61,128 bases of DNA from Flavobacteriales bacterium (GTDB lineage: Bacteria; Bacteroidota; Bacteroidia; Flavobacteriales; BACL11): the NCBI GenBank assembly GCA_002705205.1, contig PAHP01000003.1, forward strand, positions 1-61,128. Reading direction: 5' to 3'. Position 1 is the stretch's first letter; every line of letters begins with the position of its first letter. Below are positions 1 through 61,128 of the stretch, piece by piece. The notes beneath the pieces were generated by a model. That model had not been told where the DNA came from and did not search any database. It was given only the letters and a program-made list of their open reading frames with translations. The position numbers and the translations under genes were made by a program.

Positions 1-946
1 CCATTGCATTTCTTTCGTAAGTATCATCTACGTCATTAGAAACTGTATGCATGTGAACTCCTAAGTTAAGACCACCCATTGCGTAAGTACCACCAATAGA
101 CATCATTTGGTCAGAATTATTTAAGTAACCCATGTTTCCGTGAGTCATCCATGAACCAGCACCTGAACCGTAGTTAGAACCGTAGATTGAACCAAATCCG
201 TTCTCACCGTATGTAGTTTGTGCAGCAGAAATAGACATTGACTCATTAACATTGTAAGTTGCACCAATAGAAGTCATATCTTGATCAACTGTTCCATTAG
301 AAGCAGTGTTGTACCCAACATTTAATGCTAAGTCACCACCCATCATATTATAAGATAAGTCAAGACCCATTGCAGTCATTGCTTCACCATCTACATCATC
401 TGTAGTCATAGTTGCGCTTGTGTAAAGCAAGTTAGCAGTCCAGTCTCCTTCTGATTTAGAAGCATTAACACCCATCATTGCAGATCCATTTGTCAATGTA
501 GCACTGTCCATTCTTGAAGCATAAATTACAGTTACATCAGCCATATCAAGATTAAGACCAAAAGTCATACCATCTCTAGTATTTCTTTCTGCACCCCACT
601 CGTTAGATCCAATAATCATTCCTGAACCATAGTTCAATGCTTGACGACCAATAGTTAGGTTAGCATATCCCATGATGTCAGTAGAAGCATAAGCTTCATA
701 TACAGCTAAAGAAGCTGCATTTTGTGGGCTTTCTAGGTCGTAGTTTACTACAGTACTACCATGAATACCCCAGTTAGTCCCTCCCCAAGTAGCTCCTAAA
801 GTAGCTCTTTGTGAAGTTTCCATTTTGTCGTTATCACCACCCATGTCAATTCTAGTTCTAGAATCAACATTCCAATCTTGAGCGAAAGCGACAGTTGTCA
901 TTAGCCCTAAACCTACAGCTAATATGTTTCGTAAATTCTTTTTCAT
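1..946 (-). CDS. outer-membrane beta-barrel porin, alginate-export-like (3' end outside window)
   Basis: I read this gene by hand from the ATG at 946; at least 315 residues lie in the window and the C-terminus is beyond base 1. Residues 1-22 are a signal peptide ending FAFAQ-type (TVAFAQ). The mature part is rich in Gly, Asn, Met and alternating polar/apolar stretches typical of a beta barrel, with a motif near residue 100 (GRQALNYGSGMIIGSNEW) that resembles the alginate-export/OprD-like porin families. It has its own well-formed promoter. The substrate cannot be told from the sequence. The beta-barrel call is fairly sure; the subfamily is tentative. Confidence 0.7.
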   Translation of the reverse strand, partial: MKKNLRNILAVGLGLMTTVAFAQDWNVDSRTRIDMGGDNDKMETSQRATLGATWGGTNWGIHGSTVVNYDLESPQNAASLAVYEAYASTDIMGYANLTIGRQALNYGSGMIIGSNEWGAERNTRDGMTFGLNLDMADVTVIYASRMDSATLTNGSAMMGVNASKSEGDWTANLLYTSATMTTDDVDGEAMTAMGLDLSYNMMGGDLALNVGYNTASNGTVDQDMTSIGATYNVNESMSISAAQTTYGENGFGSIYGSNYGSGAGSWMTHGNMGYLNNSDQMMSIGGTYAMGGLNLGVHMHTVSNDVDDTYERNAM

Positions 947-973
947 TGTTTAAAAATTTTAGTTAATACGCTG

Positions 974-1003
974 CAAAGATAAACCTCTTATACAATTGAC
1001 AAA
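974..1003 (-). promoter_or_regulatory. Bacteroidota promoter of the porin gene
   Basis: On the minus strand TTTG (1000-1003), an 18-base spacer and TATCTTTG (974-981) match the Bacteroidota sigma-A consensus TTTG / TAnnTTTG. The porin ATG lies 27 bases downstream. The rest of 947-1174 is A/T-rich and I see no gene or strong hairpin in it. Confidence 0.75.
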
Positions 1004-1174
1004 TAAAAAAAAGCACTCTTTTTAACAATTAAATGTTTGCATAGAGCCTAAGACTCTGATTATAAGAGTTTTAAGGTGTGTAATTTTTTTGTAATTTTTT
1101 TGCTAAAAAAGATGGAATTTGCATCAAAATCAACAAAAGACACTGAAAAACTGTTGCAATCCAATAAATAAAGA

Positions 1175-2425
1175 TTAATATCTTAACCATTTCCATAGTT
1201 CCTTATAGCTAGCTTTTTTTCCGTACATGAGTATTCCCGTACGGTAAATACGTCCAGCTAACCATGTAGTAGCAACAAATGCACCCACCAATATCCCCAT
1301 AGATAGCAATAACTCCCAGCTAGAGACTCCAAAAGGTAGGCGGACCATCATTATAACAGGGGAAGTAAAAGGGATAATACTCATCCAAAAGGCTAATGCG
1401 CCATCAGGATTATCCATAATAGGCTGAATTAGTAGAAACGATAGGATAAGTGGTATAGTAATAGGCAATATAAATTGCTGAGTATCTGCCTCAGCATCTA
1501 CTGCAGAACCCACAGCAGCAAATAAAGAGCTATACATTAAATAACCAGCTATAAAGTAAAATAAGAAAGAAAGAAAGATCTGAATAAGATTGATGCCTCC
1601 AGTAATATTAGTGATTTGAGCTATTATTGCTGATTGCTCATTTACACTAATTTCGTTTGACATACTACTAACATCTAAGAATGCTAGCTCTACTACTGTA
1701 GAGATTACTACTGTGAGTAATATCCATAATACAAATTGAGAGAGTCCTACTAGTGCTACTCCTATAATTTTCCCCATCATAAGTTGAAATGGCTTGACAG
1801 ATGAAATAATTACTTCTACTATTCTGCTTGTTTTCTCCTCAATAACACCTCTCATTACCATTGTCCCGTACATAAATATGAACATATATATAAGAATTCC
1901 TGATATAAAACCAATCCCCATACTTGCTTCAGAGTGAGAGTTAGTGGTGTTTCCATCCTCAGATACTATTTTAGTGGTAATATCGATACTACTGCTAGCA
2001 TCTTCAATTATTTGAGGGTCGATCCCTGCTTTTTTTAGGTTATTTATCTCAATAATTTTTTCTATTTCTCTTTCAATTGTTTCACTTACGGATAAACTTA
2101 TTTGTTGATCAGAATAAAGAGTAAAATGATCTTCTTCAATATATAGTAGGGCGTAATATGGACTTTCATTAAAATTAGAAGTAAGTTGTTTGGCTTCGTA
2201 TTCTGGGATTACAGTAAAATATAGATATTCTGTGTTTTCTAAATGGTATTTTTGCTGTTGATTTATTGCTATTTTTCGTTCCTCCTGAGTTTCCTTAGCT
2301 AGATATATAGGAGCAATAAGAAGAGCAACCATTAGTAGTGGCCCTAATATTGTCATTACAATAAAGGATTTTTTTCTTACCCTTACTAGGTATTCTCTTT
2401 TTATGATTAGCCAGATTTTATGCAT
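1175..2425 (-). CDS. natB: ABC-2 type permease, NatB-like
   Basis: This 416-aa membrane protein has an N-terminal transmembrane segment (about residues 22-42), a long extracytoplasmic region (about 45-165) and then five or six hydrophobic segments to the C-terminus, the layout of the NatB/ABC2_membrane_3 family. RGVIEEKTSRIVEVIISSVKP is the usual conserved cytoplasmic segment before the second membrane helix. The start overlaps the upstream ATPase gene by 8 bases, so the two are translated together and form one exporter. NatAB exports Na+ in Bacillus; the substrate here is unknown. It is the last gene of the grpE-dnaJ run. Confidence 0.85.
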   Translation of the reverse strand: MHKIWLIIKREYLVRVRKKSFIVMTILGPLLMVALLIAPIYLAKETQEERKIAINQQQKYHLENTEYLYFTVIPEYEAKQLTSNFNESPYYALLYIEEDHFTLYSDQQISLSVSETIEREIEKIIEINNLKKAGIDPQIIEDASSSIDITTKIVSEDGNTTNSHSEASMGIGFISGILIYMFIFMYGTMVMRGVIEEKTSRIVEVIISSVKPFQLMMGKIIGVALVGLSQFVLWILLTVVISTVVELAFLDVSSMSNEISVNEQSAIIAQITNITGGINLIQIFLSFLFYFIAGYLMYSSLFAAVGSAVDAEADTQQFILPITIPLILSFLLIQPIMDNPDGALAFWMSIIPFTSPVIMMVRLPFGVSSWELLLSMGILVGAFVATTWLAGRIYRTGILMYGKKASYKELWKWLRY

Positions 2426-3314
2426 TATTTACCGCTTTAATAAAAATATCCTCCATACTAGGAGTTTCTTTTTTATATGAAACTATTTCGTAATTTTTAT
2501 TTATAAATGCTAAGGCATCTTTCCCTTTAGTTCCTTCTGATAATTGTATCTGAAATATATCGTCCTTCTTATGAGTAACTTGATAGAATTTATTATCAGT
2601 TAGTACAGAATCTTTAGTAATTACTTCATAATTGTTATTAGTAAATTGTTTCTTTATACCGTCAATAGGGCCTTCTAGTATGGTTTTTGATTTATTGATA
2701 AGAGCGATATGATCACAAATCTCTTCAACAGATTCCATCCTGTGAGTTGAAAAAATAATAGTAGTTCCTTTTTCACTAAGCTCTAGGATCTCTTTTCTGA
2801 TAATAGCGGCATTAATAGGGTCAAACCCAGAGAATGGCTCATCAAAAATTAATAATTTTGGCTCATGAATTACAGTTACTACAAACTGAATTTTTTGGGC
2901 CATCCCTTTACTAAGCTCCTCAACTTTTTTATTCCACCAATCTAGAATATCAAGTTTTGTAAACCAAAATTTGAGTTTTTCGAGCGCTTCAGTATAACTC
3001 ATTCCTTTTAATTGAGCTAAATAAAGTGCTTGTTCCCCCACTTTCATTTTCTTGTAAAGCCCTCTTTCTTCAGGAAGATAGCCAATCTCAGAAATATGAT
3101 GTTTTTCTAGCTTAAGCCCATCAAAAAGTAAATTACCACTATCTGGTGCAGTAATCTGATTGATAATGCGCATTAGTGTAGTTTTTCCAGCACCATTAGG
3201 ACCTAAAAGCCCGTAGATACTTCCTTTAGGTACTGAGATATTGACATTTAAAAGAGCGGTATAATCTCTGTATTTCTTTGTAACATTTTCTACTATAAGG
3301 AGATTCTCTTGCAT
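2418..3314 (-). CDS. natA: ABC transporter ATP-binding protein, NatA-like
   Basis: This 298-aa ATPase has Walker A GPNGAGKTT (about residue 40), a degenerate signature LSKGMAQKIQ (about 135), Walker B LLIFDEPFSGFDP (about 155) and the H-loop STHRMES (about 190). A C-terminal domain of about 90 residues, as in NatA/CcmA-type exporters, follows. It energises the permease encoded immediately downstream with an 8-base overlap. Only 3 bases separate it from dnaJ, so it is probably cotranscribed with the chaperone genes, an arrangement I recall as common in flavobacteria. The signature has Lys-Gly-Met instead of Gly-Gly-Gln. Confidence 0.88.
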   Translation of the reverse strand: MQENLLIVENVTKKYRDYTALLNVNISVPKGSIYGLLGPNGAGKTTLMRIINQITAPDSGNLLFDGLKLEKHHISEIGYLPEERGLYKKMKVGEQALYLAQLKGMSYTEALEKLKFWFTKLDILDWWNKKVEELSKGMAQKIQFVVTVIHEPKLLIFDEPFSGFDPINAAIIRKEILELSEKGTTIIFSTHRMESVEEICDHIALINKSKTILEGPIDGIKKQFTNNNYEVITKDSVLTDNKFYQVTHKKDDIFQIQLSEGTKGKDALAFINKNYEIVSYKKETPSMEDIFIKAVNNA

Positions 3315-3317
3315 ATT

Positions 3318-4433
3318 TTACCCAAACATTTCTCTTACTCTATCAAAGAATGATTTGTCCCCTCTTGTAGGTTTTGGCATAAAAGTATCTGATTTCCTAC
3401 ATTTCTCAAAGAATTTCTTTTCATCTTTTGAGAGCTTCTGAGGAGTCCATACATTAATATGAACTAGTAGGTCTCCCTTTCCATAACCATTTACTGATGG
3501 CAATCCTTTCCCTTTTAATCGTAAGATTCTACCACTTTGTATTCCTTCTTCTAATTTTATTTTTACTTTACCTGTAATAGTAGGAATTTCAGAATCTATT
3601 CCTAGTGCGGCATCAGCAAAACTAATATAATGATCAAAGTGTAAGTTTTTACCATCACGGATTAAGGTGTCATGATCTTCAATAGTAATCAATACAATTA
3701 GATCCCCATTTATACCATCAAAAGGTGCGGCATTTCCTTTTCCGCTAACTTTTAATTGCATTCCATCTTCAACGCCTTCAGGGATTGTTATGTTTACAGT
3801 TTCTGTTTCTTTTATCATTCCATTTGCATCACTTCCAGAAGGGCGTTTATCAATACTCTTCCCATTACCACGACAATGTGGACAGGGACTTGAAGTTTGC
3901 ATTTGACCTAGGATTGTATTGCTTACTCTAGTTACCTGTCCGCTTCCATTACAAGTTCCGCAAGTAGTATAAGTTACACCCTCAGCGTTTATTAGCCGAC
4001 TAACCTTTATCTTTTTTTCAACTCCTTCAGCTACTTCCTTTAGGTTTAATGATAATCGTATTCTAAGATTTGTTCCTTTTACCACTCGCCTTCCTCTGCT
4101 TCCGCCGCCACCAAATCCTCCAAATCCACCACCACCAAAGATATCTCCAAACTGAGAGAATATATCATCCATGTTCATTCCTCCACCAAATCCTCCTGAA
4201 GCAGCTCCACCCATTCCTGCATGACCAAATTGATCGAATCTTTGTTTTTTTTCTGGGCTACTTAAAACATCGTAGGCTTCAGCCGCTTCTTTAAACTTTT
4301 CTTCAGCTGCCTTATCTCCTGGATTTTTATCAGGATGATATTTTATAGCAAGCTTTCTATATGCTTTCTTAATTTCTTTAACATCAGCATTTTTACTTAC
4401 TCCTAAAACATCATAATAATCTCTTTTTGACAT
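3318..4433 (-). CDS. dnaJ: chaperone DnaJ (Hsp40) with reduced zinc finger
   Basis: This 371-aa co-chaperone stimulates the DnaK ATPase. The J domain (residues 4-68) has the HPD motif in KYHPDKNPG; a Gly/Phe-rich linker (about 70-115) and two C-terminal substrate-binding domains follow. The zinc-finger region holds only two CxxCxGxG motifs (CGTCNGSG and CPHCRGNG) instead of the usual four, so only one zinc centre should form. The gene sits 3 bases after grpE on the minus strand and is followed by the natAB-like pair. dnaK is not in the window. Confidence 0.95.
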
Positions 4434-4436
4434 AGC

Positions 4437-4982
4437 TTATTCTTTATTTCCAACTACAACTTTAGCGTAACGTAATACTTTTTCTCCTAATAAGTAGCCT
4501 TTCTCAGTTACGTCTATAATCTTACCTTTCAGCTTATTTTCTGGGGCAGGGATATTTGATATTGCCTCATGAAAATCAGTGTCTAGTTCTTTTCCTTTAG
4601 GGTCATCCATTTCCGAGAGACCTTTCTTCTTAAGTTCTGATTTGAGTTGTTTGTATATTAATACAGGACCATCTTCATCAGAATAATTATTTGCTTCTAT
4701 TGACCTTTCAAAGTTATCCAGAATTGGCAGTAAAATGGTCATAATGTCCATGTTTGCAGTACTAAAAAGCTCGATTCTTTCTTTAGCTGTTCTTCTTCTA
4801 AAGTTCTCGAACTCAGCAAAAAGACGTAAGTTTTTATCTTTCTCAATAGCTAATTGCTCTTCAGCACTCTGTTCTGTTTTAGGTTCTTCTTGCACCACTT
4901 CTTCTGCTTTATTAGAAGAAGTGTCAGTGTTTTCTTCTTCAGAATTATGGGTTTTTTTTATGTCTTTATTTTTCTTGCTCAT
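4437..4982 (-). CDS. grpE: nucleotide exchange factor GrpE
   Basis: This 181-aa protein releases ADP from DnaK. It has a charged, acidic and poorly conserved N-terminus (about residues 1-45), a coiled coil (about 40-75) with the family motif LRLFAEFENFRRRTAKER, and the C-terminal beta domain ending in GYLLGEKVLRYAKVVVGN, close to the family consensus. Length is normal. It is the first gene of the grpE-dnaJ-ABC group; the 76-base gap upstream has no clear promoter, so read-through from the murA group is possible. Confidence 0.95.
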   Translation of the reverse strand: MSKKNKDIKKTHNSEEENTDTSSNKAEEVVQEEPKTEQSAEEQLAIEKDKNLRLFAEFENFRRRTAKERIELFSTANMDIMTILLPILDNFERSIEANNYSDEDGPVLIYKQLKSELKKKGLSEMDDPKGKELDTDFHEAISNIPAPENKLKGKIIDVTEKGYLLGEKVLRYAKVVVGNKE

Positions 4983-5058
4983 AATATAATTTAATTACAC
5001 TATTATTTAGTTTATTGCAAAAAGTTTGCCAAAGCCTTAGATAGGTCAATATGTCAGT

Positions 5059-5562
5059 TTATTTTTTTTGTGATTCAAGGAATCGGTGAAGCGCAGGTCC
5101 TTTTAAGTTGTGAGCAATAATTATACCATTTCCATCAATAAGAACATTGCTAGGAATAGAACGTATTCCATATTTATTTGATCCTTCTGATTGCCAGCCT
5201 CCTAAATCAGATACATGGTATTCCCAAAAAAGTTCATCTTTATTTATAGCCTTTATCCAAGCATCTTTTTTGCCATCAAGTGAAAGTGAGAAAATTTCAA
5301 ATCCTTTGCCATTCTTGAATTTCGTCTTATGAAATTTTCTAAATGCATTTACTATATTAGGGTTCTCTTGCCTACAAGGCTTGCACCAACTTGCCCAGAA
5401 ATCAATAAGGACTAGGCTGCCTCTAAGTTCGGAAAGCTTAAGCTGTTTGCCATTTGGGTTGTCGTATGCTAGATCAGGCGCAATATCTCCAATCTTTAGC
5501 CCTATCTCTTGAGAGAATGATAAGGTAGTTAAAAAACAAAAAATAATTATTAGTATTCTCAT
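5059..5562 (-). CDS. TlpA-like thioredoxin-fold lipid-free periplasmic protein
   Basis: This 167-aa protein has a signal peptide (about residues 1-18, ending SFSQ) and a TlpA/ResA-type thioredoxin fold with the active-site motif WASWCKPC near residue 57 and a cis-Pro in the segment RSIPSNVLID near residue 137. Such proteins reduce or oxidise exported protein thiols, often for cytochrome c maturation. It lies 3 bases after murA in the same direction, so it is cotranscribed, though a functional link to peptidoglycan synthesis is not evident. The precise redox partner is unknown. Confidence 0.85.
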   Translation of the reverse strand: MRILIIIFCFLTTLSFSQEIGLKIGDIAPDLAYDNPNGKQLKLSELRGSLVLIDFWASWCKPCRQENPNIVNAFRKFHKTKFKNGKGFEIFSLSLDGKKDAWIKAINKDELFWEYHVSDLGGWQSEGSNKYGIRSIPSNVLIDGNGIIIAHNLKGPALHRFLESQKK

Positions 5563-5565
5563 AGA

Positions 5566-6873
5566 CTATTCTATTCTAGTTATTTGTGCCCCAATTGCAT
5601 TTAATCGTTTGTCAATATTCTGATACCCTCTATCAATTTGTTCTATATTATGGATTGTACTTTCTCCATCAGCAGCAAGAGCAGCTAATAGTAAAGAAAC
5701 TCCAGCTCGAATATCAGGTGAGGTCATGGTTGTTGGTTTAAATTTAAATTGTTGATTAAGGCCGATAACTGTCGCTCTATGTGGATCACAAAGAATAATC
5801 TGTGCACCCATATCAATGAGTTTATCTACAAAGAAAAGACGTGATTCAAACATCTTCTGATGGACAAGAACACTTCCTTTAGCTTGTGAAGCAACTACTA
5901 ATACTATTGATAGTAGATCAGGAGTAAAGCCTGGCCAAGGCGCATCTGAGATAGTTAGAATAGAACCATCAATAAAAGATTGAATTTCATAGCTGTCCTG
6001 AGATGGAATATAAATATCATCTCCTTTGCGCTCCATCTTTATGCCAAGTTTTGAAAATACAGAAGGAATAACCCCAAGCTCTTCATAAGCTACATCTTTA
6101 ATTGTAATCTCTGACTTTGTAATTGCAGCAAGCCCAATAAATGATCCAATCTCAATCATGTCAGGAAGGACTCTATGTGTACATCCACTAAGATGTTCAA
6201 CTCCTTCAATAGTTATTAGGTTTGAGCTAATACCTGTAATCTTTGCCCCCATTGAATTTAGCATCTTACATAATTGTTGTAAGTAAGGTTCGCAAGCAGC
6301 ATTATAGATTGTTGTTTTTCCTTTTGCCATGACAGCTGTCATTACAATATTAGCCGTTCCAGTAACTGATGCTTCATCAAGCAGCATACTAGTCCCCTTT
6401 AGCATGCTAGCACTAACTCGATAAAATTCTTCTTTACTATCATAAACAAATTTTGCTCCTAATTTTTCGAATCCAATAAAATGAGTATCTAATCTCCTTC
6501 TTCCAATTTTATCTCCTCCTGGTTTTGGAATAAATCCTTTTCCGTATCTAGCTAATAATGGTCCTACAATCATGATAGAACCTCTTATTCTGCTGCTTTT
6601 TATTTTGTAATCATTAGAGGCTAAATAGTCAATATTTATATTTTCAGCTTTAAAAGTATAAGAAGATTTGTCAAGCTTATTTACCGTGACATTTAAATCT
6701 CGTAAAAGGTCAATAAGTATATTGACATCACGGATATCTGGCACGTTCTGCATGACAACTTCTTCAGGAGTAAGAAGTACTGCGCATAGAACTTGCAAAG
6801 CTTCATTTTTTGCTCCTTGAGGATGTAAGTTCCCCTTTAATTTTAATCCTCCTTTAACCTTAAATGTAGCCAT
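5566..6873 (-). CDS. murA: UDP-N-acetylglucosamine 1-carboxyvinyltransferase MurA, Asp-type
   Basis: This 435-aa cytoplasmic enzyme transfers enolpyruvate from PEP to UDP-GlcNAc, the first committed step of peptidoglycan synthesis. Residues 17-24 (HPQGAKNE) carry the conserved Lys-Asn pair, and the repeated inside-out alpha/beta fold runs to the end. In the active-site loop the motif reads PGGDKIGRRRLDTH, so Asp121 (codon 6511-6513) stands where fosfomycin-sensitive enzymes have the alkylatable Cys (PGGCxIGxRP). The gene lies 3 bases from DUF4290 upstream and from the TlpA-like gene downstream. Confidence 0.95.
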   Translation of the reverse strand: MATFKVKGGLKLKGNLHPQGAKNEALQVLCAVLLTPEEVVMQNVPDIRDVNILIDLLRDLNVTVNKLDKSSYTFKAENINIDYLASNDYKIKSSRIRGSIMIVGPLLARYGKGFIPKPGGDKIGRRRLDTHFIGFEKLGAKFVYDSKEEFYRVSASMLKGTSMLLDEASVTGTANIVMTAVMAKGKTTIYNAACEPYLQQLCKMLNSMGAKITGISSNLITIEGVEHLSGCTHRVLPDMIEIGSFIGLAAITKSEITIKDVAYEELGVIPSVFSKLGIKMERKGDDIYIPSQDSYEIQSFIDGSILTISDAPWPGFTPDLLSIVLVVASQAKGSVLVHQKMFESRLFFVDKLIDMGAQIILCDPHRATVIGLNQQFKFKPTTMTSPDIRAGVSLLLAALAADGESTIHNIEQIDRGYQNIDKRLNAIGAQITRIE

Positions 6874-6876
6874 TGA

Positions 6877-7494
6877 CTATTGTTTTTTGTAATTCTTTTT
6901 AAAGTTCTTCTTTTTAAAGTTCTTCTTTTTATTATTATGACTACCTTGTCTTACAGATGCTGATCTAATAAATTGAAAGTCATCAGCAAGAGTTAAATTG
7001 CCATTTGATAATTGTTTAAGGTGTAGTTTGATGATATTATTGTCAACAGAACTTTCATTGAATAGGATGTATGATTTTTTCATCTGATTAGCAATCATGC
7101 CAGAGATTATCTCTTTTTCAGCTCCTTCCATTTTTATTGCGGTTGTAATCATACTTTGGATTGTATTTCCGTAATAAGAGAATTTAATTTTATTGCCAGG
7201 ATATTCCATTGCATCAGGTTTTTCTAATAGTTTTTCTTTTTCTGGCCTTGGGTAAGGAGATTCAACATCTAATTTAAAGTCTGACATAATATGTAAGTGA
7301 TCCCAAAGTTTATGTGTGAATTCTTTTACATCTCGTAAATGCGGATTCATTTGTCCCATAAAAGTAATAATAGATTCTACACATTTTTGTCGTTCTTCTT
7401 TGTTAGAAACTGATATAGCATGGTTGATCATCTTCTGGACATGTCTGCCATATTCTGGTATTGTGAGATGATCACGTTTTGTATTGTATTCCAT
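6877..7494 (-). CDS. DUF4290 family protein
   Basis: This 205-aa soluble protein matches the Bacteroidota-specific DUF4290 family: it begins MEYNTKRDHLTIPEYGRHVQ and contains HIMSDFKLDVESPYPRPE near residue 70. No catalytic motif is visible and its function is unknown. The last 20 residues are almost entirely Lys, Asn, Phe and Tyr (repeating KKNFK), a basic tail that could bind nucleic acid or membranes. It heads the murA group with a TATATTTG box just upstream; I recall the DUF4290-murA linkage as widespread in the phylum. Confidence 0.85.
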   Translation of the reverse strand: MEYNTKRDHLTIPEYGRHVQKMINHAISVSNKEERQKCVESIITFMGQMNPHLRDVKEFTHKLWDHLHIMSDFKLDVESPYPRPEKEKLLEKPDAMEYPGNKIKFSYYGNTIQSMITTAIKMEGAEKEIISGMIANQMKKSYILFNESSVDNNIIKLHLKQLSNGNLTLADDFQFIRSASVRQGSHNNKKKNFKKKNFKKNYKKQ

Positions 7495-7511
7495 AAAAAA
7501 ATCTTAAGTTG

Positions 7512-7519
7512 CAAATATA
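7512..7519 (-). promoter_or_regulatory. -7 promoter box for DUF4290-murA group
   Basis: The minus strand reads TATATTTG, a perfect TAnnTTTG box, 17 bases before the DUF4290 start. No good -33 TTTG is seen at the usual 17-23 base spacing. Confidence 0.5.
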
Positions 7520-7597
7520 ACTAATAGACATTAGATTATAGAAGTTATAGAATAGAAAAATATTTCATTATATAAGTCTAAATTTTATGTCCTATTT

Positions 7598-9799
7598 CTA
7601 AAATCCTAAAGTAAGTCCTAAAAGATAATTTCTTGTTGCTTCAGGGAAATAACCAGCCATATTGTAGCCTCTTTCACTATCAGTATTTACATAATGATCG
7701 TATTCTCTTGGGTCATAACCATCAGAAATAAAACGATACACCCAAGCATTACTTACAAATTCGTTATCTAATAAGTTATTTACTTGAAAGGTAAGTTGTG
7801 AAGTTTTAAATATTTTACTGTCCCACTCATAAGATAATCTTAAATTATTTACTAAATAATCATCTAATTTTCTATCATCAGAAGAAGTGTTGTCAATAAA
7901 TTGTTCACCAACATATTTACTTATAAAATCAATACTGATATTTTTAGCTACTTTATAATTGAAATTTGAAGCCCAAATAGCTGTTGGTGAAAAAGCTAAA
8001 TCAGTGTTTTTATAATCTATTTTTTCTTGCTCCCAAGTATCCCAATTGTCAACATATTCAGTGTAGCTGGTTATTTTGTTCTCAGACAGTGTCATATTAC
8101 CTGCCCAAGTTATTTTATCAGATAACGTACAAATAGCTTCAATTTCAATTCCTTTTCTGTATGACTCCTCAATATTTGCTCTTCTATATGCACCTACATC
8201 ATTAATTTGCCCAGTAAGTACTAACTGGTTTTTATATTTCATGTTGTAAAGGTTTACTCCTAATGAAAATCTTTTTCCACTTTGCTTGTACCCAACTTCA
8301 GTATCGTAAAGTGTTTCATGTGATGGATATTCATCAGCTTTATTTTCTACATAATCATTTCTGTTTGGTTCTTTATTTGCTACTGCAAATGATACATAAA
8401 TGGATTGGCTCTGGTTTAAATCATGAAAAAGTCCGACTTTAGGATTGAAAAATGCATGAGTTACTTCTTGTTCGGAAGGCAACCCATTTCTATCATATCC
8501 TTCAAATATATAATCTACCCTTCTTCTTTGCAAATCTAGATAGAGGTTAGTGGCATCAGAATATTTATAATTTGCTTTTGCATAAAAGTTATTATCTAAT
8601 TTTTCGGCTTTGTTCCAGTAATACTGATGATTGATTGCTCCATTACTTGCGTACTCAGCCCAGATAATATTGCCGTAATGTTGCCCAGAGTAACTGTTGC
8701 TAGAACCACCTAAAACTAAATCAAGGTTATCTACTTGATGATTAAGAGAATAAGTAAATCCCCCAAAATCATTGTTTAACCATTTCCTTCTAATAAGGTT
8801 GGTTGAAGAAATTGTATCATTAGATAAGATGATATTTTCCAGACCATAATCTTCAAAATATTCTCCAATTTTTTCTTGCTCATAATATCCTTCGCCATGC
8901 GTATAATGTGCAGCAATATTTACAGTGGTTTCTGTACTTAATTGCTTATTGTAATGCAATTGATAATGTGTTTGTACGTAATTATCAACTTCATTTTTAT
9001 AAGTGTAAGAGTTGAATGTTCTATTTGAGTCTAAATAATTTAAAGGCACACCATTCCAAGCTTGATAAGTGCGTTCTTTTCCTGTAAAAAACAATGCTTT
9101 TACAACTGATTTTTTTCCAAAATATGTTGTTTGCAGGTAAATAGATTTTAAGTTAGAATTTGCTCTGTCTATATAGCCATTAGATGAAATTTTAGATGCA
9201 CGCCCATTGAAAGTAAATTTTTTATTGATAAGTCCGGTTCCAAATTCTATGTTATTTTTTAAAGTCGCAAAACTTCCCATAGAATTGCTAGTTGTAAAAT
9301 AAGGATTTTTCTTTAAGCCATCAGTTTTCAAATTTACTGATGCTCCAAAAGCAGCAGCTCCATTAGTTGAAGTTCCTACACCTCTTTGTATTTGTATGTT
9401 TTCAACTGAGGAAATAAAATCAGGCATATTTACCCACCAAATCCCTTGGCTTTCTGAGTCATTTAAAGGAATTCCGTTTACTGTTACATTGATTCGTGTT
9501 GCATCAGAGCCTCTAACACGAAAACTTGTGTAACCGATTCCAGCCCCAGCATCAGAAGTAGTGACTATTGATGGGGTAAGCGAAATAATATAAGGGATAT
9601 CCTGTCCAAGATTTCCTTTTTCAATTTCTGATTGATTGATGTTGGTGAAAGCTACAGGAGTTTTTTCTCTAGCCCTTAAAGCATTAATACTTACCTCATC
9701 CAGTGTTTTTGTGATTTGTACTGAATCGGTTGGCTGTTGAGCAAAACTAATAAAGGGTATTGTAAGCAAAATAGCTATGCAATCTCTTTTCTTAAACAT
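7598..9799 (-). CDS. TonB-dependent outer-membrane receptor, probable thiamin transporter
   Basis: This 733-aa receptor has a signal peptide (residues 1-20, ISFAQ), a plug domain (about 40-155) with the conserved segments RVRGSDATRINVTVNGIPLN and IQIQRGVGTSTNGAAAFG, and a 22-strand-type barrel ending in Phe (LLGLTLGF), the usual assembly signal. It lacks the N-terminal carboxypeptidase-like domain of the larger receptor at 16251. A TPP riboswitch sits in its 5' leader, so it is repressed by thiamin pyrophosphate and probably imports thiamin or a precursor, like the Omr1 receptors described in Bacteroidota thiamin regulons. The ligand is inferred from the riboswitch, not from the receptor. Confidence 0.9.
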   Translation of the reverse strand: MFKKRDCIAILLTIPFISFAQQPTDSVQITKTLDEVSINALRAREKTPVAFTNINQSEIEKGNLGQDIPYIISLTPSIVTTSDAGAGIGYTSFRVRGSDATRINVTVNGIPLNDSESQGIWWVNMPDFISSVENIQIQRGVGTSTNGAAAFGASVNLKTDGLKKNPYFTTSNSMGSFATLKNNIEFGTGLINKKFTFNGRASKISSNGYIDRANSNLKSIYLQTTYFGKKSVVKALFFTGKERTYQAWNGVPLNYLDSNRTFNSYTYKNEVDNYVQTHYQLHYNKQLSTETTVNIAAHYTHGEGYYEQEKIGEYFEDYGLENIILSNDTISSTNLIRRKWLNNDFGGFTYSLNHQVDNLDLVLGGSSNSYSGQHYGNIIWAEYASNGAINHQYYWNKAEKLDNNFYAKANYKYSDATNLYLDLQRRRVDYIFEGYDRNGLPSEQEVTHAFFNPKVGLFHDLNQSQSIYVSFAVANKEPNRNDYVENKADEYPSHETLYDTEVGYKQSGKRFSLGVNLYNMKYKNQLVLTGQINDVGAYRRANIEESYRKGIEIEAICTLSDKITWAGNMTLSENKITSYTEYVDNWDTWEQEKIDYKNTDLAFSPTAIWASNFNYKVAKNISIDFISKYVGEQFIDNTSSDDRKLDDYLVNNLRLSYEWDSKIFKTSQLTFQVNNLLDNEFVSNAWVYRFISDGYDPREYDHYVNTDSERGYNMAGYFPEATRNYLLGLTLGF

Positions 9800-9816
9800 T
9801 TTTTAATTTTTTAGTT

Positions 9817-9863
9817 AACATTAACAAGTTGATGGGGTTACTACTTGCTTTTATTTAATGTTG
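9817..9863 (-). promoter_or_regulatory. stem-loop expression platform next to the TPP riboswitch
   Basis: Between aptamer and receptor start lies a long imperfect hairpin: arms 9817-9824 and 9856-9863 (AACATTAA/TTAATGTT) and inner arms 9825-9829 and 9844-9848 (CAAGT/ACTTG). Its loop holds ACCCC on the minus strand (9834-9838), which could pair with the GGGGT of the aptamer (9927-9931). No U-tract follows, so control would be of translation or by Rho rather than by intrinsic termination; this is inference. Confidence 0.5.
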
Positions 9864-9942
9864 ACTCATTTCCCTAGGATGAATTACCAACTCAGGTTCA
9901 ATGGGTATAATCTCAGCCTTTCGGCACCCCTTTAAGATGTCG
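9864..9942 (-). promoter_or_regulatory. TPP riboswitch (THI box)
   Basis: On the minus strand the conserved elements occur in order: GGGGTGCC (9924-9931), GGCTGAGA, ATACCC, TTGAACCTGA, GGTAATTCATC and GGGAAATGAGTC. P1 can form between GACAT (9938-9942) and ATGAGTC (9864-9870) with one bulge. This is the standard thiamin-pyrophosphate aptamer. It lies between the kinase gene (ending at 9967) and the TonB receptor, so it governs the receptor only. Confidence 0.95.
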
Positions 9943-9966
9943 TAAAAATACAATTAGATTTGAGAT

Positions 9967-10458
9967 TCACGATATTAAATGTGAAATTTTTGAGATAGAG
10001 TTTTCTAATCTATTTTCTCCCTCAATTATAAAGAAATTATGCTTTAATTCTTCAAGTTCTCGTTTATATATTTCAAAGATCTCATCTCTATTTATTGGAT
10101 TTTCTCTTAGTGGATCTGCTTCCCAAGGAATGTCAGGTTTACATAGTAAGTAAAACCTTTTTTTCGACCTTTGTTTTTGAATTTGTTTAAGTATCCACTT
10201 ATTGCAATCTTCATATTTATACTTACTCCAGATTTTAATTGTAATTAAATCAGTGTCTAATAATTGCGAGTTAATTTCTGATTGCAATTGTTCTTTTGCG
10301 ATCTTTAATAAGTCTTCTTTTTTGTACTGCCTATTTAAATTAGTCAGGTATCCTCTTGCATACTCTTTAGTGAATGGAATTTTGAAATGTTTGGACAAAG
10401 CTTTGCAAAGCTGTGTTTTCCCACTACTCTCCGGCCCTGTTACAATTACTTTATGCAT
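9967..10458 (-). CDS. NadR-like P-loop kinase (AAA_28)
   Basis: This 163-aa ATPase starts at the ATG at 10458, which overlaps the end of the permease gene by 8 bases (ATGCATAA); a longer upstream reading frame is unlikely. It has Walker A GPESSGKT (residues 8-15), the motif KEYARGYL typical of the ribosylnicotinamide kinase domain of NadR, and the lid-like segment PDIPWEADPLRENP. NadR-type kinases phosphorylate nicotinamide riboside after PnuC uptake and so trap it. Here the neighbouring TPP riboswitch suggests the substrate may instead be thiamin. No NMN adenylyltransferase domain is present. Confidence 0.8.
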   Translation of the reverse strand: MHKVIVTGPESSGKTQLCKALSKHFKIPFTKEYARGYLTNLNRQYKKEDLLKIAKEQLQSEINSQLLDTDLITIKIWSKYKYEDCNKWILKQIQKQRSKKRFYLLCKPDIPWEADPLRENPINRDEIFEIYKRELEELKHNFFIIEGENRLENSISKISHLIS

Positions 10459-11047
10459 CAGATTTCTTCTTACGTAACCAAGTAAAATATCCAATAATTG
10501 CAACAATAGTATATACTATAAAAAGTATCGAAGTAAGCTGTAATTCTCTATTATAATATAGGTAAACAGACATAAGATCAATTACAATCCAATAAAGCCA
10601 GTTCTCTAATACTTTTTTTATAATCATATAAGTTGCAATTATCGAAAATACAGTTGTAAAAGAGTCAATAATTGGCATCTTTGAATCTGTATATGTTGCA
10701 AAATAAAATCCCATTAAAAAAGATAAAAGCGCACCTATTAGAATTAAAAATAAATGCTTGCGAACGCTCCATTCTGTAATTTGAAGCTTTCTATTATTGG
10801 TATTCCAATTGTAATAGCCATAAATAGCCATAATCAGATAGAAAATTTGCAATCCTGTTTCTGCATAAAGTTGTGCAGTGAAGCAAATGTAAATATATAG
10901 AATAACGCTAACTGTCGCAGCAGCCCAGCACCAGACATTTTCTTTAGCTGCAAGAATGACATAGCTAATTGAAAATATTACAGCAACAGACTCAATAATA
11001 CTCCAATTAAAATTAGTTTGGTTAAGAAATTGAATTATATCATTCAT
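10451..11047 (-). CDS. PnuC-family vitamin permease (thiamin PnuT or nicotinamide riboside PnuC)
   Basis: This 198-aa inner-membrane protein has about seven hydrophobic segments and the PnuC-family motif WCWAAATVSVILYIYICF around residue 38, with QIFYLIMAIYGYYNW near residue 68. Members facilitate diffusion of nicotinamide riboside, thiamin or riboflavin, driven by intracellular phosphorylation, which fits the overlapping kinase gene downstream. I see no riboswitch in its own 80-base leader (11048-11127), so regulation differs from that of the TonB receptor. The substrate call between thiamin and nicotinamide riboside stays open. Confidence 0.85.
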   Translation of the reverse strand: MNDIIQFLNQTNFNWSIIESVAVIFSISYVILAAKENVWCWAAATVSVILYIYICFTAQLYAETGLQIFYLIMAIYGYYNWNTNNRKLQITEWSVRKHLFLILIGALLSFLMGFYFATYTDSKMPIIDSFTTVFSIIATYMIIKKVLENWLYWIVIDLMSVYLYYNRELQLTSILFIVYTIVAIIGYFTWLRKKKSDA

Positions 11048-11127
11048 AAAGATGAGCTTGAGTTTAGTGAGGCTCTTTTAGTAAATGTCAATTTATTCTA
11101 TTTAATGAAGATGTCTTTAAGGCAGCA

Positions 11128-11865
11128 TTAATAATTATGTACTGCATTTGAGATCTCTAGAATCAGATTTTGATCTTTTTCAATAGCATCTCCAACTACA
11201 ATAATATCAGCACCTGAATTACAGTTTACAATTGCTTTTTCTCCACTAGTAATTCCCCCACCAATAATTATAGGTACATTAACGGATTTACTAACTTCTA
11301 AGATCATTTCTTCTGAGATCGGATTTCTAGCTCCGCTTCCGCCATCCATAAAAATAATTTTTAGTCCTAACATTTCTCCAGCCATGGCCGTACAAGAGGC
11401 TACTGAGTTTTTCTCAGCAGGGATAGGTGTAGTGTCACTCATGTAAGAGGCTGTTGTTGGTTTTCCGCTATCAATTAGCATGTATCCAGTAGGCAAGATT
11501 TCTAGAGAAGACTGTTTTAGTAATGGGGCCGTAATCACTTGTTTCCCAATAAGCATTTCAGGATTTCTTCCAGAGATTAAGGATAAAAATAAAATGGCAT
11601 CTGCTTTATCATTAATCTGCATTGCATTTCCTGGAAAAAGAATTATAGGAATATTGGAGTGTTTTTTTAATACTCCCAAACAACTATCTAGATTGTCATT
11701 AGTTAGCAAACTTCCTCCTACAAAAAAATAGTCAACTTTTGCTTTTTGAGCTTTCTTAATAATACTTATGAGCTCGTTATTGTTTTGTTTGTCAGGATCG
11801 ACAAGTAGGGCAAATGACTTTCTTTTAGCCTTTTTATTTTCTATTATTTTATTGTAGATTTCCAT
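11128..11865 (-). CDS. geranylgeranylglyceryl/heptaprenylglyceryl phosphate synthase (GGGPS/PcrB family)
   Basis: This 245-aa TIM-barrel enzyme joins a polyprenyl diphosphate to glycerol-1-phosphate, the step that makes the ether bond of archaeal lipids; homologues also occur in Bacteroidota and Firmicutes. Family motifs are FALLVDPDKQN (about residue 18), the phosphate-binding loop MDGGSGARNPIS (about 172) and IIIGGGITSGEKA (about 198). The 245-aa length and sequence fit the group II enzymes found in flavobacteria. It starts 10 bases downstream of the phosphopantetheinyl transferase gene. The product chain length cannot be read from the sequence. Confidence 0.88.
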   Translation of the reverse strand: MEIYNKIIENKKAKRKSFALLVDPDKQNNNELISIIKKAQKAKVDYFFVGGSLLTNDNLDSCLGVLKKHSNIPIILFPGNAMQINDKADAILFLSLISGRNPEMLIGKQVITAPLLKQSSLEILPTGYMLIDSGKPTTASYMSDTTPIPAEKNSVASCTAMAGEMLGLKIIFMDGGSGARNPISEEMILEVSKSVNVPIIIGGGITSGEKAIVNCNSGADIIVVGDAIEKDQNLILEISNAVHNY

Positions 11866-11875
11866 AAATAGTTTT

Positions 11876-12457
11876 CTAGTTGCAAATATACACTAAAAAG
11901 TGTGAATCTATTCTTTTATATCTTAATGAAAGTTCCTGTTCTTTAAATATTGCTGCTAGCTGTCCTTCTTCAGAAATTGTAAATGGGCTTATTTTGATAT
12001 CATTAATAAAATCAATATTTCCTTGTTGATGCCATTTAAAGATAGTCTCTTTTAAACACCAAATTAATGTTGCCTTTTCCTGTGATAAATTAACTTGAAG
12101 GTCTTTAGAGATAAATCTTGATGATAATCTGAGAGCTTTTCTGCTAATGCGTTCAATATCTAGCCCAACTCTTTTTTTACTAACAACTATTGCAACTAGA
12201 TTTTTTGAATGTGAAATCGATATATACTTACCATTTCCTATCTCAGGGGCGCCGTATTGGTTATAAGTAATTTCTTGATTTGGCTGAATCTCATCAAGCA
12301 CTAATCTGCTAGCCAAGAATTCTTTTTTTCTTTTCTCCGTTTTATATTTTGATAGATCATGCTTCTTAGATAATTTTACTAGTTCATCGTATGATTCTTC
12401 AAGATCCCAAATACCAATTATGCAGTTATTGGTCTTTATTTTTTTTACAAGTCCCAT
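11876..12457 (-). CDS. 4'-phosphopantetheinyl transferase superfamily protein
   Basis: This 193-aa protein carries the two superfamily signatures, VGLDIERI (about residue 97, Mg2+-binding Asp and Glu) and WCLKETIFKW (about 132, catalytic Glu and Lys). Such enzymes move phosphopantetheine from CoA to a Ser of an acyl or peptidyl carrier protein. It is larger than AcpS and resembles the single-domain Sfp-like forms of Bacteroidota. It is transcribed divergently from ahcY and is followed after 10 bases by the GGGP synthase gene. The carrier protein served is not in the window. Confidence 0.88.
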   Translation of the reverse strand: MGLVKKIKTNNCIIGIWDLEESYDELVKLSKKHDLSKYKTEKRKKEFLASRLVLDEIQPNQEITYNQYGAPEIGNGKYISISHSKNLVAIVVSKKRVGLDIERISRKALRLSSRFISKDLQVNLSQEKATLIWCLKETIFKWHQQGNIDFINDIKISPFTISEEGQLAAIFKEQELSLRYKRIDSHFLVYICN

Positions 12458-12468
12458 ATCTATAATTC

Positions 12469-12503
12469 TTTGTCTGCTAAAATAATAATAATGCTTATAT
12501 TTG
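12469..12503 (+). promoter_or_regulatory. promoter of ahcY
   Basis: TTTG at 12469-12472, a 23-base spacer and TATATTTG at 12496-12503 match the Bacteroidota consensus. The ATG of ahcY is 18 bases downstream. It lies in the 64-base divergent gap shared with the phosphopantetheinyl transferase gene. Confidence 0.75.
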
Positions 12504-12521
12504 CAGTCCTAAAATACAATT

Positions 12522-13829
12522 ATGAAAGTTGAAAATATGAATTACAAAGTAAAAGATATATCCTTAGCTGATTGGGGGAGAAAAGAGATTAGATTGGCAG
12601 AGGCTGAGATGCCTGGATTAATGTCTATCAGAGAAGAATATGGGGATAGTAAGCCGCTTGCAGGAGCTAGAATTGCTGGATGTTTACATATGACAATACA
12701 AACAGCTGTATTGATCGAGACATTGATTCATTTAGGAGCTGAGGTTACATGGTCATCGTGTAATATCTTTTCGACTCAAGATCAAGCAGCTGCAGCTATT
12801 GCAGCTATTGGAATTCCAGTTTTTGCCTGGAAAGGAATGAATGAGCAAGAATTTGATTGGTGTATTTTGCAAACACTTACTGCTTTTAAAGGAGGAAAGC
12901 CATTAAATATGATCTTAGATGATGGAGGAGATCTAACAAATATGGTTCTCGATCAATTCCCAGAAATGGTTGATGGTATAAAAGGTCTTTCTGAGGAAAC
13001 TACAACTGGAGTTCATAGATTATATGAAAGAATGGAGAAAGGAACGTTAACCCTTCCTGCAATTAATATTAATGATTCGGTTACAAAATCAAAATTTGAT
13101 AATAAATATGGTTGCAAAGAATCTTTAGTAGATGCAATAAGAAGAGCTACTGATGTAATGATTGCGGGTAAGGTTGCTGTTGTTGCTGGTTATGGGGATG
13201 TTGGTAAGGGTTCTGCTGCTTCACTTAGGGGGGCTGGAGCTAGAGTAATTGTTACAGAAATTGATCCTATTTGCGCTTTGCAAGCAGCAATGGATGGTTT
13301 TGCCGTTAAAAGAATGGATGAAGCTTGTAAGAATGCAGATATCATTGTGACAACTACTGGTAACAAAGATATTATTCAATCTAGACATTTTGAAAGCATG
13401 AAAGATAAAACAATTGTTTGCAATATTGGTCATTTTGATAACGAAATAGATGTTGCTTGGCTTAATGCTAATTGGGGGCATACGAAGAATGAAATTAAAC
13501 CTCAGGTGGACATGTACACAGTCAATAATAATGACATTATTTTACTTGCAGAAGGCAGGTTGGTAAATTTAGGTTGTGCAACAGGACATCCTTCATTTGT
13601 TATGTCTAATTCATTTACTAATCAGGTATTAGCACAATTAGAGCTTTGGAATAATACGGATCATTATCAGAATAAAGTTTATATGTTGCCAAAACACTTA
13701 GATGAAAAAGTAGCTAGATTACATCTTGCTAAGATTGGTGTAGAGCTTGACACCTTACGGTCTGATCAAGCTGAATATATTGGTGTAGAAGTTGAGGGGC
13801 CTTATAAACCAGATTATTACAGGTACTAA
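12522..13829 (+). CDS. ahcY: adenosylhomocysteinase (S-adenosylhomocysteine hydrolase)
   Basis: This 435-aa NAD-dependent enzyme splits S-adenosylhomocysteine into adenosine and homocysteine and so relieves product inhibition of methyltransferases. Motifs include the substrate-binding segment [16 protein letters not shown] (about residue 72), the NAD-binding loop [11 protein letters not shown] (about 227), the signature [11 protein letters not shown] (about 305) and the C-terminal KPDYYRY that closes the neighbouring subunit's active site. Length is typical of the bacterial form. The gene stands alone behind its own promoter. Confidence 0.97.
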
Positions 13830-13893
13830 CCGCATATTATACAAATACGGCAAGTAATTTTAGAGGTCTTTTAGTGTAGAGGTTTTCATTCTA

Positions 13894-13925
13894 TTTGTTA
13901 AAGTCATAAAAATAATGTAATCTTG
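13894..13925 (+). promoter_or_regulatory. promoter of the PKD/T9SS protein gene
   Basis: TTTG (13894-13897), a 20-base spacer and TAATCTTG (13918-13925) give a near-consensus Bacteroidota promoter. Transcription would begin near 13931, downstream of an in-frame TTG at 13923, which supports the ATG at 13944 as the start codon. Confidence 0.65.
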
Positions 13926-13943
13926 TTCTCTTATTTTTTAGTT

Positions 13944-15728
13944 ATGAGAAGATTTTTGTTTGTGTTTCTTTGTTTGATTAGCAGCTTTGTTATTTTAGGG
14001 CAATGTTCAATTGATTACACATATTTTCCTTCATCTGCAAACTATGGCCTGGATCCTGACTCACTCCCTGATGGTTATGTTGGACAGTTTTATGATGAAG
14101 ACATGACATTTTTCTTGCCTTTAGATACATTTTCGGGTGGTGTGAATGTTACTTTTGAAGACTTTCATATTACTTCAATTTCATTGCCATTAGGATTAAC
14201 TTGGGAATGTAATAATTCAGCAAATAGTTGTCATTATGACCCTAATGTAAGTCAATATGGATGTGTTAAGCTTTCAGGTGTCGCTTTAATAGCAGGTTAT
14301 TATGATGTTGAGGTTGATTTGGTCGCTACTCATAGTATGTCCCCATTGGTTGGTACCGAAAATATTTCTTTTACATTACCACTGACCATATTGCCTGACA
14401 CCTCTACTTCTTCTAATGCAGGTTTTGCAATGTCAAATCCTACAGGATGTACGCCAATTACTGTAAGCTTTACAAATAATAATACTGGAATGCTGTCTTA
14501 TTTCTGGGATTTTGGTAATGGCAACACTAGTGTTTTGCAGGATCCGGTTGATCAAATATATTCACAGCCTGGAGAATATATTGTTCAATATTCAGCTATT
14601 CAAACAAATCCGTTGTATTTTCTAGAAAGTATAGAGGTTGTGAGTGGTGGGTGTACAGATAATATTTTAATAGGTGATGTTGATTTATTGTATGATATTT
14701 CTACTTCAGGTGGAATCGTGCAATCGGTTAGCGCTAGTAATGCGATAACACAGTCTTTTCCATTAATGATTAATCTTTCTAATCCATTACAATTATCAGG
14801 GCAGGATGTGATAATTGATGTCTGGGATGATGATGGTTGGCCTTTTGGTCTTGAGTATTGTGGAGGGTTGACATTTACTCCTCAGCAACAGGCAGGCACT
14901 TTTTCAGAAAATGGAGGAGGTCTTACTATAAACTATACTGTAATGGAAGTGCCGGCAAGTATGGTTTCTTCAACAGATACAATCTATGTTTATGACTATC
15001 CTTTAAGTCCTAGTTTAGTTTATGACACTTTAAATAATATTATTTATACATCAGTAGATTCTATTGCAATGCAGTGGTATCATTATAATAGCCCAATACC
15101 TGGAGCTACCGATACTTTTATTGAGCCAAACGTTTCTGGTTTATACTCTTTAGTTGTTGTAAATGAATATGGTTGCACAGCTATTTCTTTAGAAGTTTTA
15201 GTTGTAATATGTGATACTTTGTATCAACCACAATTAGATGACAATGGCTCGACTGCTTGGATGCTTGATTCTGCATTGTATTCTAATTTGCAATGGTATA
15301 GCAGTAATGGTATAGTTCCTGGAGCAAATAGTCCGTTTTTCCCAGCTAATCAAAGTGGATATTATTATATAGTGGCTACAGATTCGTTTGGGTGCTCATA
15401 CTCATCTGATGTGATTTTATTAAGTCCTATATCAAGTCTTCCTGAGATGTCATTTCATGGAGTTGTTAAGGTTGGGCCAAACCCTCTGTCTTCAGATAAT
15501 ATTCATCCTTTAACTATATATATAGAGAATACAGAATTTACAGAAGTTACATTATCGTTAACTGATCTTTATGGAAGGCAAGTTATTCAGAGGGTTGTTA
15601 GTCCGCATCTTTTTCCTTATGAATTCTCTAGAGAAGAGATTAGAAACTTGTCAAATGGCCTGTATTATTTGGATATTTTGTTTGATGGGAAGAGAATTAG
15701 AAAGAAGATAGTAAAGATAGGGGGCTAA
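13944..15728 (+). CDS. secreted PKD-domain protein with T9SS type A sorting domain
   Basis: This 594-aa protein starts at the ATG at 13944 with a signal peptide (about residues 1-20, ending ILGQ). The mature part has paired cysteines, a PKD-like domain (about 155-230) with the hallmark SYFWDFGNGNTS, further Ig-like segments, and a C-terminal domain of about 85 residues (VKVGPNPLSSDN onward, ending KKIVKIGG) matching T9SS type A sorting signals. It is therefore expected to cross the outer membrane through the type IX system and be anchored or released. No enzymatic domain is recognised. Its stop overlaps the convergent lipoprotein gene by 4 bases. Confidence 0.85.
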   Translation: MRRFLFVFLCLISSFVILGQCSIDYTYFPSSANYGLDPDSLPDGYVGQFYDEDMTFFLPLDTFSGGVNVTFEDFHITSISLPLGLTWECNNSANSCHYDPNVSQYGCVKLSGVALIAGYYDVEVDLVATHSMSPLVGTENISFTLPLTILPDTSTSSNAGFAMSNPTGCTPITVSFTNNNTGMLSYFWDFGNGNTSVLQDPVDQIYSQPGEYIVQYSAIQTNPLYFLESIEVVSGGCTDNILIGDVDLLYDISTSGGIVQSVSASNAITQSFPLMINLSNPLQLSGQDVIIDVWDDDGWPFGLEYCGGLTFTPQQQAGTFSENGGGLTINYTVMEVPASMVSSTDTIYVYDYPLSPSLVYDTLNNIIYTSVDSIAMQWYHYNSPIPGATDTFIEPNVSGLYSLVVVNEYGCTAISLEVLVVICDTLYQPQLDDNGSTAWMLDSALYSNLQWYSSNGIVPGANSPFFPANQSGYYYIVATDSFGCSYSSDVILLSPISSLPEMSFHGVVKVGPNPLSSDNIHPLTIYIENTEFTEVTLSLTDLYGRQVIQRVVSPHLFPYEFSREEIRNLSNGLYYLDILFDGKRIRKKIVKIGG

Positions 15729-16144
15729 TTAAAGATTCTTAGCATATTATTTTCTAAAATCCAAGAGTATTCTTTTAATGGCAGTAAAGCTGGAGGTTTC
15801 ATTGGGCTGCCTGAATTAGAGATTTCAAATACTGAAGGGCAGCAGCTGCAATATGCAAGAGGGATATCATCCAGAGAATCAATTCTTGCACAGGTAAGGG
15901 ATGGTTCATAACTACAATTTCTATCGTAAACTTTGTAGTGATTTCCAATTCCATGATAAATAATAATTCCTTCAATTCCAATATCATCTATAAGAATTGA
16001 ACTGCCTGGTATAATAAGTTTATTATACGGCTCCATGCTTAAGTCAATAAGTTCATTTACATAGACTTCTTGAATATAATCATTTTTATTATTACAGCTC
16101 AGAGCTAATATGGATATTAAGGCGATATAATACACAATATTCAT
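15725..16144 (-). CDS. Rieske-like cysteine-rich lipoprotein
   Basis: The likely start is the ATG at 16144, giving 139 residues with a lipoprotein signal and lipobox ILALSC (Cys17); a longer frame upstream would bury this signal. The C-terminal half resembles small Bacteroidota Rieske-fold lipoproteins: YDRNCSYE (Cys77), Cys85, then YCSCCPSVFEIS (Cys99, 101, 102) and a PALLPLKEY tail. The His ligands of a classical 2Fe-2S Rieske centre (CxH and CxxH) are absent, with Tyr79 and Cys102 in their places. Any metal cluster is unproven. The gene's end overlaps the upstream convergent gene by 4 bases. Confidence 0.7.
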   Translation of the reverse strand: MNIVYYIALISILALSCNNKNDYIQEVYVNELIDLSMEPYNKLIIPGSSILIDDIGIEGIIIYHGIGNHYKVYDRNCSYEPSLTCARIDSLDDIPLAYCSCCPSVFEISNSGSPMKPPALLPLKEYSWILENNMLRIFN

Positions 16145-16250
16145 ACATGCAATTTTATAAAAAAGAAATGGATTTAACGTAGTATAAACACTAAAAATAT
16201 TTATATCTTTACGGCCTTTGAAATTAGAATTATTTAAACGAAACATTATT

Positions 16251-19200
16251 ATGTTGAGAAAAACTTATTTGATGGTTGCATTCTTATTAACTGCAACTTT
16301 TGCTTTTGCACAAACAGGAACTTTAAAGGGTGTTATTACTGACGCAATGTCTGGAGAGCCTATTCCTTTTGCTAATATTGTTGCAGAAAAGAATGGAAAC
16401 CAGATTGGAGGTACTACTACAGACTTTGATGGGAATTATACTATTAAGCCTCTTGATCCAGGTAGTTATACGGTGAAAGCGACTTTTGTTGGTTATGGAA
16501 CTGTAGAGGTTACAGGTGTTATAGTTTCAGCTAATAAGATTACACCTCAAGATATTAAGCTGCAAGAAGGTATCGCTATTGGAGAGGTAAAAATTATTGC
16601 TTACAAGAAACCTCTTTTAGATAAAGATAATCTTTCTGGGGAGACTAAAACAGCAGAGGAGATTGTAGCTTTACCTACAAGGAGTGTAGCTTCTGTTGCG
16701 GCAACTACGGCAGGTATTTATCAAAGAGATGAAGGTGATGCTGTTAACGTTAGGGGTTCAAGGGGTAATGCCACTACTTATTATATTGATGGAATTAAGG
16801 TAAGGGGTAATATGGGAGTTCCTACTTCTGGGATTGAGCAGATTACCGTTGTTACTGGAGGGTTACCTGCAAAATATGGTGATGCTACTGGAGGGATTAT
16901 TTCTGTAACAACAAAGGGGCCTTCTAATAAGCTGTTTGGAGGAATAGAATATGAAACTTCTTCTTTATTTGATGATTATAACTATCATTTATTAGGATTT
17001 GCGCTTTCAGGGCCAATTTTAAAGAAAAGAAATACTGATGGAACGAAAGGAAGCTCTCTTATTGGTTATTTTTTGTCAGGAGAATTAAGGAGTGTTGATG
17101 ATAACGATCCATCTGCAATTGGAATGTGGAAAGTAAAAGATGATGTGCTAGCAGATTTAAAAAAGAATCCATTTGTAATAGCTCCTAATGCCTCTGCAGG
17201 TTTTCTAAGTACATCCGAGTTTTTAAGAGAATCTGATTTTGAATTAGTAGATGCAAAGCTAAATGCAAATGAAAAGAGAATGAACATCTCTGGTAAAATA
17301 GATTTTAAACCGTCTAAAAATACCTTTTTATCTATAGGAGGTAACTTTTTTGCTGAAAAGAAGAGAGATTTTTCAAGATGGAGATCAATGTTCTCTTGGC
17401 AAGACAATAGAGAATCTAGTCAGGTAACATATCGTTTGTTTGGTAAGTTAACTCAGAAGTTTGGTTCTGATGAATCAAATGCAGAAGAAAGTGCCTCGTC
17501 AATTAAGAATGCATTCTTTACTATTCAAGGAGATTACACAAATAATAAGTATACTTATGTTGATGCTAATCATCAGTTTGATTATTTTAAATATGGTTAT
17601 GTTGGTAAATTTACAACTACTAAAGCTCCTATTTATAGCAGAGGAGTAGCAGTAGATTCATTGTCAGGAACTATTTATACAGGTCAAATTCTCAATGGTT
17701 GGGCAGATACTTCCTATACATTTGATGAGTGGGCTGATGGGGAGATTAAATATGATTGGAGAAATTCAAACCCTGGTTTAGTTAACTATACTTCGGCATA
17801 TTACGACTTATTTTCTCAATATGGAATGAATTCTTACATGGCACCTATAATGGGTGAATTTGGTGTTGACGCTGCAAATGATGGTGTTATTAGAACTGCT
17901 GCAGATTTACAAGGGCAAGGGTTAAGGAATGGTGATTTACCTACTTCTGTTTATTCTTTATTTGGTAATCATGCATATTTATATAATGGCTCTGCAAAAC
18001 AAGAAAATACCCAAACATCATTTAAGGTGTCTGGTTCAGCCGATGTTCAATCTCATGAGTTTTCATTTGGTTTTGAATATCAGCAAAGAAAAGATTATTA
18101 TTGGGGATTAGGACCAATGGGATTATGGGGGTTAATGAGGCAACAAGCGAATAAGCATATCTTAGAACGTGATTTATCTAATCCTCAGGCTCAGTTTGAT
18201 GCAAATTTGATTTATCAGGATACTGTAAAGTATGATAGACTTTTTATTGCTGATGAGCAATCTGATTTTGACAGAAATTTAAGAGGTGTTTTAGGTTTGG
18301 ATCCAAATGGAACAGATTTTATTGATATTGATTCTTATGATCCTGCAACGTATTCATTAGATTTATTTAGTGCTGATGAATTGTTAAATAATGGGTCTTC
18401 CTTGGCATATTATTATGGGTATGATATTTATGGTAATAAATTAACAACAATGCCTACTCTTAAAAGTTTCTTTGAAGAAGATAGTGAGAGACTAATTGCA
18501 CCATTTACTCCTATATACACAGCAGGTTACATCCAGGATAAATTTGCAATTGAAGACTTAATCTTTAACATTGGTTTAAGAGTAGATAGATATGATGCAA
18601 ATCAGAAAGTATTAAAAGATCAACATTTATTATATAGTGCTTATACTGCAGGTGCTGATTTAGATTTAATGAATGGAACAGATATACCAGTATGGATTGA
18701 AGATGATTATGTAGTATATGTAGATGATGTAGAGAATCCATCAACTATTGTTGGTTATCGTGATAATTCTTCAGATACTTGGTATAATGCTGATGGGCTA
18801 GAGATTTCAGACCCAACATTATTAGCTGATGAGGCTGGAGGAAAGATCGCTCCATATTTAAAAGATGCTCAATCTGCAAAAAAAGGAATTGTTAATGTTG
18901 ATGAAGCATTTGAAGATTATACTCCTGAGATTGTATTTATGCCAAGAATAGCATTTTCTTTTCCTATATCAGATGAAGCTCAATTCTTCGCACATTATGA
19001 TGTTTTAACACAAAGCCCTCCTGGAAGGAATAGATTAGAACCAGTTGATTACTTATTTATGGCAGATAGAGTTGGAGCAACTTTAGATAATCCGGATTTG
19101 AAACCAGTAAAAACAATTGACTATGAGTTAGGTTTTGCCAAGACATTATCTTTGAAATCAGCGTTAAGGATATCAGCTTTTTATAAAGAAATGAGAGATA

Positions 19201-19997
19201 TGATATCAAAAATAAATGTGATTGGAGCATATCCTGCAACGTATTATACGTTTGGGAATATTGATTTTGGAACAGTTAAAGGTCTCGCGATAAATTATGA
19301 CTTAAGAAGAACCAATAATGTCCAGATGACGGCAAATTATACACTTCAATTTGCAGATGGCACTGGTTCAGAGGCAGATGGAGCTGTTAATTTGGTTGAA
19401 ACAGGACAGCCAAATTTAAGGACCGCTATACCATTAGATTTTGACCAAAGACATGCACTCTCTGCATCTGTTGACTATCATTATGGTGAAGGTAAGGATT
19501 ATAATGGTCCTGTATGGTTTGGATTGAAAGTATTTGAGAATGCTGGGGCTAATGTAATGTTTTCTGCAGGTTCTGGTACTCCTTACTCAAAACAATCAAA
19601 TATTACTCAAGAAGCAGCAGATGGAATTAATGATCGATCTACTCTTGATGGAAGTCTAAATGGCTCTCGCTTACCATGGCAATTCCGTATGAATATGAAG
19701 GTTAATAAAGAATTTGAGATTAAATGGAATGATAAGAAGAGCTCACATCTGAATGTGTATGTACAAGTACAAAATTTATTAGATGCAAGAAATATTATAA
19801 GTGTTTACCGAGCTACAGGTAATCCAGATGATGATGGATATTTACTTTCTCCAGCAGCTTCTGATCCACAGTCTGGAGCTATCACTACAAAGAATGACCC
19901 AGATTCATTCCAATATCTTTACTCTTTAGCTGTTAATAATCCTTCACATTATAGCTTACCTAGAATGTGGAGAGCTGGTATAAGTCTTCAATTTTAA
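16251..19997 (+). CDS. large TonB-dependent receptor with carboxypeptidase-like N-terminal domain (Oar-like)
   Basis: The ATG at 16251 gives 1248 residues beginning with a signal peptide (about 1-21, FAFAQ). A CarboxypepD_reg-like beta-sandwich (about 22-100) is followed by a plug with DAVNVRGSRGNATTYYIDGI (about 163) and a very long barrel that ends RMWRAGISLQF, with the terminal Phe of an outer-membrane protein. No SusD partner is present. Instead, 28 bases downstream lies a giant secreted protein and then a PorV-like barrel, suggesting a joint surface complex. An upstream TTG in the same frame (16218) is a less likely start because it precedes the signal peptide. Confidence 0.88.
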   Translation: MLRKTYLMVAFLLTATFAFAQTGTLKGVITDAMSGEPIPFANIVAEKNGNQIGGTTTDFDGNYTIKPLDPGSYTVKATFVGYGTVEVTGVIVSANKITPQDIKLQEGIAIGEVKIIAYKKPLLDKDNLSGETKTAEEIVALPTRSVASVAATTAGIYQRDEGDAVNVRGSRGNATTYYIDGIKVRGNMGVPTSGIEQITVVTGGLPAKYGDATGGIISVTTKGPSNKLFGGIEYETSSLFDDYNYHLLGFALSGPILKKRNTDGTKGSSLIGYFLSGELRSVDDNDPSAIGMWKVKDDVLADLKKNPFVIAPNASAGFLSTSEFLRESDFELVDAKLNANEKRMNISGKIDFKPSKNTFLSIGGNFFAEKKRDFSRWRSMFSWQDNRESSQVTYRLFGKLTQKFGSDESNAEESASSIKNAFFTIQGDYTNNKYTYVDANHQFDYFKYGYVGKFTTTKAPIYSRGVAVDSLSGTIYTGQILNGWADTSYTFDEWADGEIKYDWRNSNPGLVNYTSAYYDLFSQYGMNSYMAPIMGEFGVDAANDGVIRTAADLQGQGLRNGDLPTSVYSLFGNHAYLYNGSAKQENTQTSFKVSGSADVQSHEFSFGFEYQQRKDYYWGLGPMGLWGLMRQQANKHILERDLSNPQAQFDANLIYQDTVKYDRLFIADEQSDFDRNLRGVLGLDPNGTDFIDIDSYDPATYSLDLFSADELLNNGSSLAYYYGYDIYGNKLTTMPTLKSFFEEDSERLIAPFTPIYTAGYIQDKFAIEDLIFNIGLRVDRYDANQKVLKDQHLLYSAYTAGADLDLMNGTDIPVWIEDDYVVYVDDVENPSTIVGYRDNSSDTWYNADGLEISDPTLLADEAGGKIAPYLKDAQSAKKGIVNVDEAFEDYTPEIVFMPRIAFSFPISDEAQFFAHYDVLTQSPPGRNRLEPVDYLFMADRVGATLDNPDLKPVKTIDYELGFAKTLSLKSALRISAFYKEMRDMISKINVIGAYPATYYTFGNIDFGTVKGLAINYDLRRTNNVQMTANYTLQFADGTGSEADGAVNLVETGQPNLRTAIPLDFDQRHALSASVDYHYGEGKDYNGPVWFGLKVFENAGANVMFSAGSGTPYSKQSNITQEAADGINDRSTLDGSLNGSRLPWQFRMNMKVNKEFEIKWNDKKSSHLNVYVQVQNLLDARNIISVYRATGNPDDDGYLLSPAASDPQSGAITTKNDPDSFQYLYSLAVNNPSHYSLPRMWRAGISLQF

Positions 19998-20025
19998 TTA
20001 AAGAACAGAAAAAAAATAGTCTTTT

Positions 20026-23000
20026 ATGAATAATAAAGCAAAACAAATAGTAACATTATCATTCGCTTTCTTTTCGATTGCAGTGATGGCAAAGGAAAAT
20101 GTCATTAATCCAAATGCTACATCTACAGTTAACACTAAGATTGCTGCAGGGTGTAATCCTGCCACATCACAGACCGACCTAGATATAAATAATGTAAGAA
20201 CTACAATTATGGCCGGCGGTGATATGTGGTGGAATCTAGATGATGCAAGGTATGAGATCCCAAAGAATGGGAACAAGCACTCAATGTTTGCAGGAGCTCT
20301 TTGGATTGGGGGTGTTGATGATGGAGGTCAGTTAAAAGTTGCTGCAATGACATACCGACAAAGTGGTAATGATTTTTGGCCTGGACCGTTAAACACTAGT
20401 AATGCTACAATATCATCTGAGGAATGTAATAAGTGGGATAAACACTATAAGTTACTTCGCTCTGATGTTGAAGAATATGTTGCTAAGTTTGGGATTGATG
20501 GTTCTTATGTAATCCCGTCCTCAATATTAGAATGGCCAGCTCATGGTGACGCTGCATTAGGTCAAGATGAATTTTTAGCTCCTTTCTTTGATCTAAATCA
20601 GAATGGCCTGTACGAGCCTTATGATGGGGATTACCCTGATTATAACATTACAGGTAATAATAAGCAAGCTAGGCTATTTGGAGATCAAACTTTATTCTGG
20701 ATTTTTAATGATAAAGGAAATATTCATACAGAAACTGAAGCAGAGCCTTTAGGTTTGGAGATCCATGCTCAAGCATTTGGTTTCACTGCTGATAATGAAT
20801 TAAATGACATGACTTTTTATAATTATAAGATATTTAATAGAGCGACACTACCATTAAATGATGTTTATTTTGGACAATGGGTAGATCCTGACTTGGGATA
20901 TTATCTTGATGACTATGTAGGATGTGATGTAGGCTTAGGTTTGGGATTCTGTTATAATGGTGATGCTGAGGATGAAGGTAGTGCTGGTTATGGTTTTAAT
21001 CCACCAGCTATTGGTGTTGATTTCTTTGAGGGACCAATTGCTGATCCAGATGATGATATAGATAATGATAGAGATGGAGAAGTTGATGAGCCTGGAGAGC
21101 AAATCATTATGTCTAAATTTGTGTATTATAATAATGATTTTACCGTAACAGGAAATCCTGAGAGTGGAACAGATATTTATAATTATTTACAGGGTATTTG
21201 GAAAGATAATATTCCAATGACTTATGGAGGAGATGGACATGGAGGAGGAGCTGGAAGCACCACAAGTCCTTGCAATTTTATGTTTCCTGGAACTTCAGAT
21301 ACTGATCCTAATGTTCCTCAGACTGAATGGACTGAGGTAACTGCTGGTAATGTTCCTGCAGATAGAAGATTTTTACAATCTGCGGGTCCCTTTACTCTTG
21401 AGCCAGGAGCAGTTAATACAATTACTACTGGTGTTGTTTGGGCACGAGCTGTTTCTGGAGGATCTTCAGCTTCAGTAGCTTTACTTAAAGTATATGACAG
21501 AACAGCTCAAGCATTATTTAATAATAATTTTGATATTATTAATGGGCCTGATGCGCCTGATCTTAATATTAGAGAATTAGATAAGGAATTAATCATTACG
21601 TTGTCAAATAGTGAAACTTCAAATAACCTTAATGAAACATATTTTGAGAAAGATCCATATATTACTAATCCTATTAATATCCCTGATAATGTAAATTATG
21701 AATTTCAAGGTTATTTAGTGTATCAATTAAAGGATTTAACAGTTTCTGTTACTGATTTAGATAATCCTGATAAGGCTAGATTAATTTATAGGAGTGATAT
21801 AAAAGATGGAGTTTCAGAGATTGTTAATCATTATAAAGATCCATCACTTGGGGAGGCAGGTGTTTGGTTCCCAGTTGAAGAGATTTCAGGCGAATTAAGT
21901 GATGGAGTTTCAGGTTCAGTTGATGAAGGGGTCGAATATTCTTTCCAGGTATTAGATGATAAATTTGCAGTAGGTAACACAAGACTGGTAAATCATAAGA
22001 CTTATTATTTTATGTCTTTAGCATATGCCCATAATAGTGCTGAAATTAATATAGACCCATATAACGGAGCAGATTCTACTTATGATGGTAGAAATAGACC
22101 ATACCTTCAAGGGAGAAGAAATATAGAAGTATATTCTGCTATACCTCATTTTATTGAGCCGGAGAATGGAGGGACTACTTTACACTCTTCGTATGGTGAT
22201 GGGTTGCCACTTACAAGATTAGAAGGTCAAGGTAATGGAGGAATGGCTCTTGAATTAACAGATAAAACAATAAATGAGATATTAACTTCAAATGATCACA
22301 GAAGTTTATATCCAGAGTATAAACAAGGAATGGGGCCAATTGCTATTACAGTTATTGATCCAGTAAGAATTCCTCAAGGTGATTTCACGTTTAAATTAAT
22401 AGATCCAATTTTTAGTGCAAGCTCTATTATTTCATATGGTGGTTGGCAGTTGATTAACAATACGAATGGTAAGGTGCAAGCATCTGCTAGTCAAGATATT
22501 TCGTTTGGATCTGAGCAATATATTGAGCAATTAGGGTTAAGCTTTAAGCTTAATCAGGCTCAAAATCCTGGAAGTGATCCTGATAATATTCAAAATAATG
22601 GATTAATATCTGGGACTATTGAATTTGAGAATATGAATGATAAATGGTTAAGTGGTGTTGCAGATAGAGATGATGATAATCCATTCTTTAGTGTTTGGGG
22701 GTTCAATTGGATTAGAGCAGGGTCAGTTGAATCTACTACTGAAAACCCTGTAGGGATTAATCAGATTGATTATAATACTTCTGATGATCCTAATGGATCC
22801 TTTGAGGGGGCTGTTATTGAAACAAATATAGGTTTTGGTGGTCAATTTGAATGGACAGGAGGAACTTGGGCTCCATACCGTTTTGCTTCTAATTTTAATG
22901 ATGGTCCGGGTATTAGTACTTCAATTACTAATCTGGCTAAACTTTCAAATTTAAATTCTGTTGATATTGTTATCACTGATGATACATCAAAATGGAGTAG

Positions 23001-24252
23001 AGTTTGTATTGTTGAGGCTCAAGATGATGTGGCGTTATCAGAGGGAGGGCAAATTAAAATGGGATTAAGAAAGTCTCTTTCAGTTGGTAAAGATGGTGAG
23101 CCAGATGGCGCAGTAGATTCTAATGGAGTAGCAATATACGGATTAGGATGGTTCCCTGGTTATGCTATTGATATTGAGACAGGTGAAAGATTAAATATTA
23201 TATTTTCTGAGGATTCATGGCAAACTTCTGAGAATGGGAATGATATGCTATGGAATCCAACAGGTAAGTTAGTTACAGATGAATTTCCTTTCTATGACTC
23301 TGATAATAATGAGTTTTCAGGAGGTAATTATTTATTAGGAGGAAAGCACTTTATCTATGTTGTTAAAGGTGAATCTTGGGTAAAAGGAACTAATGATTAT
23401 ATTAATAATATTTCTGATTGTGATGATTCTCCTAATTATGATGAATCAGCTTGGATTTATTCAAGACTATTAAATGATAATACTGGTACAGGTAAATTTT
23501 ATGTGTTTAGAAATGTTACGTGGGTTGGAGCACCTTTATTAGCTCCAGGAAGAGATCTGAACTTTTCTAATGAAGCTAAAATTAAATTAAGAGTAACTAA
23601 ACCATATAATTCATATGAAACGGTTATCTCAGATAAGTTTTTTGATAAAAATATGGATTTAATATTAGGAGAGACTTATGTAGTCGCTTATGAAAATCTA
23701 CCAACTACTTGGGGTGGTAAAACAGTTACCTATAACGGCTTTGATTACGAACCAGGGGAATCATTTGTTACCGTAGATTCGATAGTGACCTTTACGGGTT
23801 CTTCAAAAGCTAGAGTAATTCAAGCAAGTGCTATTAATAGTTTTAACCCAACATATAGCTTTAATACAGATGAAATTACTGCTCAGAAAGGCGTGTTAAG
23901 TGTAGCAAAAGATGCAATGGAAACAATAAAAGTTGTCCCTAATCCTTATTATGGATATTCATCTTATGAGAAGAATCAGTTAGATAATAGAGTGAAAATT
24001 ACAAATCTTCCGAGGCGAGCAACTATCTCAATCTTTACGATAGGAGGTACTTTAGTTCGAAAACTTAATAAAGATGATGGGATGACCTCTATTGATTGGG
24101 ATCTCAAGAATAATTTCGGAATTCCAATTGCTAGCGGATTGTATGTTATACATGTAAGAGGGTTGTTCTATGAGAATGGTAATCCTGTAGAGAAAGATAA
24201 AGTAATAAAATGGTTTGGTTCATTACGACCAATTGACTTAGATACTTTCTAA
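20026..24252 (+). CDS. giant secreted protein of unknown function with T9SS-like C-terminal domain
   Basis: This 1408-aa protein has a signal peptide (about residues 1-22, ending AVMA) and no recognisable enzyme domain. Near residue 343 a run of Asp/Asn (DPDDDIDNDRDGEVDEPGE) resembles a calcium-binding thrombospondin type 3 or EF-like loop. The last 90 or so residues (VVPNPYYGYSSYEKN, then ATISIFTIGGTLVRKL and ASGLYVIHVRG) form a FlgD-like/T9SS sorting-type domain. It lies 28 bases after the TonB receptor and 37 before the PorV-like gene on the same strand. I infer a cell-surface protein exported by the type IX system and working with these neighbours. Confidence 0.8.
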   Translation: MNNKAKQIVTLSFAFFSIAVMAKENVINPNATSTVNTKIAAGCNPATSQTDLDINNVRTTIMAGGDMWWNLDDARYEIPKNGNKHSMFAGALWIGGVDDGGQLKVAAMTYRQSGNDFWPGPLNTSNATISSEECNKWDKHYKLLRSDVEEYVAKFGIDGSYVIPSSILEWPAHGDAALGQDEFLAPFFDLNQNGLYEPYDGDYPDYNITGNNKQARLFGDQTLFWIFNDKGNIHTETEAEPLGLEIHAQAFGFTADNELNDMTFYNYKIFNRATLPLNDVYFGQWVDPDLGYYLDDYVGCDVGLGLGFCYNGDAEDEGSAGYGFNPPAIGVDFFEGPIADPDDDIDNDRDGEVDEPGEQIIMSKFVYYNNDFTVTGNPESGTDIYNYLQGIWKDNIPMTYGGDGHGGGAGSTTSPCNFMFPGTSDTDPNVPQTEWTEVTAGNVPADRRFLQSAGPFTLEPGAVNTITTGVVWARAVSGGSSASVALLKVYDRTAQALFNNNFDIINGPDAPDLNIRELDKELIITLSNSETSNNLNETYFEKDPYITNPINIPDNVNYEFQGYLVYQLKDLTVSVTDLDNPDKARLIYRSDIKDGVSEIVNHYKDPSLGEAGVWFPVEEISGELSDGVSGSVDEGVEYSFQVLDDKFAVGNTRLVNHKTYYFMSLAYAHNSAEINIDPYNGADSTYDGRNRPYLQGRRNIEVYSAIPHFIEPENGGTTLHSSYGDGLPLTRLEGQGNGGMALELTDKTINEILTSNDHRSLYPEYKQGMGPIAITVIDPVRIPQGDFTFKLIDPIFSASSIISYGGWQLINNTNGKVQASASQDISFGSEQYIEQLGLSFKLNQAQNPGSDPDNIQNNGLISGTIEFENMNDKWLSGVADRDDDNPFFSVWGFNWIRAGSVESTTENPVGINQIDYNTSDDPNGSFEGAVIETNIGFGGQFEWTGGTWAPYRFASNFNDGPGISTSITNLAKLSNLNSVDIVITDDTSKWSRVCIVEAQDDVALSEGGQIKMGLRKSLSVGKDGEPDGAVDSNGVAIYGLGWFPGYAIDIETGERLNIIFSEDSWQTSENGNDMLWNPTGKLVTDEFPFYDSDNNEFSGGNYLLGGKHFIYVVKGESWVKGTNDYINNISDCDDSPNYDESAWIYSRLLNDNTGTGKFYVFRNVTWVGAPLLAPGRDLNFSNEAKIKLRVTKPYNSYETVISDKFFDKNMDLILGETYVVAYENLPTTWGGKTVTYNGFDYEPGESFVTVDSIVTFTGSSKARVIQASAINSFNPTYSFNTDEITAQKGVLSVAKDAMETIKVVPNPYYGYSSYEKNQLDNRVKITNLPRRATISIFTIGGTLVRKLNKDDGMTSIDWDLKNNFGIPIASGLYVIHVRGLFYENGNPVEKDKVIKWFGSLRPIDLDTF

Positions 24253-24289
24253 TTTAAATTAATAATAGAAGATAATAAATATTATACAT

Positions 24290-25360
24290 ATGAAACAAAT
24301 TAATAACTGGGTAAAAGCTACAGCAATGATTACGCTGTTACTATTTCCTTTTAGTCAAAATATTGCAGGTAATCCTCAAAGAGCTGGGCAAGCAGGAGCT
24401 TCTGAATTATTGATTAATCCATGGGCTAGATCCTCAGGCTGGGGAGATGCGAATGTTGCAGGGATTAGAGGTTTGGAAGGGATTTATTCAAATGTCGCAG
24501 GTCTTGCTTTTACAGAAAAAACAGAATTAGTTTTCTCTACTGCTCAATGGCTAAAGCTTGGAGATGAATCAGTAAGTAATATTAGTTCATTTGGATTTTC
24601 TCAGAAAACTGGAGAATCAGGAGCAATAGGATTCTCAGTCATGAGTATGAGTTTCGGTGAGATTGAGGTTACTACTGTGGATCAGCCAGAAGGAGGTATT
24701 GGAACCTATTCTCCTAGCCTTATGAATATGAGCCTTGCTTACTCAAGGATTTTTTCTAATAGTATATATGGTGGGGTTACTGTAAAGATGATCTCAGAAC
24801 AGATATCAAATGTTGGGGCTAATGGCCTTGCTTTAGATGCAGGTATCCAATATGTTACAGGTAAGAAGGATAATATGAAATTTGGGATTTCATTAAAGAA
24901 TGTAGGACCTAGAATGAGTTTTAGTGGTGACGGACTTTCTTTTAGAGGAATTATTCCATCAGGAGATAATGATGATTATAAAATGACTGTCGAGCAAAGA
25001 TCATCTGAGCTTGAATTACCTGCATTATTAAATATAGGAATAGCTTATGATGTCAATATAATGAGACATAGAATAACTGGAGCAAGTACTTTTACTTCTA
25101 ATTCTTTTCAGAAAGATCAATATAGACTTGGAGGGGAGTACTCTTATAGAGAAATGTTTATGCTACGTTTAGGCTATACTTATGAGGAAGGGATAAGAAC
25201 TCCAAGCACTAGAACTAATGTTCTGAGAGGTCCTTCAGGAGGGTTTACGGTTGAATTGCCAATGGGATCTAATGGATCTACTTTTGGTTTAGATTATTCT
25301 TACAGGCACACAGATCCTTTCCAAGGTTCTCATGCTATTGGAGCTAGAATTAATTTATAA
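24290..25360 (+). CDS. PorV/PorQ-like outer-membrane barrel protein
   Basis: This 356-aa protein has a signal peptide (about residues 1-26) and the N-terminal pattern of the PorV/PorQ (UPF0164-like) family: GASELLINPWARSSGWGDANVAGIRGLEGIYSN-type segment where a conserved short helix precedes the first strands, then regular Gly-rich beta strands to the C-terminus (GARINL). PorV shuttles T9SS cargo from the SprA translocon to the surface attachment machinery. This copy is encoded right behind a giant T9SS-type cargo, so it may be a dedicated carrier paralogue rather than the housekeeping PorV. Confidence 0.78.
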   Translation: MKQINNWVKATAMITLLLFPFSQNIAGNPQRAGQAGASELLINPWARSSGWGDANVAGIRGLEGIYSNVAGLAFTEKTELVFSTAQWLKLGDESVSNISSFGFSQKTGESGAIGFSVMSMSFGEIEVTTVDQPEGGIGTYSPSLMNMSLAYSRIFSNSIYGGVTVKMISEQISNVGANGLALDAGIQYVTGKKDNMKFGISLKNVGPRMSFSGDGLSFRGIIPSGDNDDYKMTVEQRSSELELPALLNIGIAYDVNIMRHRITGASTFTSNSFQKDQYRLGGEYSYREMFMLRLGYTYEEGIRTPSTRTNVLRGPSGGFTVELPMGSNGSTFGLDYSYRHTDPFQGSHAIGARINL

Positions 25361-25388
25361 TATTATTATAAACAGATATTTTATTTAT

Positions 25389-25405
25389 AAGGAAGTTTCT
25401 TCCTT
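25389..25405 (+). terminator. short hairpin after the PorV-like gene
   Basis: AAGGAAG-TTT-CTTCCTT forms a perfect 7-bp stem with a 3-base loop, 29 bases after the PorV-like stop. The T-tract is poor (TTATCTT), so termination may be weak. TATCTTCG at 25406-25413, a near match to TAnnTTTG, could be the greA promoter box. Confidence 0.4.
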
Positions 25406-25429
25406 TATCTTCGTTTAACCATAAGATTT

Positions 25430-25903
25430 ATGACAATAATATATTTATCAAAAAAAGGTTATGATGATTTGAAAGCAGACTTACATCAATTAAAATCAGT
25501 TGAGAGACCTAAGGTAATTAATCAAATTGCTGAGGCTAGAGATAAAGGTGACTTATCTGAGAATGCTGAGTATGATGCTGCAAAAGAGGCTCAAGGCTTA
25601 TTGGAAGCAAGAATTGCAAAATTAGAGAATGATTTAGCTAATTCTCGTGTATTAGATAGGTCAGCGATGGATACCTCCACAGTACATTTGCTTACTAAGG
25701 TTACGATTAAGAATATATCTACTGGAATGGAAATGGTGTATGCAATTGTGTCAGAATCTGAGGCAGATTTAGCTGCCAAAAAGATCTCCTCTACTTCACC
25801 TATTGGTAAAGGATTACTAGGTAAGGCAATTGGAGAGATAGCTGAAATTGAGGTCCCTAATGGGATAATACATTTTGAAGTATTGGATATCCAGCCACTA
25901 TAA
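25430..25903 (+). CDS. greA: transcription elongation factor GreA
   Basis: This 157-aa factor enters the RNA polymerase secondary channel and stimulates cleavage of backtracked RNA. The N-terminal coiled coil (about residues 5-75) carries the catalytic-tip signature ARDKGDLSENAEYDAAKE with the acidic Asp-Glu pair, and the C-terminal FKBP-like domain contains SPIGKGLLGKAIGE. Length is normal. It is immediately followed, with no gap, by the HIT protein gene. Confidence 0.96.
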   Translation: MTIIYLSKKGYDDLKADLHQLKSVERPKVINQIAEARDKGDLSENAEYDAAKEAQGLLEARIAKLENDLANSRVLDRSAMDTSTVHLLTKVTIKNISTGMEMVYAIVSESEADLAAKKISSTSPIGKGLLGKAIGEIAEIEVPNGIIHFEVLDIQPL

Positions 25904-26296
25904 ATGTCAAGTATTTTTTCAAAAATAGTTAATGGTGATATTCCTGCATTTAAAGTAGCTGAGGATAAAAACCACTTAGCATTCCTCGATATCTTTCCTT
26001 TAGCTAAAGGTCATGTTTTAGTTATTCCAAAAAAAGAGACAGATTATATTTTTGATATTAGTTCGGATGAATATTTAGCACTATGGGAATTTTCTCAGAA
26101 AGTAGCAAAAGCAATGGATAAAGTAATTTCCTGCAAACGAATAGGAGTCTGTGTTATTGGTTTAGAGGTGTCACATGCACATATCCATTTGATTCCAATT
26201 AATACCATTTCGGATATAAATTTTGCAGGACCAAAGTTAAAATTTTCTGATGAGCAAATGAATGAAGTTGCTCAAAAGATAAGTTCAGTTATTTAA
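25904..26296 (+). CDS. HIT family nucleotide hydrolase/transferase
   Basis: This 130-aa protein begins with SSIFSKIVNGDIPAFKV, typical of the Hint branch, and has the histidine triad HAHIHLI near residue 93, where the middle His attacks the alpha phosphate of nucleotide substrates such as AMP-lysine or AMP-NH2. Its ATG directly follows the greA stop (TAAATG), so the two are cotranslated. The end overlaps the convergent ruvC gene by 8 bases. The physiological substrate is unknown. Confidence 0.92.
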   Translation: MSSIFSKIVNGDIPAFKVAEDKNHLAFLDIFPLAKGHVLVIPKKETDYIFDISSDEYLALWEFSQKVAKAMDKVISCKRIGVCVIGLEVSHAHIHLIPINTISDINFAGPKLKFSDEQMNEVAQKISSVI

Positions 26297-26843
26297 TTTT
26301 ATCAGGGTTATCTTTTAAGAAACGTCCCCAGCTAGAATAATTTTTCTTGTTATTATTTCCAGAATTTCTTTGGAAATGGTGACAAACTGCAGCGGCTAAT
26401 CCATCAGAGGCATCTAGATGTTTAGGCATGTTTTTAATATCAAGTATTGATTTTAACATAGCAGCAACTTGCTCTTTACTTGCAGTTCCTTTTCCTGTAA
26501 TTGCCATTTTTATTTTCTTAGGTGCATACTCAAAAATAGGGACATTCCTATAAAGTGCTGCTGACATAGCTACTCCTTGAGCTCTGCCAAGTTTTAACAT
26601 TGACTGTATATTTTTCCCATAGAAAGGAGCTTCCACAGCAAATTCATCAGGCTTATATTCATCAACTAATTGTAATGTTCTTTCAAATATCTTTTTGAGC
26701 TTTAATTCATGAGAATTAAGTTTTGATAGATGTAGGACTCCCATTTGTATTAGACTTATCTTTCCTTCTTTCACATGAATCAACCCATATCCCATGATTG
26801 TTGTTCCAGGATCGATCCCTAAGATTATTTTATCAGTTTTCAA
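26289..26843 (-). CDS. ruvC: crossover junction endodeoxyribonuclease RuvC
   Basis: This 184-aa nuclease cuts Holliday junctions with RuvAB. The RNase-H-like fold has its acidic catalytic residues in GIDPGTTIMGYG (Asp11), VEAPFYGKN (Glu), and HLDASDGLAAAVCHH (two Asp near residues 143-146). The family motif ITGKGTASKEQV is also present. The final 20 or so residues are a charged extension. It is transcribed divergently from the UPF0104 membrane protein and its end overlaps the convergent HIT gene by 8 bases. Confidence 0.95.
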   Translation of the reverse strand: MKTDKIILGIDPGTTIMGYGLIHVKEGKISLIQMGVLHLSKLNSHELKLKKIFERTLQLVDEYKPDEFAVEAPFYGKNIQSMLKLGRAQGVAMSAALYRNVPIFEYAPKKIKMAITGKGTASKEQVAAMLKSILDIKNMPKHLDASDGLAAAVCHHFQRNSGNNNKKNYSSWGRFLKDNPDKIK

Positions 26844-26847
26844 TTGT

Positions 26848-26855
26848 TATCTTTG
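26848..26855 (+). promoter_or_regulatory. -7 box for the UPF0104-GT2-permease group
   Basis: TATCTTTG lies 18 bases before the membrane protein start. A matching minus-strand box, TAATTTTG at 26862-26869, serves ruvC, so two promoters face each other within the 30-base divergent gap. Confidence 0.5.
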
Positions 26856-26861
26856 TGTCAA

Positions 26862-26869
26862 CAAAATTA
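26862..26869 (-). promoter_or_regulatory. -7 box for ruvC
   Basis: The minus strand reads TAATTTTG, a match to TAnnTTTG, 18 bases before the ruvC ATG. The -33 element is not clear. Confidence 0.45.
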
Positions 26870-26873
26870 AGCA

Positions 26874-27851
26874 ATGCTAAGCAAAAAAACTATTAGCTTT
26901 CTATTAAAGATAGGAATAGTGGCTCTTGCCCTTTTCTTTTTGTATCAACAGATTACTAATAGAAGTAGTGATGAACAGTTTGATATTGACTATATTCTCT
27001 TACAATTACAAGATAATTACTTGATTGTTATTCTTTTGGTGCTTATGATGTTTTTGAATTGGTTTTTAGAAGCATTAAAATGGCGTTTTCTAATTTTAAA
27101 GATTGAAAGAGTCTCAATTAGACGTTCTATTCGAGCAATATTTTCAGGTATTACAGTGTCTGCATTTACTCCTAATAGGGTTGGTGAATATGGCGGTAGG
27201 GTTTTTTGTTTAGAAAAAGGAGATAGATTTCAAGGTGTTCTGATTACTGTTATTGGCTCTATGGCTCAATTAGTGATAACTATAGTTTCTGGTTCTATTG
27301 GAATATTATTACTTCCAAATTTAATGTTAGAATTTAGAGTTGTACTTTCTGAATTTTTCTTCTTATACCCAATTATCTTATTTCTGCTGATTCTCTTAAA
27401 TACCCTTTTAGTAACATTATTTTTAAATGCCTCTTTCTTCTCCGCACTTTTATCTAAGGTTAATTTGTTAAGAAAATATCAAAAATACAATCAAGTTTTT
27501 TCATTTTATAGTTCTTCGGAGTTATTAGAAGTTTTATTTTATTCAGTTGCTCGATATATAGTTTTTACGACTCAATTTTTTATATTATTACAGTTATTCG
27601 AGGTTGATATAGGATATGTTAATTCTATGATTTTAATAATGACGATGCTTCTTGTAGTTTCAGTTATTCCAACAATTGCGATTACTGAGATTGGTGTTAG
27701 AGGCTCAGTTGCTATTTTTCTATTTGGCTTACTTTCATCAAATATAGTTGGTATTTTGTCAGCTACTTTTGTCATGTGGGTAATTAATCTTTTGTTACCT
27801 GCATTATTAGGGACTCTATTTATTTTCACACTTAATTTTTTCAGAAAGTAA
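26874..27851 (+). CDS. lysylphosphatidylglycerol synthase-type membrane protein (UPF0104)
   Basis: This 325-aa integral membrane protein has about eight hydrophobic segments and the family features LKWRFLILKI (about residue 65), a FSGITVSAFTPNRVGEYGGR segment (about 91) and EIGVRGSVAIFLFG (about 272). The family includes the flippase domain of MprF and glycan-related membrane proteins, but most members have no tested role. Its stop overlaps the start of the GT2 gene by 1 base (TAATG), suggesting joint work on a surface lipid or glycan. Confidence 0.85.
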   Translation: MLSKKTISFLLKIGIVALALFFLYQQITNRSSDEQFDIDYILLQLQDNYLIVILLVLMMFLNWFLEALKWRFLILKIERVSIRRSIRAIFSGITVSAFTPNRVGEYGGRVFCLEKGDRFQGVLITVIGSMAQLVITIVSGSIGILLLPNLMLEFRVVLSEFFFLYPIILFLLILLNTLLVTLFLNASFFSALLSKVNLLRKYQKYNQVFSFYSSSELLEVLFYSVARYIVFTTQFFILLQLFEVDIGYVNSMILIMTMLLVVSVIPTIAITEIGVRGSVAIFLFGLLSSNIVGILSATFVMWVINLLLPALLGTLFIFTLNFFRK

Positions 27852-28954
27852 TGAAGCTGCTAATATTCATCGTTTTATTATGTTATATCATTCTAATTCT
27901 GAGATATAGATTTGGATGGGATAATATCAAGAAGTATAGAAGAACGATTTTCACACCAAATGTGACTGTAGTAATTTCTATGCGAAATGAAGAGAATAAG
28001 ATTGAAAAGCTATTAAAAAGTTTACAATCTCAGATATACCCAACAGACAAATTAGAATTTATCTTAGTTAATGATCATTCAACAGATAACACTCTTAGTA
28101 TTTTAAAGCAATTACAGTTTGATAACTTAAAGATAATAGATTTAGCTGATGCAGAGTATGGTAAAAAGAATGCAATTAAGAAGGCTGTTTCGATTGCTGA
28201 TAGCGAGATTATCTTAGCTTCAGACGCAGATTGTATATTTAATCCATATTGGGTTCAAGTTATGGTAAGATATTTTAAAGATGAGAGAGTAAAATTAGTT
28301 TCAGGTCCAGTGACTTATCATCAACAGCAAGGATTCTTTCAGAATATTCAGACTTTAGAGTTTATATCTTTAATCTCTAGTGGAGCAGGAGCTATTGGTA
28401 TTAGAAATGCGATCTTTTGTAATGGAGCTAATATGGCTTATAGAAAAGATGTTTTTATGGAGCTAAATAATTTTTCTTTAGACAATATAGCTAGTGGTGA
28501 TGATGTGTTTTTATTACATAGTGTAAAAGCAAAATATCCGGATTCAATTACTTTTGCAAAGGATGAGAGGGCTATTGTTTCTACTGATGCGGAACCGACT
28601 TTTAGTGGCTTTATTAATCAAAGAAAAAGGTGGGCCTCCAAAAGTACTAGTTATAAGGATATTGCTAGTATTTATACTTCCTATATAGTTTTATTTGTTA
28701 ATTTTTCAATGGTGTCTTTGTTCTTTATGTGTTTTTTAAATCCCCAATTAATAAATTTACTATTATCGTTTTATCTTATTAAATTTGGGACTGATATTAT
28801 TTTACTGTACCCTACACTTAAATTCTTTAAACGTCACGATTTGATAAAATGGATTTTCCCTTTTGAGTTTTTTTATTCTTTTTACATAGTTTTGATTGCT
28901 TTATTATCGGTTACTAATAAGTTTGAGTGGAAAGGGAGAATGCATAGTAAATAA
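27851..28954 (+). CDS. membrane-associated family 2 glycosyltransferase
   Basis: This 367-aa protein has an N-terminal membrane anchor (about residues 1-17), a GT-A domain with VVISMRNEENKIEKLLKSL, the nucleotide-sugar and metal-binding ASDADC (about 125), the acid GDDVF (about 217) and the QRKRW motif (about 258) of processive-type GT2 enzymes. Two or three membrane segments close the protein. It starts inside the stop of the UPF0104 gene and ends directly against the permease gene. The sugar and acceptor are unknown. Confidence 0.88.
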   Translation: MKLLIFIVLLCYIILILRYRFGWDNIKKYRRTIFTPNVTVVISMRNEENKIEKLLKSLQSQIYPTDKLEFILVNDHSTDNTLSILKQLQFDNLKIIDLADAEYGKKNAIKKAVSIADSEIILASDADCIFNPYWVQVMVRYFKDERVKLVSGPVTYHQQQGFFQNIQTLEFISLISSGAGAIGIRNAIFCNGANMAYRKDVFMELNNFSLDNIASGDDVFLLHSVKAKYPDSITFAKDERAIVSTDAEPTFSGFINQRKRWASKSTSYKDIASIYTSYIVLFVNFSMVSLFFMCFLNPQLINLLLSFYLIKFGTDIILLYPTLKFFKRHDLIKWIFPFEFFYSFYIVLIALLSVTNKFEWKGRMHSK

Positions 28955-30007
28955 ATGAAAACAGGATCATTAAATACCTTGGCTTGGCAAAGAATCAAGA
29001 ATAATAAATTAGCTTTTTTGTCTTTATGCTACATTGTATTGTTAGTTTGTGTAGCTATATTTGCAGTATTAATTAGTCCTGATAGCTCGCCGAATGCTAA
29101 TGAGATGCATATTGAGTTAGCTACACAAAAGCCATTAACAAGAGTATTATTTCTAGAGATACCAAAACAAGAGATTGTAGAAATATCATTTCTAAAGAAG
29201 ATCTTCTTTGGTAGAGAATCAAAGGTTAAAAGAATTCCAATTGAGAGCTACACAAAAGATCAGAATGGACTAGAATATTACGCGTATAAATCAAAGGTCA
29301 AGCATAGTATCATTGGAGAATATACAATAAAAGAACAAATATTCTTTTTAGGAACTGACAAGTATGGTAGAGATTTAATTAGTAGAATATTGATAGGGAG
29401 TCGAATCTCATTATCTGTTGGTTTTATTGCTGTTTTTATATCTTTAATAATAGGTATTACTTTAGGCTTGATTTCAGGTTATTTTAGGGGAAGAACTGAT
29501 GACATGATTATGTGGTTTGTAAATGTAATCTGGAGTATTCCAACTTTACTTATGGTAATTGCAATCACGTTGGCATTAGGAAAAGGTTTCTGGCAAGTAT
29601 TTGTAGCTGTAGGATTAACTATGTGGGTAGAAGTTGCCCGTATTGTTAGGGGACAAGTTATAGCTATTCGAGAATTAGAATATATTGAAGCTGGAAAGGC
29701 TTTGGCTTATAATTCTAGTAGGATAATTTTTAAGCATATTTTACCAAATGTTTTAGGACCTGTAATGGTAATATCAGCTGCTAATTTTGCAGCTGCTATT
29801 TTGATTGAGTCAGGACTTTCTTTTCTAGGTATTGGAGCGCAGCCACCTATAGCTAGTTGGGGAGGAATGATAAAAGATCATTATGCCTATATAATTATGG
29901 ATAAGGCTTACTTAGCTATTATTCCTGGTTTTGCTATTATGAGTTTAGTTCTGGCATTTATGCTTTTAGGTAATGGTTTGCGTGATGCATTTGATGTAAA
30001 AAATTAA
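28955..30007 (+). CDS. peptide-type ABC transporter permease (OppC/DppC family)
   Basis: This 350-aa permease has an N-terminal helix (about residues 20-42), a long periplasmic insert (about 45-135) and five further helices with the EAA-loop EAGKALAYNSSRIIFKHILPN (about 245) that contacts the ATPase. It resembles the DppC/OppC subunit of oligopeptide importers. No OppB, ATPase or binding protein is next to it, so its partners must be elsewhere, as is often seen in Bacteroidota. Its start directly abuts the GT2 stop. Confidence 0.88.
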   Translation: MKTGSLNTLAWQRIKNNKLAFLSLCYIVLLVCVAIFAVLISPDSSPNANEMHIELATQKPLTRVLFLEIPKQEIVEISFLKKIFFGRESKVKRIPIESYTKDQNGLEYYAYKSKVKHSIIGEYTIKEQIFFLGTDKYGRDLISRILIGSRISLSVGFIAVFISLIIGITLGLISGYFRGRTDDMIMWFVNVIWSIPTLLMVIAITLALGKGFWQVFVAVGLTMWVEVARIVRGQVIAIRELEYIEAGKALAYNSSRIIFKHILPNVLGPVMVISAANFAAAILIESGLSFLGIGAQPPIASWGGMIKDHYAYIIMDKAYLAIIPGFAIMSLVLAFMLLGNGLRDAFDVKN

Positions 30008-30011
30008 AATT

Positions 30012-30512
30012 ATGGAGTTAATATTTTCAGCATTAATTATTTTTCTACTTAGGTTAGCTGATCAGAGTTTGGGGACAATGAGAGCATTATTAGTTAGTAA
30101 GAATAAACCAATCTACGCTGCACTAATTGGTCTTTTTGAATCAGCAATTTGGATAGTTGCTGTTTCACAAGTAATTAAAGATATTGATGATCCTTTTCTT
30201 GTTGGTGCTTATGCTGCAGGTTTTGCTATGGGGACTATTCTAGGATCATACATTGAACGTCTTGTAGGTGTTGGGAATATTGTTGTAAGAGTATTTTGTC
30301 CAGCTAATTCCCCTTCAGTTGCCGAAACACTTAGAGAAGATGGTCATGGGGTTACTATAATTGATGGTCAAGGGAAAGAAGGTCCTGTAAAGATTTACCT
30401 TTGCGTAATACCTAGAAGGAAATTAAAATCTGTACTAAATATGATTGAGGAAATCAATCCCAATGCCTTTATAACTACAGACATGGCAAATCCTACATCT
30501 TTAAAGAAATAG
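30012..30512 (+). CDS. DUF5698/DUF2179 membrane protein (UPF0316)
   Basis: This 166-aa protein has three predicted helices in the first 90 residues (FLLRLADQSLGTMRALLVSKN and GAYAAGFAMGTILGSYIE are family hallmarks) and a cytoplasmic DUF2179-like domain (about 95-160) of the kind that may sense nucleotides. It is the last gene of this plus-strand group, 4 bases after the permease stop. Function is unknown. The 71 bases after it (30513-30583) hold only a small AAATTGCAATTT palindrome. Confidence 0.82.
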   Translation: MELIFSALIIFLLRLADQSLGTMRALLVSKNKPIYAALIGLFESAIWIVAVSQVIKDIDDPFLVGAYAAGFAMGTILGSYIERLVGVGNIVVRVFCPANSPSVAETLREDGHGVTIIDGQGKEGPVKIYLCVIPRRKLKSVLNMIEEINPNAFITTDMANPTSLKK

Positions 30513-30583
30513 AATTTTCTTTTTAAATTGCAATTTAGTTGTAATTATTTCCAGCCATTTAAGAAATAGGTTGTAGATTTTTA

Positions 30584-31927
30584 TTAAAAAACTAATAAAC
30601 CCCCAATAAAGATTACCACACCTGCAAGTAGTAATATGAGTGTGTAAGGCAAAATTTCTTTTGCCTTTAGACCTGTAATCCCAAGCAGTGGTAATGCCCA
30701 AAAAGGCTGTAGCATATTAGTAAGTTGATCACCATAAGCTAATGCCATGACGCTTTTTGGAATATTTACAGCTAGTTGTGTAGCTGCGTCTACAATAATT
30801 GGTCCTTGTACTGCCCATTGTCCACCACCACTTGGAACAAATACATTTACAATACCTGCGCTAATAAATGTAAAAATAGGAAAGGTAGTTTCATTAGAAA
30901 TGTCTACAAAAAAGTCAGACATTATCTGAACCATCCCTGATTGATTCATTATTCCCATTATTCCAAAATAAAGAGGGAATTGTATTAAGATGCCAGATGA
31001 TCCTGATATAGCACTATCAACTCCTTTTAAAAAATTGAAGAAACTTTTGTGCATTACAATAGCTAGTCCTAATAGCACAAAATTAATATAGTTAGGGTTA
31101 ATTACTTTTAGCGAGATTGTTTCAGGTAAAATAAATGCTTTGTAGAAAGCGTAAGATAAAATTAGGCCACCAAAAAACCATGCAATAATTTTTGAATGAT
31201 CTATTTTCTCAGCTCCAGAGACCTCTATGTTTTTCTTTTCTTTATTTGATTTTAATTGTAGTATAGTTCCCGTATTTCTTTTGCCTAAATAATACATCAG
31301 TAACGGAAGAACAATTAGTAAAACAATACTAATACTTATATTCATGATAGAGAAAACCGTTTCTGCTTGTGAAATAACACCAATCTTATCTACTAAGAAA
31401 TGTCCCTCTTCAGCAATCTTTATTGGTGCAGATCCAGAGATTCCTCCATGCCATATCATAAGCCCGGAATATCCTGCTGCTCCAATTAAAGGATAGTTTA
31501 GTCTGATGCCCTTTTCGCTTGCATGCTCTCCTACTTTTCGAGCAAAGATAGCCCCAAATATGAGCCCTAATCCCCAATTAAAGAATGCAACTATTAGAGT
31601 GAAAAAAGTAATTATCGCAGCAGCATTTGCGGTATTAGTACAATATTTTGTTCCTTTTGAGATTAGATTACTGATAGGTTTACTAAGAGCTAAAGTATGT
31701 CCTATAACTAGCATTAACATCATTTGCATAGCAAAAACTAATAGAGGAGAATGCCAGATTCCCTGTTCCCAGAACTGAAGAAGTTGAAGAACGTAATTTC
31801 CTTCAGTTTTTGGTTCTGTAATAAATAATGCTAAAATAAAAGTGAGCAAAGTAAGTAGTACTGCAATGGTAAATGGTGTCGGCAGTACCGATTTAAATAA
31901 TCTTTCAAATCGATTAGCAAAGCTCAT
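30584..31927 (-). CDS. short-chain fatty acid transporter, AtoE family
   Basis: This 447-aa protein has about eleven hydrophobic segments and matches the AtoE/TIGR00366 family: NRFERLFKSVLPTPFTIAVLLT at the start, NWGLGLIFGAIFARKVGEHA (about residue 118), WHGGISGSAPIKIAE (about 158) and VFVPSGGGQWAVQGP (about 360). AtoE imports butyrate or acetoacetate in E. coli. It starts 3 bases after the DUF3127 gene ends on the minus strand. The exact substrate here is inferred only from family. Confidence 0.88.
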   Translation of the reverse strand: MSFANRFERLFKSVLPTPFTIAVLLTLLTFILALFITEPKTEGNYVLQLLQFWEQGIWHSPLLVFAMQMMLMLVIGHTLALSKPISNLISKGTKYCTNTANAAAIITFFTLIVAFFNWGLGLIFGAIFARKVGEHASEKGIRLNYPLIGAAGYSGLMIWHGGISGSAPIKIAEEGHFLVDKIGVISQAETVFSIMNISISIVLLIVLPLLMYYLGKRNTGTILQLKSNKEKKNIEVSGAEKIDHSKIIAWFFGGLILSYAFYKAFILPETISLKVINPNYINFVLLGLAIVMHKSFFNFLKGVDSAISGSSGILIQFPLYFGIMGIMNQSGMVQIMSDFFVDISNETTFPIFTFISAGIVNVFVPSGGGQWAVQGPIIVDAATQLAVNIPKSVMALAYGDQLTNMLQPFWALPLLGITGLKAKEILPYTLILLLAGVVIFIGGLLVF

Positions 31928-31930
31928 ATT

Positions 31931-32281
31931 TTAAAAAGGCAAGTCATCTTCTTCAGTTGCAGGGGTATCGAAAACTGGTGGTTCCTCCATATTACCTTCT
32001 GCACTTAAACTTTCAATTCTCCAAGCATCAATGTTATGGAAATATCTTCCATTATACTCTCTAGAAGATAGATTAAAAGATACTTCAACTTGATCGCCTT
32101 CATTATGATGATTTAACATTTCAATTTTATCTTCTCCAAAAAGTTGGAAACAGATTTCTGGGTTATATTGTGCTCCTGTATCTATTAGGAAAGATTGTTT
32201 TTTCCATTCTTTGCCTGCTTTTGATGTTCCACTTTCTACACTTAGTTTTCTGCTTAATTTTCCTTTTACTGATAGGCTCAT
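31931..32281 (-). CDS. DUF3127 OB-like protein with SSB-type acidic tail
   Basis: This 116-aa protein matches the Bacteroidota family DUF3127. The body (residues 1-90) is beta-rich with GKEWKKQSFLIDTG and the pattern FQLFGEDKIEMLN, consistent with an OB fold. The tail is acidic and ends EEDDLPF, almost the same as the DDDIPF tip by which single-stranded DNA-binding proteins recruit repair and replication enzymes. Function is unknown. A TAATTTTG box at 32306-32313 precedes it, and the AtoE-family gene follows after 3 bases. Confidence 0.82.
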   Translation of the reverse strand: MSLSVKGKLSRKLSVESGTSKAGKEWKKQSFLIDTGAQYNPEICFQLFGEDKIEMLNHHNEGDQVEVSFNLSSREYNGRYFHNIDAWRIESLSAEGNMEEPPVFDTPATEEDDLPF

Positions 32282-32305
32282 CTTTTATGTTTTAAATTAA
32301 TAGAA

Positions 32306-32313
32306 CAAAATTA
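32306..32313 (-). promoter_or_regulatory. -7 box for DUF3127-atoE pair
   Basis: The minus strand reads TAATTTTG, matching TAnnTTTG, 24 bases before the DUF3127 ATG. No clear -33 element is visible. Confidence 0.45.
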
Positions 32314-32373
32314 ACTAAAAAATGTGCTTAGAAATCTTTAAAGTTCCTTTTATGTATAAATGTTAAAAAATAA

Positions 32374-32381
32374 TATCTTTG
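32374..32381 (+). promoter_or_regulatory. -7 box for tRNA-Leu
   Basis: TATCTTTG lies 11 bases before the tRNA. A weak -33 element, TTTA at 32349-32352, has a 21-base spacer. Confidence 0.55.
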
Positions 32382-32392
32382 CTCCCCTTTTA

Positions 32393-32474
32393 GCGGGTGT
32401 GGCGGAATTGGTAGACGCGCTAGACTTAGGATCTAGTACCGTAAGGTGTGGGGGTTCGACTCCCTTCATCCGCA
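32393..32474 (+). tRNA. tRNA-Leu (anticodon UAG)
   Basis: A type II tRNA with long variable arm. The acceptor GCGGGTG pairs with CATCCGC with one G-T pair; the anticodon stem CTAGA/TCTAG encloses CTTAGGA with anticodon TAG, reading CUA and other CUN codons; the T-loop GGTTCGACTCC is normal. The discriminator is A and CCA is not encoded. A strong hairpin follows. Confidence 0.96.
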
Positions 32475-32475
32475 C

Positions 32476-32509
32476 AAATTTAAAGCCTCCATTCGGGGGC
32501 TTTAAATTT
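32476..32509 (+). terminator. hairpin after tRNA-Leu
   Basis: A 15-bp stem, AAATTTAAAGCCTCC with GGGGGCTTTAAATTT (one T-G pair), closes an ATTC loop directly after the tRNA. The T-tract is interrupted, so it may end transcription and also protect or process the tRNA 3' end. Confidence 0.65.
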
Positions 32510-32557
32510 AAAATATCTAAGCAATAAACATTTCTTATTTTTTATCATAAATAAGTG

Positions 32558-32565
32558 TATTTTTG
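32558..32565 (+). promoter_or_regulatory. -7 box for tig-clpP-clpX
   Basis: TATTTTTG lies 26 bases before the tig ATG and after the tRNA terminator. A possible -33 is TTTC at 32531-32534 with a 23-base spacer. Confidence 0.5.
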
Positions 32566-32591
32566 CAACCCTTTTAAAAAATAAAATTAAG

Positions 32592-33944
32592 ATGAAATTA
32601 ACACAAAGCAAAACAAAAGATTTAATGGCCACTATTACAGTTGATGTAAAGGCAGTTGATTATACTGAGAATGTTGATAAAGTATTAAAGAATTATAGAA
32701 AAACTGCTGAAGTTCCAGGTTTTAGAAAAGGGAAAACTCCTATGGGGATTATTAATAAAAAATATAGAACCGGAGTTGTTGTTGAGGAGGTTAATAAGTT
32801 AATTCAAGATGAATTATATAAGCATATTACTACAGAAAAAGTGAGGGTGCTAGGCTCTCCTATGCCAATTGATGAAACTGACATTGATTGGAATAATAGT
32901 GAAGATTTTACTTTTAAATATGAGGTAGGAATAGCTCCTGATTTTGATGTAAAAATTACTCAAAAAGATAAACTTAATTATTATACAATAAAGGCAGATG
33001 AGAAGTTGGTAAATAATTATTGTAATGATATTGCCAAGCGATTTGGGAAAATGAGCTCTCCTGATCTGTCAGAAGAATCTGATTTAATCTTTTGTATTAT
33101 TAAGCAGCTAGATGTAGAGGGAAATGTAATGCAGGAGGGTATTTCAAATGAAGCGACTGTCTCAATGGATTACATCTCAGATAAAAAGATTAGGAAACAA
33201 TTTATTGGCGTAAGAACTGGAGATTCTTTTAATGTTAATGTAATGAAAGGATTTAAGAATCATCATGATTTAGCCGCAATGTTAAATGTGACTCATGATC
33301 AATTGCATGACCTTACTTCTGATGAATTTCATTTTGAGGTAAAAACAATTAGCAGATTAATTCCTGCCGAATTAAATAATGAGCTATTTGATAAAGTCTA
33401 TGGTGTTGGAGTTGTCAAGGATAAGAAGCAATTTAAAGCAAAAGTAAAAGATGAATCTGAAGCTCAGTTTTTAGTAGAAAGTGATAAGATGCTTAAGAAT
33501 GATGTTGTAAATTACTTTATTAAAAAGCTAAAATTAAAAATGCCCGATGAATTCTTAAAGAGATGGTTGGTTCAGACTTCAAAACAGCCAATCACAATGG
33601 AGATGCTAGAATCTGAGTATGATATGTATTCAAAAAGTTTACAATGGCAGCTTATTGAGAATAAAATATTAGAGATGTATAAGATTAAGGTAACTCAAGA
33701 GGATATAATTGAGCATACTAAGAAGATCATTGCTCTGCAAATGAAACAATACGGCCAGCCGAAAGGTGATGACAAGCAATTAACAGATATTGCAAGCAAT
33801 ATTCTTAAAAAAGAAGAAGAGAGGAAAAAAGTTTATGATCAAATTTTTGATGAAAGGACTCTAGCTGTTTATAAAGAAGAATTCAAAATTACTGAAAAGA
33901 CAGTTACTTATGATGAATTTGTTAAATTAGCATCAGAAAAATAA
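32592..33944 (+). CDS. tig: trigger factor, ribosome-associated chaperone
   Basis: This 450-aa protein binds ribosomal protein L23 and shields nascent chains. The N-terminal domain (about residues 1-115) holds the ribosome-docking signature PGFRKGKTP (about 44). The middle section where the FKBP-type isomerase domain normally sits (about 150-250) is strongly diverged, as is usual in Bacteroidota. The C-terminal helical arms (about 255-430) carry the substrate cradle. It is followed after 15 bases by clpP and then clpX, a conserved order. Confidence 0.94.
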   Translation: MKLTQSKTKDLMATITVDVKAVDYTENVDKVLKNYRKTAEVPGFRKGKTPMGIINKKYRTGVVVEEVNKLIQDELYKHITTEKVRVLGSPMPIDETDIDWNNSEDFTFKYEVGIAPDFDVKITQKDKLNYYTIKADEKLVNNYCNDIAKRFGKMSSPDLSEESDLIFCIIKQLDVEGNVMQEGISNEATVSMDYISDKKIRKQFIGVRTGDSFNVNVMKGFKNHHDLAAMLNVTHDQLHDLTSDEFHFEVKTISRLIPAELNNELFDKVYGVGVVKDKKQFKAKVKDESEAQFLVESDKMLKNDVVNYFIKKLKLKMPDEFLKRWLVQTSKQPITMEMLESEYDMYSKSLQWQLIENKILEMYKIKVTQEDIIEHTKKIIALQMKQYGQPKGDDKQLTDIASNILKKEEERKKVYDQIFDERTLAVYKEEFKITEKTVTYDEFVKLASEK

Positions 33945-33959
33945 CAAAAAATATTCATT

Positions 33960-34634
33960 ATGGATTACGGAAAAGAATTTAAAAAATATGCGACTAAAGA
34001 TAGAGGTATAAGTAGTTTGCATCTTAATAATTTTGCCTCAATACATGCGAATTATATTTCTCCAACAATTATTGAAGAAAGACAAATGAATGTTGCAAGC
34101 ATGGATGTTTTTTCTCGACTTATGATGGATCGGATCATATTTCTAGGTGTACCTATTAATGATTATGTAGCCAATATTATTCAGGCACAATTATTGTTTC
34201 TAGAATCAGTTGATGCAAAGAAGGACATATTAATTTATTTAAATTCTCCTGGAGGAGGAGTCTATGCAGGTTTGGGAATATATGATACTATGCAATATAT
34301 TAATCCTGATGTGTCAACAATTTGCACTGGAATGGCAGCATCAATGGGAGCTGTCCTTTTATGTGCGGGTGCTAGTGGTAAAAGGACAGCTTTAAAGCAT
34401 TCAAGAGTAATGATTCATCAACCATTAGGAGGTGCACAAGGACAAGCTTCTGACATTGAGATTACTGCAAATGAGATTAAAAAGTTAAAAAATGAATTAT
34501 ACCAGATTATTTCTACCCATTCAGGACAGGACTTTGATAAAGTATGGGCTGATGGTGATAGAGATTACTGGATGACTTCTGATGAAGCCAAAGCTTATGG
34601 CATGATTGATGAGGTGCTTAGTAAAACTAAATAA
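33960..34634 (+). CDS. clpP: ATP-dependent Clp protease proteolytic subunit
   Basis: This 224-aa serine protease forms the double-ring chamber fed by ClpX. The catalytic Ser lies in GMAASMGAVLLCAGA (about residue 124), the His in MIHQPLGGAQGQASDI (about 149), and the Asp in DGDRDYWM. The N-terminal 20 or so residues are a likely propeptide or axial loop region. Its stop overlaps the clpX start by 1 base (TAATG). Confidence 0.97.
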   Translation: MDYGKEFKKYATKDRGISSLHLNNFASIHANYISPTIIEERQMNVASMDVFSRLMMDRIIFLGVPINDYVANIIQAQLLFLESVDAKKDILIYLNSPGGGVYAGLGIYDTMQYINPDVSTICTGMAASMGAVLLCAGASGKRTALKHSRVMIHQPLGGAQGQASDIEITANEIKKLKNELYQIISTHSGQDFDKVWADGDRDYWMTSDEAKAYGMIDEVLSKTK

Positions 34635-35863
34635 TGTCGGATAATTTAAAAATAGTTTGTTCATTTTGTGGAAAAGATAAGCAGGATACAAATATTTTAA
34701 TTGCAGGTACTGCTGCACATATTTGTGATGATTGTATAGAGCAAGCTCATGAAATCATAAAAGAGGATACTAATGATGAAATCTTCTCTAGAGAAGATTT
34801 CACCTTACTGAAGCCAAAAGAAATAAAAGAACATCTTGATCATTTTGTAATTGGACAGGATGACGCAAAAAAGGTAATGTCAGTTGCTGTGTATAATCAT
34901 TATAAAAGAATATTACAGCCCGATACAACTAATGAGGATATTGAGATTGAGAAGTCAAATATTATTATGGTTGGTCGAACAGGTACAGGAAAGACTCTTA
35001 TTGCAAAATCAATCGCTAAGCTATTAAAGGTTCCTTTTTGTATTGCAGATGCAACAGTACTTACTGAGGCTGGTTATGTAGGCGAAGATGTCGAAAGTAT
35101 CCTTACTCGCCTATTACAGTCCGCTGATTATGATGTGGAAAAAGCCAAGAGAGGGATTGTTTTTATTGATGAGATTGATAAAGTTGCTCGAAAAAGTGAT
35201 AATCCTTCAATTACTCGTGATGTGAGTGGAGAAGGTGTTCAGCAAGCCATGCTAAAACTACTAGAAGGAACTATTGTAAATGTTCCTCCTCAAGGGGGAA
35301 GAAAACATCCTGATCAAAAGATGATTGCTCTTGAAACTAAAGATATTCTATTTATTAGTGGTGGAGCTTTTGATGGTATTGAGCAGCATATCTCAGCAAG
35401 AATGAATACCCAATCAATTGGCTTTAGAACAGAAAATAAGGATGTAATAGAAAAAGATAATTTATTACAGTACGTTTCTCCTCAAGACCTAAAATCATTT
35501 GGATTAATTCCTGAGCTTATTGGTAGGATGCCAATAGTTACTCATTTAAATCCATTAGATAGAGCGGCACTAAAAAAGATACTTACGGAGCCTAGAAATG
35601 CACTTATTAAGCAATATCAAAAATTATTTGAAATGGATAATGCTACTTTAACATTTGATAAGAAAGCAATTGATATTATAGTTGATAAAGCAATGGAATT
35701 CAAGTTAGGAGCAAGAGGATTAAGATCTATTTGTGAGGCGATTATGCTTGATGCAATGTTTGAATTTCCCTCAGATAAGAGTAAGAGAGAACTTAGAATT
35801 ACTTCGGATTATGTAAAATCTCAGTTGACTAAATTATCATTCACAAGGCTTAAGGCAGCTTAA
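34634..35863 (+). CDS. clpX: ATP-dependent Clp protease unfoldase subunit ClpX
   Basis: This 409-aa AAA+ unfoldase has the N-terminal zinc-binding domain (CSFCGK, then CDDC, residues 9-35), Walker A GRTGTGKT (about 114), the pore loop GYVGED (about 148), Walker [10 protein letters not shown] (about 177) and the ClpP-binding IGF-type loop region near 268 ([10 protein letters not shown]). It is the last gene of tig-clpP-clpX. Its final 4 bases overlap the convergent lipoprotein gene. Confidence 0.97.
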
Positions 35864-36660
35864 TCTCCTATTACCATAGGGTAATTAGTGCCGTTAATCA
35901 TTACATCAACATTACAGTCACAAATTGAGTCTCCATAATTGATGATTCTTTCTGGGTATCCGTTTGGTAAAACTTTTATTTCTCCACTTTTAATAACGCA
36001 ATAAGGAAGGCATCCTAAATCAATATTTAAAGTATCTGTAATCTCTACACTAAAGTCATTCCCATTTACTGAATTTCCACTTGAATTTCCTGTAATTTTA
36101 TATGTATCATCATCAAGAGTAAAATAAGTTTCTCTACCACTAATCCATTCTTTTATTCTACTTGACTGCCAATTAATTGTTCCGTTAGTAGTATTAATTT
36201 TTGCATCATTTACATCAATGGCAAACCACATATTACCGCTATCATTTCTTCCCATATTTGTTGTAACTTTCTCTCCTTCTATCAAGTTACTATTTACATA
36301 GTAATTATCAAAAGTAGTAGTTATCACAGATAATGAATCACGGTACCTTCCAGTATAAGTGACTATTATTTTCCCACGTCGATATATTCCATCGCTTTGT
36401 GGACAATTGGTATTCCCAAAGTTAATTGTTAAAGTTCCTCCGCCAGAGGTGTCGGTATTAGTAGTGGAATAAGATGGGCATACTTGTTTTTGCCCATTAT
36501 CGATCAGTCCTTTTTCAATAGTTCTTCCTATATCAATAAAAATCTTTTCAGCAAAAAGATGGTCTTTTCCTGCTTGCATAGTCATTAATTCAGGTATTTC
36601 TTCCTTACAAGAATAAAGTAAAACAGATGCAATACTTAGAATTATTAGTGTTTTATTCAT
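35860..36660 (-). CDS. hypothetical lipoprotein
   Basis: The ATG at 36660 gives 266 residues with a lipoprotein signal and lipobox LLYSC (Cys18); the frame extends upstream into folA but that would bury the signal. The mature part is beta-rich with a Thr/Gly/Asn-rich middle, cysteine pairs (CPSYS... NCPQS; LGCLPYC; CDCN near the end) and no known domain. I recall similar lipoproteins only as hypothetical in Bacteroidota. It follows folA after 19 bases on the minus strand and overlaps clpX by 4 bases at its end. Confidence 0.75.
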   Translation of the reverse strand: MNKTLIILSIASVLLYSCKEEIPELMTMQAGKDHLFAEKIFIDIGRTIEKGLIDNGQKQVCPSYSTTNTDTSGGGTLTINFGNTNCPQSDGIYRRGKIIVTYTGRYRDSLSVITTTFDNYYVNSNLIEGEKVTTNMGRNDSGNMWFAIDVNDAKINTTNGTINWQSSRIKEWISGRETYFTLDDDTYKITGNSSGNSVNGNDFSVEITDTLNIDLGCLPYCVIKSGEIKVLPNGYPERIINYGDSICDCNVDVMINGTNYPMVIGD

Positions 36661-36679
36661 TTTAATATTTTTTGTAAAC

Positions 36680-37186
36680 TTAGTTAATTTTCTCAAATGT
36701 CAGAAAACTATAATTATAAGCATGCTTCTCATCTTTTTTGCAATTTATTCTTTTGACCTCTACCCATTTATCGCCTATTTCAGGAAAAAATGTATCTCCA
36801 TCAAATGAGTGATGGACCTGTGTAAGGTATATTTTAGTTATTAAGTTTCTTTCAAGAGCAATTTTATAGATTTCTCCTCCTCCAATAATAAAAGCTTCAT
36901 TCTCTCCATTAATTTTGGCAATCTTTAATGCCTCTTCTACAGAATTAACAACCATGCATTCTGGAGCTGTATAATTAGCTTGTCTTGTAATAATAATATT
37001 AGGTCTATTTGGCAAGGGTCTATATTTGTGAGGGATAGATTCAAAATTTTTTCTTCCCATTATCACATGATGTCCTTGTGTAGTTTCTTTAAAAAATTTC
37101 ATGTCTTTTGGAAGATGCCAGACAAGATTATTGTCTTTTCCAATCACACCATTATTAGCTACTGCTACTATTAACGAAACCTTCAT
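36680..37186 (-). CDS. folA: dihydrofolate reductase
   Basis: This 168-aa enzyme reduces dihydrofolate with NADPH and regenerates the folate oxidised by ThyA. Motifs are VAVANNGVIGKDNNLVWHLPKD (about residues 7-28, with the catalytic Asp in LPKD), the NADPH-binding VIMGRKNFESIP (about 40) and IIGGGEIYK (about 98). Its start overlaps the preceding dehydrogenase gene by 4 bases (ATGA). thyA lies two genes upstream in the same direction, so folate-dependent dTMP synthesis is encoded together. Confidence 0.96.
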   Translation of the reverse strand: MKVSLIVAVANNGVIGKDNNLVWHLPKDMKFFKETTQGHHVIMGRKNFESIPHKYRPLPNRPNIIITRQANYTAPECMVVNSVEEALKIAKINGENEAFIIGGGEIYKIALERNLITKIYLTQVHHSFDGDTFFPEIGDKWVEVKRINCKKDEKHAYNYSFLTFEKIN

Positions 37187-38289
37187 CTAGTTTTTTTTAC
37201 GTTATAATGAACCCCTCTCTCTGCTAAATAATCTCTTACAAATGTATAATGTTCTCCTAAATATTCTGGAGGAGAAATACCTATTCTTGTATAATCTCCA
37301 TTCAAAACTAAGTTTGCAACTGCAGTGCAAGTAAAGCCTGTTGTTCTAGCCATGGAGATAGTCCCATTCTGGAATCGGTCTAATAAATTATATTGATAAA
37401 TAACATTCTTATTAGCTTCAATGCCTTGGATTATGATTCTCATAATTGTAAAATCTTTATCTCCTTCTTTCATCTCCCATTTTGGAAAAAGTAGTTTTGA
37501 CGTAACATCTATAGGACGAATCATCTGCCCATTCACTTCAATCTTATCATAGGAAAAGAATCCACTTTCTCTTAATACCTTTAAGTATTCTACACATCCA
37601 GGATAGCGTAAAGTTTTCTCTATCATATTAGGAATATGAGGCATAGTATGAATTAAAGATCTTAAGCCGTCAGAATTCCAGCTTTCTAAAGGACCGATTT
37701 CTTCAAAATCTATTATTTCAGTGTCAGATAAAGCTTCTTTTGTAATAAGCTTACTATTTTTTACAAAACGAGCAGGACGCACATATTCTTCAATTACATC
37801 AATTGGAGAAAAAACTGCTTGATACTCATAAGGCCATTCTCGTTTTTCAGGTAGCCCCCCAACTAAACATTCGTAATCACTAATTTTCATTTGCTTATCA
37901 TGATATCCAAAAATGATATTACCCATGCCAGGAGCCACACCACAATCCATTATCGCTATAACTCCTTTTTGTTTTGCTAATTCATCTAATCCAAATGGAT
38001 CTTCAGGATAAAAAGAAATATCTACAATGTTCTTTTCTGCCTCAATCACATTTTGCATCATTTGGTATCCCATAAATCCAGGTACAGCACCTACTACTAA
38101 ATCAAAATCTTGTATCAAATTTTGTAAATTACTTTTATCTGAAATATCTGTACAAATAGTTTTTATTCCATTTAGTTTATCTAAGTTCTTTTGCGAAATG
38201 TCAACTGAAGTAACTTCATGATCTTTAGCTAAATCCTTAGCCATAACACCTCCAACTAGTCCTGCTCCTAAAACAATAATTTTTCCCAT
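37183..38289 (-). CDS. saccharopine dehydrogenase-family oxidoreductase
   Basis: This 368-aa protein begins with a Rossmann nucleotide-binding motif GAGLVGGVMAKDLA and continues with the family segments AVPGFMG (about residue 70) and DCGVAPGMGN (about 115), typical of the Lys9/saccharopine reductase group that acts on amino-acid derivatives. No partner lysine-degradation genes lie nearby. It overlaps folA by 4 bases and thyA by 1 base, so it is tightly cotranslated in the nucleotide-folate run although its reaction is probably unrelated. The exact substrate is unknown. Confidence 0.85.
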   Translation of the reverse strand: MGKIIVLGAGLVGGVMAKDLAKDHEVTSVDISQKNLDKLNGIKTICTDISDKSNLQNLIQDFDLVVGAVPGFMGYQMMQNVIEAEKNIVDISFYPEDPFGLDELAKQKGVIAIMDCGVAPGMGNIIFGYHDKQMKISDYECLVGGLPEKREWPYEYQAVFSPIDVIEEYVRPARFVKNSKLITKEALSDTEIIDFEEIGPLESWNSDGLRSLIHTMPHIPNMIEKTLRYPGCVEYLKVLRESGFFSYDKIEVNGQMIRPIDVTSKLLFPKWEMKEGDKDFTIMRIIIQGIEANKNVIYQYNLLDRFQNGTISMARTTGFTCTAVANLVLNGDYTRIGISPPEYLGEHYTFVRDYLAERGVHYNVKKTR

Positions 38290-39083
38290 TATATAGCTAC
38301 TTTTCCTTTTATGTGTGGATGTGGTTCATAATTAATTAGTTCAAAATCATCAATTTTGAAATCAAAAATACTTTTTACTTTAGTATTAATTTTCATTTTC
38401 GGAAGTTTCTTGCAATCTCTACTAAGTTGCAATTTACTTTGCTCAAAATGATTAGTATAAATATGTGCATCTCCTAAAGTATGTACAAAATCTCCAGCTT
38501 CTAAATTGCACACTTGCGCCATCATCATTGTTAAAAGTGCATAAGATGCAATATTAAAAGGAACACCTAAAAATATGTCTGCACTTCTTTGATAAAGCTG
38601 ACAGGAAAGCTTCCCATTTGCTACATAAAACTGAAAAAATGCATGACATGGTGGGAGCGCCATTTGTGCAATTTCCCCTACATTCCAGGCACTCACTATA
38701 ATTCTTCTGCTGTCTGGATTATTTTTTAAAGTATCGACCACTTGTGTAATCTGATCAATGTGCTTCCCATCTGGTGCTGGCCAAGACCTCCATTGATATC
38801 CATAAACATGACCTAGATCTCCATTTTCATCTGCCCACTCATCCCAAATACGAACTCCATTTTCTTTAAGGTACTTTATGTTTGTATCACCTTTTAGAAA
38901 CCAAAGTAATTCATGAATGATAGATTTTAGATGTAATTTTTTAGTAGTTATACAAGGAAATCCTTCTGATAAATCAAAACGCATTTGGTGACCAAAAATA
39001 CTTTTAGTTCCTGTTCCTGTTCTATCTTCTTTTAACGTGCCTTCTTCCATCACACGCTTCATTAGATTTAAATATTGTTGCAT
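38289..39083 (-). CDS. thyA: thymidylate synthase
   Basis: This 264-aa enzyme methylates dUMP to dTMP with methylenetetrahydrofolate. The catalytic Cys sits in [13 protein letters not shown] (about residue 146), and the dUMP-binding segments [18 protein letters not shown] (about 21) and [18 protein letters not shown] (about 165) are intact; the C-terminus [11 protein letters not shown] is canonical. Length matches the E. coli enzyme. It lies 26 bases after the nucleoside transporter gene and two genes before folA. Confidence 0.97.
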
Positions 39084-39109
39084 TTATTTTATAATTATTT
39101 TTTTCATTT

Positions 39110-40786
39110 TTATAAAATCATACCTACAATTACAGCTGTAAAAAGAGAAGCTAATGTGCCTGCAATTAAAGCTAAAATTCCTAATCTGGATAAGTCTCCT
39201 TTCCTTTTTGGAGCTAATGCTCCTATGCCTCCAATTTGTATTCCTATAGAAGCAAAATTTGCAAAACCACATAAAATATAGGTAGCTATTATTATTGATT
39301 TTTCCTCCAAGAATGCTCCTGTACTTTTCATTTCTCCTAGAGATACATATGCTACAAATTCGTTTAATACTGTTTTTTCTCCTAATAATTGTCCTACTAA
39401 AAACATGTCTTCTTTGCATACTCCCATGAGCCAAGCAAGAGGAGCTCCAATATATCCTAAGATCATATTAAAAGATAGTTCAGCATAACGTGTGTTTGTT
39501 GCAATCCAAGTATTTAATGAGGTGACATCTCCAATTTTTAATAAAATATAATTTGCCATAGAAATCATAGCTATAAATACTAGTAACATAGCACCTACAT
39601 TTACAGCTAATCTAAGTCCATCAGTAGTCCCTTTTGAAATAGCTTCTAATGCATTGCTACCTACCTCGGCACTTTGTATATCTAGCTTTTCTTCAAATTT
39701 CTCTGATTCAGGAAGTAGTATTTTTGAAGCAATTACAGCAGCTGGCGCCGACATAACAGATGCTGCTAATAAATGTTTTGCAAACATTATCTGCTGTACT
39801 GGATCATCACCACCCAGAAAACCAATATATGCTGCTAACACTCCGCCAGCAATAGTTGCCATTCCTCCACTCATCAGACACAACATCTCCGACATTGTCA
39901 TTTTTTCTAAATAAGGTTTTACAAGTAATGGTGATTCAGTTTGTCCTAAAAAGATATTGCCTGCAGCAGCTACACTTTCTGGTCCAGAAAGTCCCATTGA
40001 TCTTTTCATTAACCAAGCAAATCCGTAAACAATCTTGGGAATGATTCTCCAATAATAAAATAGAGAGGTTAGTGCTGAGAAGAAAATTACAGTAGGCAGT
40101 ATCATCACTACAAAATTCATAAGAGGTGATTCTATAATGCCTGTTTCAAATGATCTGAAAAGAAACATAGTGCCATCCTGAGTAAAGGAAATAATTTTAG
40201 TAAATATTTTGCCAATAAATTCAAATCCATTAGAGATAAATGGAACTTTTAATATTAATAACGCAAACAAAATTTGTATTCCTAATCCTTTTATAACTAA
40301 TATCCAATTAATGTTTTCTCTATTCTTACTAAAAAAGAAAGCAATTAATAATAGTGAAATAATACCTAGAAATCCTCTTGAAATAGAAGTAAAGCTTATT
40401 CCTGATGTTGCAACTGCTTTTGGAGATATCACTAATTTTTTAAAAGCATAATTGATTCCATCCTCATTTAAAATTAAAGAATTTTCTGCAGAGGATATTT
40501 GATAAGTTCGTGTTTTTTCTTTTGGAAGTTTGTAATTAAGAGATAATTTATTTCCTTCAAGATTCCATGTTCCATTTGCAATTAATTTAGCTTCATAGAT
40601 TTCATAATGAAAACTTCCGTCATCATTAATTTGCATTGCATCACCGTCTGAGATTGGCTTTAAGTCTTTTCCTGTATCAATTGTGTCGGGAAGGATGTAG
40701 TCGAAATACCAAACACCAACAATATCTTCAGAAAAGGAGAAAATGGAGAAGACACAAAAAACAAGAAATAAGTATAGTTTTCTCAT
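39110..40786 (-). CDS. concentrative nucleoside transporter with N-terminal lipocalin-like domain
   Basis: This 558-aa protein fuses two parts. Residues 1-20 are a signal sequence, and about 21-118 form a lipocalin-like beta domain (GVWYFDY, DDGSFHYEI, ANGTWNLEGNKLSLNY). From about 135 on it is a NupC/CNT transporter with LLKRSMGLSGPESVAAAGNIFLGQTESPLLVKP-type core motif, SGGMATIAGGVLAAYIGFLGG, and the C-terminal LNEFVAYVSLG. CNT proteins import nucleosides with Na+ or H+. The periplasmic domain might capture ligand. It is 1 base from the nuclease gene upstream and 26 from thyA. Confidence 0.88.
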   Translation of the reverse strand: MRKLYLFLVFCVFSIFSFSEDIVGVWYFDYILPDTIDTGKDLKPISDGDAMQINDDGSFHYEIYEAKLIANGTWNLEGNKLSLNYKLPKEKTRTYQISSAENSLILNEDGINYAFKKLVISPKAVATSGISFTSISRGFLGIISLLLIAFFFSKNRENINWILVIKGLGIQILFALLILKVPFISNGFEFIGKIFTKIISFTQDGTMFLFRSFETGIIESPLMNFVVMILPTVIFFSALTSLFYYWRIIPKIVYGFAWLMKRSMGLSGPESVAAAGNIFLGQTESPLLVKPYLEKMTMSEMLCLMSGGMATIAGGVLAAYIGFLGGDDPVQQIMFAKHLLAASVMSAPAAVIASKILLPESEKFEEKLDIQSAEVGSNALEAISKGTTDGLRLAVNVGAMLLVFIAMISMANYILLKIGDVTSLNTWIATNTRYAELSFNMILGYIGAPLAWLMGVCKEDMFLVGQLLGEKTVLNEFVAYVSLGEMKSTGAFLEEKSIIIATYILCGFANFASIGIQIGGIGALAPKRKGDLSRLGILALIAGTLASLFTAVIVGMIL

Positions 40787-40787
40787 T

Positions 40788-41423
40788 TTATTCTCCTTTC
40801 CGTTTATTTAGCTCATCTCTTATCTCCGATGCTTTTTCGTAATCTTCTTCTTCAATTGCGATGTTCAACAGCTTCTTGAGTTTAGAACTACTCATATAAG
40901 AGATCCCCTGTGGTTCAGTTGTTTTATCTTCTTCATCTTCTAAATTTAACTCTTCGTCTAATATCTCTTTTTCTTCTTTTTCTTCTTTTTCTTCTTCTTG
41001 AAAATTATTTATTATAATTCCTGCTCTGGATAATATGTCTTCATAAGTAAAAATAGGGCAGCCATATCTAATTGCAATAGCAATAGCATCAGAAGTTCTT
41101 GAATCAATTGATATTTCTTCTCCACTTTCTTTTTGTTTGCAATGGAAAGATGAATGAAAGACACCTTCAACTAATGTATGTATCACAATTTTTTGTACGG
41201 TAATATTAAAATTATCTCCCATAGTTTTGAATAAATCATGTGTGAGCGGTCGGTTTGGGGTCTCTGATCCATCAAGAGCAATAGCGATTGATCGTGCCTC
41301 ACACCATCCGATAACAATAGGTAGTTGTCGTTTACCAGTTATTTCATTTAATAGTAACACATAGGCATTGTTTTGAGAGTCGCTTTGCCTTATTGCTGCT
41401 ATATCTAGCTGAACAAATTTCAA
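40788..41423 (-). CDS. bifunctional nuclease (BFN) domain protein with C-terminal UVR motif
   Basis: This 211-aa protein has a BFN/DUF151 domain (residues 1-130; LPIVIGWCEARSIAIALDG and SRTSDAIAIAIRYGCPIFT are hallmarks), a very acidic low-complexity linker (about 137-170, mostly Glu, Lys, Asp) and a UvrB/UvrC-type UVR helix pair at the end (LNIAIEEEDYEKASEIRDEL). BFN proteins are reported to have DNase/RNase activity in plants and Thermotoga; the bacterial role is uncertain. It is wedged 1 base after etfA and 1 base before the nucleoside transporter. Confidence 0.87.
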   Translation of the reverse strand: MKFVQLDIAAIRQSDSQNNAYVLLLNEITGKRQLPIVIGWCEARSIAIALDGSETPNRPLTHDLFKTMGDNFNITVQKIVIHTLVEGVFHSSFHCKQKESGEEISIDSRTSDAIAIAIRYGCPIFTYEDILSRAGIIINNFQEEEKEEKEEKEILDEELNLEDEEDKTTEPQGISYMSSSKLKKLLNIAIEEEDYEKASEIRDELNKRKGE

Positions 41424-41424
41424 A

Positions 41425-42369
41425 TTAGGTTATTTTTTTTATTTCTTCTATCATTTTTGGGACAACCTCAAATGCATCACCAATAATTCCATAGTCAGCA
41501 GCCTTAAAGAATGGCGCTTCAGGATCTGTATTAATAGCAACCATTATTTTAGAAGAGTTTACTCCAGCTAAATGTTGTATGGCTCCTGATATTCCTATTG
41601 CAATATAAAGATTAGCAGTTACTGCTTTCCCTGTTTGCCCAACATGCTCACTATGGGGTCTCCAGCCGATATCTGAAACTGGTTTAGAACATGCAGTTGC
41701 ACCTCCTAGGATTTCTGCTAATTCTTCAATCATCCCCCAATTTTCTGGACCCTTTAGTCCTCTTCCTGCAGATACAACAATTTCAGCTTCTGAGATTGAT
41801 ATCTTGCCGCTTAGTGTTTCTTGTCCTTCAATAGTAACATCTCCTTTTTCTGTAGATTCTACAGATTCAATTATGCAGCTTCCTCCTGTTTCAATAAGTC
41901 TAAATGAGTTTGGTGAAATAGACAAGATCACTTTTTTAGAATTTACTTTAGTAGTCTCAATTGCTTTTGTAGAAAAAGCTTTTCTTTTAACTGTAAAAGG
42001 TGATATGTTTGAAGCAATTTCTACTACATTATTTATTGCCCCAATTTTTAGTTTAGCTGACAATCTTGGCGCAATCATCTTTGCCGTGTATGTATTAGAA
42101 AAAATGATAGCACTTGCATCATTTGCTAAGTCAGCAATTGCATTCGTACAGCCTTGACTATCTCCTTTTTTAACAGCTTCAATTGACACAACTTTTGATG
42201 CTCCGTAATTGCCAAGTTTTGATAATTCACTGTCATTTACCTTTCCTAATGATATAGCTGTCACTTCTGTTCCCAATAATTTTGCAGTTTCATTTGCATA
42301 AGATACTGCTTCAAAGGTGCTTTTTCTAAAACTGCCATTCCAACTTTCTGTATATACTAATACGCCCAT
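41425..42369 (-). CDS. etfA: electron transfer flavoprotein alpha subunit
   Basis: The ATG at 42369 gives 314 residues beginning GVLVYTESW, the usual EtfA start; an in-frame ATG 36 bases upstream would overlap etfB and is less likely. The C-terminal FAD domain has VSAGRGLKGPENW (about residue 197), GRRP-equivalent segment DIGWRPHSEHVGQTGKAV and LYIAIGISGAIQHLAG. With EtfB it carries electrons from acyl-CoA dehydrogenases to the quinone pool. It follows etfB on the same strand. Confidence 0.95.
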   Translation of the reverse strand: MGVLVYTESWNGSFRKSTFEAVSYANETAKLLGTEVTAISLGKVNDSELSKLGNYGASKVVSIEAVKKGDSQGCTNAIADLANDASAIIFSNTYTAKMIAPRLSAKLKIGAINNVVEIASNISPFTVKRKAFSTKAIETTKVNSKKVILSISPNSFRLIETGGSCIIESVESTEKGDVTIEGQETLSGKISISEAEIVVSAGRGLKGPENWGMIEELAEILGGATACSKPVSDIGWRPHSEHVGQTGKAVTANLYIAIGISGAIQHLAGVNSSKIMVAINTDPEAPFFKAADYGIIGDAFEVVPKMIEEIKKIT

Positions 42370-42385
42370 TTCTTTTGTTTTATTA

Positions 42386-43135
42386 TTAAATAACTTTTGC
42401 TTCATTTTGTAATAAACTCACTAATTTAGCAACGTCATTAGAGTCTACTAATTTACAACTTCCTTTTTCTGCTGGCTTTTTAAAATTTAGTGATTCGGTC
42501 ATGCTTTCATTTGCTGTTGGTTCAATTATGTTTAACGGTTTTGACCTTGCTTGCATAATCCCTCTCATATTAGGAATGCGTAATTCTGACTCCTGTACTA
42601 ATCCTTTTTGCCCTCCTATTACAAAAGGAAGATTAGCCAGTATATTTTCTTTTCCTCCTTCAATCTCTCTTATGAGCTTAGTCTTGGATCCATTAACTTC
42701 AAGTCCAATACAAGCATTAATAAATGGAAGCTTCATCATCTCAGCAATCATTCCTCCAACAGCACCTCCATTATAATCTATTGATTCTTTGCCTGTAATT
42801 ATTAAATCAGCAGGATTACTCTTCAAATAGTTGGATATTTCTGTTGCTGTTGAGTAACTGTCAGTTGCGGTCATATTAATTCTGATAGCTTCATCAGCAC
42901 CAATAGCTAATGCTTTTCTCATGACTGGTTCAACGGTTGCATCTCCAACAGTAATTATTGTGACTTTTCCGCCGCCAGAGACCTCTTTAAGCATCATGGC
43001 TTTTGTCAAACCAAATTCATCATAAGGGTTAATTACAAATTGCACCCCGGATGAATCAAAATTACTTCCATTTTCGGTAAAATTGATTTTCGAAGTAGTA
43101 TCAGGGACACTACTTATGCATACTACAATATTCAT
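42386..43135 (-). CDS. etfB: electron transfer flavoprotein beta subunit
   Basis: This 249-aa subunit has the EtfB opening MNIVVCISSVPDTTSKI, NPYDEFGLTKAMMLKE (about residue 37), and the DLIITGKESIDYNGGAVGGMIAEM segment (about 110). The recognition-loop Leu region and AMP-binding site are in normal places. It heads the long minus-strand run that continues through etfA, BFN nuclease, nucleoside transporter, thyA and folA. A TAAATTTG box (43163-43170) precedes it. Confidence 0.95.
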   Translation of the reverse strand: MNIVVCISSVPDTTSKINFTENGSNFDSSGVQFVINPYDEFGLTKAMMLKEVSGGGKVTIITVGDATVEPVMRKALAIGADEAIRINMTATDSYSTATEISNYLKSNPADLIITGKESIDYNGGAVGGMIAEMMKLPFINACIGLEVNGSKTKLIREIEGGKENILANLPFVIGGQKGLVQESELRIPNMRGIMQARSKPLNIIEPTANESMTESLNFKKPAEKGSCKLVDSNDVAKLVSLLQNEAKVI

Positions 43136-43162
43136 TAATTAGAAATTTTAAATTGTTGAGTG

Positions 43163-43170
43163 CAAATTTA
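43163..43170 (-). promoter_or_regulatory. -7 box for etfBA run
   Basis: The minus strand reads TAAATTTG, a match to TAnnTTTG, 27 bases before the etfB ATG. No clear -33 motif. Confidence 0.5.
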
Positions 43171-43264
43171 ATTAAAATGAAGTAAATAATCGCTTGATTA
43201 AGTGTATTATTATGAAGTAGAAGATATAAAATTAGTGAATATTATGGGGTTTGTATAAAAATAC

Positions 43265-43272
43265 TATTTTTG
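43265..43272 (+). promoter_or_regulatory. -7 box for hppA
   Basis: TATTTTTG lies 36 bases before the hppA ATG. The nearest TTTG (43250) is too close to act as -33; TTAT at 43242 has the right spacing but is a poor match. Confidence 0.5.
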
Positions 43273-43308
43273 CAGACATTTTAAAAACAATAATTAACTA
43301 AAGAAAGT

Positions 43309-45573
43309 ATGGAATTAATAATGATTTATATGCCAATAATTATGGCAATTATAGGCTTAGCTTATATGATGATGAAAAAGTCTTGGGTGATTAAACAAGA
43401 TCCAGGAGATGGTAAAATGAAAGAAATCTCTGATTATATTTATGATGGAGCGTTAGCATTTTTAAATGCAGAGTACAGATTATTGTCAATATTTGTTCTT
43501 ATTGTAAGTGTATTATTATTTATTGTTTCTGTAATAGTTCCTACAACGCATTGGCTAATTGTCATTGCTTTTATTTTTGGAGCAATATTTTCAGCATATG
43601 CAGGAAATATTGGAATGAAGATTGCTACAAAAACTAATGTAAGAACTACTCAAGCTGCCAGAACATCATTGCCAGAAGCTCTAAAAATTTCTTTTGGAGG
43701 AGGTACGGTAATGGGATTAGGTGTAGCAGGTTTGGCTGTTTTAGGTTTAACAGCATTTTTTATTATTTTCTATAACTGGCATATGGGAGGCGTTTGGACT
43801 AGTGTCGAAGATATGACAATTGTATTAGAAACATTAGCCGGCTTCTCACTAGGAGCTGAGTCAATTGCTTTATTTGCAAGAGTAGGGGGTGGTATTTATA
43901 CAAAGGCTGCTGATGTAGGTGCTGATTTGGTAGGGAAGGTCGAGGCTGACATCCCTGAAGATGATCCAAGAAATCCAGCAACAATTGCTGATAATGTTGG
44001 AGATAATGTGGGTGATGTTGCCGGTATGGGAGCTGATTTATTTGGCTCATATGTTGCAACTGTATTAGCTGCTATGGTATTGGGTAACTATATTATTAAA
44101 GATATGGGAGGAAATATTGATGATGCATTTGGTGGGATAGGACCAATCTTATTGCCAATGGCAATTGCAGGAGTTGGGATTATTATTTCATTGTTAGGAA
44201 CAATGTTAGTGAGTATTAAAGATAATGATGCAAAAGAAGCACAAGTAATGGGAGCTTTGAATAAAGGAAATATTACATCTATTATATTAGTTGCTATTTC
44301 TTCTTATTTCTTAGTTAATTATATGCTGCCTTCAACTATGCAAATGGAGTTTTTTGGAGAAGGTTTAATTGAGATCTCAGCAATGAGGGTATTTTATGCA
44401 ACTATTGTAGGGTTAATAGTTGGAGGTGTTATCTCATCAGTTACTGAATATTATACTGGATTAGGCAAGAAACCAATTTTAAAAATTGTTGAGCAGTCTA
44501 GTACAGGTGCGGGCACAAATATTATTGCTGGTTTAGCGACAGGTATGATCTCTACATTCCCAACAGTACTATTATTTGCAGGTGCGATTTGGAGTTCATA
44601 TGCATTTGCTGGTTTCTATGGAGTAGCATTATCTGCTTCTGCAATGATGGCTACAACAGCTATGCAGTTAGCAATTGATGCATTTGGACCTATTGCTGAT
44701 AATGCAGGTGGTATTGCTGAGATGAGTGAGCAAGATCCTATTGTAAGGGAAAGAACGGATATTTTAGATTCAGTTGGTAATACTACAGCAGCAACTGGTA
44801 AAGGGTTTGCCATTGCCTCAGCTGCACTAACATCTTTAGCGTTATTTGCTGCATATGTTACATTTACAGGAATTGATGGTATTAATATATTTAAGGCGCC
44901 AGTGCTTGCTATGTTGTTTGTAGGAGCGATGGTCCCTGTTGTATTCTCTGCTTTAGCTATGAATGCTGTAGGTAAAGCTGCAATGGAAATGGTTTATGAG
45001 GTAAGAAGACAGTTTAAAGAGATTGCTGGTATTATGGAAGGAACTGGCAAACCAGAATATGATAAATGTGTCGCTATTTCAACTCAGGCATCATTAAAAC
45101 AAATGATGTTGCCAGGCATTCTAACTATTGGATTCCCTTTAGTTATTGCTTTTGTTCCTATGTTATTTGGAATGGAGAAATTAGATATTGCTGAGATGCT
45201 AGGAGGTTATATGGCAGGAGTAACCGTTAGTGGTGTTTTATGGGCAATATTTCAGAATAATGCTGGTGGAGCTTGGGATAATGCAAAGAAATCATTTGAA
45301 GCTGGTGTTGAGATTAATGGTGAAATGACATATAAAGGATCTGAAGCGCATAAAGCTTCAGTTACTGGAGATACAGTTGGAGATCCTTTTAAAGATACAT
45401 CCGGCCCTTCAATGAATATTCTAATTAAATTAACTTGTTTAATTGGATTAGTGATTGCTCCAATATTAGGAGATAGTCATCATAATGTATCACACGAAGT
45501 TCCTGCTAATACAATAGAAGTTTTAATCGATAATAATGAATCGGAGGTTTCTAAAGATATAGTCGTAGAATAA
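43309..45573 (+). CDS. hppA: membrane-bound pyrophosphatase, K+-dependent type (Na+ or H+ pump)
   Basis: This 754-aa pump couples pyrophosphate hydrolysis to ion export. It has about 16 hydrophobic segments and the diagnostic sequences [20 protein letters not shown] (about residue 202), [17 protein letters not shown] (about 226) and [12 protein letters not shown] (about 494). In that last motif Ala and Thr take the places where K+-independent enzymes have Lys, which marks the K+-dependent class. Marine members of this class often pump Na+, but the ion cannot be settled here. A 24-base gap separates it from the small lipoprotein gene downstream. Confidence 0.95.
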
Positions 45574-45597
45574 AATTAATAATAAAAATAAGAACTT

Positions 45598-46134
45598 ATG
45601 AAAAATCTATTAAATATATTGGGAGTTGTATTTTTCTCAATAGTTATTATTTCATGTGGAAATAATGAAAACGATAATAAGAAGGAGATTAAACAACAAC
45701 AAATACAGCCAATTAATGACGGTGGTATTGAGAAAGGCTTGATGTCTTCTAATGTTAATTCTACTATTGAATCTAAGGCAACTTCATACAATTTTGATAG
45801 AAAGACTAGGACAGTAACTGAAATAGTTATGAATGAGCTTATTTGTCGCTCAGAATCATCTGAATGTGCTGAAATACTGAAATTATCTAATAATAAGGAA
45901 ATTATTTTTAAGTCTTCAGATGTTTCAGTTGATAATAGAGTCAATGAGTTTGACAGAAAAGTTTTAGGAGAATTATATTTTTCTGATATAAAAATGGAAG
46001 CAACATTGCTATTTCATTTAAAAGGAAATGAGAGAGGTTCAACGCTTTTAGGCTCTATTATATTATCTTCTGATAATTTTAAGAAAGCTTCATCAGATGT
46101 GATTATTTATGTAAAGGGAAAGCAACGTAATTAG
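45598..46134 (+). CDS. small hypothetical lipoprotein
   Basis: This 178-aa protein has a lipoprotein signal with lipobox VIISC (Cys20), a charged Asn/Lys/Gln-rich linker (about 21-45) and a beta-rich domain with one possible disulfide (ICRSESSEC, near residues 83-90). I recognise no family. It is probably cotranscribed with hppA, 24 bases upstream, and ends before a strong two-way terminator. Confidence 0.72.
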   Translation: MKNLLNILGVVFFSIVIISCGNNENDNKKEIKQQQIQPINDGGIEKGLMSSNVNSTIESKATSYNFDRKTRTVTEIVMNELICRSESSECAEILKLSNNKEIIFKSSDVSVDNRVNEFDRKVLGELYFSDIKMEATLLFHLKGNERGSTLLGSIILSSDNFKKASSDVIIYVKGKQRN

Positions 46135-46150
46135 TAATCTTTAATAAATA

Positions 46151-46187
46151 AAAAAAGGCCAAGTATTATAATACCTGGCCTTTTTTT
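46151..46187. terminator. bidirectional intrinsic terminator
   Basis: GGCCA/TGGCC plus GTAT/ATAC stems, one A-C mismatch and a TATA loop, flanked by A6 on the left and T7 on the right. It can end transcripts from both the plus-strand lipoprotein and the convergent deoxynucleoside kinase gene. Confidence 0.85.
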
Positions 46188-46209
46188 ATTTAGTTAATAT
46201 TATAAGAGT

Positions 46210-46824
46210 TTAAAAGAGCCCGTTAACCTCTGCGTCAATCTTTTCAATTATTAGACTTAGATCTGTATCGCTTTCATCATAATTCATGTTGTCAACATCA
46301 ATAATAAGAAGCTTACCTCTTGTATATTCTCCAATCCATGCCTCATATCTTTCATTAAGCCTTGTTAGGTAATCTAATCGGATACTATTTTCGTATTCTC
46401 TACCTCTTTTTTGAATTTGCTCTACAAGTGTAGGTACAGATGCTCTTAGATAGATTAATAAATCAGGACCATCAATAAATCCATCCATAAGATTAAAAAT
46501 TTCAATATAGTTGTCAAAATCTCTTGAACTCATTAATCCCATTTGGTGTAGGTTTGGAGCAAATATCTTTGCGTCTTCATATATTGTACGGTCTTGAATA
46601 TAAGTTTTTCCACTATTTTTAATTTCTACAATCTGCCTAAAACGACTATTTAAAAAGAATACTTGCAGGTTGAAGGACCATCTTTGCATGTCTTTATAGA
46701 AGTCATTTAAGTAAGGGTTATTCTCTACATCTTCATAATGCGCCTCCCATTTATAATGTTTTGCTAATTTAGTAGTTAGTGTTGTTTTTCCGCTCCCAAT
46801 ATTACCTGCAATTGCTATGTGCAT
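46210..46824 (-). CDS. deoxynucleoside kinase (first copy)
   Basis: This 204-aa kinase phosphorylates deoxynucleosides for salvage. It has the P-loop GNIGSGKTT (residues 7-15), YEDVENNPYLNDFY with the catalytic Glu, the DRT-type motif IQDRTIYED (about 76), and the LID Arg motif QKRGREYE (about 140). It resembles the dGK/dAK-like kinases of Gram-positive bacteria and Bacteroidota. A second, divergent copy is at 51584. It lies 38 bases downstream of the GH3 gene. The base preference cannot be read with confidence. Confidence 0.9.
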   Translation of the reverse strand: MHIAIAGNIGSGKTTLTTKLAKHYKWEAHYEDVENNPYLNDFYKDMQRWSFNLQVFFLNSRFRQIVEIKNSGKTYIQDRTIYEDAKIFAPNLHQMGLMSSRDFDNYIEIFNLMDGFIDGPDLLIYLRASVPTLVEQIQKRGREYENSIRLDYLTRLNERYEAWIGEYTRGKLLIIDVDNMNYDESDTDLSLIIEKIDAEVNGLF

Positions 46825-46862
46825 TGTTTAATTTTTTGACTAAAATAGAAAAAGTATTATTT

Positions 46863-48419
46863 CTAGTTATAGGAATTCGCAACTACAGTATTGATTGTTG
46901 AAAACTTCTCCTTTAAAGATAAGAGTCTATTTGCAATAACTCTGTCCTCATTTAGTCTAGGTACTTTATATTGCCCTCCAAGCCGATTATTCTCTTTTAA
47001 CCATAAGTAAAATTCATTATTTTCTATGAGAACTAGCTTAGGAAAATCAAGTATTATATTCCTTGTTCTTTTTGCCTCATAATCAGAGTTAATTCTCTTC
47101 AATTCCTTGTCGATTTCTTTCATGAAAAGCTGAGGGTTATTTGGTTTTCTTTCGAACTCAATAAACCATTGATGACCTCCTGATCCCTTGTCAATGTATA
47201 ATGGAGCAACAGTATATTCTTTTACAGAGCAATATAGTTTTTCGCAAGCATTTATTATTGCATTATCAGTGTTATGTACCATGAGTTCTTCTCCAAAAGT
47301 ATTGATACAGCTTTTTGTCCTTCCAATAACTTTGACTCTGAAAGGTGAAATTGAGGTGAATTGAATAACATCTCCAATAAGATAACGCCATAATCCACTA
47401 TTTGTTGAGATAACTATTGCATAATTTTGGTTTAATTTAACTTCGGATAAATTAATTGTATCTAGTTTGCATTTGTTCAGATCATCTATTTGAATAAATT
47501 CATAGAAGATACCATAGTCAAGCATTAGTAGCATGTCGTCAGTATTATGTTGATCTTGGATTGCAAGAAATCCTTCTGAGGCATTATACCCTTGAATGTA
47601 ATTCATTCTTTTAGATGGAATAAGTTCTTGGAATTGTTTTTTATAAGGTCCAAAGTTGACACCTCCATGCATATAAAGTTCTAAATTTGGCCATACTTCT
47701 GAGATATTTCTCTTCCCGCTTAATTCTAGAACCTTCTTAAGTAGAATAAGCATCCATGAGGGGACGCCAGTTAGATTTGTTATGTCTTCATGCATTGCTT
47801 GCTTTGCAATACGATCTAATTTTTCTTTCCAATCATTCATTACTGCAGTTTTAATATCTGGGATCCTATGATAACTTACCCAAAAAGGAAACTCAGCTAA
47901 TAAAATAGCTGACAAATCACCTTCTTTATAATCACCATATAATGAGTTTGATATTGAGCCTCCTAACATTAGTCCTTTCCCATTGTAAATGTTAGTATTT
48001 GGATAATTATTTTCATAAAGAGAGAGCATATCTTTGCCCGCTTTAAAATGACAATCATAAAGTGATTCTTTACTAATCGGAATAAACTTACTTTTACTAT
48101 TTGTCGTCCCTGATGATTTAGCAAACCATTTTATTTTTCCTGGCCAGAGCACTTCTTTTTCTCCGTTTCTCGCTTTATTAATATACGGTGACAAATCATT
48201 ATAATCCCTTACAGGTATTTGATTCTTGAATGATTTATAATCATAGATTCTGCTAAACTTATGTTCTTTCCCAAATTGTGTTTCTTTCGCTTTTAATACT
48301 AAATAAGCTAATACGTTTTCTTGGGTTTTAATAGGATTACTAATAAACGCATTAATATTTTTGATGCGCTTTCTCATTATTAAAGAAAGTAAAGAGTTTT
48401 TTATTGAAAAGTTTCTCAA
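46863..48419 (-). CDS. GH3 family (auxin-responsive promoter-like) adenylating enzyme
   Basis: This 518-aa protein belongs to the GH3 branch of acyl-adenylate-forming enzymes, which in plants join amino acids to hormones. Visible motifs are KSSGTTNSKSKFIPIS (ATP-binding loop, about residue 104), YIQGYNASEGFLAIQD (about 280) and GLWRYLIGDVIQFTS (about 343). Bacterial members are common in Bacteroidota and have no established substrate. It is followed by the deoxynucleoside kinase gene and is divergent from DUF2797. An auxin role is not implied. Confidence 0.9.
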   Translation of the reverse strand: MRNFSIKNSLLSLIMRKRIKNINAFISNPIKTQENVLAYLVLKAKETQFGKEHKFSRIYDYKSFKNQIPVRDYNDLSPYINKARNGEKEVLWPGKIKWFAKSSGTTNSKSKFIPISKESLYDCHFKAGKDMLSLYENNYPNTNIYNGKGLMLGGSISNSLYGDYKEGDLSAILLAEFPFWVSYHRIPDIKTAVMNDWKEKLDRIAKQAMHEDITNLTGVPSWMLILLKKVLELSGKRNISEVWPNLELYMHGGVNFGPYKKQFQELIPSKRMNYIQGYNASEGFLAIQDQHNTDDMLLMLDYGIFYEFIQIDDLNKCKLDTINLSEVKLNQNYAIVISTNSGLWRYLIGDVIQFTSISPFRVKVIGRTKSCINTFGEELMVHNTDNAIINACEKLYCSVKEYTVAPLYIDKGSGGHQWFIEFERKPNNPQLFMKEIDKELKRINSDYEAKRTRNIILDFPKLVLIENNEFYLWLKENNRLGGQYKVPRLNEDRVIANRLLSLKEKFSTINTVVANSYN

Positions 48420-48455
48420 TTTTTGTAGATTTAAAGATTGAAAAATACAAAAAAT

Positions 48456-49277
48456 ATGTTTAGAGATACGCTTAAAAAAATGGATACTGAATTAAATGAT
48501 GTTGTAAACTATACGTTAGATATTAACGGTAAGGTGCACCTTATGAATAACTATATTGGCAAAAAAGTAAAGATAGATTGGAGTGGAGTGGTTGTTTGTA
48601 GTTGTGGCAAGAAGATGGATTCGTTTTACAGAAATTCTGGATACTGTTATAAGTGTTATTGGGAATCACCATTAGCGTCTCAAAGTATTTTTAAACCAGA
48701 ACTTTGTACAGCTCATCTTGGTATTGAAGAAAGAGATTTAGCATGGGAAAAAGAATTTCAGATTGCACCTCATTATGTTTATTTGGCAAATTCCAGTGGA
48801 ATAAAAGTAGGGATAACAAGAGGTAGTCAGGGTGTGGTGCGGTGGATGGATCAAGGAGCAAGTCAAGCTATTTTACTTGCTGAAGTTCCAAATAGAAGAT
48901 TCTCTGGAGACATTGAGGTTGTATTAAAGAGGTTTGTTGCGGATGTTACTAACTGGAGAAAGATGCTTTCAGGAATTCCTGAATCAGTTGATTTAGTAAA
49001 AATGAAAGAGGAACTATCTCTTCATGTCCCTGAAGAGTTGAAAAAATATATTTTACCAGATAATACTGTTACTGAGATTAAATATCCCGTAAATCAGTAT
49101 CCTAATAAGATTAAAAGTGTTAAGCTCGATAAATTTCCAGTTATTGAAGGGGTTTTATTGGGAATAAAGGGGCAGTATTTATTATTAGATGATGATAGAG
49201 TATTTAATGTCCGTTCTCATGAAGGTTTTATCTCAGATTTTTCAGTATCAGAGATTACGCAAGGGACATTATTTTAA
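48456..49277 (+). CDS. DUF2797 protein with zinc-finger-like Cys motif
   Basis: The ATG at 48456 gives 273 residues; an in-frame TTG 18 bases upstream is possible but weaker. The N-terminal third has a CxC...CYKCYW Cys cluster (CSCGKK and YCYKCYW, about residues 46-67), likely a zinc site. A central block YVYLANSSGIKVGITR (about 107) followed by RWMDQGASQAILLAEVPNR looks like the GIY-YIG-type pattern. DUF2797 function is unknown. Its last 9 bases overlap the convergent sppA gene. Confidence 0.82.
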   Translation: MFRDTLKKMDTELNDVVNYTLDINGKVHLMNNYIGKKVKIDWSGVVVCSCGKKMDSFYRNSGYCYKCYWESPLASQSIFKPELCTAHLGIEERDLAWEKEFQIAPHYVYLANSSGIKVGITRGSQGVVRWMDQGASQAILLAEVPNRRFSGDIEVVLKRFVADVTNWRKMLSGIPESVDLVKMKEELSLHVPEELKKYILPDNTVTEIKYPVNQYPNKIKSVKLDKFPVIEGVLLGIKGQYLLLDDDRVFNVRSHEGFISDFSVSEITQGTLF

Positions 49278-51020
49278 TTTCATCATAAATGGAATTCTTG
49301 CTTGCATTTTATCTGCTTTTAGTATCTCCTCTATAGGATCTGCAAGTGGAGTTTGTAAGCCTATTTTTTGCAGTATAAGATCTGAGATGCTTGTTTCTCC
49401 TTTTAATTCTTTAGCAAACTCAGAAAAAGGATCTTTCTTTTTAGGCAAGGATATGATTCTGTAATCTTCAATTTTAGCCAGATTCTTAGCAATCTCAATT
49501 GCTTTTTCAATTCCTCCATATGTATCAATTAATCCAATAGCTTTTGCATCATAACCTGTCCAGACTCTTCCTTGACCTATTTCATCTACAGCTTCAGTAC
49601 TCATTTTTCTACCTTCAGATACATTGGCAATAAAAGTGCTGTAAATCCCTTCAACTCCTTTTTGAATTTTTTTTCTTTCAAAATTAGTAAGAGGCCTATT
49701 TTGCCCCATGTCTGCTGAATTGCTTGTATTAACCGTGTCAATAGTAATCCCCAACTTGTTTTTATAGAAATCTTGAAGATTTGGTACCATGCCAAAAACT
49801 CCAATAGAGCCAGTAAGAGTGGTGGGATTTGCAACAATACTGTCAGCAGCGCAAGCAATATAATATCCTCCGCTGGCTGCATAGTCACCCATAGAAACAA
49901 CTAGAGGTTTCTTGGATTTCTTAGTTAGGATAGTTTCTCTCCAGATTACATCTGATGCCAATGCGCTACCACCACCAGAATTAATTCTAAGTACAATTGC
50001 TTTGACATTCTTATCTTCTCTAGCTTCTTTAATGGCTCTGGAAGTAGTCTTAGATCCTATACTTTTTTCATCTCCTTTTCCAGAGTTAATAGTTCCTGTT
50101 GCATAAATAACAGCAATTTTATTTCTACTAATATCTTCATTTCGGGGCTTTATATTACTATATTTTTTGATAGAAATGAAGTTTAATTTCTTGCTATTTG
50201 ATATAATAAGTAAACTGTCCTTAACTTGATCTTCATACAAAAGAGCATCAACATAATTTAATTTGAGACAACTTCTTGCATCTTCAAGGCTAAGATTATT
50301 TGCATGCTCCTGGATCTTAGATAATGAAAGTCCTCTTTGATTTGCAATACTATCCATAATGTTATCAGCAAAAGAATTAAGTAATAACTGCATTTGCTCT
50401 CTGTTAGCTCTACTCATTTTATCTAAAGTAAATGGCTCAATAGCGCTTTTAAACTTACCATGTCTGATAATTTGCATGTCAATATCTAACTTTTCTAAAA
50501 GACCTTTGAAAAACATTTGAGAGATAGATAATCCCTTTAATTCTACTATTCCTACAGGATTAAGATAAATGTTATTTGCAACGGAGGCTAAATAATATGC
50601 CGATTGTGAATATACCTCAGAATATGCAATAATAGGTTTTCCAGTCTTTTTGAATTCTAATAACTTATTTCTAATTTCTTCAGTTTGTGAAAGGCCAGCT
50701 TTTATTATTGATGAGCTAATGTATATAGCTGTTATATTATTATCATATTTTGCTTTTTCAATATTATTTAGCAGAGTCCTTAATTCAATTGTCTTTGGAA
50801 TATTGCCTGAAAGATTAAATCCATCAAATGGATTCTCTGAGGATCTCTCAACAACAGTTGTATTCGCTAAATCAATTTGAAGAATAGAATTCTCTTTAAT
50901 TTTAACTTCAGTATCTGGACTTATAATTGCGATAAGTCCAATAAATAATAAAGTAATAATAAGAACTGTTGATATGATACCTATAATTGTAGATAGTATA
51001 TTTCTAAGGAAAGCTTTCAT
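49269..51020 (-). CDS. sppA: signal peptide peptidase SppA, 67K type
   Basis: This 583-aa membrane-anchored serine protease (helix about residues 8-35) digests cleaved signal peptides. It is the double-domain form, with the catalytic Lys in HGKFKSAIEPF (about residue 187) and the nucleophile Ser in GDYAASGGYYIACAAD (about 385). The substrate-binding motif RINSGGGSALASD (about 345) is intact. Length matches the E. coli protein. Its start has no clear TAnnTTTG box; its end overlaps DUF2797 by 9 bases. Confidence 0.94.
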   Translation of the reverse strand: MKAFLRNILSTIIGIISTVLIITLLFIGLIAIISPDTEVKIKENSILQIDLANTTVVERSSENPFDGFNLSGNIPKTIELRTLLNNIEKAKYDNNITAIYISSSIIKAGLSQTEEIRNKLLEFKKTGKPIIAYSEVYSQSAYYLASVANNIYLNPVGIVELKGLSISQMFFKGLLEKLDIDMQIIRHGKFKSAIEPFTLDKMSRANREQMQLLLNSFADNIMDSIANQRGLSLSKIQEHANNLSLEDARSCLKLNYVDALLYEDQVKDSLLIISNSKKLNFISIKKYSNIKPRNEDISRNKIAVIYATGTINSGKGDEKSIGSKTTSRAIKEAREDKNVKAIVLRINSGGGSALASDVIWRETILTKKSKKPLVVSMGDYAASGGYYIACAADSIVANPTTLTGSIGVFGMVPNLQDFYKNKLGITIDTVNTSNSADMGQNRPLTNFERKKIQKGVEGIYSTFIANVSEGRKMSTEAVDEIGQGRVWTGYDAKAIGLIDTYGGIEKAIEIAKNLAKIEDYRIISLPKKKDPFSEFAKELKGETSISDLILQKIGLQTPLADPIEEILKADKMQARIPFMMKLK

Positions 51021-51080
51021 TTTCTTTTTTTAGTTGATAAAAATAATGTTTTTTTAGAGAGTAGTATCTGTCAATCTTGT

Positions 51081-51088
51081 TATATTTG
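51081..51088 (+). promoter_or_regulatory. -7 box for folK
   Basis: TATATTTG lies 20 bases before the folK ATG in the divergent gap with sppA. No good -33 at the usual spacing. Confidence 0.5.
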
Positions 51089-51108
51089 AGTCTTATAAAA
51101 AAGAATTC

Positions 51109-51594
51109 ATGAATCAAGTATTTTTGCAATTAGGAAGTAACTTAGGAGATAGAGAGCAATCTTTGATTGATGCAATTAATTTGATCTCTGAAAGAATAGG
51201 CGCTGTAGTATCAAAATCAAAGGTATATGAAAGTGCACCATGGAGGGTTGATGGGCAAGAAAGCTATTTAAATCAGATAGTTAAAGTAGAAACAGATTTT
51301 ACCGCTACCCTTACTTTGGATTGTGCATTAGAAATTGAGCAGATACTAGGAAGGGTAAGGCTTGAAAAATGGGGAGAGAGACTAATTGATATTGATATTA
51401 TATTTTTTAATGATGATATAATTGAAACCTCTGATTTATGCATTCCACATAAACATATGCATGAAAGAAATTTTGTTCTAGAGCCATTAAATGAGATCGC
51501 ACCAGCATATATTCATCCAAAATATCAGAAAACAATTTCTGAACTATTACGGGAATCAAAAGATGCTGAGAAAGTAGAGGAGTATGCAGTATAA
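51109..51594 (+). CDS. folK: 2-amino-4-hydroxy-6-hydroxymethyldihydropteridine diphosphokinase
   Basis: This 161-aa enzyme transfers diphosphate from ATP to hydroxymethyl-dihydropterin in folate synthesis. It has LGSNLGDREQSL (residues 7-18), SAPWRVDGQESYLNQ (about 43) and RLEKWGERLIDIDIIFF (about 84) with the two Mg2+-binding Asp residues, then IPHKHMHERNFVLEPL. Its end overlaps the next kinase gene by 11 bases. Confidence 0.95.
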   Translation: MNQVFLQLGSNLGDREQSLIDAINLISERIGAVVSKSKVYESAPWRVDGQESYLNQIVKVETDFTATLTLDCALEIEQILGRVRLEKWGERLIDIDIIFFNDDIIETSDLCIPHKHMHERNFVLEPLNEIAPAYIHPKYQKTISELLRESKDAEKVEEYAV

Positions 51595-52222
51595 ACACGT
51601 TGCAGTTGAGGGAAACATTGGAAGTGGAAAAACAACATTAGCAAGTATGTTGGCTAATGATTCTGGAGCAAGATTAATTTTAGAAGAATTTGCTGAGAAT
51701 CCATTCTTACCAAAGTTTTATAAAGATCCAGATAAGCATGCCTTCCCTCTTGAGTTATTTTTTATGGCTGAAAGATATTATCAACTTAAGAATCTAGATT
51801 TACAAGACCTTTTTCAACCCTATACTGTGTCAGATTATTTTTTTATAAAGTCAAAAATATTTGCACAAAACAATCTAAAAACAGATGAGATGCAATTATT
51901 TAATAAGTTGTTTGATATAATGCTCTCATCTTTATCAAAACCTGATTTGGTAGTTTATTTATATGCTGATATTAATAGATTGCAACAGAATATTAAAAAA
52001 AGAGGTAGGGACTTTGAACAAGATATCTCCGATGAATATTTGTATAATATTCAGAATAAGTATCTTGATTATTTAAAAAAGCAAGATGATTTTCCTGTCT
52101 TAATATTAGATGTGACAAATATTGATTTTGTTAAAGATGAAAGTATTTATAGGGCAATTAAAGCTTGCTTCTCAGAGTCATTTAGCGGTGTAAATCATAA
52201 GGCCCTAGAGCCAAGCCAATGA
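51584..52222 (+). CDS. deoxynucleoside kinase (second copy)
   Basis: This 212-aa kinase has P-loop GNIGSGKTT (residues 9-17), EEFAENPFLPKFYKDP with the catalytic Glu, SDYFFIKSKIFA in place of the usual DR motif (about 85), and the LID motif KKRGRDFEQ (about 139). It differs clearly from the copy at 46210 (IQDRTIYED there), so the two probably handle different nucleosides. It starts 11 bases inside folK and its last 28 bases overlap the convergent sulfotransferase gene. Confidence 0.9.
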   Translation: MQYKHVAVEGNIGSGKTTLASMLANDSGARLILEEFAENPFLPKFYKDPDKHAFPLELFFMAERYYQLKNLDLQDLFQPYTVSDYFFIKSKIFAQNNLKTDEMQLFNKLFDIMLSSLSKPDLVVYLYADINRLQQNIKKRGRDFEQDISDEYLYNIQNKYLDYLKKQDDFPVLILDVTNIDFVKDESIYRAIKACFSESFSGVNHKALEPSQ

Positions 52223-53106
52223 GATAAATCTTGCTCTATTAATTTTTCTAGTTTTCTTATTTCTTCTTTGTAGAATTGGTTTGTAAGCCTGTTTCTTAAT
52301 GTTCTACTTAGAGGCTGTGCTTTCTTATATGCTGCATTGAAAATAATCTGTATTATAAACTGAGGTAGATATTTGCTGAATTGGATATCAGGAATTAGGT
52401 TATAATATCTGAGCTTCATGATTAACCACCCAAACAGCCCTTTTGGAGCTCCAGATACATTAACTTTTGTGCTTGTGTTAGGAATAAAGTTACTGTCTAT
52501 ATTAAGAAAATCAAAGATCTTTTGTGAAGTGGCAACAGGGTTACTAGTAACTTCTTCAAATAGTAGTATTTTAATGTTTTCTTTTGGAAATAAATTGTAG
52601 TAGCGTTTTAATTGTTCTGTATAATAACCTTTTTCTTTATAGTATTTTATTGGTTGGTCTTTTTCCTTTTTTCTTTTTGTTTCTTCAAAAGCATCCTCAA
52701 AAAAGGGAATCTTTTCTTTATCTGCTTTCTTTGCATGTAAGAAGTTTGAATAGGCACGATCAACAGGCTGTCTTAATATTGCAATAATTTTTGTTTCAGG
52801 TAGGTGTTGATTTATTAGTTTAGCACAATCTTCATCAAAAAGATACGAAACTGATGCTTCTCCAATTGCAGTTTCATTTTTTACGTCTTCAAAAAGTGAG
52901 TAGTACTCTTTAAATGTATTTATTTTCCTCATGCCTTTCGCATGAAGTTGAAGTTCTGGATCTTTGCCAATATTATTAAAGAATTTAGGTTCTTTAATAG
53001 AACTCATAAATATGTCAGGGTGTTGCTTTAAATAGGTATATAATGAAGTTGTTGCAGCTTTCATTGCTCCAACAATCATGAAATTTGGCTTTCTTATTTG
53101 TTGCAT
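52195..53106 (-). CDS. sulfotransferase domain protein
   Basis: This 303-aa protein has the PAPS 5'-phosphosulfate-binding loop VGAMKAATTSLYTYL (residues 11-25), and the 3'-phosphate loop RQPVDRAYSNF (about 111), the two signatures of carbohydrate/heparan-type sulfotransferases; the C-terminal DLSHWLG is also typical. It transfers sulfate from PAPS to a hydroxyl, probably on a surface polysaccharide or lipid, though no acceptor pathway is adjacent. Its C-terminus is encoded across the 28-base overlap with the kinase gene. A terminator lies 5 bases before its ATG. Confidence 0.9.
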   Translation of the reverse strand: MQQIRKPNFMIVGAMKAATTSLYTYLKQHPDIFMSSIKEPKFFNNIGKDPELQLHAKGMRKINTFKEYYSLFEDVKNETAIGEASVSYLFDEDCAKLINQHLPETKIIAILRQPVDRAYSNFLHAKKADKEKIPFFEDAFEETKRKKEKDQPIKYYKEKGYYTEQLKRYYNLFPKENIKILLFEEVTSNPVATSQKIFDFLNIDSNFIPNTSTKVNVSGAPKGLFGWLIMKLRYYNLIPDIQFSKYLPQFIIQIIFNAAYKKAQPLSRTLRNRLTNQFYKEEIRKLEKLIEQDLSHWLGSRAL

Positions 53107-53110
53107 ATCT

Positions 53111-53138
53111 AAAAAATAACCCCAGTTTCGGGGTTATT
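53111..53138 (-). terminator. terminator of the TPR/OmpA lipoprotein gene
   Basis: On the minus strand AATAACCCC-GAAACT-GGGGTTATT (9-bp stem) is followed by a T-tract (53111-53116). It ends 23 bases after the lipoprotein stop and only 5 bases before the sulfotransferase ATG. Confidence 0.8.
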
Positions 53139-53161
53139 ACGATATTATTTATTTTGCATTA

Positions 53162-54829
53162 TTATTTTGTTAGTGCAATAAATGAATTATTTGTTCTTAG
53201 GTTAATGAATTCTAAATCCTTAACTGCTTCTAATTTGTAAGAAGGATTCTCCTTAATTGCTTTTGTTAGATTTTTGATTGCACTTTCATTATCTCCTGAT
53301 CTTGTATTAGCAATCGCATTTAGGTAATAACAATCAGCAGTATTTTCATTACAGTTAGCACTATTTTTGCCATTTAGTAATTGTGCTAAAGCTGCATTGT
53401 ATGACTTCTTATTTTTAAAGAATCTTGATGCTTTCGAATATTCACCTTGTTTTATATCTAATATAGCTTGATTTTTTTCAGTTGTATTAGCTTGGTCAAA
53501 TAGTTTTTGAGCTTTTCCTAATTGCCCTTTCCTGGAGAAGATAATTCCTTGATTAGTTAAAATGTCATGTTTTTTTTCTGTTTGAAGGTTTTCAGCCTTC
53601 TCTAAAAATATTGCAGCTTGATCAAGCTCACCTTTTGCTAAATACATGCAGGCGATATTGTTATAACCTCTCCAGTCATTGTGTAGCTCAACAGCTTTAT
53701 TGTAAATAGTAGTTTGAGTAATTTCATCATTTGTTAATGTCGCTGAGAATAATAGTTCTTTTACATTTAACTCCTCAGGATTAGTAGTTGATAGGGCAGC
53801 AATTTCTTCATCTGTTCTTTTTGGCTCGTATGACCTTATAATAATTGTTGCTTTTCTTAGTTGTGGTAACACATTGTCTTCAAGAGCATCATATATCTCT
53901 GCTAAATCTCTAATTTGCTGTTCTCTTACTTCAACATCTTCAATCGAGTTTACTATTTTATTAATCCTTCTTTTGTCTTTTATATCTGACCCTTTCACTA
54001 AAGTTTCAAAGCCTTCCCAGTCTTCACCAACTGAGTTTTCAATATATAAGTCATTATTTCTTGCTCCGTCAACTTTTAAAGATCTTAATAATCTTTTAGT
54101 ATAATTTAAGGTGCTTTTCATCCTTCTTTCTGAGACATTATCGTTCATGTTTACACTTCCCTCTGGAGAAGCGTATGAAATAACTTCTATAGAATGAGTT
54201 TTGTGTCCTTTTTTTGCAAAAGCTCTTAATGCTTTAATATCACTATCACTTTTTTCAGTAGTTCTTATGTTTGACTGATTGACCAAAAAATAGATTGTAG
54301 CTGATTCTTCTAAAATTGTTTCACGCTCGTAACCATGATTATTATTTGCTAGATCTTCATTTTCGTGTACTCTTGTAGATGTTGCAATGACACCATTTGC
54401 AATATTGACAGGGCCTAACACCTTCTCTTTATCTTTAATTCTGGCAGTAGCTCTTAGCTCAAGAGTTGAGTTCATCATTTCATCGGTATAAATAATTGCA
54501 TCTTGATATTTAAAACTACCACCTGTTAGATTAAAAATAGTTGCCTCACCACCTGTCGCGTCATCACCTTGAACTCTAATTGTTTTAAAAGCCGTTTCAC
54601 CTCCTTGATATACTAGTACTGGAGTAAAATCAACAGTTGCTTTCTTTGCAAAGTATTTTTCTGGAAATGATGCATCTAATGACACCCCAACCTTGCCCCC
54701 ATGCGCTTGTAGTGTTGGCGGAGTAGTTGTAAAACTTACATTGTCATATTTGTTTGCCATTTTATCTAGTCCGCAGCTACTCATGATTGCTGCAGCTATT
54801 AAGATGTAAAAGATTTTTGAGGTTCCCAT
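53162..54829 (-). CDS. lipoprotein with OmpA-like domain and TPR repeats
   Basis: This 555-aa protein has lipobox IMSSC (Cys19). A beta-rich N-terminal region (about 30-165) is followed by an OmpA-like peptidoglycan-binding domain (about 175-330) with EVISYASPEGSVNMNDNVSERR, and TPR-type helices (about 370-540; WRGYNNIACMYLAKGELDQA, LTNQGIIFSRKGQLGKAQKLF). The stretch GEDWEGFETLV and LPQLRKATIIIRSYEP resembles OmpA-like proteins found with fimbrial operons in Bacteroides. It is transcribed divergently from an OmpA-family barrel. Function is unknown; an envelope-anchoring role is likely. Confidence 0.8.
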   Translation of the reverse strand: MGTSKIFYILIAAAIMSSCGLDKMANKYDNVSFTTTPPTLQAHGGKVGVSLDASFPEKYFAKKATVDFTPVLVYQGGETAFKTIRVQGDDATGGEATIFNLTGGSFKYQDAIIYTDEMMNSTLELRATARIKDKEKVLGPVNIANGVIATSTRVHENEDLANNNHGYERETILEESATIYFLVNQSNIRTTEKSDSDIKALRAFAKKGHKTHSIEVISYASPEGSVNMNDNVSERRMKSTLNYTKRLLRSLKVDGARNNDLYIENSVGEDWEGFETLVKGSDIKDKRRINKIVNSIEDVEVREQQIRDLAEIYDALEDNVLPQLRKATIIIRSYEPKRTDEEIAALSTTNPEELNVKELLFSATLTNDEITQTTIYNKAVELHNDWRGYNNIACMYLAKGELDQAAIFLEKAENLQTEKKHDILTNQGIIFSRKGQLGKAQKLFDQANTTEKNQAILDIKQGEYSKASRFFKNKKSYNAALAQLLNGKNSANCNENTADCYYLNAIANTRSGDNESAIKNLTKAIKENPSYKLEAVKDLEFINLRTNNSFIALTK

Positions 54830-54860
54830 TTGTGTTTTTTTGTTATGTTTATAATTGTTG

Positions 54861-54868
54861 CAAATGTA
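54861..54868 (-). promoter_or_regulatory. -7 box for the TPR/OmpA lipoprotein
   Basis: The minus strand reads TACATTTG, matching TAnnTTTG, 31 bases before the lipoprotein ATG. Confidence 0.5.
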
Positions 54869-54953
54869 GAAAAATAATTACTGTTCATATTAGTAGTATT
54901 GTCTCTTTTTGCACATTAATTGTTAGTAATTTTCAGATACAAAAACATTTGAC

Positions 54954-54961
54954 TAAGTTTG
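54954..54961 (+). promoter_or_regulatory. -7 box for the OmpA-family barrel gene
   Basis: TAAGTTTG lies 20 bases before the ATG at 54982. A degenerate -33, TTTC at 54931-54934, has a 19-base spacer. It supports the ATG at 54982 over in-frame starts further upstream. Confidence 0.5.
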
Positions 54962-54981
54962 CAGATCTTTTTAAGCTCTTT

Positions 54982-56628
54982 ATGATAAATAAAATACTAA
55001 TAATAGGTTTGTTTTTAGTGGGTTCTATTTCACAAATAAATGCCCAAGAGAATGCTATTGCAAATGCTTTAAATAGTAAAAAGGCTAATATGCAATCAAC
55101 TAAAGTTGGCTCATCTCAAAAGGAAAGGAGCTTTAGATTATGGCAAGGGTGGAGTTTTGGTTTAAATTATGGAGTTACAAAATTTAAAGGTGATATTGCA
55201 CAATATAATCATTATCCAGCATATCAAGAAATAGGAAATTTCTATGAGTTAAAAACAGCCATGTCATTTAATTTAGAAAAGAGAGTAAATGCACTTTATT
55301 CTTTAGCTACAGAAGTTACAGCAGGTAAGTTTGGTGGTTTAAGAAGAAAGAATCAGTATTCAGGCTATATGGTTTTTGATCCATGGAATTCTAATTATGA
55401 GGATAATGGAGATAAATTTTTAACCTCTTTTACTGAGATAGATTTATTGCTAAATGTGGATTTAACAAACCTAATGTCATATTTTAATCAATCTAGGAAA
55501 GGTAATAAGGTTTATTTTAAGGGGAAGCTAGGAGTTGGTTATAACACTTTTAATACTATAAGAAGAAACTTACTATCAGATTCTTATATTTATAGTTATG
55601 GATATTCTGATCAAGGCCCTAATACTAATGCATCTTCGGAAGGTTATGGTAATCAAAAGGAGCCTTTTTTAAATCAGACAAAAGAGACTGTTTATCTTTA
55701 TGGGCTGAGTGCAAATTATAGGATAAATTATAGAATTGAGTTAAATCTTGATTACACTATTAGAAATGCTTTAACTGATAAATGGGATGCTTCTGTCATG
55801 AGTACACAATACAAAAATGATAATTTTGCTTTTCTTTCAGTTGGGGTTTCATATAAGATTGGAGATCATGACTACAAGAAGGATTGGGCTAGCCCAGTTG
55901 ATGTTTTAAAAGATGATGTCTCAATATTAAATGTAAGAATTGAAGGATTTACTGATGATGCAGATAATGATGGAGTAGCTGATGCATTTGATAAAGATCC
56001 TAATACACCTCTTGGCGTAGCTGTTGATGGCTCAGGGAATGCGCTAGATGTAGATATGGATAATGTGCCGGATTATAGAGATGCAGATCCGTTTTCGAAT
56101 AGATTTGTTGTAGTGGATGCTAATGGCGTTGAGCTTGATGATGATAAAGATGGAGTTCCAAATAGTAAAGATTTAGAAAGCAATACTCAAGTTGGTTCTA
56201 TGGTGAATCAGTTTGGGATGAATATTGGTAATAACAACCACCTAAGTGGTGCGGGAATGATCTACTTCCCTTCAATATACTTTAGCTCTGGAAGTTCTGT
56301 TGTGACATCCTCAAATAAAAATAGGATAGCCACTATAGCACTACTATTAAAGAATAATTCAGAGATAGCTTTAAATGTGATCGGTAACACGGATAATGTT
56401 GGGAATGCGAAAGCTAATAAAAAATTAGGATTGAGAAGAGCAAAGTCTGTAATTAATTATTTAGTATCTAATTATAGTATTGATATTAATAGATTAACTC
56501 CAATTACTAAAGGTGAAGCAGATCCTTTATCTACAGCTATTACGATAGAAAATGGAATTGAAGTTAATACTAAAGCAAACGCCTTTAAAGAAATTAATAG
56601 AAGAGTTGATTTTGAAATTAATGATTAA
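54982..56628 (+). CDS. OmpA-family outer-membrane protein with calcium-binding linker
   Basis: The ATG at 54982 gives 548 residues with a signal peptide (about 1-20, QINAQ); the frame is open upstream but would put the signal inside. A beta barrel of about 290 residues is followed by thrombospondin type 3-like Ca2+ repeats (DADNDGVADAFDKDP, DVDMDNVPDYRDADP, DDDKDGVPNSKDLE) and an OmpA C-terminal peptidoglycan-binding domain (NVIGNTDNVGNAKANKKLGL, then INRRVDFEI). It is divergent from the TPR/OmpA lipoprotein gene. It ends 4 bases inside the convergent methyltransferase gene. Confidence 0.87.
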   Translation: MINKILIIGLFLVGSISQINAQENAIANALNSKKANMQSTKVGSSQKERSFRLWQGWSFGLNYGVTKFKGDIAQYNHYPAYQEIGNFYELKTAMSFNLEKRVNALYSLATEVTAGKFGGLRRKNQYSGYMVFDPWNSNYEDNGDKFLTSFTEIDLLLNVDLTNLMSYFNQSRKGNKVYFKGKLGVGYNTFNTIRRNLLSDSYIYSYGYSDQGPNTNASSEGYGNQKEPFLNQTKETVYLYGLSANYRINYRIELNLDYTIRNALTDKWDASVMSTQYKNDNFAFLSVGVSYKIGDHDYKKDWASPVDVLKDDVSILNVRIEGFTDDADNDGVADAFDKDPNTPLGVAVDGSGNALDVDMDNVPDYRDADPFSNRFVVVDANGVELDDDKDGVPNSKDLESNTQVGSMVNQFGMNIGNNNHLSGAGMIYFPSIYFSSGSSVVTSSNKNRIATIALLLKNNSEIALNVIGNTDNVGNAKANKKLGLRRAKSVINYLVSNYSIDINRLTPITKGEADPLSTAITIENGIEVNTKANAFKEINRRVDFEIND

Positions 56629-57152
56629 GCATTTAGCTTTTTCCATAATTCCCATATAATTATTCCAGTTGTTACAGATATATTTAAGGAATGCTTTGTT
56701 CCAAATTGAGGGATTTCTAATACTTCGTCACAGATGTCTATTACATCCTGAGAGACCCCATTAACCTCATTTCCCATAATAATAGCAATAGGTTGATTAG
56801 CTAAAGTGAAGTTATTAAGTTTTGAGGATTTATTAGCTTGCTCAATGCCAAAGATATGGTAGCCACTTCTTTTTAATCTTGTAACAGCATCAATTGTATT
56901 TTTCTCAAACTCCCAATTAACAGAATCGCTTGCTCCAAGGGCAGCCTTACGAATTTCTTTATTTGGAGGAGTACAAGTTATACCGCATAATATAATATTT
57001 TCAATTAAAAAAGCATCAGAAGTCCGGAATACTGATCCAACATTTAAAGCACTTCTAACATTGTCAAGTACAATAGTGATAGGTGTTTTCTTAGCACTTT
57101 TAAACTCGTCAATATTTATTCTTTGTAATTCTTTGTTTTTTAACTTTCTCAT
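56625..57152 (-). CDS. TrmH/SpoU family RNA 2'-O-methyltransferase
   Basis: The first ATG is at 57152 (175 residues); a GTG one codon upstream is possible. SPOUT motifs are [19 protein letters not shown] (motif 1, about residue 31), [12 protein letters not shown] (motif 2, about 119) and [18 protein letters not shown] (motif 3, about 143). Enzymes of this size methylate ribose 2'-OH in tRNA or rRNA using S-adenosylmethionine through a trefoil knot. It faces mutS across a 35-base divergent gap. The target base is unknown. Confidence 0.93.
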
Positions 57153-57164
57153 CACTTATATTTG
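57132..57164 (+). promoter_or_regulatory. promoter of mutS
   Basis: TTTG (57132-57135), a 21-base spacer and TATATTTG (57157-57164) match the Bacteroidota consensus. Transcription should start near 57170, 18 bases before the TTG start. The -33 element lies inside the start region of the trmH-like gene. Confidence 0.75.
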
Positions 57165-57167
57165 CTA

Positions 57168-57175
57168 CAAAATTA
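57168..57175 (-). promoter_or_regulatory. -7 box for the TrmH-like gene
   Basis: The minus strand reads TAATTTTG, matching TAnnTTTG, 15 bases before the ATG at 57152. It faces the mutS promoter. Confidence 0.45.
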
Positions 57176-57187
57176 AAGAATAAATTT

Positions 57188-59791
57188 TTGGTAACTAAGA
57201 AGAAGAAAGAAAAGAAAGTTACTCCCTTGATGGGGCAGTATAATGCTATCAAAGCGAAGCATCCTGAGGCTTTACTTTTGTTTAGGATAGGTGACTTTTA
57301 TGAGACTTTTGGTGAAGATGCCATTAAAACATCAAATATATTAGGGATAGTTCTTACTGCTAGAAATAATGGGGACTCAAAAATTGAATTGGCAGGCTTT
57401 CCACATCACTCATTAGATACTTATTTGCCAAAATTAGTAAGAGCAGGAGAAAGAGTTGCAATCTGTGATCAGCTGGAGGACCCTAAAGCTACTAAAGGAA
57501 TTGTAAGAAGAGGTGTTACAGAACTTGTTACTCCTGGAGTGTCTTATAATGAATTGACACTTGAAACTAAGAAGAATAATTTCTTAGCATCAGTTTATTA
57601 TGGCAAAAAGAATATTGGGATTTCATTCTTAGATATTTCAACTGGGGAGTTTTTAGTTGCTGAGGGAACAGTAGACTATATAGATAAGTTATTACAAAGC
57701 TTAACTCCAACAGAAGTAATCTACCAGAGGAATAAGAGAAGAAAATTTGAAGAAGATTTTGGAAGTTCATTTTATACCTTTATGTTGGATGAATGGGTAT
57801 TTACTTCTGATTATGCTAATGAGTTACTTAATAAACAATTTGACACAAAATCTTTAAAGGGTTTTGGCATATCAGATTTAGAAGATGGAATCATTGCTTC
57901 GGCTGTGGCATTGCATTATCTTAATGAAACACAGCATCATCAAACAAAACATATCTTATCTATAAGCAGAATAAAAGAAGAGAGTTATGTTTGGATGGAT
58001 AGGTTTACAATTAGGAATTTGGAACTCTTTCATTCTCCAAATGAGAATGCAATTACACTTATTAACGTGCTTGATCAAACAAAATCAGCTATGGGAGCAA
58101 GGATGTTAAGAAGATGGCTAGCCTTGCCATTAAAGGATATTAATCTGATATCAGAAAGGCATCAAATTGTTGAGCAGTTAATAGAGAATGAAGAGATCTC
58201 TGAAGTATTAGAAATGGAGATAAGTGCAATTGGGGATTTAGAAAGATTAATTTCAAAAGTCGCTACTTTAAGAATAAACCCAAAAGAGTGTAGTAGACTC
58301 AAAGATGCCTTGCAATCATTAAAACCTATCAAGGATGCTTGCTCTAAATCAAAGAATAAAGCTTTAAATAAGATCTCCAATAGAATAGATGCTTGTGATG
58401 CTATAAGAGCTAAGATTGAATCAGAATTAAGTGACAATCCTCCTGTTTTATTACACAAAGGAAATATAATAAGAGAAGGAGTAGATTCTGAACTTGATGA
58501 GTTGAGAGATATCCAAAATTCTGGAAAGAATTACCTAGATAAGATGCTTGAACGTGAGATTGAGGCGACAGGTATCTCTTCATTAAAAATATCATTTAAT
58601 AATGTCTTTGGCTATTATCTTGAGGTAAGAAATAGGTTTAAGGATCAAGTACCAGAACAGTGGATAAGAAAACAAACACTTGTAAGTGCAGAAAGGTATA
58701 TTACAGAAGAATTAAAGGAGTATGAACATAAGATATTAAGTGCTGAGGATAGAATATTAGCGATTGAGAATAAGATATATACTGAGTTAGTCCAATCTAT
58801 CTCATCGCATATTGAGTCCATACAATTAAATGCTTATTTAGTGTCACAACTTGATTGTTTGTTAAGCTTCTCATTAATAGCAAAAAGAAATGATTATGTT
58901 AAGCCAGTTGTTAATGGAGGTTCTGAATTAATTATCAAAAAAGGTCGACATCCTGTTATTGAGAAACAGTTACCAATAGGAGATCCATATATTCCAAATG
59001 ATGTAACTTTAGATAGAGAAAAGCAACAAATAATGATGATTACAGGTCCTAATATGTCAGGGAAATCGGCATTATTAAGGCAGACAGCTCTTATAGTTCT
59101 TATGGCTCAAATAGGTGGTTTTGTTCCGGCAAAATCAGCAGAGATTGGCTTAGTTGACAAGATATTTTCTAGAGTAGGAGCTTCTGATAATATCTCAATG
59201 GGAGAATCTACTTTTATGGTAGAGATGAATGAGACTGCTAGTATATTGAATAATCTATCGAATAATAGTCTGATATTACTTGATGAGATAGGACGAGGGA
59301 CAAGTACTTACGATGGAGTTTCAATAGCTTGGTCAATAGCTGAATATTTGCATGAACATTCCACAAAATCTAAGACCTTATTTGCTACTCATTATCATGA
59401 ATTGAATGAAATGACTGAGCAATTTGATAGAATAAAGAATTATAATGTATCTGTAAAAGAAAGTGGAAAGAATATCATTTTTATCAGAACATTAAAAGAA
59501 GGAGGAAGTGAGCATAGTTTTGGGATACATGTGGCTAAAATGGCAGGTATGCCAAAGAGAATTATAAGAAAAGCAGAAAAGATATTAAAACAACTTGAGG
59601 CTACAAGAGGAACAGAAAAAAATAGCAATCCAATAAGTACTGAGAATGATATGCAAATGAGTTTCTTTAAACTTGATGACCCTATACTTGAAGACCTTAG
59701 AGATGAAATAAGCGATCTGGATATCAATACATTAACACCAGTTGAGGCGTTAATGAAATTGAATGAGATAAAAAAACTAATAGGAAAATAG
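57188..59791 (+). CDS. mutS: DNA mismatch repair protein MutS
   Basis: This 867-aa protein recognises mismatches. The N-terminal domain has the Phe-x-Glu wedge in [14 protein letters not shown] (about residues 32-45), preceded by TPLMGQY as in other MutS; the ATPase has Walker [14 protein letters not shown] (about 620), Walker [17 protein letters not shown] (about 696) and the helix-turn-helix end. No ATG precedes the conserved TPLM segment, so TTG at 57188 is the likely start (an internal ATG at 57230 would cut it off). Length is normal. Confidence 0.93.
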
Positions 59792-59799
59792 TTTTTGGC

Positions 59800-59829
59800 T
59801 TTGTAGATTTGATTATTTATTTAAATTTG
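59800..59829 (+). promoter_or_regulatory. promoter of the tRNA-Gly/tRNA-Leu pair
   Basis: TTTG (59800-59803), an 18-base spacer and TAAATTTG (59822-59829) match the consensus and end 10 bases before the tRNA-Gly gene. Confidence 0.75.
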
Positions 59830-59839
59830 CTGACCCAAT

Positions 59840-59911
59840 GCGAGTGTAGCTCAGGGGTAGAGCATCACCTTGCCAAGGTGAGGGTCGTGGGTCCGAATCC
59901 CATCACTCGCT
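59840..59911 (+). tRNA. tRNA-Gly (anticodon GCC)
   Basis: The acceptor GCGAGTG/CACTCGC is perfectly paired. The anticodon stem TCACC/GGTGA encloses TTGCCAA with anticodon GCC, reading GGC and GGT. The T arm GTGGG/CCCAT with TCCGAAT is normal. Discriminator T; CCA is not encoded. Confidence 0.96.
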
Positions 59912-59937
59912 CAATAAAGTTCATTAAAAAACACCCT

Positions 59938-60021
59938 GCCCGGGTGGTGGAATTGGTAGACACGTTGGACTTAAAATCCAATGGACATTAGTCCGTACGG
60001 GTTCAAGTCCCGTCCCGGGTA
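59938..60021 (+). tRNA. tRNA-Leu (anticodon UAA)
   Basis: A type II tRNA with acceptor GCCCGGG/CCCGGGT (terminal G-T pair). The anticodon stem TTGGA/TCCAA encloses CTTAAAA with anticodon TAA, reading UUA and UUG; the variable arm TGGACATTAGTCCGTA is long. It is 26 bases after tRNA-Gly and probably cotranscribed with it. Confidence 0.96.
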
Positions 60022-60028
60022 CATAATT

Positions 60029-60058
60029 GGAGATTATCTTTTGATAATCTCCTTTTTT
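60029..60058 (+). terminator. intrinsic terminator after the tRNA pair
   Basis: GGAGATTATC-TTTT-GATAATCTCC, a perfect 10-bp stem, followed by T6. It ends the tRNA-Gly/tRNA-Leu transcript. Confidence 0.9.
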
Positions 60059-60143
60059 GTTTTTTAGAAGATGATCGTCTCCATTACCATTTTCACCGAA
60101 TACTAAAAGATATAGATTTTTTTAAACGGCAATAAATAATTGT

Positions 60144-60151
60144 TAAATTTG
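60144..60151 (+). promoter_or_regulatory. -7 box for the terminal secreted-protein gene
   Basis: TAAATTTG lies 21 bases before the ATG at 60173. No clear -33 element is present. Confidence 0.45.
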
Positions 60152-60172
60152 GAGAATTTAAATCCATGATAT

Positions 60173-61128
60173 ATGTATAAATTTCTTTCGTTCATATCAA
60201 TTATAATTTGCCTTTTTGTATTATATCCAGAGACCTCAAAGGGTAATTCTGGTGATTATTTTAGCTCACATGCTTTAACGGTAAGCACTAGTTGTGTAGA
60301 GTCTTTATTAACTGAATCAACCGATTTTTCTCCTGAAAATGTATATGCTACTTGGGTTTGGTCTTATGACACCTTAATTCTAACAAATACTAGTAACTGT
60401 GATATTCGTATACGCCCAGAGTTTGAGGTATCCCATTCTGATATTTCAACCTCAATCTCACAAGGAGACTTCGATTTAAAATGGTTTAATCCTTTTTTGG
60501 GATCTTGGTCCAACTTAGACTATAATATTAATTCTAATGGGGATGCCGTAGGATATTGGAGTTTTGTATCAGGAGATTCTACTGGTATTATGATAGTTCA
60601 AGGTGGAGTTCAATCCATTATAATAAAAAAACGATTTAGGCCAGCAGCAAGCTATGGCAATTATAATATAGATTGGCGTACCTTCTTAGTTGATCAATTT
60701 GGTAATAAGATTAGCCTATTATCTCAGTCTTCTTCTGATTTGTCACTGATAGACCCTACCACACAAATCCTTTCTATTGACACTGCATTTATTAGTCAAC
60801 CAATTACTTGTAATGGGCAGTATACAAATGATCAGATGCAAATAGAGATTAATCAAACAAGTCCAGCAACAACATATCAATGTATTGTAGGAAGGTATTT
60901 TTTTCCGGGTTTTTTTCTGTCACAAATTTCAACAAATCAAACGCAAACAACAACACTTAATCTAAATAATTTTGACCCTAGTCTTGATTGGTATGTTCGT
61001 GTAGTTGATTCTGCTGCATATTATAATGGAAATGGAGGTTTCCCTAATGGATCAAGTACTGCTGGTATTTATGATGAGTTTGGTCCAATTACTTTTACTG
61101 AGCCTGATCCACTTGTAATCTCTGTTAG
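60173..61128 (+). CDS. large secreted protein, possibly a SprB-repeat-type surface adhesin (3' end outside window)
   Basis: I read this gene by hand from the ATG at 60173; 318 codons lie in the window and no stop is reached. It starts with a hydrophobic signal sequence (about residues 1-17). The visible part is rich in Asn, Ser, Thr and aromatic residues with scattered Cys and no catalytic motif, as in large surface proteins of Bacteroidota. The last residues, FTEPDPLVISV, look like the linker found between SprB-type repeats of gliding adhesins. The repeat region, if any, would lie beyond the right edge. Confidence 0.65.
   Translation, partial: MYKFLSFISIIICLFVLYPETSKGNSGDYFSSHALTVSTSCVESLLTESTDFSPENVYATWVWSYDTLILTNTSNCDIRIRPEFEVSHSDISTSISQGDFDLKWFNPFLGSWSNLDYNINSNGDAVGYWSFVSGDSTGIMIVQGGVQSIIIKKRFRPAASYGNYNIDWRTFLVDQFGNKISLLSQSSSDLSLIDPTTQILSIDTAFISQPITCNGQYTNDQMQIEINQTSPATTYQCIVGRYFFPGFFLSQISTNQTQTTTLNLNNFDPSLDWYVRVVDSAAYYNGNGGFPNGSSTAGIYDEFGPITFTEPDPLVISV

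Follow-up and report, generated by a model that had tools for sequence, protein, structure and literature searches.

In Escherichia coli, thiamin is phosphorylated to thiamin monophosphate (ThMP) by ThiK, after which ThiL acts. Melnick is said to have described this ThiK/ThiL route in 2004, and Jaehme reportedly found in 2018 that the permease PnuT mediates facilitated diffusion of thiamin. The NadR RNK (ribosylnicotinamide kinase) domain, like deoxynucleoside, shikimate, and adenylate kinases, transfers one phosphoryl group. In Bacteroides, an OMthi-PnuT-Tnr3 operon is described in PMC5613172, and the roles of the receptor and PnuT in thiamin uptake come from Bacteroides thetaiotaomicron (PMC5613172 and PMC6977713). 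The thiamin genes in the survey of PMC5613172 were called with TIGRFAM and Pfam models. The locus analysed here resembles that operon in its TPP switch, its TonB receptor of the same profile, its permease of the PnuT clade, and its putative cytoplasmic trapping enzyme. It differs in that the trapping enzyme would be a NadR-related P-loop kinase, not a thiamin pyrophosphokinase (TPK), and in that the switch sits between the kinase and the receptor. With NadR (NMNAT plus RNK) and PnuC, the locus shares an RNK-homologous kinase and an adjoining PnuC-family permease, whereas there is no NMNAT domain here, a TPP switch is near, and the permease falls in a different clade. The reaction pair would be that of E. 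coli, thiamin to ThMP and then ThiL, but ThiK belongs to another family; none of the 246 genomes examined in the class reached the cut-off of its model (TIGR02721), and 19 had weak matches. Searches of the open-licence literature turned up no claim that thiamin is a substrate of a NadR-like kinase; an earlier proposal may exist, for example in the thiamin regulon literature.

The window is the whole stretch of 61,128 nucleotides (positions 1 to 61,128, forward strand) of contig PAHP01000003.1 from a Flavobacteriales bacterium (GCA_002705205.1), whose genome is 73% complete. The locus lies on the minus strand. A PnuC-family permease of 198 amino acids (10451..11047; NMN_transporter, PF04973, 1.6e-55), most likely the thiamin facilitator PnuT, is followed by a stand-alone P-loop kinase of 164 amino acids from its ATG, the proposed thiamin kinase (9967..10461; AAA_28, 1.5e-25), by a TPP riboswitch aptamer (9853..9941), and by a TonB-dependent receptor of 733 amino acids resembling the thiamin receptors OMthi/OMR1 (7598..9799; PF00593 and PF07715). 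An earlier note on this DNA had reported an 8-base overlap of the permease and the kinase, and it was found that the last 8 coding bases of the permease indeed lie on the kinase start (11 bases including the stop codon). The neighbouring receptor and its TPP switch, as that note described them, were likewise seen in the domains and in the RF00059 match. Since the permease-kinase-switch-receptor order recurs in relatives, the gene arrangement is not a matter of chance; in 32 of the 35 kinase-bearing genomes of the source genome's family, a switch lies on the 3′ side of the kinase at a distance of up to 1.5 kb.

Judging from sequence and gene content, it is quite likely that this is an OMthi-PnuT locus for thiamin uptake and trapping, in which a NadR-related thiamin kinase instead of a TPK traps thiamin, most likely as ThMP. 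By analogy with OMthi of Bacteroides, the TPP-controlled receptor would carry thiamin across the outer membrane, and the PnuT permease would let it equilibrate across the inner membrane. The kinase would then use ATP to phosphorylate thiamin, most likely to ThMP, and thereby block its exit; ThMP is proposed as the product because of the kinase family. Where ThiL is present, it probably makes TPP from ThMP. The kinase would thus hold the trapping job that TPK (Tnr3/ThiN) has in Bacteroides.

An Rfam search at the gathering threshold listed no TPP switch for the locus. The aptamer is a full-length match to RF00059 (model positions 1-105; E 2.5e-8 in the 361 bases searched) with the sequence and helices of the THI element, and its 47.1 bits are below the curated gathering score of 54.3. 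An RF00059 match at E<=0.001 was found in 54 of 60 relatives, and it was over the cut-off in only 11. Since the match is full-length with a low E-value and most relatives likewise score below the threshold, the TPP aptamer is real, though sub-threshold in the Rfam release used. Compensatory changes were seen in 6 of 14 predicted pairs in an alignment of 23 sequences. The aptamer begins 25 bases after the kinase stop codon and ends 53 bases ahead of the receptor ATG. The isolated leader was no more stable on folding than expected (z -0.39), and so no expression platform is claimed. A search upstream of the permease (10900-12600, E<=1) detected no switch, and therefore the switch directly governs the receptor alone in the source genome. 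The view of the earlier note that only the receptor is under the switch thus holds for this genome. In some relatives, the permease-kinase pair too is under a TPP switch, an arrangement that the note had proposed to look for. Four loci, in the families f44 (L132 and L137) and f51 (L195 and L197), have one switch ahead of the pair and a second ahead of the receptor, and RF00059 gives two matches in each of the four genomes (G295, G280, G181, and G205).

How common is the linkage of the kinase with TPP switches in the class? From the 141 genomes with a strong match, 100 kinase loci were hand-picked so that each genus was represented roughly once; one of them, L193, was set aside as NadR, leaving 99. 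The comparison loci were six NadR loci (seven with L193) and 14 of 51 TPK loci (at 10 kb). Switches in the loci were searched with a TPP model built for this analysis; some of its seeds come from these loci, which match by construction, and were first found with RF00059. The permease adjoins the kinase in 81 of the 99 loci. A same-strand TPP switch lies 3′ of the kinase in 37 loci, within 300 bases in 24 of them, and 62 loci have no same-strand switch. Eight of the 37 switch-bearing loci have no adjacent permease; therefore, the link of the kinase with thiamin is independent of PnuC. None of the seven NadR loci has a TPP switch. In the loci L226, L229, and L236 of the family f43, the order is switch-receptor-permease-TPK, with the TPK in the place of the kinase. 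At another locus (L174), PnuC and the kinase are fused.

It is very improbable that the permease and kinase simply serve nicotinamide riboside uptake and lie beside a thiamin receptor by accident. The family names and the NadR homology speak for this reading, and PnuC-NadR pairs do occur in the same class (L217-L220, L222, and L193). Yet TPP switches lie by the kinase even without a permease, and also ahead of the pair; a separate NadR is present in five kinase-bearing genomes; and the permease tree, the absent NMNAT domain, and the mutual exclusion of the kinase and TPK, all given below, argue against it as well.

The permease belongs to the NMN_transporter/PnuC fold family, and the top Foldseek match of its model (mean pLDDT 69) is the PnuC structure 4qtn (E 8.5e-5). 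In a quick tree of 128 rows, a clade of 123 rows (SH-aLRT 99) contains the source permease and all four TPK-linked rows, while five of the six NadR-linked PnuC sequences lie outside this clade and one (L193) lies inside. The permease thus groups with thiamin-linked permeases and apart from NadR-linked PnuC, and it is most likely PnuT, a thiamin facilitator. As a lead only from five sequences, its N149 is replaced by S, A, C, or T in all five NadR-linked sequences compared. The receptor, a TonB-dependent receptor under a TPP switch beside PnuT as expected of OMthi/OMR1, has a profile that also picks up the receptors in loci of the order switch-receptor-PnuT-TPK, with scores of 813-913 bits.

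The kinase aligns only to positions 163-322 of TIGR01526, at 63.6 bits against a cut-off of 341. These positions correspond to the RNK domain of NadR, and the profile of the kinase matches the solved NadR structures 9x6f (3.7e-16), 8x7f (1.2e-14), 1lw7 (6.2e-13), and 6gye (1.2e-10). The N-terminal NMN adenylyltransferase (NMNAT) domain is absent from the 164-residue protein. Since only the C-terminal ribosylnicotinamide kinase half is there, NadR itself was ruled out. TPK (TPK/Tnr3/ThiN) was rejected as well, as AAA_28 and not PF04263 matched the protein; PF04263 has 0 matches in the source genome. ThiK (ycfN) was rejected in the same way, TIGR02721 not being among the NCBIfam matches of the kinase. 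Pfam and NCBIfam name the kinase family by generic or NadR models only. Across 23 relatives, 29 columns are invariant, and the P-loop and the DTD motif are kept. In a quick tree of 149 rows, 134 rows including the source kinase form a clade (SH-aLRT 99); five of the seven NadR kinase domains are grouped together outside it (support 94), and the other two have long branches and uncertain positions, one falling within the clade. The best reading is that the kinase may have descended from, or be sister to, the NadR RNK domain. The phylogeny that the earlier note had named as refuting, with the permease and kinase placed firmly among nicotinamide riboside systems without TPP riboswitches, did not appear: the permease goes with TPK-linked, TPP-regulated PnuT, and the kinase clade stands apart from most NadR domains. 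The structure model of the kinase is weak (mean pLDDT 60.6, only four sequences usable), and pocket residues were therefore not read off it. Its fold matches are general P-loop kinases, including NadR 8x7f (VIA Z 9.9, 126 aligned residues, rmsd 3.0, tied with many rows), and its fold neighbours include deoxynucleoside, shikimate, and adenylate kinases. At positions compared for specificity, the kinase has Y46 where five of seven NadR have F and W78 where six of seven have Y, a lead only given seven NadR sequences.

Among the 60 relatives, with the source genome counted in, the kinase is found in 50, TPK (PF04263) in 5, ThiL over the cut-off in 51, and the thiamin-phosphate synthase ThiE over the cut-off in 8. 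The 37 genomes of the source genome's family include 35 with the kinase, 30 with ThiL, and none with TPK or ThiE; they look like thiamin auxotrophs that would need to phosphorylate imported thiamin and have no recognised enzyme for it. In the source genome, 73% complete, no ThiL was found. The kinase is present in 48 of the 52 relatives without ThiE and TPK, 41 of these 48 having ThiL over the cut-off.

The same pattern was assessed in 246 genomes of the class, all at least 95% complete except the source genome. Before counting, ten kinase matches were dropped as weak (E 2e-5 to 1e-3), as were those in G253 and G144, which are NadR. A genome was taken as ThiE-positive if its match was over the cut-off (71 genomes) or below it with E<=4.1e-26 (17 genomes); TenI-like matches weaker than this were scored as absent. 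The kinase is carried by 139 of the 246 genomes, over half of the class sample, and most ThiE-lacking carriers have no other recognised enzyme for phosphorylating imported thiamin. Of 158 ThiE-lacking genomes, 123 are without TPK and 35 have it; the kinase is present in 118 of the 123 and in 0 of the 35, and five genomes have neither enzyme. Fisher's test on this exclusion gives 4e-30 (ignoring shared descent among genomes that are not independent), and the pattern is also seen by family (31 kinase-only, 11 TPK-only, 0 with both, and 1 with neither; 2e-9, again ignoring shared descent). With ThiE taken strictly by cut-off, the kinase is in 127 of 138 TPK-negative and 0 of 37 TPK-positive genomes. 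Sub-cut-off ThiE or TenI-like proteins may blur the ThiE-lacking class.

This distribution, together with the linkage, supports the suggestion of the earlier note that a NadR-like kinase traps thiamin, and the kinase most likely phosphorylates thiamin. A broader proposal is likely too, if less firmly so: thiamin-auxotrophic Bacteroidia may activate vitamin B1 mainly through NadR-RNK-derived thiamin kinases (118 of the 158 sampled ThiE-lacking genomes), a non-orthologous replacement of TPK that would have arisen by a substrate change of a vitamin B3 permease-kinase pair. If true, it would clearly exemplify how a transporter and its partner kinase together exchanged vitamin B3 for B1 as their substrate. 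Naming a thiamin kinase would fill a gap in metabolic models of Bacteroidota and correct the NAD-related annotations of the permease and the kinase.

Could the kinase match TPK not only in its role but also in the reaction it catalyses? A one-step thiamin pyrophosphokinase making TPP directly would exclude TPK just as observed, and ThiL is not over the cut-off in four kinase-bearing ThiE-lacking genomes (G000, G177, G243, and G292), which fragmented assemblies may explain. This is unlikely, however, as the relatives of the kinase move one phosphoryl group. ThiL is present in 114 of the 118 kinase-bearing ThiE-lacking TPK-negative genomes, but it is also kept in 33 of the 35 ThiE-lacking TPK genomes. 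Thus, ThiL says little on whether the product is ThMP or TPP, and it was rejected as proof of ThMP, which stays the favoured product.

Another reading, extremely improbable, is that the substrate of the kinase is not thiamin but one of its precursors or degradation products (HMP or thiazole alcohol). TPP switches also control precursor salvage, and a TMP-TENI-superfamily gene, often next door, would fit such a substrate, although it counts equally as a link of the kinase loci with thiamin; it occurs in 18 of the 99 kinase loci, and in 13 it immediately precedes the pair in the same orientation. However, most kinase-bearing genomes lack ThiE, which is needed to join phosphorylated precursors, and TPK, the exclusion partner, uses thiamin. 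Among ten TMP-TENI-like genes examined, eight are over the Pfam cut-off, one is below, and one has no match; none reaches the NCBIfam cut-off.

ThiE-positive genomes make their own ThMP, for which the thiamin-phosphorylating step is not needed. Against the main reading stand the five ThiE-lacking genomes with neither enzyme, the 62 loci with no same-strand switch, and the presence of the kinase in 17 of 72 ThiE-positive genomes without TPK, nine of them in the family f50, and in 4 of 16 with TPK. The four genomes with both enzymes belong to one genus, and in those examined the kinase is fused to DUF4301.

A gene for a divergent member of the ThiE/TenI superfamily repeatedly adjoins the permease-kinase pair, as at the fetched loci L188 (3763-4392) and L127 (3707-4417) and at 16 further loci. 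The genomes carrying this neighbour mostly lack a recognised thiamin-phosphate synthase (ThiE). Another common neighbour of the pair is a PcrB-family (geranylgeranylglyceryl phosphate synthase-like) gene, located at 11128-11865 in the window and present at 40 of the 99 class loci.

It was found that the C-terminus of the kinase is fused to DUF4301 (PF14134) in the genus g17, whose genomes also have a thiamin pyrophosphokinase (TPK). Such fusions are encoded at L097:3269-5389, at L204:3413-5734 and, by similarity, at L206:3436-5616. DUF4301 also occurs as a separate gene, both at L103:4633-6204, where it adjoins a TPP riboswitch and a receptor gene, and within a kinase locus at L212:3395-4939. 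Possibly DUF4301 takes part in thiamin metabolism. Other fusions join the kinase to the permease (392 aa; L174:4334-5512), to a GNAT domain (L144:4971-5957) and to an aldose epimerase (L168:4063-5508).

ThiL, the proposed TPP-finishing step, is retained in 33 of the 35 class genomes that have TPK and lack ThiE, where it seems superfluous.

TonB receptor-PnuC-NadR clusters having no TPP riboswitch were found at L193:1923-5511 (genome G144) and L222 (genome G176). In the permease tree, the L193 permease occupies a basal position in the PnuT clade and may stand near the vitamin B3 system that was ancestral.

Two kinase matches are broken; the one at G001:C3:155385-155882 has four in-frame stops, while that at G008:C6:35254-37427 is split into several pieces. 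These are copies either decaying or misassembled. Second TPP riboswitches were found at L109:3825-3916 (G029), preceding a different TonB plug-domain ORF, and at L110:2037-2129 (G001), preceding a 357-aa ORF.

Follow-up and report, generated by a model that had tools for sequence, protein, structure and literature searches.

A TonB transporter, probable T9SS cargo and PorV-family barrel encoded as a conserved three-gene unit in Bacteroidota

Gene content of the locus

The window analysed here, a stretch of 61,128 nucleotides from a member of the Flavobacteriales, contains three open reading frames that follow one another on the same strand with intergenic gaps of 28 and 37 bases. The initial annotation had read them as a receptor, a giant secreted cargo and a barrel, and we found the three genes arranged as it described. 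The features of the trio are as follows.

16251..19997, + strand: TonB-dependent transporter (TBDT), 1248 aa, stop within the coordinates; its position is common to all long-enough relatives
16320..16565, + strand: transporter N-terminal carboxypeptidase-regulatory-like domain, residues 24-105 (PF13620, 69.6 bits, over the cut-off)
16644..16898, + strand: transporter TonB plug domain, residues 132-216 (PF07715, 42.8 bits, over the cut-off)
20026..24252, + strand: probable T9SS cargo of a type I trio, 1408 aa
20143..21555, + strand: conserved N-terminal domain of the cargo, approximately residues 40-510, which occurs also in stand-alone type A-ended T9SS cargos
23920..24252, + strand: cargo C-terminal domain of the PorZ/PorU-like kind, approximately residues 1299-1408
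24211..24249, + strand: 13-residue cargo tail after the invariant strand lysine K1395, of a length fixed in type I trios
24290..25360, + strand: PorV/PorQ-family outer-membrane barrel, 356 aa, proposed dedicated shuttle or anchor
25389..25405, + strand: possible intrinsic terminator behind the trio, weak, in a region where the count of such sites equals that in shuffles

The N-terminus of the 1408-aa cargo is signal-like. No Pfam family scored over its cut-off in the window cargo, in agreement with the earlier view that it holds no known domain, and FlgD_ig and TIGR04183 gave weak matches at the C-terminus. A PKD protein with a T9SS-like tail lies between ahcY and the trio (13947-15725, + strand) and is kept in several close relatives.

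Conservation of the trio across Bacteroidota

To examine conserved adjacency in many Bacteroidota, the follow-up that had been suggested for this locus, loci were picked by cargo score and their neighbours ignored. The 36 loci from marine Flavobacteriales share the order ahcY, transporter, cargo, barrel, greA and HIT as far as each contig reaches, and 80 complete trios read across the phylum retain the order TBDT-cargo-barrel. Among cargos with flanking room on both sides whose C-terminal end the family profile recognizes, 78 of 90 had both neighbours; the exceptions are mostly tandem extra cargos or proteins with another kind of end. The gap between transporter and cargo is 3-40 bases in 25 relatives, and that between cargo and barrel is 24-38 bases in 26 relatives. 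Chance adjacency was rejected, as every sufficiently long locus among the 36 relatives and the 80 trios read elsewhere in Bacteroidota keep the order. Inherited synteny among genes that form no functional complex could draw on greA and HIT, which are kept in Bacteroidia, and on ahcY, which is kept in the window's relatives, but the trio persists in surroundings that are otherwise entirely different and its genes duplicate together, and we regard this explanation as extremely unlikely.

Relatives of the cargo were detected with its profile in 190 of the 396 genomes that represent the phylum; the weakest of these matches involve nothing beyond the C-terminal domain. The window's family has the cargo as a core gene: it is present in 46 of 52 genomes, including all 15 near-complete ones, mostly as a single copy in genomes of about 1-2 Mb. 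Elsewhere there may be up to seven or more trio copies per genome. About 45 genomes from other families of the window's order gave no convincing cargo match, which suggests that the families of the T9SS model species are without the trio. Rhodothermus marinus DSM 4252 has its trio (RMAR_RS14120, RMAR_RS14115 and RMAR_RS14110) on plasmid pRMAR01, with the cargo listed as 'hypothetical protein', and a search of plasmid records with the cargo and the barrel returned one trio, that of R. marinus.

Three loci (L127, L128 and L156) hold extra trio-type cargos, in tandem behind a trio or without one. These lack a transporter and barrel of their own and perhaps share one barrel and transporter. A GWxTD-domain protein recurs just after the barrel of type I trios (for example L136:12173-13540, L145:11965-13326 and L119:6218-7573); the assignment is Pfam-confirmed for 3, and a cluster of similar-sized downstream proteins is found in 12 genomes.

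The cargo end resembles PorZ and PorU

SprA was found in all 190 cargo-positive genomes as compared with 114 of 206 others, a count that ignores relatedness. This co-occurrence links the cargo to the T9SS, by which it is probably exported. The last ~110 residues of the relatives' cargos match the PorZ C-terminus in 23 of 26 members and PorU in 9 of 26. The match to PorZ is confined to the final ~100 positions (23-44 bits in relatives, where the full PorZ equivalog requires 260). The type A model TIGR04183 is matched weakly, and the window cargo falls under its cut-off (13.6 of 23 bits). The initial annotation had called the C-terminus FlgD/T9SS-like; the weak matches bear this out, but the type A cut-off is missed and PorZ and PorU are closer. 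A lysine predicted in the last strand, K1395, is invariant in 26 diverse members.

The cargo was modelled by AlphaFold in two halves. The N-terminal half (pLDDT 31) was discarded as unusable, and the C-terminal half (pLDDT 55) was used for the end domain only. Fold matches of the latter model are to the C-terminal domains of PorZ, PorU and NucA, with PorZ and PorU the two best folds among 350,542 chains; overall TM-scores are low because the end domain alone matches. PorU and PorZ are T9SS proteins with an uncleaved C-terminal domain (PMC11285876), and each binds one PorV-family barrel (PMC5562754).

Two other assignments of the cargo were rejected. No type B model was matched in the window cargo at E 0.1, CHU_C included, and PF13585 was matched weakly in 1 of 26 relatives, which argues against a type B cargo. 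As a plain type A cargo it misses the cut-off, and PorZ is matched instead.

The barrel belongs to the PorV/PorQ family

The window barrel scores 144.2 bits against the PorV/PorQ family model NF033709 (cut-off 90), which is matched by all 24 trio barrels scanned. It lies below both equivalogs, with 73.1 of 250 bits for PorV (NF033710) and 66.9 of 220 bits for PorQ (NF033711); the genome's own PorV is a separate gene at C16 that scores 478.5 bits against NF033710. The only PDB sequence match of the barrel is PorV 6h3i (E 1.3e-8), and a FadL transporter was rejected on this ground. A grouping with FadL-like proteins had been named as an outcome that would speak against the initial annotation; the barrel instead groups with PorV, and the other such outcome, homologues of the three genes lying apart in other genomes, was not borne out either. 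The NCBIfam family PorV2 (NF052325), a putative type IX sorting barrel, is likewise a PorV-family paralogue and is matched weakly by trio barrels, but the window barrel is far under its cut-off (33 of 325 bits).

A quick maximum-likelihood inference was run on 79 trio barrels and 13 housekeeping PorV proteins (a careful search did not finish). In the resulting tree, all 79 trio barrels fall on one side of a branch with support 98 and the 13 housekeeping PorV across it. Within the trio barrels, type I forms a clade with support 100 and type II a group with support 92, and this division coincides with the two types of cargo end. L192, L194 and L195 carry an additional PorV-family clade that lies outside both PorV and the trio barrels.

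Two types of trio and cognate pairing

In type I cargos 13 residues follow the conserved lysine in all 54 parsed of 56, mostly with a final F or Y; the window cargo, which is of this type, terminates in RPIDLDTF. In type II cargos the chain stops directly at I/L/V-I-K, and the passengers differ from those of type I. The type I N-terminal domain is found also in stand-alone proteins. Among 14 of these that lacked the family end, all with room on both sides, none had both neighbours, and the three that were scanned carry standard type A ends (TIGR04183, 29.8-49.1 bits). The neighbours therefore track the C-terminal end and not the passenger.

These data bear on the possibility of an ordinary type A cargo that is served by the housekeeping PorV, cleaved by PorU and anchored by glycolipid, with the extra barrel having another job. 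The C-terminal domain carries a conserved lysine and appears, in the model of the C-terminal half, to fold like a type A domain, TIGR04183 is matched weakly, and all type A domains are held to be served by PorV (PMC12618676). Against this, the window cargo misses the type A cut-off where PorZ is matched, the type I tail is fixed at 13 residues and the barrel clade corresponds exactly to the type of cargo end. We consider an ordinary type A substrate quite improbable.

We also compared best matches between genomes, using five genomes with 4-7 trios each and ignoring relatedness. The best matches of barrel and cargo end fell into one trio in 57% of cases, those of barrel and cargo body in 68% and those of barrel and transporter in 72%; for transporter and cargo body the figure was 74%, and the shuffled expectation is about 17%. 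Same-trio matches so far above the shuffled expectation indicate that the three genes duplicate and diverge as a unit. The proposal of a dedicated PorV paralogue is well supported by this co-segregation of duplicated trios together with the agreement between barrel clade and cargo-end type, and at the sequence level the cargo and its own barrel are thus a well-supported candidate for a dedicated pair.

A second protein of ~490-508 aa with the cargo N-terminal domain, without an adjoining transporter or barrel, is encoded on contig C8 of the window's own genome and at L125:8991-10460. Tandem arrays of up to ~12 proteins of ~560-1000 aa that share this domain occur in two other genomes (G255, contigs C96 and C200; G116, contig C58, L154). 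The array members that were read (L154, L144) carry type A signals of the standard kind at their ends.

Genomic context and the distribution of SusD

Glycoside hydrolase or carbohydrate-binding domains (GH16, GH3, GH94, GH2, GH5, CBM9 or CBM20/48) were found in immediate same-strand neighbours of 10 of 30 type II trios tested and in 0 of 10 neighbours of type I trios, and T9SS-tailed proteins in 15 of 30 and 2 of 10, respectively; the numbers in the GH/CBM comparison are small and the neighbours were picked partly by length. Peptidoglycan amidases adjoin other trios, that of R. marinus included. The window trio sits among housekeeping genes and not glycan genes.

SusD or the trio cargo is present in 303 of 304 SprA-positive genomes: 113 carry SusD without the cargo, 100 the cargo without SusD, 90 carry both and 1 carries neither. 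This comparison ignores phylogeny, with SusD abundant in Bacteroidia and the trio chiefly elsewhere. SusD_RagB was found neither in the window's genome (73% complete) nor in any of 15 near-complete relatives. The window transporter did not match the SusC-family model TIGR04056 at E 0.1; the transporters of 18 of 23 relatives matched it at E 0.001, in a table that does not give cut-off status. The near-complementary distribution of SusD and cargo is suggestive and would fit a trio doing the work of SusCD. The idea that the trio stands in place of SusC/SusD thus gains indirect support from this distribution and from the PUL-like neighbours of type II trios, but 90 genomes hold both.

The same context has to be weighed for two other readings of the transporter. 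The cargo and barrel could be a dedicated anchored surface protein, such as an adhesin or coat, with the transporter co-expressed and independent. The pair resembles SprB-SprF and PorZ-PorQ, neither of which needs a TBDT (PMC9143113, PMC5562754), some trios are followed by tandem arrays of extra cargos and the window's neighbours give no uptake clue. However, practically all trios have the transporter upstream, its co-segregation with cargo and barrel is as strong as that between those two, and glycan enzymes adjoin type II trios. An independent transporter is therefore rather unlikely in our view. Alternatively, the transporter could be a sensor or an assembly or export partner of the cargo, acting in TonB-driven release or signalling and not as an importer. 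Type I trios, which lack a substrate clue, would allow this. The type II context points instead to nutrient uptake, the transporter N-terminal domain is plain carboxypeptidase-like and no ECF sigma/anti-sigma pair was seen among the neighbours scanned, and we give a sensor or export role very little weight.

A model for the trio and its relation to known systems

The explanation that we favor, and hold to be probable, is that the three genes encode a T9SS cargo, its cognate shuttle and a TonB transporter, which together form one assembly that works like SusCD. The cargo would leave first by Sec and next by way of SprA, the T9SS channel. The co-encoded barrel, and not the housekeeping PorV, would recognize the cargo's PorZ/PorU-like C-terminal domain, bring the cargo to the outside and then serve as its membrane anchor while the domain stays uncleaved, in the manner of PorQ with PorZ and SprF with SprB. 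Anchored on or beside the TonB transporter, the cargo may serve it as SusD serves SusC, in substrate capture or as a lid. Type I trios in the window's family are the single-copy core form, and type II trios present other passengers, often in loci for glycan use. The export and barrel-holding half of this mechanism is well supported by the sequence comparisons; we infer the recognition and retention of the cargo domain by the barrel, as well as the uptake role, the substrate and the idea, put forward in the initial annotation, that the cargo docks on or plugs the transporter. Counted against the model are the uncorrected phylogeny, the 90 genomes with both SusD and cargo, the tandem cargos and the housekeeping context. 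On a broader scale, we see about equal grounds for and against a phylum-wide, SusD-independent class of TonB uptake systems whose partner is a T9SS cargo on its own PorV-family barrel, and which would also be a third class of T9SS cargo and shuttle.

The closest known arrangements are PorZ-PorQ and PorU-PorV of the Porphyromonas gingivalis attachment complex, in which a retained C-terminal domain is bound one-to-one by a PorV-family barrel (PMC5562754, PMC11285876). The trio cargo end is like PorZ and PorU in both sequence and fold matches. The trio differs in that its barrel is outside the PorV and PorQ cut-offs, its passenger is unrelated, a TonB transporter belongs to the unit and seven or more copies are possible. 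SprB-SprF of Flavobacterium johnsoniae, a type B cargo with a PorP/SprF barrel, is similar in that the gene next to the cargo encodes a FadL-superfamily shuttle dedicated to the secretion and anchoring of that cargo (PMC12618676, PMC9143113). In the trio, by contrast, the barrel is of the PorV family, the cargo end is PorZ/type A-like and not type B, and a TonB transporter is added. SusC-SusD importers also encode a TonB transporter with a large surface partner, and type II trios lie in PUL-like loci, but the partner in the trio would be a T9SS cargo on a barrel and not a SusD-family lipoprotein.

We found no prior description of the trio in the open-access literature searched (subscription papers and preprints were outside its scope), consistent with the earlier remark that no described role was known for the arrangement. 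Work on T9SS substrates rests on type A/PorV and type B/SprF-like shuttles (PMC12618676). If the model holds, the existence of a third class, PorZ-like and with numerous cognate PorV paralogues, would alter how T9SS cargos are counted and sorted, PorV-family expansions in non-model Bacteroidota would gain meaning, and it would be explained how SusD-less lineages build TonB-linked surface complexes. Among the species that carry the trio, Rhodothermus marinus is a cultured one.
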